Assembly (NCBI RefSeq): GCF_965363235.1
Contig: NC_134841.1
Coordinates: 60,719,078 to 60,783,077 of the forward strand
Source: Mytilus galloprovincialis
Taxonomy: Eukaryota > Mollusca > Bivalvia > Mytilida > Mytilidae
Length of the DNA stretch: 64,000 nucleotides
Direction: 5' to 3'
In this document: piece after piece, positions 1 to 64,000 of the stretch
How positions within the stretch are numbered: the first letter of the stretch is position 1
Layout: the number at the start of each line of letters is the position of its first letter
Notes under the pieces: generated by a model
What the model saw: the letters and a program-made list of their open reading frames with translations, nothing else
The model's database searches: none
What the model was told of the DNA's origin: nothing
Translations under genes and position numbers: made by a program

Positions 1-673
1 CTCTGGATGATTTAAATATTTTGAGCATGTCATAATGTATATTGTTAAGACATTTCACGAATTTGGCTATACTTTTTGGACCTTTTGGATTATAGCTCTT
101 CATCTTTTATATAAGCTTTGGATTTCAAATATTTTGGCCATGAGCATCACTGAAGAGACATGTATTGTCGAAATGCGCATCTGGTGCAAGAAAATTGGTA
201 CCGTTAATTTTATTGTCTATTTTTGAAGATTGTTTGTTACCCTTTATAAGTCTTCTCGTTATTTGGCTGCTGTCTAATGACTGAGAATAAAGGAGTAAGA
301 GAAAAGACTGGAACTTGGGTGTCCCCAATTGTTACCATTGAAAATCTTGTTCATTTGTCAGTCTTGTACAAAGAAGTGCATATTCACTATCACATTAACA
401 TGATATCATTTTGAATATGAAGATAACATTTGCCACTGGACATAACAGATTCATCCATTTACACATCAAAGTTGTCTGTATCATAATTAAAAGTTTATGG
501 TCTGCATAAATTATGATAGTAAACTGCATATGCAGAGGTGGGAGCAGGTTTCTTTTTTTAAGTTAATAGAGAAAATACTTTTTGTGCTTAAGATATTTTC
601 CCTAATTGTTTTTACAATGGATGACACCCTATTTTCTATACAAAATAATGACTAGAAAATCTATTTATTACAG
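1..673. other. INPP5F intron, upstream of the first visible exon
   Basis: No coding exon is visible. The stretch holds part of a dispersed repeat (about 60-230) that carries a hammerhead-type motif and recurs inverted at 7620-7720. The remainder is AT-rich sequence with nothing recognised. Confidence 0.6.
144..187 (+). ncRNA. Hammerhead ribozyme-like motif in a dispersed repeat
   Basis: All parts of a type I hammerhead are in order: stem I strand GCATCA (144-149), core CTGAAGA (150-156, fitting CUGANGA because position 7 is free), stem II GACA/TGTC with loop TGTAT (157-169), core GAAA (170-173), a very short stem III, the AUC cleavage triplet ending at 181, and the second stem I strand TGGTGC (182-187), giving six pairs including one G-U. 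Hammerheads with tiny stem III are known from schistosome and mollusc repeats and from Penelope-like elements. Cleavage activity is not shown. Confidence 0.72.
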
Positions 674-3600
674 GGTGACTATACCAGAACTGGAGAGAGA
701 AAGTTATCAGGAATGATGAAGGATGGGGTTAACTCAGCAAACAGGTATACAGTCATAAACTCTATTGGTTTTACAAATGGGTTACCTAAGACTGTGGTTA
801 AGGAATCTAAATCAATATATAGCTTAATCAAAGCATAATTTTCAGAAAGGAGAGCATTTATTCAATATGAATGCTTTTGGTAGTTTCCATGTAGTTTCTC
901 AATCATTGGAATAATTACACACTTAGTTTTAAGATATGATTGATTGATTGACTGTTGGGGTAAATTTCACTTTCTGAACTCTTAGCTACTGTGGATTCAA
1001 TATTATTCGTTGGATACTAATTTTCATGGATTTAGTGATTACAGATCAACCACGAAATTTAATGTTTACGAATAACAAATGTTCTATAGGCTTGTATGCA
1101 AACTTCTGCAAAACCACAAAATTAGATATCCACGAACATGTAATTACTAAGTTTTCCTTTAGGAAGCTGGCTTGTCATGTTTTGGATTTTTTGACAGATT
1201 TTCGGAATCCTCTGGTTTTATCCATTTGAATGCCTGAAAAAAATTTGCCCGTTGACCCCCATTTTTCTTTTTATAAATCTTTTACATATATAATGATAAG
1301 CAATCTGTAAAAGTCTTATAAAATTTTAATTACTTTTTAACAGTTTTTGAGAACTTCAACTTGTCAATAATAAAGCTATGAAAAGTTAAGAGAGAATATT
1401 TTCCCGCCAAAATTTCAATGGCATATAGCTCGAAAACAAGCACGGCGACCTATATATATATTTTGCTCTTTGGATTCTTTTAATAACCCCCTATCTATAT
1501 AAACTAGTGTTTTGAAAAGTTAATTACTTTGAAACTGAGAAGCGAATTCCCTTAATCCACTAAAACTGGTACCCACGAAAATAAATGAATCCACAGTATA
1601 CCATGGTCGCCAGTTTTTATTACTGGAGGAAGCTATAGTGCCCTGAGAAGGATATCAACATACAACAGGAAAACTATCAATCCCAATATATGCCAAAAGC
1701 AGGGTTCAAACTCACCTCAGTGTTGACAAGCTATAGTGACCACTTAAATGAAGTATTTAGACCCATTAGCCAGTAAGGCCCCTCGTTTTGGAATAAAGTC
1801 CATGCCAGTCTAACATCTGACACTGAATTCTGACCTTTTGTTCAATTTTTCATTACATATTCCTATGGTTTATGGCGTCAACAACTTTTTTGTGGTGTTA
1901 AAATTTTATGGGAACTTCTGTGATGTCCAGTATTGGCAGACAAATAGCAAAAAGGTGTTTGAATACAGTGAAGATATAAAGATCTAAGGTTTATATTTGT
2001 TTCTTGGTTTTGACAATCTCTGAATACAACACCTATAGAAAATGTCTAATTTGCTAAATATGTAAATGGGTGTTTTACCTGTACCCACGAATTCCATGAA
2101 ATATCACAAGAACAAAAATGATTCCACAGTACACCAAAGTAAAGATATTTTAAGTTGTCTTAATTAGATAAGGCAACTAGAGTGACCATGTCAATGCCAC
2201 CCCTTAAGTGACCCTAGGACCTTAAATTCATAGATCAACAGAATATTATTGTCATCAGAGAAACTTTTTTTGAAGGGCGATATTCAAGTGTTCCCACACT
2301 TTTTATAATTGATGTAAAAAAAAAATTCAGAATTACACTATTTTTTTTTTAAACCAGGTATTATTTGAGATTTAAGGACAACTACAGACAGGCTGCCATT
2401 GACCTTACTTTAGGTCAGTCAGTGGCTGAGGATCTCTTGACCGGTACAACTAAAATAGAAGAGGACACCACAGATCTTGTAGAAAGAGAGGAGAACTTGA
2501 AGTTATTGGTAGAAGATTGTAAGAAAATGTTAATCGTAGAACCTGAGGAATGTCTCGGTGGATGGAGCTTGATAGATGCTGACCCTGTGTAAGATATTTA
2601 GGTTTATTATTCATGTAATGAAAGGAGGGACATTTAAGTTGCTTTAACACAAGATAATGTAACTTAACATTTTGTTTTAAGTATTGGTAAATCTGTTCAT
2701 TTGCTTTCATGCTTTGTACACATACATGAAAGGATCTATTTAAACTACTAAGCAAGGGGAGTAACTGTGGACTAATTTATTTTCTTAAATACCAAATTTA
2801 GTGGATTCAGTTAAATTTGCATTTTCTTGGGTAGTTGATTTCTTTATTTTGCTGAAGTCTGCAAACAAGCCTTTAGGTTTTTTTTAATTCATTAAACTTT
2901 TAAATTGTGGTTCACCTCTACCATCGAAATCCTGAAAATTTGTAATCCACAAATTTTAGCAGATCCACGGTAACAAATGTTCAAAGTCAGATACAGAATG
3001 CAGTGCAGTGCAAAGACAAAAATAAATCTTGAATAATTGATACCATGATCATACTTTTTTTTTTATCTTCACAAAGAATATCATTATTTTAGTTTGTCTA
3101 ATGCATTTTACACATATATGCAGTGAAATGTTAACCTTAGCCTTGACCATGTGCAAAATGAGTGAAAGAACAGATTCTTTTAAATTGAAATAAACCTATA
3201 TAAAATTGAGAAAGGAAATTGGGACTGTGTCAAAGCAACAACAACCTGACCATAGAGCAGACAACAGCTGAAGGCCACCAATAGATCTTTAATGTAGCGA
3301 AAAACTCCTGCACCTGTAGGCATCCTTCAGCTGACCCTTAAAAATATGTATACTAGTACAGTGATAATTGGATGTCATACTAAACTCCGAAATTATACAC
3401 AAGAAACTAAAATTAAAAATCATACAGACTAACCAAGGCCAGAGGCTCCTGACTTAGGACAGGCGCAAAATTGCGGCGGGGTTAAACATGTTTATGAGAT
3501 CTCAACCCTCCCCCTATACCTCTAGCCAATGTAGAAAAGTAAACAATATGCACATTAAAATATATATATATTCCTGTTCATGGCTTGAAATTTTCACTTT

Positions 3601-6600
3601 CATAGTTGTTATAATTATGTATGGTAATTTTATGAAATTAGAAATGTGTACTATTAAATTTATCTATTTTAGGACTGGAGACCCAGATAGACAGGAAATG
3701 GATATAATCTTGTTACTAAGCCAGAGAGCAGTATATGTGGCATGGTAGAGTATTATCATTTTAAGAAAAGATTATCAATAGTGATATTTATCAATTTGGA
3801 AATAAGGATTATTGGGGGACTGTTGATAAGACATACTTTCAGAGTGAAGGAGTGGAGGCATTTTTTTTTTTGGACGTTGGGATTAAGGTGGTACCTAACA
3901 CTACAGGGAGATAATTCTGTAAAGTCAGCTGAAGGTTTTAATTACGTTGTGTTGTAAAAGGAATATTAAGCTTCTCAATGATCAAAATTGGTGTTTGTCA
4001 ACCAGTGTAATTTTTCTGACAAAACGGTAGGTACAAAATTTGTGAAATTTTTATATTTTTGTTTTAGGGTCAAAGTAAATACTTTGACAAAATTTTATGA
4101 AAATTAAACGAGCCAAATTAATTTTAGTGAAAGTGTTGGGTACCACCTTAAGCAGTATTTGTCATTAGATTTCAAGATTTGGCTTTTGAGCATTCAGGAT
4201 TATAATAAAGTTACACAGTCTGCTGCCTTTTAAGCTTATATGAATAGAGCAAAGATTGAGGGTTTTGTTATGAGGATATATGTTTCTTTGAAATGTTACA
4301 TGTTTTAAAAATTCCACATAAGAACTTATTTGGCTTATTGGTTGGGTTTAGTATGACCTAGTGTAATTCATTTAATAGTTGTAACTGGACATAAATCAAA
4401 ATCAATGGTTCATTTTATCAGTTCACTATGTTTACAATATAAAAAGCATTGACATGAGGTGCTTAAAACAACCAAAAGATGATTTTATATAGGATATATA
4501 GCATTTTAAATTTTTTTTTAGGGCAGGGGTTCGAGAGATGGAGGTAAACTTCTATCAAACAGCAGCAAATCATTTCACACTAACAAAAGTTGATATTATA
4601 GCTTTTTGAGGAAAGAAATAAGTTGGAGCATTAAATTTTTTTTCTTGTTTTACATAATGTATAGCGGGTAATTTTTGCGGGATGTTAATTTTTCACGATA
4701 TTACAAAATCAACAAAATCAACAAAATAAATTCCCCAAATTAAAAGTTTACATGCAAAAGTTTTGAATCTGCAAAACTATAACCGCCCAAATTATTTTGT
4801 ATACCTTATTGAATGAAAATCACAAAATTTTACACCCCTGAAAATTACACGCTTTACGGTATATGATAAGATAATGTTTTCATTGAATGTTTTATTCATT
4901 AAAGGTATGATGATGAAGAAGAGGGTATAACTTGTTATCAACGAATATTTCTGGAGGATATCGAGCAAATAGAAATTGGTCAGTTAAAGTTATTTTAGAA
5001 AGACAGAAATACTTCTAAAAAGAATGAAATTTTAAAGAAACTACTGTAAATTCAAAAATTATTGCGAAAAAAGTGACAAGGTTTTAATCGCAATAATTTA
5101 AACTGGCATTAAGAAATTTTATATATGAATTAAACAGGATTTTTTTCAATATGGCGTAAATAAAAATAGCATTTTAGTCTAAAATGATAAAATTACAATA
5201 ATATCTGAATTTACAGTACTTTAAAGTCATATGAAACCTCAAATTAAAAAAAAAAATATGCATATGTTTTTTAAAACTAAATGGATAGTTTTCATTATAC
5301 AACTTATGTACATATACTTTTTTCTGAGGAAAATTCTTTAATTTGTCCACATTTAGAAGAAGTTTACTTATTTTTAATTGCTTGCTGCCAGGAAGCAATT
5401 CGCTGACATATTTTCCGTATGCATAGTGACCTAAGCGTGACCCACCTCGTAAAAATCTGGTGATAGCAATACGCATGAATCTGTCATTAAAATAAACAAT
5501 TACCTGATTGCATATGTTAAACACGTGCTAAATAGACATTTGCGGAAACTAGGTATATACCTAGGATTACACTTTAGACTTACGATTACAGGTGACAAAA
5601 ACAAGGGGTCACTTCAAAATACAAAAACAAACAAACACTACAGATACAAAATAACACATGGTGTCTTCTATATAAAAAAGGAAAAAAGATGAAAGCAACA
5701 CGTTACAACGTCATGTGTCCGAAACACTTTTCTGGATTTACAATCAGGACCGCACAAGCCGAATAGATTTTCCCCGCGAAACAGGGTACTTTAAATGCAA
5801 TGGTTAGCAAAAATATTGTTCAGAGTATACTCTACAAACTGTTTCATTTGACATAGAAATATTGGTGTCGTTTTTGTTATGCACGATTAACTTTGTATCT
5901 CCAAAAGTTGCCTTGCCGACTTAAATAGATTGAGATTTTCTTTTTTAACAATTTCGTCTCGCCTGCTTTTTTTATCCCCAACAATTAATTGAATAGATTT
6001 GCGTATAAACTTTGTGTTGAAATGAACGACGTCACAATGAGAGATCACAGGCTGTTCCGTGGGTTGGAACACCCCTTTTCATGCCGTTCAATGCTTTTAA
6101 AAAGGGACATATGGTCGGACACCTCCCACTTTTATCTTGGGTTAAAATCCCCTTTTGAAAATGGCTGGATCGACCCCTGATCCGTCAGTGCACTCTATAT
6201 TATAATTCCATGAAAAAAATACCAGTTTCAGAACAGGGGTTATTGAAACCAAAAACATAGACAAAAGTGTTTGTCCTATTCAGGAAAAACATAAGATTTC
6301 AAAATTATTATGAATGGCAAGTGAAATTTCATGAAGAATAAATAGCTCAAAAACACCCGTTCGCTGTATTTCCTCATTCTCTTTAAAAAAAATCAGAGAG
6401 AAAGTATGATTTAGCATAAATATGTTGACATGCTTCATGTTTTTATATAGATAAGACCGTTGGATTTTCACTAGTAATTTTGGGCCCTTTAGAGTTTGCT
6501 GTTCTGTGTGAGCCAAGGCTCCGTGTTGAATCTATAATGATGACCTATAATGGTTTACGTTTATAAATTGTTGTTTGGAAGGAGAGCTGTCTCATTGGCA

Positions 6601-9600
6601 CTCATACCACATCTTCCTATTCATATCCTTAGTTAATTGCACCTTTCCTAACAAAAAGTATTGCTGACATTTTTTCAGCAAATGTCCCAATCTATATAAC
6701 TAGCTAGCTACTGCAACGACAATTATGATATTTTGTGTGTCTCATGTTAAATGTATTTTTAATGATAGTTCATTATATCATATTTCGTTCAATTACAGCA
6801 TTTCAACATAAATAACGAACACCATATACAATAATTAATGTTAACACATTGCTGCAAACATATTAGAAAAAAAATCGTTGTTCAACTACAGAAAAACATT
6901 ACTACAGTGTTTTTGCTCGACGGTTTATTTTTACACTTTGAGAAAGCCCAAGATTTAAATGCTACCTGTAAGTGTAATTGTAATCCTAATCGTAGGTGTA
7001 TGAAAGTTTCCGCAAATGTCTATTACCCATGCTTTTTGTTGATTATTTACTATAAGGTGACAATCAGTAAACTTCGGCTTCAAAACACAGCATTTAATGA
7101 GTAGCCATATTTGTTAAATCATAACAGACAACTAGAAAAAAAATTGACGATTATACGATAGATTTGCGTAAAAAATGATAAAATCGTGCACAGAGGACTA
7201 AGTTTATGATATATGCATGCATTGGTTCAAGAATTGGATGAACATTATTTTTCACCAGTCACTCGTTTCTTATGACTTTAAGTAAATCAGTAAAGTAGCA
7301 CAAATGAAGGTTACTAGGCATTGGAGTACAATATATAAATAAAGAGAAGAAAAGGTCATTTTTGACAAAATATTTAAATACTATACTGTGATTAGTTCAA
7401 AAATAGTTATAAAATGACCAAGGTTGTTTTCAAGCTACATGTTATGAAAAAGTGACACAATACGCCAAAATTATACAGTTGTAAAAGCATTATTATTTGA
7501 ATTGAGAAAAAACTTTATGACCAAATTTTAAAATAAAATATAAGAAGATTGCTTTTATAGGTAAACTACTCTCCTTTTAGAGTAGACTAGTCCAAAAGAT
7601 AACCAGTGAGGTCATTATTAGTAAAAAAATTAACGGTACCAATTTTCTTGCACCAGATGCGCATTTCGACAATACATGTCTCTTCAGTGATGCTCGTGGC
7701 CAAAATATTTGTAATCCAAAACTTATATATTAGGTTAGTTAAACTACCCTTCTTTTAGAGTAGACTAGTCTGAAAGATAACCAATCTATCTGTTTGTATA
7801 CTGTAGGACTAGGTTACCTCGGAGTGAAGGAAGGAACTGATAATAGCAAGCAAACTAACCAAAAATATTACCTTTACCTACAGGCTCAATGCAATTGGCT
7901 ATAATAGAAAAAATTATGTCACATTTTCTTGCTACGACACAAAATAGAAAAAAATTTGTACCTTCCTTTAAGATTTGAAATATCTGAGTTATCTCATCTT
8001 TGTATAAGTCTAAGTTTAGAAATTTCATTATCAAACTAAAAACTTTCATAATAATGATATTAAATCACACAATTTATTTCATCTAAATGAAGACTCATAT
8101 GAAATGCCACATAGGTTTTCAAGGTTTCAGGTATTTCTACATCTTTGACTTTCAAATTTTGGGGTTTTTGAGCTATCCTGATGAAGGTAAATCCAGAAAG
8201 GCCACGGGGGGGGTCTCTTCCTATATAAAGGTATATACATATGTGCCGCTGGAATGGGTCCCTTTTTTGATCCGTCAAATATATCAATGGGGTGCAATTT
8301 TACCGAGGAAATATATCAATAGGTAGTAATTGACCGATTGTGATATATCAATGGGTCATAAATATATGAATGGGTTATGATTTCGCTGTGAAATATATGT
8401 ATAGGTAGGGATTTCACAATTATTCAATATATGAATGGGGGGTGTTTTTAAAATCCCAGCTGCACACCTGTACCCAAAATCCCATGATGAGACCCCCCCG
8501 TGAGAAAGGCACTTCTAAAACACCAAGTTTATAAAGTGTTATTTTCATGTTACAGATCATATTGAGTCATTGACAAAAAAAAAGAGTTTCTTTTGATATC
8601 ACTTGGGTTTTTTTTTTAGGTGCTGAGCCAGCCATCTTCAAATCAAAGTTTGTATGTTTACGACTTTATTACCATCACTATACAGATGAGGGATTTTTCC
8701 ATACCTTTCGTACTCCTAGTACAAGATTGTTTAACAACATTGTAATTGCTGTAAAAAATAAAGAGGAAGCTAAAGGTAAAATTTATTCTGTAATTATCAA
8801 AAATGAAACACTGAAGATGGCGTGTTTTAAATTTACACAAGATGTCATAATTTTTAATCAAAATAAAGTATGATTTAAGTCTTAGGAAAAAAATCATATA
8901 AAATACCAGGAAATTTACAAGCATGAAACTTACAATTCAGTCATAGGGTATAATATAATTTGTTTGTTACTTAATCAATTAGAGTTATCTCCCATTCATT
9001 GCTAAAATACTATTATTTTAAACCATAATCCACCACATAACTTTTATAGTATAATGAATTATCATGAAATTAACAACAACGTCGTCATAGGTAAAATAGC
9101 GATAAACAGACTTTCATTGGTCATCTCAATGATAATCTATAAATATAAATTTATTTCAGAATCTCTTGGTGCCATATATCAAGGCTTTGCAGCTGCAACA
9201 GAAGAAATACTGTCACTTAAATTACCACTTATAGATGTTCCTAAATTAGATAGGTATAAGTTTTTATCATTTAAGCAGCAATAGTCTCAAATCTGGAAAT
9301 CCTGTGCCAGGATTATTATAATAAGATGTTTATAAACAATTTAAAATCTACTTTGTTATACAGTTGTGCTTATAGCAACATTAACATTAACTGTGTCATG
9401 TATTTATACATTTGACATGATGCTACAGAAAAATGATAAAAGCATTCCAATTAGACGTTTTTTTCTCAACACTTTAATTGATTTGATGTCTTACATCAAA
9501 AAGAGGCGAAAGATACCAGAGGGACAGTCAAACTCATAGATAAAAAATAAAGTGACAACCCCATGGCTAAAAAATAAAAAGACAAACAGACAAATAATAG

Positions 9601-10967
9601 TATACAAGACACGACATAGAAAACTAAAGACTAAGCAACACAAACTCCACCAAAAACTGGAGATTATCTCAAATGCTCTGGAAGGTTATGCAGATCCTGC
9701 TCCACATGTGACACCTGTCATGTTGCTTATTTATTATTACAAACCTGATAAATAGTCAAAATCAATTTATCTATCTGTAACCATTTTAAATCAGATAAAC
9801 TCATCATAGATACCAGGATTGAAATTTTATATTAACACCAGATATACTTTTCTGTCTACAAAAGATTCATCAGTGATGCTAAAATCAAAAAATTTTAAAA
9901 AGGCCAAATAAAGTACGAAGTTGAAGAGCATTTAGAACCAAAATTTCCTAAACGTTTTCGAAACATTTAAGAATTACAAATGTAATGCATGCAAATGTGC
10001 AGCTCTTGTCACAGTGTCGTCATTGACATTTGATATTGGTAGTTTTGAAAACTATGTTGTTGCAACATTAAAAACAAATACATTGCACTAAGTTTCTAGG
10101 TTAACATTTTTTTTTAAATTCAACATATAGGAGTCAGTCAATTTGGTTTTCTGTTTAATTTTTAGAAAGAAAACAAAACCACATATAGATGTTCAATACA
10201 TACACCAACAACAACAAGAGAATTCATTGTCAGGGATACATATACCAAGAGATGTATCAGCACCTGATTTGGCACAGATGAAGCAATCATCAAGAAAGTC
10301 ACCTCGATCAAGTCTCACTCCAAGTCCTGTAGAGCCCAGCTCGCCATCAGAAAGTCCGTCAAGAACAAGGAGAAATATCATGTCTGATTTAAAGAAAAAT
10401 ATCAACACCGGCTTAAAGAATATAACCAAATTAAATATACCAGGAATAAGGCTTGGACGGAATGCTCCTGATGACAGAACCACGATGGATGATTCTAGTG
10501 TATTTTACAAACAAGAAAAACAAGCAGGTGGAGATCAGCTTAACAGAACTGATTCATCTGAAAATGTAACTCTAAAGTTTAAAGTTTCAGAAAATGTTTC
10601 ACCAAGTGAGAACAAATTAAAGGGAGATAATTTCAATGAAAATGCAGAATCAAATCTGCAACACTTTACTACAGATGCACCTAATACTTCAGAGTCCTCT
10701 GAAAATTTTGATGATGAAGATGGAGGAAATATGTCTCATGTTTTAGGGATATCTCAGGAAGATGATTCTAAGAATTTGGCTTATATGAACAATCCAATTA
10801 AAGTCTCTAGTCATGACAATGAACCTACTCAGACATCTAAAATCCCAAAAATTATATTTCCCGCTACTAATAGTACTAAAACACAACGAATTGCTGAATC
10901 TTTGGAACAGGAAATGAGACAGAAGCTTGGAGATAGGAAATGTTACACTCAAGTTATATTTTTATAG
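674..10967 (+). CDS. INPP5F: INPP5F / Sac2 phosphoinositide 4-phosphatase, 3' part (7 exons)
   Basis: Exons read as 674-744, 2358-2588, 3673-3744, 4905-4978, 8620-8775, 9160-9253 and 10166-10967; all have AG/GT borders and phases that join without a break (1500 nt, 499 residues plus stop). The first exon encodes GDYTRTGERKL...MKDGVNSANR, the stretch just after the catalytic CX5R loop in Sac-domain phosphatases; the catalytic cysteine must lie upstream of the window. Next comes the hSac2 domain (from about GGWSLIDADP to EEILSLKLP), which is specific to Sac2. The last exon is a Ser/Asn-rich low-complexity tail ending in QKLGDRKCYTQVIFL, resembling the conserved vertebrate end. In vertebrates Sac2 removes the 4-phosphate of PI4P on early endosomes. 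The largest intron (4979-8619) is filled with small inverted-repeat elements. Identification is from remembered family sequence; exon borders are by eye. Confidence 0.93.
987..1598. mobile_element. Inverted-repeat element (MITE-like) in INPP5F intron
   Basis: The ends are inverted: TACTGTGGATTCA at the left and TGAATCCACAGTA at the right, with further partial pairing inward around ATTTTCRTGG. There is no coding capacity. A related element lies at 2763-2972 and a fragment at about 2080-2135. Confidence 0.7.
2763..2972. mobile_element. Related short inverted-repeat element
   Basis: Starts near ACTGTGGACTAATTTATTTT and ends near AGATCCACGGTAA, the same end motif as the element at 987-1598 but more diverged. 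It sits in the second visible INPP5F intron. Confidence 0.5.
3200..3545 (-). repeat. Dispersed repeat family R2, copy 1
   Basis: Contains GCTCCTGACTTAGGACAGGC and TACCTCTAGCCAATGTAGAA. The same sequence recurs in the opposite orientation at about 20440-20840 and 43580-43940, and in part at 43000-43330 and 44445-45000. No coding potential. Confidence 0.65.
3883..4151. mobile_element. Inverted-repeat element with TTAA ends
   Basis: Begins TTAAGGTGGTACCTAACAC and ends GTGTTGGGTACCACCTTAA, nearly exact inverted ends. TTAA at both ends could be part of the element or a TTAA target duplication. An internal piece recurs at about 32180-32360. No ORF. Confidence 0.7.
4659..4862. mobile_element. Short inverted-repeat element (GTAATTTTYAGGGG type)
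   Basis: Left end ATAGCGGGTAATTTTTGCGG and right end GAAAATTACACGCTTTACGG are imperfect inverted repeats. It ends 42 bases before the exon at 4905. Confidence 0.5.
5042..5218. mobile_element. Short inverted-repeat element (TACTGTAAATTCA ends)
   Basis: TACTGTAAATTCA at the left and TGAATTTACAGTA at the right are exact 13-bp inverted ends around an AT-rich interior of about 150 bases. It lies 60 bases after the exon ending at 4978. Confidence 0.75.
5219..7555. other. Long INPP5F intron, mostly unassigned
   Basis: Contains a dispersed-repeat-like stretch near 5220-5530 and a degraded GGCTGGATCG...CCCC element fragment at about 6050-6180 related to the element at 28669-28799. Otherwise nothing was recognised; the short open frames here have no coding character. 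Confidence 0.45.
7650..7693 (-). ncRNA. Second, identical hammerhead-like motif
   Basis: On the minus strand this is base-for-base the same 44-nt motif as at 144-187, including the CTGAAGA core, the GACA/TGTC stem II and GAAA. The surrounding repeat also matches, with AATTGGTACCGTTAATTTT following the motif in both copies. It lies in the long INPP5F intron, antisense to the gene. Confidence 0.72.
7724..7900. repeat. Foldback-type repeat fragment (CTACCCTYC... family)
   Basis: Contains AGAGTAGACTAGTC, AACCAATCTATCTG and TATTACCTTTACCTACA in the order seen in the complete foldback element at 47052-47267. A second partial copy lies at 7556-7620. Related copies lie at 36505-36690 and 46600-46745. 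Confidence 0.55.
8203..8502. mobile_element. Inverted-repeat element with internal AATATATCAATGGG repeats
   Basis: CACGGGGGGGGTCTC at the left and GAGACCCCCCCGTG at the right are inverted ends. The interior holds five or six loose copies of a phrase like AATATATCAATGGGT, spaced about 35-45 bases apart. It ends 118 bases before the exon at 8620. Confidence 0.7.
9492..9745 (-). mobile_element. 3' tail of a Penelope-like element, antisense
   Basis: The minus strand matches the 3' untranslated tail at 19590-19815, including GAGCAGGATCTGC, CAGTTTTTGGTGG, TTTAGTTTTCTATG, TAGCCATGG and GTTTGACTGTCCCT. No reverse transcriptase sequence remains, so this is a strongly 5'-truncated insertion in an INPP5F intron. 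Confidence 0.7.
9835..9879 (-). ncRNA. Decayed hammerhead-like motif
   Basis: On the minus strand GCATCA and CTGATGA are followed by a weak stem II, CAGAAAA in place of a clean GAAA, and TATATC then TGGTGT. Stem I still pairs. It looks like a diverged relative of the other copies and is probably inactive. Confidence 0.45.
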
Positions 10968-12820
10968 AAGCAATTTTTGTCATTTTTAACCTCTATGTGC
11001 TCAGAGTTTAACATGTGTGTAGATGATTAGGATGTTCTTCCCATGCAATTTATTTAAAAGAGATTATTATATTTCGATGTCATTTGTGATATTAATATTT
11101 GTGGTTGTCAATTTTATCTTTTTTTCTGGAAAATTTGATATTTCATGGTTTTATACATGGCAAAAATATATTTATGAAAGTAATTTAATTATGTCAATTA
11201 TGAAAATGAATTGTTAAATGAAACAAAGATAGTATTAGTCAGTATATTAGTGATAGTTTTAAATGTTTAGTTCTGTCTTGTGTACCATGGTTATTGAAAA
11301 ATATGTTAATTCCTAATGTGAAGCAAGTACCAGTAACCTGAAATGCCTTTATCGTATTTGACCCAAATTCCAAACAGTAGGATTTTTCTAGCTATATGTA
11401 TAAATATATATATATATTATCACTTGCAACTTAAATATTTTTAGATGGGATTTTATTTTAAAATAATTTTAGCACAGTAGAACGTGTTTATGTACTTTTA
11501 AAAATACTTGAATTGTGCTAAATAAAAGTCAATGTGTATAATACTGTTAGAAAAATGGCAATGATTACTGCAAAACTGCTTCTTAAGGTATAGAAAAATT
11601 CTTAGCACTCATATAAGATATTTGAATCAAGTTTAAAAGTAAAATAATATTACTAGCATTTTATGTGTATTTACATAAGCTTAAAATAAATTACATGTAT
11701 CTTTATTTTAGTGTCAAAAGCACATGTTTAAAAAATTCAAAGTTATTATAAAATTTCAACAAAATTGCAAATCCCCAAAGTTAGCCTTTTCTTTCTCAAA
11801 AGCTACCTCGGTCACTTAGTTTTATTCTGTGAATATTCAAATATATCATCTCTCGCTTCAGCTTAACTTTAAATAATTTAAAAAAAAAGGACTGTACAGT
11901 GTTAAACATTTTCTGCTCAACTTTAACTCTAAAAATACAACGCCCTCAATCCACTACCGTTTCTCATTAATAATCACAATATAACAACTGGATTATTTGG
12001 GTTAGCTTAACTTTATTACTATTAGCTTTGTTTGTTTTTGTTCATGAGTAGGACAAACAATGCAATTTAATGTAGTCTTAACATTAGCGTCCTATTTTAC
12101 CACCCCCAAAAAAATAGGTCACAAATAAAATGTTTTATGAATAAATGTATAGCAGTTATTACTGAACAAATGCACTTTCTTTTTTTTTTTCTTTTTTTTT
12201 TATTTATACAATTTCATTTATTGGAGGCCTTGAACAAAAATCACAAACATTACACAGAACATTTATACACTTCTAAACCAGTTTTCTTGCAAATGAATTA
12301 ATTCATTTCAAATGTAATAAAAGTTAGGTTTTGTTTTGAGGTTAAACTTGATCAGGTAAAGTTTGAACTAGTATAATAATTTTAAGACTTTATGACTTTG
12401 TTTTTGCCTGGTCATAAAATCCTAATTAACCTGATATATGTTGCAAGAAAATTAGAAAATTCAAATTGAAATATTTGGTCTTAAATAACCTGTGTTTTTT
12501 CAAAGGTAGAACTATCTTGCATAAATAGGGAAATTAACAAATAGAGGGCAATAAGTAGTACATGTAGCCAAAATTAACTTTATACATGTGTGTCAACTTT
12601 TTTATTCTCCACAGTTAGAGATCTGCCTGGAAGACTATTTTATTGGGAGATTGCAATCAAACAGATTCTATGATATTTTATGTTATTTTTTGGAGTAAAA
12701 TTATGAATGTTCAAAGATTTAAACAATGAGCATATAAATAAATCATTTATAAATGAATTAATTATTTATATTCATAAAGACAATTAATTTTAGTAAATAA
12801 TAATATGAATACATTAGTGT

Positions 12821-13020
12821 GGGTCTCATTGGGGTCTAAGCGTGACGCGGGATTGGCGATTTTTTGTAAGCGTGACACGTGAAAATCAAATTATTGTGCC
12901 GTGAAAACAGGAAATTTCAAAAAAATTGAGAATTGCTGACGTACATAGTGTAAGTGGGAAACGGGAATCTGACAAAACAGTAAGCGGGATCCGGGATCAG
13001 AAACCCCCAATGAGACCCCC
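12821..13020. mobile_element. Inverted-repeat element (GGGTCTCATTGGGG ends)
   Basis: GGGTCTCATTGGGG at the left and CCCCCAATGAGACCC at the right are inverted ends. The interior repeats the phrase AAGCGTGAC/AAGCGGGAT. ATTAG occurs just outside both ends, a possible but imprecise target duplication. Confidence 0.65.
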
Positions 13021-13462
13021 ATTAGCCATAACAGATAGCTTGAGCATTCCTTATTTTGTAAACTAGCACAATCAGAAATATTAGTTGTCGATTTGATGAA
13101 ACAATTTTAATAAAACAATTACTAGTATTTGAATAACAATCAAAGAAGGACTTTTATAAAACCTTCTAAACATGGAAAATAATTGTCACACATTTGTCAT
13201 CTTCTTTATTTAAAAGAATGAATTTGAAACTTTATTATGATGAGTTGTATCATGAAAGCAATTTTAGATTTTCCAGTATAGGCATTTTGATAATAAGGAA
13301 TGTATTTTACTCAGTGTATTGTTTAAGAATATAAAAAAGCCAATTTTTTTCTTCTTCAATTTTTGAATTTGAATATAAAAAGCTTTATTAAACCTGTTAG
13401 AAGACAAAAAAAATGTAGACAAATTAATTGTCTTTAGAAAAATGTAAGTGACCTTATTGAAA

Positions 13463-13712
13463 TTCCATTGGAGGTAGATGTTAAATAATATACAAGCAGA
13501 TCAGGCTATAAATTCCATTGGAGGTAGATGTTAAATAATATACAAGCAGATCAGGGTATAAATTCCATTGGAGGTAGATGTTAAATAATATACAAGCAGA
13601 TCAGGGTATAAATTCCATTGGAGGTAGATGTTAAATAATATACAAGCAGATCAGGCTATAAATTCCATTGGAGGTAGATGTTAAATAATATACAAGCAGA
13701 TCAGTGTATAAA
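13463..13712. repeat. Tandem repeat, 50-bp unit, five copies
   Basis: The unit starts TTCCATTGGAGGTAGATG and restarts at 13463, 13513, 13563, 13613 and 13663. Copies are nearly identical; the main difference is one base in AGATCAGGCTATA versus AGATCAGGGTATA. Confidence 0.93.
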
Positions 13713-16700
13713 TTTTAAAGTGCTTATTATTTTTGTGCTTTTTTAGTACAAATGGTTGTGTTTTCAATCACTATATTGGTTTTGCTTATTGGTATGCATA
13801 AGTTTGTTTTTTATTTATATAAAACCTGACATCATTGTGGTTTAAATTCTATATCATCTTTTGCTGAGCTTTTTTGACACCTCAATGGCAATTTTTTTTT
13901 TCATTTTTCATTTAAAAAATATCCTGTATAAGAAAATATATGCATGTTTTCATTTTAAAACTTTACGATATTAAGAGAAGTTGTATTGCACTTTTCAGGA
14001 AAATATAAATTGCAATAACTTTCCTGTAGGGGTAGTATTCACACATCTCTAAAAACTGACACCTTTAAATTATTTGAATTTACAGGTATATTTTTGATCT
14101 AATTGATCCAAAAACAAATGAATGTGTATGTTTATTTTATTTTGATAACATTTTGTTTTATTGTGCTGTTTTTGTAGGTTAGTGATCCAATGGCATTATG
14201 TATATCTTACATGTATGGTTTTTTTTTCTCTATTTTTGAACTTTATTGTTTGATAAGAACCAGTTTTAAAAGAACCACTGTTTTATATCTTTTTTTCATC
14301 ACTGTAATTAAAAGAAATATTCAGGCATTGGACAACATTGTTTCTATATTTAATCATCAAATAAGTCTAAATTTTCTTATTTATTTTTATTATCAAAAGA
14401 TATGGCAAAAATGTAACACAGAGAACAAGAATACAAAAATTGGGGAAAGCTTTTAAAAAAAACTTGACTGCTCAGAGGAATTTAAAAGTGTTTGATCAAA
14501 ATGTTGAAGAAACTAGCCTCTAGAACCTTATAGTTTTGTTGGTGGTTTTTTTGGCCAAAAAACATTGTAACATACTTAAAATATATTTGAAAACTTAAGT
14601 CAACAGGAATTTTATAGGTAAATTATTTTTTTGTATGTCTAGTCCTAATTTTATCTTATGTTCAGATAGATGTCAGAGTAAGAGATGACTATACATAAAA
14701 CCCAAGATATTGTATGAAGTAAATATTTGGAGTGCAATATTGCAATACTTGTATGTACAGTTGCAGCAATATTTTGTTTTATTTTTAACAATTCATATCT
14801 ATGTCCATTATTTTGAATTCTATTTTTAGCTTTACATTCCTTAAATGTTTCTTTAGAATGAGATTTGTAGATTGCACTGAATAAGCTGATGTCAGCTGAT
14901 TAAAATAAAATACTCTTGATTTGTTTTATTCATGTCACATTCATATCAAAAAGAGGCTAGCATTCCAATGAATTCAAATATCACAACATAGTCAAGGTAG
15001 TAAAAGACAGACCAAACACACTATAAAATAAGAAAATGTGGTGTGAATGTTTTTGAGACAACTATCCTCTGAAGACTGAAGGACCAGAATGTAAACAGCT
15101 TCTGGTCATCACACAACATTCAACAATGAGCAAAAGCCATACTGTAAAGAAAGCTACATAAAGCCCTGGGATAACAAAATGGAGTTGGAATAGAAAACAG
15201 AAGGCACTTTGATTTAAGATGAAAAAAAAAAATAACCAAAATAAACCAGATTATTGCTGACAGCAACCAATAACAACCACTGGACTACAGGTTCCTGTCT
15301 CAGGATAAGCACATGAGAATAAGGTGGATTCCAAAATGGTTTTCAACATTCAGTTCTCTAAAAGAAAGGCGAAAGATATCAGAGGGACATTCAAACTTCT
15401 GATGTTTTGGAGTTGTTGTTGATGTGGTTCATAAGTGTTTCTTGTTCTGTTTTTTTATATAAATAAGACACTTGGTTTTCCTGTTTGAATGGTTTTACAC
15501 TGGTCATTTTTTTGGAGCACTTAACTATATCTTGCTGTTAGGTATGAGCCAACTCACTGTGTTGAAGACAGTACCTTGACCTATAATTGTTTACTTTTAC
15601 AAATTGTGAGACGGTGTTGTAAAGAGAGGCAGAAGATACCAAGGTTGGCATGTAGGGCAGTAACGAAGATTCTTCACTTTTTTCGGCTGTTGGCAGATTT
15701 CTGTAGTGTGCCCCATGTTTATTGATGTTTACTAGCCTCTGCCTCTTCAGTTCTCCTCCATGTCATTTTGATTCTTTCTCTCTTTCATTTACCATCTGGG
15801 GTCCAGTATCCTCCTGGTCACCTGCAGCGTCTTCTCATTATAGTTGAAGCTAGTATATCTTCTTGTTAGCATCTGATAAGAAGGTTCTCGTTTGAAATTT
15901 TTTTGTGGCCAAAAGATTTGCAGAATCCTTCTTAGATTTTGGTATGGAATACAGACAGCTTGTTTCGGTCATGGTTTGTCATCCTCCAACATTCTGAACC
16001 AAACAAAAGTACAGGCAAGACACTTCTGCTGTAAAGTTTGAGTTAGGTACGGATAAGAGCTGACCTTGCCTTTGATAGTCATCTTTTGGTGTCAGATTCT
16101 GCTCCGCCATTGGTAGTTATAGTGTTGCCAAGGTATGTATAGGTATCAATATGTGGAAATGTTTTTCCATCCAGTAAAACTGACCCTGGGTTGTTAACGT
16201 TTAGCGTCATGATTTCAGTTTTCTTATTGTTGATTTTCAGCCCCATCTTTCCTTAATATTTTTGTAGTTCTGAGCTCTCATCTTGAATATGTTGGTGTGA
16301 TTGAGACATTAATGCAAGGTCATCAGCAAAATCTAGGTCTTCCAAAGTGGTGAAGGTGCCCCACCTAATGCCTCTTGGTGTTTTAGCAGTTGTTTGTCTC
16401 ATTATCCAGTCTATGACTATGATGAAGAGTGTTGATGACATGACTCAACCTAATCTTACTCCTATTTTTACTTGGAAGTAAAAACATGTATCACTGTATC
16501 CCACCTTGCATCTGAAGTTGTTGTAGAACGCTTTTATGAGGTTTAGAAGATGTTGTGGAATGCCATATGATTGTAATATTTTCAAAAGACTATTCCTGTG
16601 GATGCTGTCAAATGCTTTCTTAAAGTCAACAAAAATTTATATACAGCTGTTGTTGCCATTCTGTAAATTGTTCTATAATATTCCTTTATGTAAATATTTG

Positions 16701-16940
16701 GTCGATGCAACCTCTCCCTGGGCGAAAACCTGCTTTTTCTTTCGCAGAAGGTCATCAATGGAGTCTGCAATTTGTCTTACACTAACTTTTGTCATGATCT
16801 TACTTGGGAAGTTGGGATGGGAAGTTGGGATGGAGAGTAGTGTAATGCCACGCCAATTGTTACAATCATTAAGACCTCCTTTTTGGGGGTATTTTTATTA
16901 TAGCGCCATTATTCAAGACGTATGGTATCTGTGCTTTTTA

Positions 16941-19900
16941 GCTCACCTGGCCCGAAGGACCAAGTGAGCTTTTCCCATCACTTGGCGTCCGGCGTCAATC
17001 GTCTGTCGTCCGTCGTCCGGCGTTAACTTTTACAAAAATCTTCCTCTCTGAAACTACTGGGCCAAATTTAACCAAACTTGGCCACAATCATCATTGGGGT
17101 ATCTAGTTTAAAAAATGTGTTCGGTGACCCGGTCAACCAACCAAGATGGCCGCAATGGCTAAACATAGAACATAGGGGTAAAATGTGGTTTTTAGCTTAT
17201 AACTTAAAAACCAAAACATTTAGAGCAAATCTGACATGGGGGTTAAATTGTTCATCAGGTCAAGATCTATCTGCCCTGAAATTTTCAGATGAATCGGACA
17301 ACCTGTTGTTGGGTTGCTGCCCCTGAATTGGTAATTTTATGGAAATTTTACTGTTTTTGTTTATTATCTTGAATATAATTATAGATAGAGATGAACTGTA
17401 AACAGCAATAATGTTCAGCAAAGTAAGATTTACAAATAAGTCAACATGACTGAAATGGTCAGTTGACTTTAGGAGTTATTGCCCTTTATAGTCAATTTTT
17501 AAACATTTTTCGTAAATTTTAGTAATCTTTTACAAAACTCTTCTCCTCTGAAACTACTGGGCCAAATTAATCCAAACTTGGCCACAATCATCATTGGGGT
17601 ATCTAGTTTGAAAAATGTGTCCAGTGACCCGGTCAACCAACCAAGATGGCCGCCATGGCTAAAAATAGAACATAGGGGTAAAATGCAGTTTTTAGCTTAT
17701 AACTCAAAAACCAAAGCATTTAGAGCAAATCTAACAAGAGGTAAAATTGTTTATCAGGTCAAGATCTATCTGCCCTTAAATTTTCAGATGAATCGGACAA
17801 CCTGTTGTTGGGTTGCTGCCCCTGAATTGGTAATTTTAAGGAAATTTTACAGTTTTTGATTATTATCTTGAATATTATTATAGATAGAGATAAATTGTAA
17901 ACAGCAATAATGTTCAGCAAAGTAACCAAAATGGTCAGTTGACCTATATAGGAGTTATTTCCCTTTATAGTAAATTTTTAACCATTTTTCGTAAATCTTA
18001 GTAATCTTTTACAAAAATCATCTCCTCTGAAACTACTGGGCCAAATTAATCCAAACTTGGCCACAATCATCTGTGGGGTATCTAGTTTTAAAAATGTGTC
18101 CGGTGACCTGGATATCCAACCAAGATGGCTGCCATGGATAAAAATAGAACATGTCCTGGGTAAAATGCAGTTTTTGGCTTATAACTCAAAAACCAAAGCA
18201 TTTAGAGCAAATCTGACATGGGGTAAAATTGTTAATCAGGTCAAGATCTTTCTGCCCTGAAATTTTCAGATGAATTGGACAACCCATTACTCTCACGACA
18301 CTTACCAAAGAGGAAATCCTGGATAATCATAGGTCTGTTCTATGTTCCTTTGGAATTTCAACCAAAGATGAAGAACTGGATCTTCCATCACTGTATTGGA
18401 TACCTAAACTACATAAGTGTCCTTACAAACAACGGTATATTGCTGGGTCTTCCAAGTGCTCCACGAAACCTCTTTCTAAATTATTAACATCTATTTTATC
18501 AGCAATCAAAGACGGGCTTCAAAGTTATTGTGAAACTGCCTATTCTAGAGGTGGCGTGAATCAGATGTGGATACTTAAAAATTCAAAAGATCTTTTAGAG
18601 TACATACAATCTAACTCTCTTTCATCTTGTAACAGTATTAAAACATTTGACTTTTCTACTCTGTACACAAGTATTCCACATTCCAAACTAAAAAAAATTG
18701 AAAGAGTTGGTATTACTTTGCTTCATAAAAAAGAATGGTCAACGTAGATACAAGTATCTTGTCTTAGGGAGGGATAAATCCTACTTTGTAAAGAATCACT
18801 CTGATTCAAATAAAAAATTCTCTGAAACTGATATTATCAAGATGCTTGATTTCTTGATTGACAACATATTTGTTACGTTCAGAGGACGTGTTTTTCAACA
18901 GACTGTCGGCATTCCAATGGGAACAAACTGCGCCCCTCTACTCGCCGACTTGTTTCTTTATTATTATGAGGCTGACTTCATGCAGGAACTTCTTAGGAAG
19001 AAAGATAAGAAGTTAGCAATATCCTTTAACTCTACTTTCCGCTATATAGATGATGTTCTTTCACTAAACAATTCAAAATTTGGTGACTATGTGGAACGCA
19101 TCTATCCAATCGAACTAGAGATAAAGGATACTACAGATACAGTTAAGTCAGCTTTATATCTTGACCTACATCTAGAAATTGACAATGAGGATCGGTTGAA
19201 AACAAAACTTTACGACAAAAGAGATGATTTCAGCTTTCCAATTGTGAACTTCCCATTTCTAAGTAGCAACATTCCAGCAGCACCTGCATACGGGGTATAT
19301 ATCTCCCAATTGATACGATATTCTCGTGCTTGCATTTCCTATCATGATTTTCTTGATAGATGTTTGCTGCTCACAAGGAAGCTATTAAACCAAGAGTTCC
19401 AAATGGTGAAGTTGAAATCATCCCTTCGTAAATTTTACAGACGCCATCACGAGTTGGTTGACCGTTATGGAATAACCGTTTCACAAATGATATCGGATAT
19501 GTTCCTTACGTCGTAACTACAATCCCCTTCCCTTTTATGAATATGACCTACCGAATTTGACTATTTACCGGATTTGTAATCACATAATCAACACGACGGG
19601 TGCCACATTAGGAGCAGGATCTGCTTACCCTTCCGGAGCACCTGAGATCACCCCTAGTTTTTGGTGGGGTTCGTGTTGTTTATTCTTTAGTTTTCTATGT
19701 TGTGTCGTGTGTACTATTGTTTTTCTGTTTGTCTTTTTTCATTTTTAGCCATGGCGTTGTCAGTTTGTTTTGGATTTATGAGTTTGACTGTCCCTTTGGT
19801 ATCTTTCGTCCCTCTTGAATATTATTATAGATAGAGATAAACTGTAAACAGCAATAATGTTCAGCAAAGTAAGATTTACAAATAAGTCAACATGATTGAA

Positions 19901-20180
19901 ATGGTCAATTGACCCCCTAAGGAGTTATTGTCCTTTATAGTCAATTTTTTTTAAAACAATTTTCATAAACTTTGTAAATTTTACTAACATTTTCCACTGA
20001 AACTACTGGGCCAATCATTATAGATAGAGATAATTGTAAGCAGCAAGAATATTCAGTAAAGTAAGATCTACAAACACATCGCCATCACCAAAACACAATT
20101 TTGTCATGAATCCATCTGTGTCCTTTGTTGAATATTCACATAGACCAAGGTGAGCGACACAGGCTCTTTAGAGCCTCTAG
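16941..20180 (+). mobile_element. AGCTCACC-ended repeat element with ~490-bp tandem modules, copy 1
   Basis: Begins (TTA)GCTCACCTGGCC and ends ...AAGGTGAGCGACACAGGCTCT...GCCTCTAG, so the ends contain inverted GCTCACCT/AGGTGAGC. Inside are tandem modules of about 490 bases that restart near 17030, 17522 and 18005 (each with CTACTGGGCCAAATT and TCATTGGGGTATCTAG). It has split the LINE at 15640-20380 and is itself interrupted by the Penelope-like copy at 18283-19815. Modules give open frames starting MATIIIGVSS, which are repeat sequence, not genes. Two more copies lie at 38784-40659 and 62559-63803. Confidence 0.8.
18283..19815 (+). mobile_element. 5'-truncated Penelope-like retroelement, reverse transcriptase part
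   Basis: Encodes a reverse transcriptase of the type with YWIPKLHKCP, FSTLYTSIPH, GIPMGTNCAPLLADLF and the catalytic FRYIDD motif (near 19055), followed by YGVYISQLIRYSRAC and a 3' tail ending GTATCTTTCGTCCCTC. The motif set fits Penelope-like elements better than LTR elements. It starts inside the reverse transcriptase domain and has about one or two breaks, so it is a dead copy. It interrupts a module of the element at 16941-20180, replacing roughly 90 bases of it. Confidence 0.75.
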
Positions 20181-20439
20181 TTTCCAGATGTCTTTAAAGA
20201 TGTTATAGAGCAGGATGGCAGATAAGCCGGGTCTTTGTTAAAAATTCAACATTCAGATTGTTGTTTCCAGGTGATTTTTCATTTTCTAGATTTTTGATTG
20301 CAGATATTATCTCCTTCATTTTAGGTGGTTCTATGCTGATTTCAAGTTCATTATTATTTTCTTCTATATAAAGGTAGCTTTAAAATACTAAGAATTACAT
20401 GCATCCATTACTGCCAATGACCTCTTTTCCCCAAAGTGA

Positions 20440-20840
20440 TTAAGGTTATATACCTCAGTATGCAAGTGTTCTTATTGTTATGCGCTTAATTTTCTACTTT
20501 GGCTAGAGGTATAGGGGAGGGTTGATATCTCAAAAAACATGTTTAACCCCGCCACATTTTTGCGCCTGTCCCAAGTTAGGAGCCTCTGACCTTTGTTAGT
20601 CTTGTATGATTTTTAATTTTAGTTTCTTGTGTATAATTTGGAGTTTAGTATATCGTCCATTATCACTGAACTAGTATATATATTTGTTTAGGGGCCAGCT
20701 GAAGGACACCTCCAGGTGGGGGAGTTTCTAGCTGCATTGAAGACCTATTGATGACCTTCTGCTGTTGTCTGTTCTATTGTCGGGTTGTTATTTCTTTGAC
20801 ACATTCCCCATTTCCATTCTCAATTTTAAGTTATCAATTT
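20440..20840 (+). repeat. Dispersed repeat family R2, copy 2
   Basis: Contains GGCTAGAGGTATAGG, GCGCCTGTCCCAAGTTAGGA, GGCCAGCTGAAGGACACCTC and ATTCCCCATTTCCATTCTCA. Inverted relative to the copy at 3200-3545 and parallel to 43580-43940. Confidence 0.7.
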
Positions 20841-22269
20841 AGTAAATCTCAACCTCACTGAGTATATTTTATGTCGTTTTGCATGAGAGTAGCATGCATA
20901 GCATAGCAGACGCTTACAATTTTTATGATCAAGGTCTCATTCTATTTGCCAGTAGTTCATGTGATTCTGAGAGTTCTCATTTAAAGGTTTGGCTTTATGG
21001 ACCAGGAATTGTAAAACTGTAAGCTTTTTTAAATTCTTAACATCCAATAAGAACTATTGTATACCTGCCAATACACAGGAAGTGGGATTAGCAAGGTGTA
21101 TTATGTAGGATGTGACAATGATTTGGCATCGTTGTAAATATAATGGAATTTGATGTGACTGTCATACAAGTGAGAGGTTTAGCCCTATAAAACCAGGTTC
21201 AATCCACCATTTTCTACATTTAAAATGCCTGTACCAAGTCAAGAATATGACAGTTTGTGTCCATTAGTTTGATGTGTTTTATCATTTACTTTGGCCATTT
21301 GATAAGGAACTTTCCATTTTAAATTGTCCTTGAAGTTCAGTCATTTGTCTGTATTTTTGTAATTTTTTTGGACAAATATTAGACTTTTATGCAAAAACTT
21401 TAAAATCTTGCAGGATTATGTTACTAAACTAGAATGAAGTTATCCCTTTATAAACAAGAGATTAAAACAACAGTAATGAACTTTATTTGAAATGCAAATT
21501 TATACTCTAAAGAGTTGACAATGCAATAATTGAAAAACACACATAAATAACATTGATGAAATAACATTTCTTAAATGAAAGACATGGTAAAATATAACAA
21601 TGGATGAACATGACTACATGAGGTATGTGACAAATTGATTGTTTTCCAGAAAACACATGTACAGCAATAATGTCCCCTGGAATATAATGACTATAAACTA
21701 AAGTCTTGTGACAGTTTCTGGTAATTTATCCTGTAGCACAGGAAAATTTGTCTAATCGGAACGAAACATTCAGTCTAGATGTAAAAATATTCACGCAACT
21801 TGCATTATGTGTTTATCAAAATGAACAAATAATGTTGATTTCAAACATTTGACAAAAGGACTTGAAGACAGGACAAAATATTTCATCTACAAATTTTTCA
21901 ACAATTATGAAATAATCACACAATAAAATAATATAAAGACCTTATTTACAATTTATCACATAAACCTTTCTCAAATATTCGTTATACATTTTTTTATTCA
22001 CAATTAATAAATCATAGATAGCACTCAGAAATTTGAACACATGTTTAATTATATAAATTAATAAACCATTTGAAAAAACTTTAAAAAAAAACTTTGAGTA
22101 CAAAACTACATAAGAATGTTCAAGATGGTGGAATGTGAATAAACATGGATTTTTTTACAATATAATGAGTCATGTTGCACAACTATAAAACTTACTTTTT
22201 AAATTTACATTTGTATTATATGTCTCTGATACATTTAAATGGATGTGTAATAATTACATCTTCATTCCA

Positions 22270-22575
22270 AAAAAATCCAACACCAAGAATGTGTCCATTG
22301 TATATGAATGCCCCACCCATCATTTTCTATGTTCAGTGGACTGTTATATTGGGGCCAAAATTCAAATTTGGCATTAAAATTGAAAAAAATCATATCATAG
22401 GATTGGTACGTGTGTACTAAGTTTCAAGTTGATTGGACTTCAACTTCATCAAAAACTACCTTGACCAAAAATTTAACCTGAAGTGGGACAGACGGACAAC
22501 CAGATGAATGAACAGACGCACATATGAAAAAAAACAAAAAAGCCTCTAAGTGGGGCATCATAAGTAGGGCATAAA
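22270..22575 (-). repeat. Dispersed repeat family R4, copy 1
   Basis: Shares AATGTGTCCA, TTCAGTGGACTG, TTTCAAGTTGATTGGACTTC and AACTACCTTGACC with the opposite-strand copy at about 62060-62360. A weaker relative is at 26275-26800. Confidence 0.65.
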
Positions 22576-23374
22576 AACCAACCATGAACCCTGATACATC
22601 CATGTGTCAATAAAAACATAACAATGCTGAATTATCATAGATACAATGGCCATATTGTTTGAAGAATGCCATATTTACACATTTCTTTTATGTTATAAAA
22701 TGCCATATTTACATATTTCTTTTATGTTATAAAATGCTAGCTAACAGTAATTGGTATGTAACCTGTAAACTGGATCCCTGTTGTGTTCACTTATCGCTAC
22801 ACTGACAACAGGTATGGCCTAATTAGCACATTTATAACCCTACTGAATTCTTAAGGGAATGAAAGATACCGGCACAATTTGTCAAGAACATGATAACATG
22901 CTCGTTGGTCATTTATCTGTACTACCGCCATGGGGTTAATTAACAGATACTTATTTATTTTGCGGCATCACAGTATTAACATTTGATGTCAATTTCCTAT
23001 CACTATAATTAGTCAATTTTATTAGCGAATCAATGAATTTGTAAAACTCGTCCAATTAATGCCAATGTGACAATGGCACCAACCCGTTCCTTCGGTGCAG
23101 ACCTATAGATGGGACGACGGACCAGGCACTGGATGAATTTATGATGAAAGATTTGATGTAACATTTTTTTTTCTGTTAAGATGTGACATTTTTTTTTCTG
23201 TTAAGATATAAGCAATTTACAAGAAAAATGGTTTTCCTGCCAAATTCAGATGGTTTTATTTTGGGACTAATAATTCATATATATGGCACTTGGTCATACA
23301 TTTCAACATATATGTAACCAACAAATTGAAAATGACAATGATAGTTTTTTTTTTATGAACACTGTTTTTGGTGT

Positions 23375-23416
23375 CCCAAGGATTTGTATAGTAAGTATAC
23401 TATACAAATCCTTGGG
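23375..23416. repeat. Perfect 19-bp inverted repeat with 4-base loop
   Basis: CCCAAGGATTTGTATAGTA (23375-23393), loop AGTA, then its exact reverse complement (23398-23416). TGT flanks both sides. It falls in the probable 3' UTR of the MAVS-like gene. Confidence 0.95.
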
Positions 23417-23881
23417 TGTTCCAAAAAAACGAAACCTACTGACTACGGTACTGTAATCATAACAAAAATCAGCCAGCAGCTATTCTCATCAGCAAAAACA
23501 ACCAAACAAAAACTACAACCTTACCAAAAAAGAATAGCAATAAAAATTGTTTAAATTTACTTCCTTATCTAAAATCAGTTTCTAATTAATTGTTTTACTG
23601 TTAAATATAGTTTCTTATATGAATCAAGCATTTTGAATACATCTTTAATCATTTCTATTAACATTTACAGTAGTCATCATAATTGTTATCATGGTAATAC
23701 ATGTATGATTTTAGTTTTACTTTATCAGATACTGTCTTAAGTAAAGTCTGTAAATATATGGTAAAACCAAAGAAATTTTTCAAAAATGTAGACTATTAAA
23801 ACAACAGTAGACCTAGCCTATGAAAGGTATATTCTGAATAAAGGCATTAAACTTCTGCTTGGTTCTTATAAGAAACTGTAT

Positions 23882-26800
23882 TTAACTATTTCTACTATAA
23901 GCAAACAATCCCAAAGATAAACCACCAATAACAGAAGCACCAACAACTAATGGGTTGCTCTTGACACAATCAATAACCTTATCCGCCATATTTTTGTGGA
24001 CATATTTGGTATTGTTATTTCCAACGTCTATGTTAGGATCAGTATTTTCTACTTTCTGTTGTTGTACTGAAGAACTTGTCTCTGTGGTATTTATTTTAGC
24101 AATGTCTGCACTTTTTTGCTCATTAAATGATTGAAGCGCATTGTTTTCTATTGACATGATTGAAAACGGCTCTGTGTTGCAGTAAGTGTTAGGTGAAGAT
24201 TTGTCAGTGAAGATCTGTTTTTCCATTCTTATGTCTTTATCGTACTCTCCATTCTGAATCAGAACATTTGGTTTTTCTGTCTCTTGTTGTGGAATGTTTT
24301 CAGGGATATGATGTGATGCATGATTTGCTGATCTTAATGATTTAAATTCCCTTTCATCTTGAGTACTGAATCTTGTTTCTAGAGACGATACTCCATCTGT
24401 TTCAATACTCTGAAACATATCACCAACTTCTGTTGGTGTTTTGCTAACATCTGTCCTATGATATAAGACTGTTTCTTTAATGTCACATGATTTTCTTTCC
24501 TGGATGTCCATGAATGGCTCCTCAGGATCAAAAATTAATCCTGGTTTCTCTGACTCTTGTGTTATGAATTTATAATTCAATAATTTTTCTAGATCACACA
24601 TGATATCTTTCCTTTCCATGAAATCTAAAGCTTTGAAAAGGTTTTCTAAAGTAGCTTGAACTGGCTTATCCCCATTAGACCAGTTGGCTATTAACTTTTC
24701 TGTACAACTTGTTGATGTGGTCTGAAGTAACTGGACTTCCTCAACAGTATAATCTGTAAAATAAAGGAGTCATACATTCATTATCAATCTGATTAAAATA
24801 CAGATCCTGTGTCCATGCTATAGTGTCTTTTTAAATATATAACATCAATCAGTGAAGAATGGATACAGGATATATATATTAATCAGATAGCTATTAACTA
24901 TTATTAAAGTCACACTAAAGTGATTTTTAGTCCTTATACAGATTTTTTTTTAAAAGACCGTTTATTATGGTAGATTTTAATCCAGTTGGGTCCCCATGCT
25001 GTAAAAAATTTAAATATTTTACTATGGGTATTGTTTTTTATCAACTATATGGAAAAAAATCAAACTTGTTAATGTGCTTAAAAATAAATCCTTTAAGGAG
25101 GCTCGAGGGTACAAAATTTCAGCAAAAAATTTAAAGATTTGTTTTTTCTTTACAAATTTTATTTATTACACTTTTAGTTATTACTTTATAATATGGTACA
25201 AAAATCAACCAACAAAATCGATTTGGTTTGGCCCCAGATGACTTTTAAAATGTTTATATCATTGAGAAAGCTCCAAATTATCTCCCTTTGGTGCGAAAAT
25301 GCTATTTTTTGGCATTAAAACTGAAATATCTTTTTTAATTCATCAGTGACCTATATTTTTTATTATTTTTGTTGGAACTCATAAATATACAGTAGTTGAA
25401 CTTCTAGTACCAAGTTGCAATACTGTAAATAACATTACCAAGAAAGTCCGCAAGATCCTTCCACTTTTCCTCAAAATCTAATATATGCAATTTTTTCATC
25501 ACTGAAAATGGTAAATGTCTTAGTTGTGTTGCTCCATTGTATATAGGTGGTGTTGTTGCCTCCGTTACTTGTCTAAGCTGTGTTGCTCCATTGCAAATTG
25601 GTCGTTGCATCGTCTCTGTAACTTTTATAGCTTTTGTATCTGATGCTGGATGTTCCCATCTCTTTTCTGACATTAAAAAGAAATATAAAGATGTCTTTCG
25701 AGATTCCATATATATTAAATCTAAATTCTTAAAGTATTATCATTTTAAAAAAAACTGTACAAGATGGTTTTGTTTTATTAATTTTCTGAGTACACTATTT
25801 AGCAATAATGATTGTTTTACCTTAAATGTATACCATGTATACAATATGAATTTAAAAAAAAAGACATGGCATATATGTCAGTGAGAGCAATTGAACAAAA
25901 CTTTCTTGCAAGAGACAAACGCAATGAAAGTAGCACTGTAATATTACAACATGAACTAAAATTTGGACTTTTAAATTTGATTATACTGAAATGCATGTAA
26001 ACACTTTTATGTTTTGTTTTGTCTTGTTGAGTTAACAAATATACATTGTATTTTCAATTAAAATGCTTCAAGAATATGTATCAATAGGACAACATTCAAT
26101 TTTTGGTATAGTACATACATATTGTATTTTTGTATAGTATTTTTGTATTTTATATGTCATTTATGTACAACGCCATTGAATACATATTGTATATGTAGAA
26201 ATAGGCGTTTAATTAAGTTTTCATGTTTCATGTTTCAACATGCCTCACTGTACATTTTCTGAGAACTGATAAATATTGGTCAAAATCCCGATTTTGCATA
26301 TATATATATTAAACAGTTTACTAAATAGTGAACATGTGTACCTGTATATTAAATTTCAATCAGATGTAATTATAAACTACAAAGATTCAATTGTTTTTTC
26401 TAAAACGTCACTTTTTCTCCATTCACAAGCCAAATTAATTCAGGCCAGGCAAACTGCGCACAGTCTGAAATTTTAACAGGCCACATAAAGTCGCAAAAAA
26501 AACAATTCAGTAAGGAAAGTGTTAAACCAAAAGTGGAACCTATCACATTTCCATATTGAGCATGTTCAGTGAACTATGACATATAGGTCAAAACCCTAAT
26601 TAGACATATACATTAAACAGTACCCCTCATAATAAATGTGTGTACTAAGTTTCAAGTTGAATTAACCACAAAATACCTTAAACAAAACTTTTGACCTACA
26701 TTAAATTTTAACTTGAACCTGACCCAAGACAGACGAAAGGACAGTTGGACACAAAGACCAGAAAACAAAAAACTACTCTACCATCATAGTCAAACATGAA

Positions 26801-27658
26801 AAAAAGGAGACTGTGATTTAATCATTGATTTTACCTGTATCCAGTAAATGATTAGGATCTAACATGTCTGCCAAATCTGTTTGACAAATTTCAGGATCTC
26901 TTAATGCCTTTATGAACTCTATCAAACATTTATCTTGTTGTCGAATCCTTTTCAGTAAATGTTGCGTAGCCATTCTTTCCCCCTTGTTGTTTTGTTCACA
27001 TTTAATTTCTTGCTGCAAAAGAAAAAAAAAAATATTGTGTAAATCACCTCCACTGATTTATTATCATAATTATGGTAGAAAATTTGAAAATATTTAAAAA
27101 AAAAAAAAAAAAATGAAAGGAATGTTCAAAGCCTATAATATTTGAAAACCAAGAATGTGTAAGAACTGAATTAATGAATAGCTTTATGATAATAAAAAAA
27201 AGAAAATACCATCCAAATAAGTGCTGTCTCCTTTAAATATGATTCAATTGAATATATTAGCTGAAACAGGTTTATATGGATCCAACATTTTTTGTCCAAG
27301 GCTGTCTGCTGGCTCCAGAAGCAATGAAGCAGCCCATCCGATTTAATGACAAATATCTACTTTCCCATATGGGACGAGCTCTGTCAATCCACGTCCCCAG
27401 CTTGTCTGGCAAAACAGTCACTGAAGTTAGAGAAATGTCGACTAGCATTTTATATATAATCTAAATTTTCCACTTTACAATACTCAAAGAAAAACAAAAA
27501 GAAGGTACTTTGATTATATCATGTGACCTTCATCTTACCTTACTCATCTCTGACATACTGATAAGATGAGGTAATATTTCCACTGGATTTAACTTGGTAC
27601 TAAATAACACCTCCTCTCTCTGCAGTACTTTTAGGGCATGGCGTTTATCAAACATCAT
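23882..27658 (-). CDS. MAVS-like adaptor: CARD + death domain + C-terminal membrane anchor
   Basis: Coding exons 27658-27539, 27012-26835, 25666-25439 and 24753-23882; all have AG/GT borders and phases that join (1398 nt, 465 residues). The exon opens at a splice acceptor (27663) five bases before ATG. Residues 1-95 read as a CARD-type helical bundle (HALKVLQREEVLFSTKLNP... LLKRIRQQDKCLIEFIKAL). Residues about 157-232 read as a death domain (FEEKWKDLADFL, then LIANWSNGDKP, then MERKDIMCDLEKLL with the usual tryptophan). Residues 233-440 are low-complexity and hold PTEVGD (282-287) and PQQET (330-334), matching TRAF6 and TRAF2/3 motifs. Residues 442-461 are a hydrophobic helix followed by SRNS, a tail anchor. 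CARD plus tail anchor plus TRAF motifs is the plan of MAVS, the RIG-I pathway adaptor on mitochondria; CARD plus death domain also recalls CRADD. An NGATQLR phrase is repeated at residues 125-131 and 144-150. Confidence 0.82.
26275..26800 (-). repeat. Dispersed repeat family R4, diverged copy in intron
   Basis: Contains GTGTACTAAGTTTCAAGTTG and further phrases in the order of the copy at 22270-22575. It lies between the second and third coding exons of the MAVS-like gene. Confidence 0.5.
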
Positions 27659-28668
27659 TGCAGCTATAATAAAAGGTGAAAAAATGTTGAATTAAATATT
27701 TAACATAGTAATTAAAGACAATATTTTGAAGGGAAAATAGATAACAAGGCTTTAAACTAGCTTTTAGCAATTGAGTGTACTCTAATTAGATTGGTAGTTC
27801 ATATCTTTTGTCTTCTTGCTAGTTTTGTTTTTCACTTGCTCAGATGAGTCACTCTAAAGTGTCTTTCCAAATGATTTTTACAGTTTGAAAAACTTTGTTC
27901 TTTTTTTTTGCTGTTACAGTACTATCTCATTGAAAGGGAGGGTGGAGAACTCACAAACAAGTTAAACTAAACCATATATTCAAATAACCTATCAAAAATC
28001 ATAAGCCTGGAATTCAGAGGTTATCATTGGTTAATTGTCCGTCATAGTTGCCTTTTGGTCCATATTTCATCATGTCCATATTCATTGTTTTTTCAGACTA
28101 TAATGTCATCTTTACATTACAATGGTTGGATGTTTATGGATTGATAATAACATCTAGGAAAATCTGATTGATTCATTAGTTGTTCTTGACTTTGAAAGAG
28201 CTTCCAAAAACTGTTGAGTACTCTTTAATAGATAGACTCTTTTATCAGTTTATTAGTTGTTTGTACTTCCTACTGATCTACAAATGAGACCATCCCTGTC
28301 CAACTGATTTTTACAATTTGTTCTAAGGTTGTGGTGTAAAACCACTATTCCATGTCAGGGAAGGATTGAGAGCTCACAAACACTAGTGTATCCTAGTCAC
28401 ATAGTCTTTAAGTGTCTGTCCCAAGTTTGGAGACTTTACCTATTTTGACTTGTTGTCATTGTTGATGTACAATGTATGCAATACAAGTTATTTTCTGTAT
28501 ATAGCATATATCAGAATGTAGGTCTTTAAAATGCATTTTGTTTTCTTTAAGTCAGTGTCTTTCACCCTGTATATATTGATTACTAGTATGGTCATGACGG
28601 TTGTTATTAATTGTTGAAGGCTAGATGATGACCTAAACTCTATTGTTTTGTCTGTGGGTATATGCATT

Positions 28669-28799
28669 GGCGGATCCAAGGGGGGGGGGGGGTTCCGGAG
28701 GTTGAAACCCCCCTTTTTTTTTTGGACGATCAATGCATTTGAATGGGAGCATATAGTTAGAACCCCCCCCCCCCCCTTTTTTAAATGGCTGGATCCGCA
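28669..28799. mobile_element. GGCGGATCCA inverted-repeat element with G/C runs
   Basis: Left end GGCGGATCCAAGGGGGG, right end CCCCTTTTTTAAATGGCTGGATCCGC. Long poly-G and poly-C runs sit next to the ends. Relatives are at 60967-61112 and, in pieces, 6050-6180 and about 36900-36990. Confidence 0.75.
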
Positions 28800-29268
28800 C
28801 CTGATATGTTTTATATTTATTGAGCAATAATTCCACATCTCTGTTATTTTATAAAGTTGGACTACTTAAACTTTTAGTTTTGAGTAAAATAAAAATGCTA
28901 ATATAAACAGGTTGCATGGGAAGTTTTCCCTTTAGTAGCAAGAAGTGTTTTGTTTACAAAAAAGTATTGTATATAACTTGAAATGTACCCCTAATAAAAG
29001 GGATAGTTATAACACAGGGGTTAATTTGTAACAATTTGCTGGGCAAAATGCTGGGTAAATTATAATCCCAAATCTTTGTTTTTTTTAAGAAGTTCAGATG
29101 TTCAATACAAAACTTTGAATTTTTCGAAAAACTAAAGATTTTCTTATCCCAGGCATAGATTACCTTAGCCATATTTGGCACAACTTTTTGGAATTTTGGA
29201 TCCTCAATGCTCTTCAACTTTGTACTTGTTTCTTTTTTTTTAAATATATTTTGATCATGTTGATATGA

Positions 29269-29312
29269 GCATCACTGATGAGTCTTATGTAGACAAAACG
29301 CGTGTCTGGCAT
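29269..29312 (+). ncRNA. Decayed hammerhead-like motif, CTGATGA subfamily
   Basis: GCATCA, CTGATGA and a good stem II (GTCT/AGAC, loop TATGT) are present, but the GAAA core reads AAAA and stem I has two mispairs. The usual mollusc form has GAAAC after AGAC. Probably a dead copy of the same wider repeat family. Confidence 0.55.
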
Positions 29313-29622
29313 ACTAAATTATAATCCTGGTACCTTTGATAACTATTAGTAAACCCGGCAAATTGTTATGTTCAAGTCCCAGTAGTCATTACATTGGGGG
29401 ATTAACCATCATTTAACAATTTATTGAGTGTTATGAAAATAAACACACATACAAATGTTACATCCATTTTTGTACAAATAGTATTACCATGGTTACTTTA
29501 ATCATAAATTATGAGTTACACATGCTGACCTTTGTACTTAACACTCACAGTTTGTTCTGTGATGATTTCACTTGTTGTTATACTTTAGTATTAACCTTTT
29601 AACTCAAGTTTACCATGTTTAC

Positions 29623-29900
29623 CTGTCTCAATGTCTGAAAGTTCAATTTTGTTTCTCTTTTCCTCTGATTTTCATCCAAAGGCAGTGTTTTCCATCCAGA
29701 TAAATTATAGGAATCCCCGACTATATATTGGGACAGCTAATCCACTGGAAATAAATGCCCTTTGACTCTCAATACCTACTTTCGTTTTTAACTACACTTT
29801 TCTACTTTCAAATTCTGTCCGCATTCGTTCCAGGTTCTATATTCTTATTTACTTCCGGTTAAATTTAAAAATAAGCGTGGGTTGGCTACCTCTGCCGACA
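29623..29900. promoter_or_regulatory. Divergent promoter and 5' leader between MAVS-like gene (-) and small gene (+)
   Basis: On the minus strand a splice donor GACAG|GTAAAC at 29623/29622 could close a non-coding first exon of the MAVS-like gene. On the plus strand the small gene starts at 29901. Two immune-type sites are visible on the minus strand: GGGGATTCC (29718-29710), fitting a 9-bp NF-kB site, and GGAAAAGAGAAAC (29663-29651), containing the IRF core AANNGAAA. Both are short enough to occur by chance; no transcription start is known. Confidence 0.35.
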
Positions 29901-32719
29901 ATGTTTTGTTCAAGAAAAAGACCATTTTCATTTATTACCTCTGATAATGACAGCATAAACGTAAAAGCAAAATGCTTTTGTCCTACGGTAAGACTGTTAT
30001 ATTGACAATAGATACGCCATCACACCAAATTAAGTTGAAGCTAAAGATGGAAAGTTCATCATAATGATAACATATAAATATTTACAATGCCTTGAAAATT
30101 TTGTCTGTGTTTTAATACACCTTCTCTGTGTAAAGATATACCTGTACATTTGGAAAATGTCTGTTATCTCTTAGGGGTTCCCAAGTATTTAAAAAAATAA
30201 TTAGGAACTCATTTTGACTTTTTTTATTTTTTTGTCTTGTTTGTTACATGATTTTAGATCTTACACATTTATTAAATTCAAACAAGTTTCATCAGTGACA
30301 TACCTTGACCTATAATGATTTACTTTTATAAATTGTGACTTAGATTGAGAGCTGTCTCATTGGCACTCATGCCACATTTTCCTATATCTGTATATATATA
30401 ACACAATAATAAAGACAATCCTAGGCCTGCACTCATCATTTACCACATACATGTAAAATGTAGAAAGAGTTTATTTGTTTTGCCTGTGTGGCTTCTTCAG
30501 GACAATATTACATATGAAATCAAACAGTGAAGTACAAATTTGGTGTTCGTACAGTTTGCTGCAAGTAATGTTACAATATTAAAATGGTTGTTATTAATGC
30601 ATGTCCAAATACTTTTTTTTAGAGAGAGTTCACACATTTACCAGTTAATAATAGTCATGATTTTTCTGATAGAACAGCCAACCATGAAACAATGGAAACT
30701 GTAAGTACAACACACACACATGGTCAAAAGTAAATATTCATGATTTTTAAGGCGGACATACATTGTAAAGGTACTGTACAATGTATATTTACTGATACAA
30801 ATCCAATAGACAATTTTCAAGTTCGATGCATTTCCATCAAACATTTGTCAAAAACTTCGGTTTTTACATGTATAGTGAATATTTTTAGTGCGGTTAGGGG
30901 CATTGTCACTTCCATTGAGACATTCCCATGTTGAGCGATCGCGAGTGGTTGGAAAATTATAATGCTATATTACACCAATTATAAGGCAATTGACAGTCAG
31001 TACTGCTATCATTAGGGAATTGTGGTTAATTACCTTCAGAACAAATATTATTTCTTATTTATCCTGGCATAATCCATGATCACTAAGAAGCTTGATGAAC
31101 GTTAATAGTACAGGGATACAGGCGATCCCCTCTAAAAAATGTATCTAGTAAATAAAATCATAAAGGCGCACATAGTAGTTTTTTCTGTAGAAGGACAAAC
31201 TGGAAAGTGGTGTATTATTTTATTGGTAAAAATATAATTACAGTATTGGCAAAGGCCCTCTTTCAGTACTTTATTACAATGAATACATGTACATGTACAG
31301 CATAACAAATATATAAAAAAAAAAGAAGTGGTTTGATTGCAAATACATGTAAGACAACTCTCCACAAGAGACCAAAATGACACACAAATTAACAATTATA
31401 TGTTGGTTTGAATTCTTTATGTTTCGTAGTGACTGGACAGATTCAACAATTTTTTTCGCACAAAGGAAAATGATGTCACTCAAGACAGCACTAGTTCATT
31501 TGACTTTCTAGCTTAGAAACATGATAAACATACTCTAAAGAGCATTACAATTGAAATAAAACTCATCACTCATGTACATGTATTTCCTTCAAGAATCAAT
31601 AGCAGTCTATGTTAACAATTTGATGTCAAAAATACGTAAACTACATCTTTTATACAAGCATGATATTTTTCTTAAAATAGGATTTTATGTGGGTTTTTTT
31701 TCTCAATGGGATTAATTTCCTTTCTATTTCAGAATATTTGCAGCAATAATAATACAGAAACCGAATGCGACAGAAATCCTCAGACCTTACCAGTCAAACA
31801 ACATAATTGTCGACAGTGTTTGGCTGGACAAGGGGTAAGATATTTCTAAAGGAGTTGTACATATAGTATTTCAACTGAGGAAGACACATTAAATCCCCAA
31901 ATGACCCATAAGGCTGATCATAGACGATAACTAGATATTATTTTAGTACATTTACTTTAGGTTCACTATCATGACTATATGCTATAGAAAGTAATTATTA
32001 AATGTATGTATTATGACAATTGTTAATCGATGAACAAAAATGAAAAACTATTAGTTTTGATATTTTTGGAGGTATTTTATTGCAGTGGCTGCTTTTGAAT
32101 GCAGTTTCGTGTTGTTAGTCTGTCAAATTATCTGCTCAATACTTTTGCATTTGTTATTTGGTCTTGTTTTTTCATTCTAAGGGTTTTTCAATGATCAAAA
32201 TTAAAGTTTGCCAAGCTGCTTTATATCCAATTAAATTTTTCCAATAAAGTGAAATTTGAAATTTTTATATTTTTGTCAAAGGGTCAAAGTAAATAATTTG
32301 TCAAAATATTATGAAAATTAAATGAGACAAATTAAGTTGAGTCAATTTGTTTGGTACCTCCTTGTTCTATGATTAGACTGATTCTATTTTTGTCATAAAT
32401 TAGTTTGACTCTTACACAAACTCAATAATAACCTTTGAAAGACAAGTATTTTCATTTAAATTTGATAAAATAATTTTTTGTCATATATTTTTGTTATATG
32501 ACAATGATGACATTACCAAACAGAATTTTAAAAGAATTTAGTGTATCAGAATTCTGACTCAAAGCATGGCTTCTAAAACTTTGACCTTGACCTTGCAGGT
32601 AACAAAGTTACCCTTTTACAAGGGAGATAACCAAAATTTTCTATAACTAACTTAAGTTTTTGCTTTGTTTACAGGGTCATTTCATGCATTTATCATCAGA
32701 TAGTAACAATAACAGGTGA
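29901..32719 (+). CDS. Small four-exon gene, unknown protein with CxxC/HxxH end
   Basis: Exons 29901-29987 (ATG), 30623-30700, 31733-31834 and 32675-32719 (TGA). Each exon is a whole number of codons, so all introns are phase 0, and all borders are AG/GT; total 103 residues. The N-terminus is basic (MFCSRKRPF); the middle is Asn/Thr-rich. The C-terminus CRQCLAGQGGHFMHL has C-x2-C-x6-H-x2-H spacing, which could bind zinc; the intron splits it after GQG. Not recognised by name, although the compact conserved-looking end suggests a real family. No signal peptide or membrane segment. Confidence 0.62.
32180..32360. repeat. Internal fragment of the TTAAGGTGGTACC element
   Basis: Shares TCAATGATCAAAATT, GAAATTTTTATATTTTTGT, GGGTCAAAGTAAATA and ATTATGAAAATTAAA with the complete element at 3883-4151, in the same order and strand; the ends are eroded. 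Confidence 0.6.
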
Positions 32720-34234
32720 CACAAAGATAATACAGTCAAGTTTCAAGGATCTCTTAGAACAGATGTCTCAAATATTGTGTTCTTTTATCCTGTATACTGT
32801 GCTCACAGACACAATGTGAGGGAATATGTTATGTACATTTGTATTTAGTTTATACAATGTGTTGTCAGTAAAGACTACTTAAGATGTGTCCCACATAGTA
32901 TGTAAAGTACTAGTCAGCAGTTCAGTATTTGATTAAAGTCAGCAGCACTAGTCAATAAATATAAGTCTGTTTACTACTAGTATCCAGTTTCTTGAACAAG
33001 AAAAAAAACTTGGTTGCAGTCAAACAAGATTTTATGTCAAAAAAGTCCTACAGCAAAATCTGTTCATCAAGACATTTCATGTAAGGTACTTAATTGTGTA
33101 TTTTTTTTATTTTTCATGATGAAACATGTGAAATTACATACTTCATTAGTCCTTCCATTGTTTGTCGCAATATGTTCTTAGATCTACATTTGTAGTATGT
33201 AGTATATATATATATATAAAGCAACAGAATATTATTAACTTTTTTACTGTTGACAAAATCCTCAGAAACAAATAAAATGACATCTTTTGGGCTATAAGAC
33301 AAGTAAGTGTCCTAGTTTCTATCTTGTCTACCATGGATATCTTAGGTAGTTATAAGAAAGCAAATGTCTATTACAATTTATGTTTTTTGTGACTTTGTTT
33401 TACCAGCCAAAACATATATTTCAGTTTAGGTAATTACGATTAAAAAATTATTTTTTTTTGCAAATAATGTTTGATTTTTTATATGCATGTTTACTGGACA
33501 TATTATGGTATATCCTTGTCTGTTGTCAACATGTCAGACTATTATTAAAAAAGCTTTAACTAATTTGTATGAAACTTTGATGAATTATTTTATATCTATT
33601 GACTTGAGTTCTGTTTATGATTTTTTATAATTTTTTTAATTTTACATCTCCGAGTTGTGGAGTTTTAGTTATCTGTGAAATTATCTCCCCTTAACAAAAT
33701 CTTTAACCTGAACAAGTATGTACAATTATAGGCTTATCTTGTTCAATAGTGATTTACTTAAAATTGATTTTAGGGAGATTCAATTCAAATTATTCCTAAA
33801 TAAAATTATGATAGTGCGGTTAATACAGGTGACTTATTTAATTTGACTGTTAATTGAAATATTTTTTTAATGATGATATTGTACAGATTTTTTACATGCA
33901 AAGCAGCAAACTGAAAAGCTAATACTGAAAAACTGTGTCCAGTAATTCAGTAGGGTATTTTTTGTACTTAGTAATTTTATAAATTGCTTAAACATCTATT
34001 GATGTATTGACTTTACCTACATGACATTTTATTTATCAAATTGATAAATAGGTTTTTGCATTTGAAAACGCATGAATTTTAGCAAAATTGAATTGTTAAA
34101 TTCTTGTATTTATTGTATTCATTAATATTTATATGCAACAGTTTTTGTAGTATATGTGTGCTTCATTTTAAAAGAGATAACATTACAAAACTGATAGATA
34201 TTTTTGTTTTTCTTTTGTATGTAGATGAGTTTTC
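32720..34234. other. 3' UTR of small gene and intergenic DNA
   Basis: AT-rich, with a short TA run near 33200 and several AATAAA-like signals. No exon recognised. Confidence 0.4.
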
Positions 34235-35540
34235 TAATTAAATCACCTAGCCCATAGGGCCAAGTGAGACTTTCTCATCAATTGGGATCCTGTATCCATC
34301 TTTGTTGAATTTAAACAAAAAATCTTCTCCCCAATAAAATTTAAAAAAAGGCAGGACAGGAGTTTAGAGAAAAGAAAAAAGGCAGCATGAGCAACTTTGC
34401 AAAAAAAAAAGCAGCATGACAATTTATGTAAAAAAAGTTGGGATAAACTAATGAAAAAAAAAGGCAGGATCAAAAAGAGTGAAAAATAAAAAGGCAGAAC
34501 AGAGATTACAACTACCGTAAATAAAAATGCAGGAAATTTTTTGTTAACCCTAGCCCTCCCCCATAAAAAATAAATGGTAGCTCCCTAAGTATAAACTGAT
34601 AGTTTGTCATATTGGTTTCTTGTTGAGTCTGTGCTTTTTGTTGCAGAAAGCTTAACATAGGGATAGTATCCGGGGTGATGGCATTAACTAAATTCTTAAA
34701 AGCTCTGTATTTCAGAAGGTGGAAAACTTTGATGCTCCATACTTTGTATATAGATGCCTGGTGTTACAAATATTACATCTGTCACATGTCCATTGTCCTT
34801 GACCTCATTTTCATGGTTCAGTGATTACTTGAAAAAATATCAGTTTTTGTTATTTTAATTTCTCTCTTATTAGGAGTTATAGAATCAGTGAACAACGTAA
34901 AGTTTTGGTGGTCAAGTCCATATCTCAGGTACTATAAGTAAAAGGTCTAGTAGATTTGGTGTATGGAAGGATTGTAAGGTGCACATGTCCAATTGGCAGG
35001 TGTTGTCCATTCTTGACATTATTTTCATGGTTCAGTTGTTTTAGTTAAGATTTTGTGTTTTGGTCTGTTTTTCTTATACTGTATGCAAAAGGTCTACTTT
35101 ATTTGATGTATGGAATGATTGTAAGGTGTACATGTCCAACTGGCTGGTTTCATCTGACCTTGACCTCAGTTTCGTGGATCAGTGGTCAAAGTTATTTTTT
35201 TTAGCTTTATTTTTTTTTCTTATACTATTAGCAAACCATCAACTGTATTTGTTGTATTGAAGGATTGTAAGCTGTACATGTCTACTTGACATGGTTCATC
35301 TGACCATGACCTCATTATCCTGGTTCATTGGTCAATGTTTAATTTTTCTTGGTTTAGTCTGTTTCTTAGAAACCCTAACCAATAGGTCAACTATATTACG
35401 GTAAGTGATTTGAATAATTTAATGGTGAACATGTATTTCTCATTTGGTTTATATGACCTTGACCTCATTTTCTTGAATCATGTTGAATTTATGTGGTAGT
35501 TTTAGTATAGCTTTATATTTTAATAGGAATATCAACATAA
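34235..35540. repeat. Composite of dispersed repeats with ~200-bp tandem phrases
   Basis: Starts with a diverged GCTCACC-type end (CACCTAGCCCATAGGGCCAAGTGAG), followed by a minus-strand relative of the GGGAGCTACC element (to 34586). From about 34600 it has a repeat with TTGTTGCAGAAAGCTTAACA and recurring GACCTTGACCTCATTTTC phrases about every 150-220 bases. The same family flanks the element at 62559-63803. Confidence 0.6.
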
Positions 35541-36504
35541 TATCAATGGTTAGTTTCAACCTATTTATTCATCATCATTACAATTATATCATCATACAAA
35601 ATACATAATAATAATAAGATTCGGAAACAAGCTGGACATAGCTTATATGAATCCGTTTCCTTGAAATACCAACTCCAGTTAACAATTACATAAATAAAGC
35701 ATGCAATGTTACAATGATATGGACTATCAATGGTTAGTAAAGGAGGCAAGACATTTCAGCATGTGCACTCTTGTATGTAGATTGTTTATTGCTATTTGTA
35801 TTTCTGCTTTTTATAGTCTCTATCTTTGTATATGATTTCAAAATGATTGGTAAAAAAGATAAGTTTGGTAAACAAAGTATGGTCATATAAGGACAGCAAA
35901 CTCAAATAAGTTAATAATGGTTTCCTTAAAATTGGCAATTATATAGATATAGAAAGATGTGTTATGAGTGCCAATGAGACAACTCTCCATCCTAGTCACA
36001 ATTTATAATTTAAGTAAACCATTATAGGTCAATGTACGGTCTTCAACACAGAGCCTAGGCTCACACCAAACAGCAAGCTATAAAGGACCCCAAAAATTAT
36101 TAATGTAAAACCATTTATATATTCCATCTGTTATAGTTCCACATAATGGTAATGATTGTGATTGTTTAACATCAAGTAGCAAATTAATTGCATATTCAGG
36201 ATAAGAGCATGGTAATGTGATATGAAGATGCATAAAATTGAGAATGAAAATGGGGAATATATCAAAGAGACAACAATCCTTTGTACTAGAGGAACATGCT
36301 GTGCAAAATCTTAACATGCTACTGTGAAAGTACTTTAATTCTTGGGTATTAATTTCTATGGTTTAGTAAAAGTAATACTCAATAGGTTCGCGAACTCTCT
36401 GTTACACACCATTATTCCGACAGCCCATTAGTCCGACAACCCATTAGTCGATAACCCAATATTCTGACAGCCCATTAATCCGAAAACCCATTATTAGCTT
36501 AAAG
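35541..36504. repeat. Repeat scraps upstream of the duplication
   Basis: 35940-36310 matches the dispersed family with GCCAATGAGACAACTCTCC and GTACGGTCTTCAACA. 36405-36495 holds four or five loose copies of a phrase like TTCCGACAGCCCATTA. No gene recognised. Confidence 0.5.
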
Positions 36505-37203
36505 TTTACTATGCTACCCTCCTTTCAGAGTAGTCTAGTTCTACAGACAAATACATTTGTCTGTCTGTTGAATTGGTCTACTCTTAACGGAGGGTAGTAT
36601 ACCTAACCAAAAAAATACTTCACGGTTCAGCTAGCAAGTAAACTAATGAAAGATAATACCTTTACCTACACACTCAAGGTATTTTGCTGTAAACTGTTGT
36701 TCAGTGTTACTGTTGTTTAGAGTGTACTAAGGTTTAGTGTTACGTACCCGATATTTGAAATTGATGAAATTCCTCGTACTGAAGGGGTTTACTGCAATTA
36801 TTTGTCCACGCCTTTTTGGTATCATCAAACCTTAAAAATCAAAACTCATTATAAATGTTCAATAAATGAAGCCTGAAAGTGTAAATTAAATATATATTCA
36901 GAACAGACCCCCCCCCCCCCCCTTTCAATGAAGTCTGAAAGTGTAAATTAAATATATATTCAGAATCCCCCCCAAAAAAACCAAAAAAACGGATCACATA
37001 TGAAATGGCTTTTAAATACGCATACATTAATGTTTCTTTGCCAGAGATTTATCTGGCCCTTTTTAGATGCTAACATTTTCAGTTAACTACTACTATAACT
37101 ACTACTGCTACAACAACTAGACTACTAAAGCTGCAACAACTGGCAAACTTCAAATTTCGATTAATACTTTACTTATCGAAAATATACAACAGATCGTGAA
37201 TCT

Positions 37204-37261
37204 ATCAAACCATGGAAGTATTATATTGACAGGTGTCAATATAATACTTCCATGATCAAAC
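37204..37261. mobile_element. 44-bp palindrome with 7-bp target duplication
   Basis: Arms of 21 bases (37211-37231, starting CATGGAAGTATTATATTG, and its exact complement 37234-37254) around GG. ATCAAAC flanks both sides (37204-37210 and 37255-37261). The other duplication copy (about 47308-47325) has a single ATAAAAG at the same place and no palindrome. Confidence 0.88.
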
Positions 37262-37415
37262 GATACAGGATTCTAGACTAAGGTTAAGGTTACCAGACTA
37301 ACTTAAAGGTTAATAAGGTTACCAGACTAAGGTTAAGGTTACCAGACTAACTTAAAGGTTAATAAAGTTACCAGACTAAGGTTAAGGTTACAAGACAAAG
37401 GTTAAGGTTAAGCTG
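37262..37415. repeat. AAGGTTAAGGTTACCAGACTAA tandem repeat
   Basis: Phrases AAGGTTAAGGTTACCAGACT and AACTTAAAGGTTAATAA alternate over about 150 bases. The other duplication copy has a single CCAGTCTAAGGTTATGC here, so the expansion is specific to this copy. Confidence 0.85.
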
Positions 37416-38783
37416 TCAATGTTTGTTTGTTTATCAGTATTTCTGACTTAGTTGGTTGTGTCACTAGTATCTTTACCATCGACACTTACAAAATGAAATG
37501 ATATTACGAAATGCAAATCACAGAAATTAGTAGGAAACGGAATCCGATTTTAAAATTCAATTGAAGAAAATTTGTTTGGGTTAGTACAGTTGTCAATATA
37601 CCTTGTGATCTAATGAGAGCGTCCTGATCCTCTATTTTTTTTCTAAATTCGTGCTCTCGGCTGTCTCTGTATCATCATCTGATGTTGTCTTTATAATCTC
37701 ATTGCATTCTGTTGTTTCAATAACAGAAGTTCCGTCTGTTTCTGCAGGTGGCGTAATGAATGCGTCCTTGTCTTCTGTTCTTACACCGTTCGTATCTGCT
37801 ACCTCGGTACCAACATCTTCTGAAGTTGTTTTTATCATCTCATTGTTTGTTTCTTTTGTGTCAATAGAATGTCTCCCTGTTTCTGTCTTTAAGTCTTCCT
37901 TGAGTAGTTCTCTTCTATCTTTTTCTTCCGATTCCTTTATTCCTCTTTCGATGCATTCAAACTCATTAAGAGTAAATTTGAATTCGGCAACACTTTGCTT
38001 CGCTGGACAGAATTCTCTGCTAAAAATCGACATTTCTTTTTCATCAAACTTGTCCCCATATCTGTACCTTCCTTTAAGTACAATTGAAATGTGTTTTTTT
38101 TTGTAAAAACTGCGTACATACATCAAACAAAGAATCACTGTAAGCGGAATGCGGAAAATACAAAATTACAACGCAAAATTGTTTGGTATCAAACATCTAT
38201 CCACCATTTTCATTTCTTTTAAAACATTAGCTTGCTAAGGAGAAAGCATTATTGAATTTTAAAATTTTCCCCACATGAGGCATAAAGTAAAATTTACATT
38301 TTTGGTTATCGATATGAAAGACAAGCCGTGTACCAGGAACATACACTACATAAGCTGTGTTCAATGGTTTATATTGTGCCTAACATGACTAAACTAAGAC
38401 GTTAGAGAAAATCTAAAGTTTTCACTACCAACAGAGCAAGATGCAGGACTGAATGGCATGCGCAAATAAGTGAATTTCAATTAAATCATTACCTAATTCC
38501 TTTGCCAGTTCTGCTTCTCTGGCTTCTGCAACCAGTATAGCTTCCTCTAACTGCTCATATTTTTTAAGTGCCAACTCGAACTGAACTACTCTTATAATGC
38601 CCCTACAAAACCTGACCACAGCCTGCTGATTCGGCTCGTCATCCTTAAAGTTTGACATGTCCATATCTGTATAAAAAAGAATATATGTTAAGAATTTTTT
38701 TTAAATAAATACGTTGTAGTTAAAAACAAAAAAGATCAACACAAAATTAAAAAAAGTATTGGAAAACAGATTTAAAATTATTA

Positions 38784-38831
38784 GCTCACCTGGCCTAAAA
38801 GTCCATGTGAGCTTTTCTCATCACTTGGCGT

Positions 38832-38865
<34 letters not shown>

Positions 38866-40659
38866 TAACAATTTTTCAAACATCTTCTCCTCTGAAACTA
38901 CTGAATGGATTTGGATGAAACTTAGCATGATTGTTCCTTAGATTATCCTGCACAAAGTGTGTGCTTCGATTTTTGATCCGTCAAAAAACATGGCCGCTGT
39001 TACTTAAAATAGAACATAGGGGGCAAATGCAGTTTTTGGCTTATATCTCAAAAACGAAAGCATTTAGAGCAAATCTGACGGAGTAAAAATGTTCATTAGG
39101 TCAAGATCTATCAGCCCTCAAATTTTCAGATGAATCAAACAAACCATTGTTGGGTTGCTGCCACTTAATTGGTAATTTTAAGGAAATTTTGCAGTTTTTG
39201 GTCATTATCTTGAATATTATTATAGATAAAGATAAACTGTAAACAGCAAAAATGATCAGCAAAGTAAGATCTACAAATAAGTTAATATGACCAAAATTGT
39301 CAATTGACCCCTTAAGGGGTTATTGTCCTTTAATGACAATTTTTCACAATTTGTTCATCACATTTGCTAACTTTAAAAAATTTTCTCCTCTGAAACTACT
39401 GAATGGATTTAGATGAAACTTGGCATGATTGTTCCTTAGATTATCCTGCACAAAGTGTATGCTTCGATTTTTGATCCGTCAAAAAACATGGCCGTTGTTA
39501 CTTAAAATAGAACATAGGGGTCAAATGCAGTTTTTGGCTTATATCTCAAAAACGAAAGCATTTAGAGCAAATCTGACTGGGGTAAAAATGTTCATTAGGT
39601 CAAGATCTATCAGCCCTGAAATTTTCAGATGAATCAAACAAACCATTGTTGGGTTGCTGCCACTTAATTGGTAATTTTAAGGAAATTTTGCAGTTTTTGG
39701 TCATTATCTTGAATATTATTATAGATAAAGATAAACTGTAAACAGCAAAAATGATCAGCAAAGTAAGATCTACAAATAAGTTAATATGACCAAAATTGTC
39801 AATTGACCCCTTAAGGGGTTATTGTCCTTTAATGACATTTTTTCACAATTTGTTCATCATATTTGCTAACTTTAAAAAATCTTCTCCTCTAAAACTACTA
39901 AACCAAATTCAACCAAACTTCAACTGAATGATCAGTAGGGTGTATAAAATAAAGTTTGTGCTTTATTTTTTATTTCGTCAAAAAACATGGCCGTCATGGC
40001 TAAAAATAGAACACAGGGTAAAATGCAGTTTTTGGCTTATATCTCAAAAACTCCAGCATTTAGAGCAAATAAGACAAGAAGTTAAAGTATTTATTAGGTC
40101 AAGGTCTACCTGTCCTGAAATTTTCAGCCGAATTGGGTAACTGGTTTTTCAGGTATAATGCCCCTGAATTGATGATTTTAAAGAAATTTTGCAGTTTTTG
40201 GTTATTATCTTGAATATTATTATAGATACAGATAAACTGTTAATAGCAAAAATGTTAAGCAAAGTAAGATCTACAAATAAGTCAATTTGACCAAAATTGT
40301 CAATTGACCCCTTAAGGAGTTATTGCCCAATAAAGACTTTTTTCACAATTTGTTCATCATGTTGACTTACTTTAAAAAATCTTCTCCTTTGAAACTGCTG
40401 TATCAATTTCAGCCAAACTTAGGCTAAATGAGTTTCAGAGTATCTAGTATAAATTTTATATTTCATTTCCTTGTATGTCAGAAACATAGCTCCTATGGCT
40501 AAAATAGAACATAGGAGAAAATAATTTTTTTTTTTGCTTTTGAAGAAAATAGGACGATTCAAAGAACATTTAAATAAATTGAAAAGCCAAAATAATCATT
40601 GATGAGATATTTAACCAAAAAAATTAAGGTGAGCGATTCAGGCTCTTGAGAGCCTCTTG
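38784..40659 (+). mobile_element. AGCTCACC-ended repeat element, copy 2
   Basis: Begins GCTCACCTGGCC (with CCATGTGAGC inverted just after) and ends AAGGTGAGCGATTCAGGCTC...GCCTCTTG, flanked by TTA on both sides. The other duplication copy shows the empty site with a single TTA (about 49648). A GTC microsatellite lies at 38833-38865. About four tandem modules restart near 38880, 39375, 39885 and 40380. Confidence 0.85.
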
Positions 40660-40944
40660 TTATAAATAGGAACCCGGCAGCCAAAAATATCCGGCTATTG
40701 TACCTATTCAAGGACAGAAACCAGGAGTACGAGAGGAAAACGGTACCAAAAACATATATACTCGCCCCACTTTCTTCCTTTTACTTCGATTTACCGATGA
40801 ACTTAAAATAAAACGATGATTGTAATGCGCTAAAATCTATAAGGCTTTGTTGTATCAGCGACAAGTCGACGATAACGTTGTCATCAGGTATGTTTATGAC
40901 GTTTAGAAATGTGATCGTCACAGTGGTCAAATTCAGCCATATCC

Positions 40945-42610
40945 GTCAACAAAGTTTAACTATATATATATATTGTTAGTATCATACTATAATTTATTCA
41001 CTGGAACAACACGAAATTTAGGAAAAATAGACTGTTATTGTTCTGAATGACTGAAAAAATATGGATCAACTCAATATTCTTTACATTCGGACGTGAAAGT
41101 TATTTATTTGTTGTTCATATTTATGTTGATGGATCCAATGTAACAACCATGGAAAACTGGCATTTGTGGAACAGTGTCATAGTTGCTGAACAACTCATTA
41201 AAGTTTATTCCAGAGAGCTGATTTCTGAACTCTGTCATTTGCGTTACTTGTGAAGTGGACGCCATTGTTGAGGATCTAGCCGAAGTGGGAAGTGCCAACG
41301 GTTGAACAGGCGAAGGTAATGTTAGTTGTTGATTTGGGGCAGGTAAGGCATTTGCATCAGGATCTCTTCCATTCATTGCAGCATCAATTATTTGTCCCAT
41401 TTGGAATTTTGCCTTGTCGGAAGTTCTTTGATATATTGCCAAACTCGACACACTTTTGTGGCCAGTGACAGACATAATTTGTGCATCAGCAAAGTACCTG
41501 CTTTCTGTAAGAATTGTTGCACCGGTCGCTCGAATTGAATGATTTGTGTAAACTTGTGATAATGAACAAAGTTTACTTAATTTATTCATAAATTGAGCCA
41601 AAGTGTCACGACCAACTGGAGAATTTACAGTACCAAGAAGCAGAATCTTCATAAAAGGATCCCAGTGGTCTTTGCCATAACCTTTTGCATTTAGGATGCA
41701 ATTTTGAAATGTATTTCTGAAAAGCTGCCACTGGACAGAACGGACTATCAGGTTGCTCTGGCATAATTGCAGTGACATTTTCCTTGTCATTGAAGCGGTG
41801 ATTTTTTGGTAAGTTCGTCCATTTCTTTTGTCACGTACTTTGTTTTTGTTTTTGGATCTGTTTTAACTATAAACGTGTCTTTTGTCATCTTATCCATATT
41901 TTCAGCCCCTCGTCTAAAGAAGTACATTCGTATGTCAAATTGTACCTTATTTAATAAACCAGTAGGGGAGTTTGTTTGCATAAAAGTTGAAGAGTACAAT
42001 TTTGTCCTGTCAATTTCTGATATTATTGGAAAGTGCTGTGTGGCTCCTTTTCCGTTGGCTTTTAATTCTGTAAGGGCGGTTTTAAATACTTGATTTGATT
42101 CATTAAAGGCTTCATGTTTCATAATGTCAAATTCCTTTAAAAAAGGGGGAGCCTTTAGATATCTATTTAGAGAGTATCGGAATGAACCCAGCGAATTTAC
42201 TTTATACATCTCTCCATCTGGTTTACGGGGGTCAAGATAAAAAAATTTCAGAACATCATTTAGCCGACCAGGCCCATACTGTTCAAACAGTGTGTCTTCA
42301 TTTTTCTCTGCGAGGTATTCTCGTAGTAAGTTACCAGCCCTTTTGTTTGCTTTTTCTGTTGATGACGCAATGTTTTTGATCTTTTGTCCAGAATTTCATT
42401 TTCTGTGTGAGAAGCAAAACGCTTTGCCATTTTCAATATGGACGCCGTCAGCGTATAAACGCGCGTGCCATCCCCCGGGTAAATGGATAGCAACGTCCGG
42501 GGATATGGGTTAGCAACACCCAGGGGCTATGGGTTTTGTAACGACGTGCGTTAACCAATGAAAATCCTAGATATATACTAAGCCGGGGATAAATACTCTT
42601 CTTATATATA
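40945..42610 (-). mobile_element. Decayed Crypton-type tyrosine recombinase element
   Basis: The minus strand encodes a DUF3504/Crypton-like protein in pieces: RFASHTENEILDKR, then FYLDPRKPDGEMYKVNSLG, then RYFADAQIMSVTGHKS. The tyrosine-recombinase residues are seen: HSIR (HxxR box) in YTNHSIRATGATIL and the late H...Y in TGHKSVSSLAIYQR. At least three frame changes spread it over different frames, so it is inactive. Edges are set by comparison with the duplication copy at about 49925-49945, which lacks it. It sits in the upstream region of the truncated gene copy. Domesticated relatives of this domain occur in ZMYM2, QRICH1 and KCTD1 type proteins, but the frame breaks argue against a host gene here. 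Confidence 0.8.
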
Positions 42611-42989
42611 TAGGCTTCATTCCATTATTTCATTCATCGGTTATTGGTTGTTAACGTACAGTGGCAAATATTTCATGCATGTTTCAAACAACCATTACGG
42701 AGTCCAATGTTCACAGCATAATTTTAAGTTTTATGACATAAACGAATGAGACTTTTAAATGTTTTTTTTTAATTATTAACACGATGAGTGCCTCTAGCGG
42801 AACAAGACCTGCTTACCTTTCAGTGTATGTGCATACTGCTTTCAATTACATTTTTTTGGCCTTTTGGCGTTCGGTGTGGTGTCCAATTGTGCGATTCGGA
42901 CAAATATCTTATCAATTACTAAAACTTTTGACCACTGGATCCCAAATATTCCCACGACAACTTTCCATTCGAGATAAAATTTGTAAAAG

Positions 42990-45000
42990 TAAACTATTAT
43001 TCGTCAAAGTACAGTCTTCAATACGGAGCCTTGGTTCACACCTGACAGCAAACTATAAAGGGCCCCTAAATTGAATAGTGTATAAAACCATTCTAGAAGG
43101 AAAACCAAGAGTCTAATCAATATAAAAAAAAAACGAGAAACGAGAAACACGTATGAACAAATTAAAAAAAAAAAACGACAACCATAATGATTGATCATCA
43201 GGTTCCTGACTTAGGACAGGTGCAAACAAATGCAGCGAAATGCAGCGGGTTTGCGCGTTCAATCTAGCGCCAACCTTCACCCTAACCTGAGACAGTGGTG
43301 TAACAAAACGACACGAAAGGCCACAGATGAGTATTCGACATTAATTGAAAAGGCTTAACTCAAAAAGTAAGAATACTTACAGATTTAGACAATGCAAACT
43401 AAGTAACAAATAGTTAATTAAAAGACCACAGAAAATTTATCAAAATCAAAACCAGTATGAAAAATAAGTTGTCAAACAACCGGTAAATTATGGACCACTC
43501 AAAAATAGCTTGTTGAGAATGATCTTAAACGTGCAATGACGGTGATACTCACAAAACACGTCACGTTTTTTTTTATTTATTCTACATTGGCTAGAGGTAT
43601 AAGAAGAGTGTTGAGATCTCAAAAAAACATATTCAACCTCGCCGCAATTTTGCGCCTGTTCCAAGTTAGGAGCGTCTGGCCATTGTAAGTCTTGTATGTT
43701 TTTTTTTCTAATTTATCTAAGTTCATTAATATATTTTTTTAAGTTTAAGTGACGTCCATTTTCACTAAGCTAGTACACAATTTTATGTAAGAGCCAGATG
43801 AGGACCACCTCCGTGTGAGTGATAATCTCTTAGCGTTGAAGGCCCATTGGTGGCCTTCGGGTGTTGTCTGCTGTTTGGTCAGGTTGCTGTCTCTTTAACA
43901 TATTTCCCATTTTCATTCTCATTTTTACGTCAAGTCTGTTTGAGTTGCATGCTCACCCAATTTGGTAATAGAACAGAACATTAACATCTATTATACAATT
44001 GCCAGGTTTAGCTAGCTTTAAAACAAGGTTAAGCCATTCCTTTAAATAGGGTTGCTGCTTACAATGAAGCTAAACCATGAATTCCAAGTGGTGAAGTTGA
44101 AATCCATAATAATACTTCAAAAATCTTTAAGGATGCCATCGAGAGTTGTTTGACCTTATGGAATATCTGTTTCATAGATGACGACAAATATGTTCCAGTT
44201 GTCGTAATTACAATCCAGTGCTTCTCTTCCGAATGTGACTTACCGAATTGAACTTCACTGGCAAAGTATGAGCACCAAGACGGCGCCACATGTGAAGCAG
44301 TACCTGCTATTCTTCCAGAGCACCTGTCATCACCTTGTTTTTTATGGGGGTTCATGTTTCTCGTTCTTTAGTTTTCTCTGTCTTGTGTGTTGTGTTTGTA
44401 TGCCGATGTTTGTCTTGATTGTTTTCGTTTTTTTTTTGTTAATATAAAAAAAAGAAAATGTGGTATGATTGTCAATGAGACAACTCTTCGAAAGAGACCG
44501 AACACAAAAATTAACACCTATAGGTCACCGTACAGCCTTCAACAATGAGCAAAGCCCATATCGCATAGTCATCTATAAAAGGCCCCGAAATGACAATGTA
44601 AAACAATTCAAACGAGAAAACTAACGGCCTTATTTATATAAAAGAAATGAAAGAGAAACAAATATGTAACACATGAACAAACGACATCCACTGAATTACA
44701 GGCTCCTGACTTGGGACAGGCACATACATAAATAATGTGGCGGGGTTGAACATGTTAGTAGTATCCCACTTCTCCCCCTTACCTGGGACAGCGGTATAAC
44801 AGTACAAAATAATAACGAACTATAAAAATCAGTTGAAAAAGGCTTAACTCATCAGATGGCCAAAAATACAAGTGAACGTGGCCGGGTACTTATACATCCC
44901 AACAACAAAAAGACACTAGGAACAGATCTGAAAGTACTTGCAGTTAACTGACAGCTTGTTCAACGCCATTAACAACTAATAAAAAAAATCATGCATCTAA
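42990..45000. repeat. Repeat cluster between the two duplication copies
   Basis: 42990-43330 and 44445-45000 carry GACAACTCTTC, GCCTTCAACA and GGCTCCTGACTTGGGACAGG in minus orientation. 43580-43940 is R2 in plus orientation (GGCTAGAGGTATAAG, CAAGTTAGGAGCGTCTGGCC). No gene recognised. Confidence 0.65.
44063..44440 (+). mobile_element. Decayed Penelope-like 3' end
   Basis: Aligns in order with 19390-19730: CCAAGTGGTGAAGTTGAAAT, GTTTGACCTTATGGAATA, GGGGGTTCATGTT and TTCTTTAGTTTTCTCTG. Many changes; only the end of the reverse transcriptase region and the tail remain. Confidence 0.65.
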
Positions 45001-45441
45001 GAAGTTCATTTTCGACATGTGCGTCTGAACATCGTTTGTTACCTGTTGCCTCTCTTACATATGCAGAACTCGGTAGATATAGCAATATTAATATTGATAT
45101 GAAGTTTACCAGTGCTGTATTAGGCTGTAAATTTTGATTAATATATGGAAACTATATTGGACACGACTTGAAAAGAAAAAAAAAATTTAATAATTTTTTT
45201 ATTTTTTTTTTTTATTATTTTCATAAATTAAAAGCAATACTAGTATTGAGATCAAAGACAGATACTTGTTATTTGCAACTGAAGTTAAAAAAAAAATGAA
45301 AGTACAAATTTATGAAAAATGTTAATGCAACTTAAAATGGGTTTAGATATGGAGAAAAATAACAACTTTGCAGTATGTATGGAAGTAAAAATGACATATA
45401 ACTAAAAATTTAAAATAACAAATTCTTTAAAAGTGTCTACA

Positions 45442-48400
45442 TCACTTCTTTGAACATATCAAAGATCTAAATAAATCCTGTAATCTTTTGCCTATTGTGT
45501 TTTTCTTTTTTTCGTTGTTTATATTTCCTTTTCCATCATCTTTGAAATCTTTATCACTCTTGTCCATGTGTTCAAGAACTACCGGCATTTTTATCACGTG
45601 ACTGTCGTTTTTCACTTTTGATCCTTCTTTATTCTTCATTTCTGAATAAGATAAATATAGATTTAAAAAAGACATCAATCTAAGGGAGTGTGTAAGATTT
45701 GATACCTATACAGTATTAAAAACTGATATGTTATTCTCGAATTAGTACTATATTGATAGAACTTGATAAGACCAGAAAGAAAAATATATCTAAAAATAAG
45801 TTAATATTTTGATCTTTCATTTCGTTCTTTTATTCAATTCTTTCTTTTTCAGTTTCTTTTTGTTTCTTTTTCAGTCTCTTTGTTTCTTTTTCAGTTTCTT
45901 TTTGTTTTCCGAATAACCATATCAGAAAACAATCGAAGTATGATAATTAGTAGGTTGCAGAAAATACCTTTCTCTAATTTCTTTCTATCTTTCATTTCGT
46001 TCTTTTCAATTCTTGCTCGTTCCTTTTGTTCCTTTTTCAGTTTCTTTTTGTTTTCCTTCTCTTCTTTTTCCAGCTGTCTCTTGCTTTCCTTTTTGTATTT
46101 TTTCATCCTCCTATTGGCTATCTTTAAGTATTTCTTAAAGACCATTTCTTCTTCCTTTACCCTTTTCTTCTCCAATTTGGTTTCCTTTTTCGTCTTAAGA
46201 GTTTCTCCTTTTTCAATCTGTTCATTTTGTTTTTGTGATATACTTGGCTGAATTGTTTCCTGAAATGAAAGAATGTTATAGTCACACGTTGTAATGTACA
46301 GCGTACCTTTATTCGTCTTAATTCTAACGTTTGAATTGTCAAAATCTTATCTATTATGGATTTCATTTACTAGAATGTTCCGAAAGTAAGATTCTATTGG
46401 GGAAATAAACCAACGTTTCTTGTGTAATATTCGAACAAATGCAATTTAAAGTTTCGCCGGTGTTGTCACCAACTTAATTTCTGAATATCTCTAACATATT
46501 TATCCTGCTATTTATTTGTCTGTGTCTGTATAGGTGTACAATATGAGAGTTATACAAAAAGTGTTTTCTAGAATCCTAGCTCTCGATCAGTGTTAGGTAT
46601 CCGATAGTTGTGGTCAGACAGATAGTTTTGTTATTTGTTGACCTAGTCTACTCTTAACGGAGGGTAGTATACCTAATCCCAGTTCAGCTAGCAACCAAAG
46701 ATAAAACCTTTACCTACACACCCAAGGCATTTTGCAGTAAATTCTTATTCAGTGTTATTGTTGATAAGAGTGTACTAAGGTTTAGTGTCACTTACCCGGT
46801 ATTTGAAATTGATGAAATTCCTCGTAATGAAGGGGTTCACTGCAATTATTTTCCCACTCCTTTTTGGAATCAACGAACCTTAAAAATAAAAAACTCATTA
46901 TAAAATGTTTATTAAATATTATAGTCTGAAAGGGTAAATTAAAATATATGTTCAGAAAAAGACCCCAAAATACTATTACTACTATAATAATACTGCTACT
47001 ACAACCACTACTGAAGCTACAACACAACTGTCATATTTATATATCGATTAAAGCCGATTTCATTGAGTGTGTAGCTAAAGGTCATATCTTTGGTTAGCTT
47101 GCTTGCTTACTGAACCGTGAAGTCATTATAAGGTTAGGTAAACTACCTTCCATTAGAATAGACTAGTCCTACAGATAACCAATCTATCTGTCTGTAGGAC
47201 TAGGCTAGCTAGTAAGCAAGCTAACCAAAGATATTACCTTTACCTACACAGTCAATGAAATCGGCTGTAATACTTTACCTATAGAAAATATACAACAGAT
47301 CGTGAATCCATAAAAGGATACAGGAACCAGTCTAAGGTTATGCTATCAATTTTTAAATTGATTATCAGTTTTTCTGACTTAGTTGATTGTGTCACTAATT
47401 TCTTTACGATCGACACTTACAGAATGAAATAGTAATACGAAGTGCAAATCATAGAAATTAACAGTAAACAGAGTCCGATTTAAGAATTCAATTGAGAAAA
47501 ATTAGTTTGGCTTCGTGTAGTTATCAATATACCTGGTGTTATAGTGCAAGTACTGTCCTGGTCTACTGATGCTCTTAAATCTATCATCTCAGCTGCCTCT
47601 GTGTCAATTTCATCTGAGTTTGTCCTTGCAATCTCACTGTATGTTTCAGTTGTGTCGGTAGAATGTCTCTCGGTTTCTGTCTTTAATTCTTCCTCAAGTA
47701 TTTCTCTTCTATCCTTTTCTTCCGATTCCTTTATTTCCCTTGCGATGCATTCAAACTCATTAAGAGTAAATTTGAATTCAGCAACACTTTGCTTCGCTGG
47801 AGAAAATTCTCTGCTAAAAATCGACATTTCCTTTTCATCAAACTTGTCCCCATATCTGTACCTTCCTTTAAGTACAATAGAAAGTTTCTTTTGTAAAAAT
47901 TGCGTACATACAACAAACAAACAATAACTGTAAGCGGAATGCGGAAAATACAAAATGAAAACGCAAAATTGTTTGGTTTCAAACATCTATCCACCATTTT
48001 CTTTGCTTTTAAAACATTAGCTTGCTAAAGAGAAAGCATCATTGAATTTATAAATTTTCCCCACATGAGGCATACAGTTAAATTTACATTTTTATACGCC
48101 CGTTAAAATTTTGACGGGACGTATTATGGTATACAAATGTCCGGTGTTCGTCCGTCCGTCCGTCCGTCTGTCTGTCTGTCTGTCTGTCCGTCTGTCCGTC
48201 TGTCCGGCGTAAACATGTCGCACCGTAACTTGATAGCGACTTATCCAAATTTCATGAAACTTAATATAGTTGTTTCTTATGATGGTCAAATGATCTGTAT
48301 ACTTTTTGGTGAAAATAAGATTTATACTTTTTGAGTTACAGCACTTTATAACTAAAACAGGGGTGTGTTTTTTTCACATGTCGCACTGTATCTCAAAAAC

Positions 48401-49522
48401 GATTCTTGATTATGACTTAAAACTTTAAACACTTCTTAGTTATATTAATCTCAATATCTGTATACTTTTTGGTGATGATTCAAAATTTCATTTTTGAGTT
48501 ATTGAGTATTTTGTAAAAAAGGGGGAGGGTTTTTTTACATGTCGCGCCATATCTCAAAAACTATTTATGATTATTGCTTAAAACTTTACACATGTCTTTG
48601 TTATATTAATCTCAATATCTGAATACTTTTTGGTGATGATTCAAAATTTCATTTTTGAGTTATTAGTATTTTGTAAAAAAGGGGGAGGTTTTTTTTTACA
48701 TGTTGTGCCGTATCTCAAAAACGATTTATGATTATTGCTTAAAACTTTACATACTTCTTTGTTCTATTAATCTAAAGATCTTTATACTTTTTGGTGATTA
48801 TTCAAAATTTTATTTTTGAGTCATTGAGTATTTTGTAAAACAGGGGAGTTTTTTTTACATGTCGCGCCGTATCTCAAAAATAAGTTATGAATATTGCTTA
48901 AAACTTTACACACTTCTTTGATATATTAATGTAAAGATCTGTATACTTTTTGGTTTTGATTCAAAATTTTATTTTGGTAATATTTAGTTTTTGTGAAAAA
49001 AAACCAGGGTGGGGGGTTTCACATGTCCCGCCGTGTCTCTAAAACAATATATGGTTATTGCTTAAAACTTTCTCATAAACTATTTATGATTATTGCATAA
49101 GACTTCCACATAAGACGTAGGGCGTATCATGCGCTCATGGCGCAGCTGTTTATTTGGTTATTGATATGAAAGACAAGCCGTGTACCAGGGACATACACAC
49201 ACAAAAAAGATGTGTTAAATGGTCTATAATGTGTATAACATGATTAAACTGAGACGTTAGAGAAAGTATAAAGTTTTCACTACCAACAGAGCAAGATGCA
49301 GGACTGAATGGCATGCGCAAATAAGTGAATTTCAATTAAATCATTACCTAATTCCTTTGCCAGTTCTGCTTCTCTGGCTTCTGCAACCTGTATAGCTTCC
49401 TCTAACTGCTCATAATTTTTAAGTGCCAACTCGAACTGAGCTACTCTTATAATGCCCCTACAAAACCTGACCACAGCCTGCTGATTCGGCTCGTCATCCT
49501 TAAACTTTGCTGACATGTCCAT
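45442..49522 (-). CDS. Unknown five-exon gene, 360-residue charged coiled-coil-like protein
   Basis: Exons 49522-49348, 47865-47533, 46878-46796, 46259-45968 and 45641-45442; AG/GT borders and phases all join (1083 nt). Residues 1-58 are a probable helical segment (MDMSAKFKDDEPNQQAVVRF... EEAIQVAEAREAELAKEL). Exon 2 begins GRYRYGDKFDEKEMSIFSREF and becomes Glu/Thr-rich. Exon 3 is IPKRSGKIIAVNPFITRNF. Exon 4 (residues 198-294) is Lys/Glu-dominated, probably a long charged helix or coiled coil. Exon 5 ends GKRLQDLFRSLICSKK. No signal peptide or membrane segment. The exon opens right after an acceptor two bases before ATG, so an upstream exon exists; a GTGTG|GTGAGT donor at 49751/49750 is a candidate. 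The exon 2 acceptor is the least certain point. I do not recognise the protein. A truncated duplicate lies at 36748-38664. Confidence 0.6.
47052..47267. mobile_element. Foldback element with ~57-bp inverted ends and TAA duplication
   Basis: Left end AGCCGATTTCATTGAGTGTG and right end CAGTCAATGAAATCGGCTG are inverted, and pairing continues to TTTGGTTAGCTTGCTT. The central part has its own short inverted repeat around CTATCTGTCTGTAGGACTAG. TAA lies on both sides, and the left duplication copy has a single TAA at the empty site (about 37164). Confidence 0.88.
48094..49154 (+). mobile_element. CGCCCGTTAAAA repeat element with ~170-bp tandem modules
   Basis: Begins ATACGCCCGTTAAAATTTTG, then a GTCC/GTCT microsatellite (48148-48205), then four or five modules of about 170 bases each containing TATCTCAAAAA, TTGCTTAAAACTTTAC and GTATACTTTTTGGTGAT. 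Ends GGGCGTATCATGCGCTCATG. Absent from the left duplication copy (about 38303), so the empty site is known. Confidence 0.82.
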
Positions 49523-49974
49523 ATCTGTATAAAAAATAATATAATTATCTTTAGAAATTTTTTAAAATAAATTCGTTGTAGTTAAAAAAAAGAAAGGTCA
49601 ACACAAAATTAAAAAACCAGCATTGGAAAACAGATTTAAAATTATTATAAATAGGAACCCGGCAGCCAAAAATATCCGGCTATTGTACATATTCAAGGAC
49701 AGAAACCCTGAGTACGAGAGGAAAAATGTACCAAAAACATATATACTCACCACACTTTCTTCCTTTTACTTCGATTTACCGATGAACTCGAAATAAAACG
49801 ATGATTAGAATGCGCTAAAATTTATCCGGCTTTGTTGTATCGGCGACAAGTCGACGATAACGTTACCATCGGATATGTTTATGACGTTTATAAATGTCAT
49901 CGTCACAGTGGTCAAATGCAGCCATTTCCATTTGTATAAGCTTCAGTCCATTAATTCATTGATCTATTATTGGT

Positions 49975-50310
49975 TGTTAACGTACAGTGACAAATGTTTC
50001 ATGCATGTTTCAGACAATCATGTTAACGTACAGTCTCAAATGTTTCTTGCATGTTCCAGACATTGAATCATGTTAACGTACACTGGTACAGTGTCAAATG
50101 CTTCATGCATGTTTCAGATAATCATTTAACATACAGTGGCTAATGTTTCATGCATATTTCTGACAATCATGTTAACGTACAGTGATAAATGTTTCATGCA
50201 TGTTTCAGACAATCATGTTAACGTACAGTGGCAAATGTTTCATGCATGTTTCAGACAATCATGTTAACGTACAGTGGCAAATGTTTCATGCATGTTTCAG
50301 ACAATCATAA
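49975..50310. repeat. Tandem repeat, 46-bp unit, about seven copies
   Basis: Unit begins GTTAACGTACAGTGGCAAAT and contains TTTCATGCATGTTTCAGACA. The left duplication copy has only one unit (about 42649-42700), so the array grew after the duplication or shrank there. Confidence 0.9.
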
Positions 50311-50745
50311 CTGCATGAGTTTAATGTTCACAGCATAATTTTAGTTTAAGCAAAGACATAACAATAAACAACAATAAAATGATGACCACTATAGTAACTC
50401 AATTCTTGTTTTATGACATCAACGAATGAGACTTTTAAATGGATTTTTTTCAAATGATTAACGCGAACAGTGCCACTAGCGGAACAAGACCTGCTTACCT
50501 TTCATGAGCACTGTTTTTGATGGAGTATATGTTGCGCATTCTTTAATTTCCTGTGTGGTACTTTATCATATGAACTGTTATATATTCGTCTTAAAAAATG
50601 AATATTGGTAGCAGCATTGCTAATTGGTGCATGGTAGAGGTTTATCAAGTTTTGAAAGTGGGTCATGAACGTTTGGTAGTTGAATTCGACCTAAACGGGT
50701 TTTTCTAATGTAAAAAAAAAAATTGCCGCCATGTTTAATAGTTTT

Positions 50746-53700
50746 CTTATGCTGCTCACATTCAGTGTATTGTATGGTATGTATAGTATTGGTGGTTACC
50801 TTATGCTGCTCACATTCAGTGTATTGTATGGTATGTATAGTATTGGTGGTTACCTTATGCTGCTCACATTCAGTGTATTGTATGGTATGTATAGTATTGG
50901 TGGTTACCTTATGCTGCTCACATTCAGTGTATTGTATGGTATGTATAGTATTGGTGGTTACCTTATGCTGCTCACATTCAGTGTATTGTATGGTATGTAT
51001 AGTATTGGTGGTTACCTTATGCTGCTCACATTCAGTGTATTGTATAGTATGTATAGTATTGGTGGTTACCTTATGCTGCTCACATTCAGTGTATTGTATG
51101 GTATGTATAGTATTGGTTATGTATAGTATTGGTTTCTTATGCTGCTCACATTCAGTGTATTGTATGGTATGTATAGTATTGGTGGTTACCTTATGCTGCT
51201 CACATTCAGTGTATTGTATGGTATGTATAGTATTGGTGGTTACCTTATGCTGCTCACATTCAGTGTATTGTATGGTATGTATAGTATTGGTGGTTACCTT
51301 ATGCTGCTCACATTCAGTGTATTGTATGGTATGTATAGTATTGGTGGTTACCTTATGCTGCTCACATTCAGTGTATTGTATAGTATGTATAGTATTGGTG
51401 GTTACCTTATGCTGCTCACATTCAGTGTATTGTATGGTATGTATAGTATTGGTGGTTACCTTATGCTGCTCACATTCAGTGTATTGCATGGTATGTATAG
51501 TATTGGTGGTTACTTTATGCTGCTCACAATTGTATGGTATATATAGTATTAGTGGTTACCTTATGCTGCTCACATTCCGTGTATTGTATAGTATGTATAG
51601 TATAAGTGGTTACCTTATGCTGCTCACATTCAGTGTATTATATGGTATGTTTAGTATTGGTGGTTACCTTATGCTGCTCACATTCAGTGTATTGTACGGT
51701 ATGTATAGTATTGGTGGTTACCTTATGCTGCTCAGATTCAGTGTACTGTATAGTATGTATAGTATTAGTGGTTACCTTATGCTGCTCACATTCAGTGTAT
51801 TATATGGTATGTATAGTATTGGTGGTTACTTTATGCTGCTCACATTCAGTGTATTGTACGGTATGTATAGTATTGGTGGTTACCTTATGCTGCTCACATT
51901 CAGTGTATTGTATGGTATGTATAGTATTGGTGGTTACCTTATGCTGCTCACATTCAGTGTATTGTATGGTATATATAGTATTGGTGGTTACCTTATGCTG
52001 CTCACATTCAGTGTATTGTATAGTATATATAGTATTGGTGGTTACCTTATGCTGCTCACATTCAGTGTATTGTATAGTATGTATAGTATTGGTGGTTACC
52101 TTATGCTCCTCACATTCCGTGTATTGTATGGTATGTATAGTATTGGTGGTTACCTTATGCTGCTCACATTCAGAATATTGTATAGTATATATAGTATTGG
52201 TGGTTACCTTATATATGCTGCTCACATTCAGTGTATTGTATGGTATGTATAGTATTGGTGGTTACCTTATGCTGCTCACATTCAGTGTATTGTATGGTAT
52301 GTATAGTATTAGTGGTTACCTTATGTTGCTCACATTCAGTGTATTGTATGGTATATATAGTATTGGTGATTACCTTATGCTGCTCACATTCCGTGTATTG
52401 TATGGTATGTATAGTATTGGTGGTTACCTTATGCTGCTCACATTCCGTGTATTGTATAGTATGTATAGTATAAGTGGTTACCTTATGCTGCTCACATTCA
52501 GTGTATTATATGGTATGTTTAGTATTGGTGGTTACCTTATGCTGCTCACATTCAGTGTATTGTACGGTATGCATAGTATTGGTGGTTACCTTATGCTGCT
52601 CAGATTCAGTGTATTGTATAGTATGTATAGTATTAGTGGTTACCTTATGCTGCTCACATTCAGTGTATTGTATGGTATATATAGTATTGGTGATTACCTT
52701 ATGCTGCTCACATTCCGTGTATTGTATTGTATGTATAGTATTGGTGGTTACCTTATGCTGCTCACATTCCGTGTATGGTATGGTATGTATAGTATTGGTG
52801 GTTACCTTATGCTGCTCACATTCAGTGTACTGTATGGTATGTATAGTATTGATGGTTACCTTATGCTGGTCACATTCCGTGTATTGTATGGTATGTATAG
52901 TATTGGTGGTTACCCTATGCTGCTCACATTCAGTGTATTGTATGGTATGTATAGTATTGATGGTTACCTTATGCTGTTCACATTCAGTGTATTGTATGGT
53001 ATGTATAGTATTGGTGGTTACCTTATGCTGCTCACATTCAGTGTATTGTATGGTATGTATAGTATTGATGGTTACCTTATGCTGGTCACATTCCGTGTAT
53101 TGTATGGTTTGTATAGTATTGGTGGTTACCTTATGCTGCTCACATTCAGTGTATTGCATGGTATGTATAGTATTGGTGGTTACCTAATGCTGCTCACAAT
53201 TGTATGGTATATATAGTATTAGTGGTTACCTTATGCTGCTCACATTCAGTGTATTGTATGGTATGTATAGTATTGGTGGTTACCTTATGCTGCTCACATT
53301 CAGTGTATTGCATGGTATGTATAGTATTGGTGGTTACCTTATGCTGCTCACAATTGCATGGTATATATAGAATTAGTGGTTACCTTATGCTGCTCACATT
53401 CAGTGTATTGTATGGTATGTATAGTATTGGTGGTTAGCTTATGCTGCTCACATTCAGTGTATTGTATGGTATGTATAGTATTGGTGGTTACCTTATGCTG
53501 CTCACATTCAGTGTATTGTATAGTATGTATAGTATTGGTGGTTACCTTATGCTGCTCACATTCAGTGTATTGTATGGTATGTATAGTATTGGTGGTTACC
53601 TTATGCTGCTCACATTCAGTGTATTGCATGGTATGTATAGTATTGGTGGTTACTTTATGCTGCTCACAATTGTATGGTATATATAGTATTAGTGGTTACC

Positions 53701-56700
53701 TTATGCTGCTCACATTCAGTGTATTATATGGTATGTATAGTATTGGTGGTTACTTTATGCTGCTCACATTCAGTGTATTGTACGGTATGTATAGTATTGG
53801 TGATTACCTTATGCTGCTCACATTCAGTGTATTGTATGGTATGTATAGTATTGGTGGTTACCTTATGCTGCTCACATTCAGTGTATTGTATGGTATGTAT
53901 AGTATTGGTGGTTACCTTATGCTGCTCACATTCAGTGTATTGTATAGTATGTATAGTATTGGTGGTTACCTTATGCTGCTCACATTCAGTGTATTGTATG
54001 GTATGTATAGTATTGGTGGTTACCTTATGCTGCTCACATTCAGTGTATTGCATGGTATGTATAGTATTGGTGGTTACTTTATGCTGCTCACAATTGTATG
54101 GTATATATAGTATTAGTGGTTACCTTATGCTGCTCACATTCAGTGTATTATATGGTATGTATAGTATTGGTGGTTACTTTATGCTGCTCACATTCAGTGT
54201 ATTGTACGGTATGTATAGTATTGGTGGTTACCTTATGCTGCTCACATTCAGTGTATTGTATAGTATGTATAGTATTGGTGGTTACCTTATGCTGCTCACA
54301 TTCAGTGTATTGTATGGTATGTATAGTATTGGTGGTTACCTTATGCTGCTCACATTCAGTGTATTGCATGGTATGTATAGTATTGGTGGTTACTTTATGC
54401 TGCTCACAATTGTATGGTATATATAGTATTAGTGGTTACCTTATGCTGCTCACATTCAGTGTATTATATGGTATGTATAGTATTGGTGGTTACTTTATGC
54501 TGCTCACATTCAGTGTATTGTACGGTATGTATAGTATTGGTGGTTACCTTATGCTGCTCACATTCAGTGTATTGTATGGTATGTATAGTATTGGTGGTTA
54601 CCTTATGCTGCTCACATTCAGTGTATTGTATGGTATATATAGTATTGGTGGTTACCTTATGCTGCTCACATTCAGTGTATTGTATAGTATATATAGTATT
54701 GGTGGTTACCTTATGCTGCTCACATTCAGTGTATTGTATGGTATGTATAGTATTGGTGGTTACCTTATGCTGCTCACATTCCGTGTATTGTATGGTATGT
54801 ATAGTATTGGTGGTTACCTTATGCTGCTCACATTCCGTGTATTGTATGGTATGTATAGTATTGGTGGTTACCTTATGCTGCTCACATTCAGAATATTGTA
54901 TAGTATATATAGTATTGGTGGTTACCTTATATATGCTGCTCACATTCAGTGTATTGTATGGTATGTATAGTATTGGTGGTTACCTTATGCTGCTCACATT
55001 CAGTGTATTGTATGGTATGTATATTATTGGTGGTTACCTTATGCTGCTCACATTCAGTGTATTGTATGGTATATATAGTATTGGTGATTACCTTATGCTG
55101 CTCACATTCCGTGTATTGTATGGTATGTATAGTATTGGTGGTTACCTTATGCTGCTCACATTCCGTGTATTGTATAGTATGTATAGTATAAGTGGTTACC
55201 TTATGCTGCTCACATTCAGTGTATTATATGGTATGTTTAGTATTGGTGGTTACCTTATGCTGCTCACATTCAGTGTATTGTACGGTATGTATAGTATTGG
55301 TGGTTACCTTATGCTGCTCAGATTCAGTGTATTGTATAGTATGTATAGTATTAGTGGTTACCTTATGCTGCTCACATTCAGTGTATTGTATGGTATATAT
55401 AGTATTGGTGATTACCTTATGCTGCTCACATTCCGTGTATTGTATTGTATGTATAGTATTGGTGGTTACCTTATGCTGCTCACATTCAGTGTATTGTATG
55501 GTATATATAGTATTGGTGATTACCTTATGCTGCTCACATTCCGTGTATTGTATGGTATGTATAGTATTGGTGGTTACCTTATGCTGCTCACATTCCGTGT
55601 ATTGTATAGTATGTATAGTATAAGTGGTTACCTTATGCTGCTCACATTCAGTGTATTATATGGTATGTTTAGTATTGGTGGTTACCTTATGCTGCTCACA
55701 TTCAGTGTATTGTACGGTATGTATAGTATTGGTGGTTACCTTATGCTGCTCAGATTCAGTGTATTGTATAGTATGTATAGTATTAGTGGTTACCTTATGC
55801 TGCTCACATTCAGTGTATTGTATGGTATATATAGTATTGGTGATTACCTTATGCTGCTCACATTCCGTGTATTGTATTGTATGTATAGTATTGGTGGTTA
55901 CCTTATGCTGCTCACATTCAGTGTATTGTATGGTATATATAGTATTGGTGATTACCTTATGCTGCTCACATTCCGTGTATTGTATTGTATGTATAGTATT
56001 GGTGGTTACCTTATGCTGCTCACATTCCGTGTATGGTATGGTATGTATAGTATTGGTGGTTACCTTATGCTGCTCACATTCAGTGTATTGTATGGTATGT
56101 ATAGTATTGATGGTTACCTTATGCTGGTCACATTCCGTGTATTGTATGGTATGTATAGTATTGGTGGTTACCCTATGCTGCTCACATTCAGTGTATTGTA
56201 TGGTATGTATAGTATTGATGGTTACCTTATGCTGTTCACATTCAGTGTATTGTATGGTATGTATAGTATTGGTGGTTACCTTATGCTGCTCACATTCAGT
56301 GTATTGTATGGTATGTATAGTATTGATGGTTACCTTATGCTGGTCACATTCCGTGTATTGTATGGTTTGTATAGTATTGGTGGTTACCTTATGCTGCTCA
56401 CATTCAGTGTATTGCATGGTATGTATAGTATTGGTGGTTACCTAATGCTGCTCACAATTGTATGGTATATATAGTATTAGTGGTTACCTTATGCTGCTCA
56501 CATTCAGTGTATTGTATGGTATGTATAGTATTGGTGGTTACCTTATGCTGCTCACATTCAGTGTATTGCATGGTATGTATAGTATTGGTGGTTACCTTAT
56601 GCTGCTCACATTCAGTGTATTGTATGGTATATATAGTACTGGTGGTTACCTTATGCTGCTCACATTCAGTGTATTGCATGGTATGTATAGTATTGGTGGT

Positions 56701-57052
56701 TACCTTATGCTGCTCACAATTGTATGGTATATATAGTATTAGTGGTTACCTTATGCTGCTCACATTCAGTGTATTGTATGGTATGTATAGTATTGGTGGT
56801 TACTTTATGCTGCTCACATTCAGTGTATTGTGTGGTATATATAGTACTGGTGGTTACCTTATGCTGCTCACATTCAGTGTATTGCATGGTATGTATAGTA
56901 TTGGTGGTTACCTTATGCTGCTCACAATTGTATGGTATATATAGTATTAGTGGTTACCTTATGCTGCTCACATTCAGTGTATTGTATGGTATGTATAGTA
57001 TTGGTGGTTACCTTATGCTGCTCACATTCAGTGTATTATATGGTATATATAT
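50746..57052. repeat. Satellite, 54-bp unit, about 117 copies
   Basis: Unit begins CTTATGCTGCTCACATTCAG and ends ATTGGTGGTTAC; successive starts at 50746 and 50800 give 54 bases. Variants include TATAGTATG for TATGGTATG, CCGTGTATTG for CAGTGTATTG, and a shortened unit with CTCACAATTGTATGG that recurs at about 51527, 53200, 53352, 53668, 54090, 54408, 56452, 56720 and 56928. Long open frames on both strands follow from the unit being 18 codons; they are not evidence of genes. Confidence 0.97.
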
Positions 57053-57160
57053 GTTAGACTCAGATCGACGTCCGGCCTCTAATCGACGTCCGTTCCTCAC
57101 ATCGACGTCACATTCTCAAATCGACGTCCAATATTTTGATACTCTAATCTACGTCCAATG
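57053..57160. repeat. ATCGACGTCC short repeat cluster
   Basis: ATCGACGTC or ATCTACGTCC occurs five times in about 100 bases, 17-28 bases apart, right at the end of the satellite. Each contains the palindrome GACGTC or a variant. Confidence 0.8.
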
Positions 57161-57259
57161 TGACGGCATGTATTGCCAAAACTACACCCGATTGATTTTA
57201 GTCGATTGTAGTCGTCTTAAATTGATGTCCAATATCAATAAATAATAAATTACTGGACA

Positions 57260-57460
57260 TAACTAAGGCTGTTAGTTTTCTCGTTTGAATTGTTTTACAT
57301 TGTCATTTCGGGGCCTTTTATAGTTGACTATGCGTTATGGGCTTTGTTCATTGTTGAAGGCCGTACGGTGACCCATAGTTGTTAATTTACGTAATTTTGG
57401 TCTCTTGTGAAGAGTTGTCTCATTTGCATTCATACCAAATCTTTTTTTTTATATCAATTG
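57260..57460 (+). repeat. Dispersed mussel-type short repeat
   Basis: TCTCGTTTGAATTGTTTTAC, GGGCCTTTTATAG, GAAGGCCGTACGGTGACC and GAGTTGTCTCATTTGC occur in order; the reverse complement of the same order is at 44445-44640. Probably a SINE-like or short DNA element; class not determined. Confidence 0.6.
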
Positions 57461-57814
57461 TTTACGCTTATACATGTGCATGTTTTGTAGGGTTCAAACA
57501 TTAATACATACTTTCCATATAATGTTTTTTCAACCAGAATTAGATATCATGCATATTAAAGTTTATCTTGATAAAAAGTTAATTGAATCGATCTACATAG
57601 TAGTTTGTCATTCCTATTCATAATCATAAATGACATGCATGTAAGTGTATGTGAAGGAGAAAGCAACTTAACGACAAAGAAAACCAAACGATATCTAAAG
57701 GGGAATTATTCAATTTTCAACAATAGACAAAATAAGGAAATTACAGCCAATTGTTGTTTTATTAGTATTATAATTCGGACTATGTAAGATATTTTTCAAC
57801 ATTTTTTTCAATAC

Positions 57815-57925
57815 ATTATGCTGCTCACATTTAGTGTATTGTACGGTATGTATAGTATTGGTGGTTACCTTATGCTGCTCACATTCAGTGTATTGTATAG
57901 GTATATATAGTATTGGTGGTGTCAC
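57815..57925. repeat. Two stray units of the 54-bp satellite
   Basis: Two consecutive units, the first with CACATTTAGTG and the second ending at a GTCACGG junction. They lie 760 bases beyond the main array, separated by unrelated repeats. Confidence 0.95.
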
Positions 57926-58249
57926 GGAATATAAGTTCCTTCATAATATAAGTTCCAAAAGGAAGAAATTTTCTGGAATATTATTTCTACAGGAATAAAT
58001 GTTACAGTATATGTTCCTAACGGAATAAATAGTATAGAATATTTGATCCAACAGGAATAGGTATAATGACACTGCTTATAACAAAGTTTCCAGTTGAACT
58101 TCTGTTAGGCGGAACACATATACGTTGGCAGTGGTTTGAATGCGCATTTTAAGAATTGATAGATTATGTCTTCATCGTATGTAAATTTAGCACATTCCGT
58201 CCAGTAAGGGATTAGTATCATAACACAACCTTATAAGTCGAAAACAAAC

Positions 58250-59690
58250 AGACAGTGACATGGCAAAACAAACCGTAGTGAAATATTGTAAACCTTTACT
58301 CGTGCCGCAATTAACAACATTGATCAAGCTATTTTTAGAAACTGGTGTATTTCCTGATAGACTCAAGCAGTTTCAAGTAGCAGCACTGCAAAAAAAAAAC
58401 CCCAACAACAACCAACTTGACAAAGACATAAAAAGCCTGTCAGCGTTCTTCCATTTTTTTTTCTAAAATTTATGAAAAGGTGTTTGAAATTCAACTTGGT
58501 AATTTTTTGGAAAATATTTTTCATCCCGCTTATTTGTGTGCTTTTAGACCTGTCCATTGATGTCAGACCACACTGTTACGACAGCTAGAAGGTAAGCGTG
58601 CAGCGTTAAATAACAACCAGTATATAGCTGCTGTTCTAGGGGACCTTTCGAAGGTCTTTGATTGTCTACCACATGAAATTCTGCTTAATAAATCATCACC
58701 ATATATATAGGGTGTCTTTTTTCATTCTATTTCACTTCTTAAATCTTATTTCACAAACAGGAAACAACAAATTAAAATTAATAGTATTCTTAGCAGTTAG
58801 GCTTACATTCATAAAGGGGTTCCCGAGGGTTCTATCTTTTGGCATGGCAATTCTGTAACAATAAAAATTCCCAAAATAAAAACTGCAAGAAAGAGCACTG
58901 AGGTTTGTGTACGAAGACCATTCAAGCTCATATCAACAGTTGCTTGAAAAGGTTAAGATGCATCCACTGCATATTAACAGACAAATATCAATGGTAATGG
59001 AAACTTTTAATATAGTTAAAATGAATTAGTTCCTGTCTGTTTACATGATCTATTAAATGTAAAAGAGGGTGGTAAAGGGTTATTTTCGTGCAACGTGATC
59101 AACGTTTTTTTTTATTTCACGTTCAACGCGTTTTTACTTTTTTATTTGACGTTCAGTCGTGCAAGACGGGTGCCTCGTTCAACGTGTTCTGCTTATTTAA
59201 TTTTACGTGCATCGTGATTTTCAAAGTCTTATTTTGCGTGCTCGGTATTTTTCAAATAAAATTCAAACCCTTGGCAGGGATCGTCAAGAAATACTTTTTA
59301 AAAGCCGTAAACCAATTATATCATAAATGTGTATACTAAATCGGGAATATCAAGTAAAACAAAAAGTTAATATATACAAGAAGGCAGTGACGCAGTCACA
59401 AAAAGGTTCAAATAAAAGTATTTATTTTTCGTGCAACGTTCATTACAGAAATTATTTCACGTTCAACGTGAAATTATGTCTTATTCACGTTTTTTTCGTG
59501 CAAGCAGCCCCCCTTTACCACCCTCGTAAAAGATTGTAATTAAAATATTCTTTCAGATATAATAATATACTGGATATAACATATGTAAAATCTGCACAGT
59601 TTGGTAAGAAAAGTTATAAATTTGCAGCTGCTACTCTGTTCCTACTCTGTGGAACAGAGAACAGCCTACTTGACCATTTCAGGACTGAAA
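58250..59690 (+). mobile_element. CR1-like LINE fragment, split by an insertion
   Basis: Contains pieces of a non-LTR reverse transcriptase: LIKLFLETGVFPDRLK near 58330, CAFRPVH then TLLRQLEGKRAALNNNQYIA near 58600, DLSKVFDCLPHEILL (58640-58685), SYFTNRKQQIKIN and KGVPEGS near 58820. The C-terminal part RFVYEDHSSSYQQLLEKVK is near 58900 and resumes after the insertion (59532-59690) with FGKKSYKFAAATL. Many frame changes; the catalytic YxDD block is missing. Wording of the motifs is closest to the CR1 group. Confidence 0.75.
59065..59525. mobile_element. Inverted-repeat element inserted in the LINE, GTAAAA duplication
   Basis: Ends GAGGGTGGTAAAGGG and CCCTTTACCACCCTC are inverted; TTTTCGTGCAA follows inward on both sides. 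GTAAAA flanks it at 59059-59064 and 59526-59531. The interior is rich in ACGTTCAACG-like phrases, with no coding capacity. Confidence 0.9.
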
Positions 59691-59710
59691 ACATTTTTTT
59701 TTCTCAATTT

Positions 59711-60009
59711 AGGGAGCTACCATTTGATTTTTGGGGGGGGGGGATGCTAGGATGAAAAATTTTGTCCTGCATTTTTTTAGCTGTAATCTCTGTCATGCCT
59801 TTTTATTTTTCACTCTGTTCGGTCCTGTTTTTTTTTTTTTTTTTTTTTAGTTTATCCTGACTTTTTATTACCTAAATTGTAAATTGTAGTCCTGACTTTT
59901 TTTTTGCAAGTGTCTCGTCCTGCCTTTTTTTTTTACTCAAAACTCGTCCTGCCTATTTTTTTAAAAATTTCATCCTAGCCCCCCATAAAATTCAAATGCT
60001 AGCTCCCTT
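59711..60009. mobile_element. GGGAGCTACC inverted-repeat element, T-rich interior
   Basis: Left end AGGGAGCTACCATTTGATTT, right end AAATTCAAATGCTAGCTCCC. The interior is a series of (T)n blocks separated by CCTG or CCTGCC. An opposite-strand relative ends at 34586. Confidence 0.78.
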
Positions 60010-60966
60010 AAGAGCCTTAATTATAATACAGTCTTGGAATGGTTCAAAATGCTGTTGTTCTGCAAACTAGAAAACAATTGATACTGATGAAAAAAATATC
60101 CTTATTTTCTAGTGTCTTTGCACCTAAAAATCGCAAAAAAAAAAACCTAACAGAAGTTGGCGTATCTTTTTCATACGGCTTTAGAAAGGTTAATCTTGTG
60201 TTTTTAACTTGAACATATTTCACAATACTGTATTTAGGCTGCATGGTTCATTGGACAAAATGCCTCACGGCTATTTATTGGGCACTATGATTTGGCGGGA
60301 TAGTTCTTTTGTTCTAATTTGTGAACACTTTATCATGGAATTCATTTTGAATTACTAGTTACACGAAACAGGCTGTTCACTTAGGATAAATATCACTTTG
60401 GTTGGAAAGTCTCTTGCATAAGGTAGATTGTATTCTTTCTTTAATAATAAAATGTTAACAAATTAATGGAAAAGTAATAGAATTGTTGCACAAAATGAAT
60501 GTCAAGTTTATTTTGGTGGATGTCGAAAACGAGTTTATAAAAAGACAGAAGGAAGATTTAACATTCAACTTTCATAATTCAGTAATCTGCTTTGAACTAA
60601 GTTGTTACATTACTATATTTTCCCTGGTGGGTCTACTCGACCCGCACGGCCTGTGTGTGTGTGTTTTTTTTTTTTTATGTAAATCGAGTTGAAATAACAT
60701 GCCATACAAATAAATAGAAATAAAAAAAACAGGTCTATAAAGTATTATGTAGTATAAACCATATTCAGTGCTTTACAGGATTGTATAGTTGAGTCCATCA
60801 TTTTTGTTGTACTGACAACTCAGGTTGGGACCTATCATTGTTATGACTATCCCTATTATGAGGGGTACACTTCAAGTCATATAGAATATTTTTTTTTTGT
60901 AAAAACCACTAGTACAAATGAGCACATATTTATATTATCTGAAGAAACTTTACCCAAAGAACCATA
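60010..60966. other. No gene recognised
   Basis: AT-rich sequence without exon-like stretches; a GT-rich run near 60650. Nothing else identified. Confidence 0.4.
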
Positions 60967-61112
60967 GGCGGGTCCTATGGGGGGGGGCCTTTCTTTGGAA
61001 AAATTTGGTTGATTATATGATTATATAGGGATTCACTGAAGCAAGACTGGAGCGGGGCCCCCTTAGGATAGTCAGCAGCCCCCCCCCCTTTATGATAAGT
61101 TCTGGATCCGCC
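60967..61112. mobile_element. GGCGGATCCA-family element, second copy
   Basis: Left end GGCGGGTCCTATGGGGGG, right end CCCCCCCTTTATG...TCTGGATCCGCC. Same architecture as 28669-28799 but diverged interior. Confidence 0.68.
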
Positions 61113-62058
61113 ACTGAGAACTTTACATCTATCTGGTATTAATATATGGTCAAAACATGTCCAAAATTTTCCCCTTTTTAAGTTAAAAAAATCAAAGTTT
61201 TTCTTCAACAGCTAGTAAAATGTCACCCCATTGACTGATGGACAGTCCCAAATTTAAGGGTTATCTCCACCTGGGGATGGAGACCTGTATGTTAGTGTGT
61301 GTAGTTCCTGCCAAAAACATGAATGATACAACAAAATTATATTTTATGGTCACTGAATATGTGCTACATGCACAATATGTGAGGTAAGCTAAGCATTATT
61401 TTGAAATATAAAATTAACTTGGCATGTTTTTTTTCCCTATGATTTCTCATGTCTAAAAATGTCAAGCAAGCTATAGTTATGAAATTATAAATTGAACTAA
61501 TGAAAAGGAACATTAATTACTAAAATGTCAAGGCATTGGTCATCAACAAACATAACTTTTCAGGAGAACTAGATAAGTTTATTTTACATGACTTCATGAC
61601 AGAAAGTTTTAAATGGAAAATAAAAAAAAAAATGAATTTTCTGTATGAAAATTTTAAAGAATTAAGCCTATCAATAAACCAATAAATTAAAAATCCTTGT
61701 CTTATTAAAACTCAAATTATTTTATATTTCACAAAAGTAAACACTTTTCCCGAAAGTAATTCCTCTTGTCTGATAACATAAACCACCTGAATTTTAATAA
61801 TAGAGTCAACACATTTATACAGCTGAAATTTCTGTATAGAAAAAAGTACTTTTTTTTATAAAAGAAACCTGCGTCTTCAAATTCATGAAATCAAAATTTT
61901 AATCAGACTGATAATGCAATATGTTTAAAGTGCTTAGTGGAAGACCACAATTAGGCACTTTATAATATTAAGCACTGAAGCCTCTGAATAATTTGGAAGA
62001 TTTTTCAATGTCTTGATGGCAGTGCAATGCATTGGAATGGTACCACAATGATACTATT
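61113..62058. other. No gene recognised
   Basis: AT-rich; no coding stretch or repeat identified with confidence. Confidence 0.4.
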
Positions 62059-62059
62059 A

Positions 62060-62360
62060 TATTTGTTAACTTTTTTTTATGCACCACCTTCAATAGTAGA
62101 GGGCATTATGTTTCCTTGTCTGTGCACCCGTTTTCGTTTGTCCATCCGTTCATCTATCTATTTGTCCCGCTTCAGGTTAAAGTTTTTGGTCAAGGTAGTT
62201 TTTGATGAAGTTGAAGTCCAATCAACTGGAAACTAAGTACACATGTTCCCTTTGATATTATATTTAATGCAAAATTAAAAGTTTTGACCCCAATTTCACG
62301 GTCCACTGAACATGGAAACTGATAGTACAAATTCATGTACTTTGGACACATTCTTGTTTT
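62060..62360 (+). repeat. Dispersed repeat family R4, copy 2
   Basis: Plus-strand counterpart of 22270-22575, with GGTCAAGGTAGTTTTTGATG, AAGTCCAATCAACT, CACGGTCCACTGAACAT and GGACACATTCTTG. Confidence 0.65.
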
Positions 62361-62558
62361 TGTCAAGCCTATAACTTTTGTTGCAGAAAACTGAACATAG
62401 GGATAGTGAGCGATCCGGCGTCGGCATTAGCTAACTTCATGTTACGAAGTTTCTGTCAGTCACATGTCCGATGTCCTTGACCTAATGTTTATGATTCAGT
62501 GACTACTGTAATAAAAAGTTAAGATTTTTGCCTAATGTTAAATTATCTCTTATTATTA

Positions 62559-63803
62559 GCTCACCTTGCCCAAAGGGCCAAGTGAGCTTTTCCCATCACT
62601 TTGCGTCTGGCGTCCGTCATTGTTACCTTTACAAAAATCTTCTCCTCTGAAACTACTAGGCCAAATTAAACCAAACTTGGCCACAATCATCATTGGGGTA
62701 TCTAGTTTAAAAATGTGTCCGGTGACCCAGCCAACCAACCAAGATGGCTGCCATGGCTAAAATTTAGAACATAGGGGGTAAAATGAAGTTTTTGGCTTAT
62801 AACTCAAAAACCAAAGCATTTAGAGCAAATCTGACGGGGTAAAATTGTTTATCAGGTCAAGATCTATCTGCCCTCAAATTTTCAGATGAATCGGGCATTC
62901 GGTTGTTGGGTTGCTGGTAATTTTAAGGAAATTTTTCTGTTTTTTGTTATTATCTTGAATATTATTATAGATAGAGATAAACTGTAAACAGCAATAATGT
63001 TCAGCAAAGTAAGATTTACAAATAAGTCAACATGACCGAAATGGTCAGTTGACCCCTTTAGGAGTTATTGCCCTTTATAGTCAATTTTTAACCATTTTTC
63101 GTAAATCTTAGTAATCTTTTACAAAAATCTTCTTCTCTGAAACTACTGGGCCAAATTAATCCAAACTTGGCCACAATCATCATTGGGGTATGTAGTTTAA
63201 AAAATGTGTGGCGTGACCCAGCCATCCAACCAAGATGGATGCCACAGCTAAAAATAGAACATAGGGGTAAAATGCAGTTTTTAGCTTATAACTCAAAATC
63301 CAAAGCATTTAGAGCAAATCTGACATGGGGTAAAATTGTTTATCAGGTCAAGATCTATCTGCTCTAAAATTTTCAGATAAATTAGACAATACGTTGATGG
63401 GTTGCTTCCCCTGAATTGGTAATTTTAAGGAAATTTTACTGTTTTTTGTTATTATCTTGAATATTATTATAGATAGAGATAAACTGTAAACAGCAATAAT
63501 GTTCAGCAAAGTTAAGATTTACAAATAAGACACTTTAACGAAATGGTCAATTGACCCCCTAGGGAGTTATTGTCCTTTATATAGTCAATTTTTAACAATT
63601 TTTTATAAAATTTGTAAATTTTTACTAACATTTTCCACTGAAACTACTGGGCCTAGTTCATTATAGATAGAGATAATTGTAAGCAGCAAGAATGTTCAGT
63701 AAAGTAAGATGTACAAACACATCACCATCACCAAAACACAATTTTGTCATGAATCCATCTGCTTCCTTTGTTTAATATTCACATAGACCAAGGTGAGCGA
63801 CTC
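62559..63803 (+). mobile_element. AGCTCACC-ended repeat element, copy 3 (short right end)
   Basis: Begins GCTCACCTTGCCC with a nearby GGGCCAAGTGAGC, holds modules restarting near 62633 and 63120, and ends at AAGGTGAGCGACTC without the GGCTCT/GAGCCT hairpin seen in the other two. TTA lies on both sides (62556-62558 and 63804-63806). It is inserted into the repeat type of 34600-35540. Confidence 0.78.
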
Positions 63804-64000
63804 TTAGTAATAGGATAACTATTTTTGGTACATTGTATGTGAGTACCTTGCAAGGTCCTCATGCCTGTCAGACAGTTTTCACTTGACCTTGACCTCATTT
63901 CATGGATCAGTGAACAAGGTGAAGTTTTGATGGTCAAGTCCACATCTCAGATACTATAAGCAATAGGTGTTGTACATTCAATGTATGAAAGGACTAAGGT
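63804..64000 (+). repeat. Flanking dispersed repeat (GACCTTGACCTCATTT type)
   Basis: Resembles 34858-34990: GATCAGTGAACAAGGTGAAG, GGTCAAGTCCACATCTCAG and ACTATAAGCAATAGGT. Runs off the window end. Confidence 0.6.

Follow-up and report, generated by a model that had tools for sequence, protein, structure and literature searches.

The question raised by this locus is whether mussels encode the antiviral adaptor MAVS and, if so, on which domain plan it is built. A 2012 transcriptome study of Mytilus edulis did not identify MAVS, whose known range then extended only from vertebrates to sea urchin (PMC3308963), and the sea hare Aplysia has been reported to be without it (PMC9334734). In oysters the adaptor has been described: CgMAVS of Crassostrea gigas (KY630189) was cloned in 2017 (Huang and others 2017; PMC5557890), the Sydney rock oyster transcriptome contains one MAVS according to a study that also cites a connection between oyster MAVS and the expression of TRAF3 (PMC4892480), and a review repeats that the oyster encodes MAVS (PMC6723221). 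A search of openly accessible papers found none on a mussel MAVS. The gene considered here lies in Mytilus galloprovincialis, in a window (the whole stretch of DNA analysed, 64,000 nucleotides) that corresponds to C4:60719078-60783077 of the genome; it very probably encodes a bivalve MAVS, apparently single-copy, orthologous to CgMAVS and acting as an adaptor of RIG-I-like receptors (RLRs).

The gene occupies positions 27658-23882 of the window as four minus-strand exons with GT-AG borders, which join in phases 0/1/1 to give a 465-residue product, as the first-pass annotation had modelled it. Coding exon 1 (27539..27658) specifies residues 1-40, the first part of a CARD, and is followed by a GT donor after 27539; exon 2 (26835..27012), bordered by an AG acceptor and a GT donor, adds residues 41-99 and the first base of codon 100, with the rest of the CARD. 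Exon 3 (25439..25666) carries a linker and the start of a death domain, and exon 4 (23882..24753) most of the death domain, an acidic linker, the tail anchor and the stop codon TAA (23884-23882). An acceptor-like site stands five bases upstream of the first ATG and thereby suggests an intron in the 5' untranslated region.

Domains, tail and their nearest relatives

The predicted protein was compared with Pfam, which listed five families at E<=10, two of them over their cut-offs and the other three below. The first is CARD_2 (PF16739) at residues 11-82 (E=4.8e-10; 39.7 bits against a cut-off of 28.2), the sole CARD family of the five, which we take to represent the RIG-I/MAVS type of CARD; the N-terminal CARD is thus of the type found in MAVS. 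The second is Death (PF00531) at residues 164-231 (E=6.2e-9; 36.3 bits against 22.6). In nucleotide coordinates derived from the exon model, the CARD spans 26887..27628 on the minus strand, interrupted by intron 1, and the death domain 24587..25475 on the same strand, interrupted by intron 3. The eight most hydrophobic 19-residue windows all fall within residues 435-463, with the maximum (Kyte-Doolittle mean 1.76) at residues 444-462 (23894..23950, minus strand), followed by RNS and the stop codon; this predicted hydrophobic helix would be the single C-terminal tail anchor expected of a MAVS. The first-pass annotation had read the same plan from the letters (CARD, death domain, linker and C-terminal hydrophobic helix) and had asked for a Pfam profile check; the profiles and the hydropathy scan agree with that plan.

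Like vertebrate MAVS (IPS-1/VISA/Cardif), the protein combines an N-terminal CARD of RIG-I/MAVS type with a C-terminal membrane segment; it differs in carrying a death domain where the vertebrate protein has a proline-rich region. Proline makes up 8.9% of residues 100-155 and 5.1% of residues 241-435, so that a proline-rich region of the vertebrate kind was not found after the CARD, and the linker is acidic. Vertebrate MAVS engages IRF3 through a pLxIS motif; the mussel protein has no pLxIS-like motif, the pattern [LVIMF]xIS being absent from all 465 residues. The protein was also scanned with patterns of TRAF-binding motifs. PxExx[FYWDE] occurs once, at residue 282, where chance alone would give 0.24 in the linker (P=0.22). 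PxQx[TSD] occurs at residue 330 and, within the death domain, at residue 206, and [PSAT]x[QE]E at residues 39, 178 and 330, of which one falls in the linker, where 0.84 would be expected. The linker's TRAF6 and TRAF2/3 motifs do not exceed chance. Single-sequence structure prediction gave models too poor for use, with a mean pLDDT of 34.2 over the full protein and of 47.4 for the isolated death domain, which was modelled as six helices, and a Foldseek search with the poorly predicted death domain returned 21 matches, none better than E=3.2, of which some were death domains or CARDs and many were neither.

The kind of CARD was assessed against sequences of solved structures in the PDB. The CARD alone matched nine entries at E<=10, seven of them MAVS CARDs (E 0.054-1.3, non-significant individually); the other two were Glr1262, an unrelated protein that ranked first by E (0.043) and had no stretch passing alone, and AdeS. 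RIG-I, MDA5 and CRADD/RAIDD were not among these nine. With the full protein, four of eight matches were MAVS CARDs (E 0.39-0.49). As controls, three further CARDs from this genome were compared in the same way. One from the C4 receptor cluster described below (L002) matched MDA5 (2.9e-5), then CARD9 and RIG-I, with MAVS in none of its 22 matches; the second (L004) matched RIG-I (2.5e-4), with MAVS last of four at E 1.3; the third, from C11 (L013), which had 41 matches, went to APAF-1 (9.6e-6). Because the controls went to MDA5, RIG-I and APAF-1, the comparison separated kinds of CARD in those three cases, and the mussel CARD would group, by a weak preference, with MAVS among solved structures. 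The death domain alone gave 15 matches, several to unrelated proteins and all weak, led by p75NTR (0.021), THO complex subunit 1 (0.058) and NRADD (0.14).

CRADD/RAIDD consists of a CARD followed by a death domain, without a membrane anchor; the mussel protein shares that order and adds the C-terminal hydrophobic helix. A tail-anchored adaptor of CRADD or apoptotic type, with no role downstream of RLRs, would therefore account for the CARD and death domain, and the weak structural matches of the latter (p75NTR, THO subunit 1, NRADD) show no antiviral tie. We nevertheless regard this reading as improbable: CARD_2 is the only CARD family that Pfam reports, the CARD's PDB matches comprise seven of nine to MAVS and none to CRADD/RAIDD, and an oyster protein built on this plan binds the CARDs of RIG-I-1 (PMC5557890). 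The MAVS-like reading given by the first-pass annotation is instead borne out by the CARD_2 and Death matches, the hydrophobic C-terminal segment and the weak leaning of the CARD towards MAVS.

Joining of the four exons

The CARD_2 match crosses the junction of exons 1 and 2 (residues 40/41) and the Death match that of exons 3 and 4 (codon 176), so both of these joins are supported by the domains themselves. The junction of exons 2 and 3 (codon 100), which connects the CARD half to the Death half, falls in the linker, outside both domain matches; the predicted splice is supported here by the matching phase, the splice signals and the precedent of CgMAVS. A mistaken union of two genes, one CARD-only (exons 1 and 2) and the other a death-domain membrane protein (exons 3 and 4), would be compatible with this position of the junction and with the one-in-three chance of phase agreement alone, but is improbable, given that both sides of the 1.2-kb intron lie on the same strand in phase 1 with GT-AG borders and that cloning in the oyster yielded CARD, Death and transmembrane domains in one protein (PMC5557890).

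The oyster precedent and a proposed function

CgMAVS has an N-terminal CARD, then a Death domain, then a C-terminal transmembrane domain, and its Death domain is described as unlike the proline-rich domains that MAVS has in human and zebrafish (PMC5557890). The mussel protein, in a gene model whose exon 2/3 splice is predicted, has the same order, with the death domain in the place of the proline-rich region; the likeness is one of architecture, function having been studied in the oyster alone. The CARD-Death-transmembrane architecture is thus already described in the oyster, of which the mussel gene is a further example, and the novelty implied by the first-pass annotation for a MAVS plan with a death domain falls away, since CgMAVS was published with this order in 2017 (PMC5557890). 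Orthology to CgMAVS is likely in view of the shared architecture. The oyster type of MAVS, with CARD, death domain and anchor, would then be no peculiarity of oysters and is probably shared more widely among bivalves, and the gene would supply the adaptor that the 2012 M. edulis transcriptome study missed (PMC3308963).

Functional data come from the oyster. The binding of CgMAVS to the CARDs of CgRIG-I-1 is lost without the transmembrane segment, self-association likewise depends on that segment, TRAF6 is recruited and TRAF3 is not, and knockdown of CgMAVS leads to higher mortality from OsHV-1 (PMC5557890). A later report found that CgMAVS does not bind IKKalpha/beta-2 directly, the IKKs binding TRAF6 (PMC6685332). 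The first report also gives the localisation of CgMAVS as cytoplasmic in general terms and not as mitochondrial, finds that full-length oyster RIG-I-1 and MAVS do not interact, and states that CgMAVS alone did not activate human IFN-beta and ISRE promoters and lowered CgIRF-driven activation (PMC5557890). The cytoplasmic localisation, the non-interacting full-length proteins and the promoter data are at odds with a simple vertebrate model.

On the basis of the oyster data and of RLR-type genes in the same genome, the mussel protein may be placed downstream of RLRs. A RIG-I-like receptor bound to viral RNA would present its CARDs to the N-terminal CARD of mussel MAVS, which would then self-assemble on the membrane holding the C-terminal anchor, presumably the outer membrane of the mitochondria, as in vertebrates. 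Clustered mussel MAVS would recruit TRAF6 and so switch on NF-kB and IRF-driven genes, and the death domain could offer a second docking surface for putative death-domain partners. In mammals, MAVS is said to act together with TRADD, FADD and RIP1, all of them death-domain proteins (PMC4892480). As a tentative extension, which we consider rather doubtful, the death domain in cis might do what vertebrate MAVS achieves by borrowing these proteins, so that one membrane-anchored bivalve protein would unite the antiviral alarm with a death-domain pathway leading to cell death or NF-kB; if so, a single RLR signal could both trigger inflammation and send the infected cell into apoptosis. Some lophotrochozoan RLRs are reported to have N-terminal death domains (PMC8998645), and death domains may have spread through the RLR-MAVS pathway. 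The accessible portions of the bivalve MAVS literature contained no functional test of the death domain, and its role becomes open to study in a second bivalve.

Genomic surroundings

The genome searched comprises 1.38 Gb in 331 contigs, and all matches to CARD_2, RIG-I_C-RD, Death and the mussel protein fell on contigs C1-C14. A whole-genome search with the protein gave 15 matches, among them its own four exons (E 1.1e-15 to 1.5e-190); the remaining 11 were confined to the CARD end, with E values no better than 0.0385. There is no second strong match, and the MAVS gene is apparently single-copy in this genome. Six-frame searches, which miss domains split by introns and from whose CARD_2 and Death lists the MAVS gene itself is absent, yielded 35 matches to CARD_2 and 13 to RIG-I_C-RD. 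At C4:35.68-35.87 Mb about four putative RIG-I-like receptor genes stand in tandem, in a cluster that holds four of the RIG-I_C-RD and eight of the CARD_2 matches. These four RIG-I_C-RD matches lie on the 3' side of same-strand CARD_2 matches, the layout expected for RLR genes, so receptors of the kind that a MAVS needs appear to be present. Contig C9 has six more RIG-I_C-RD matches and none of the 35 CARD_2 matches.

A second MAVS gene was sought as a Death match on the same strand within 20 kb of a CARD match. Such a neighbour was found for four of the 35 CARD_2 matches and for two of ten CARD matches from BLAST, an eleventh weak BLAST match (C4:35712050) having been left out as a duplicate of a CARD_2 place. 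The count took in 80 of 150 Death matches; the other 70 lie on C3, C8, C9 and C12, which carry none of these CARD matches, or on C6, where their positions (72 and 100 Mb) are distant from the one CARD match of that contig in these sets, at 38 Mb. All six pairs run from Death to CARD, and were rejected as second MAVS genes for this reversed order.

Three of the death-then-CARD places were viewed frame by frame. L024 (C11:1565500-1574500) has a death-type frame followed by one CARD-like frame; in L025 (C7:97145000-97154900) and L026 (C11:86119000-86127500) the death-type frame precedes two CARD-like frames, the first of them judged by eye. These C7 and C11 loci form a multi-copy group, and the CARD of L013, a comparable place on C11, resembles that of APAF-1. 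As in mussel MAVS, CARD and death domains lie close together, whereas their order is reversed.

Within the 64-kb window itself, an Rfam scan at gathering scores returned no matches. A reverse-transcriptase-like stretch in two overlapping frames lies at 18274-19516 on the plus strand (RVT_1, E=0.00079, below cut-off); its letters recall what we take to be Penelope-like elements, and a frame judged by eye to resemble it ends L026. Frames resembling a tyrosine recombinase occupy 41104-42395 on the minus strand (Phage_integrase, E=4.3e-6, at cut-off, with a weak match to DUF3504), perhaps part of an element of the Crypton type or related to it. One reading frame is present in two diverged copies, at 37632-38165 and 47480-47986 on the minus strand, which stand about 10 kb apart and both contain GRYRYGDKFDEKEMSIFSREF; neither has a Pfam match over cut-off. 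A 6.3-kb minisatellite at 50746-57051 consists of a 54-bp unit repeated about 118 times with 91% matches, and leaves long open stretches in several frames on both strands.
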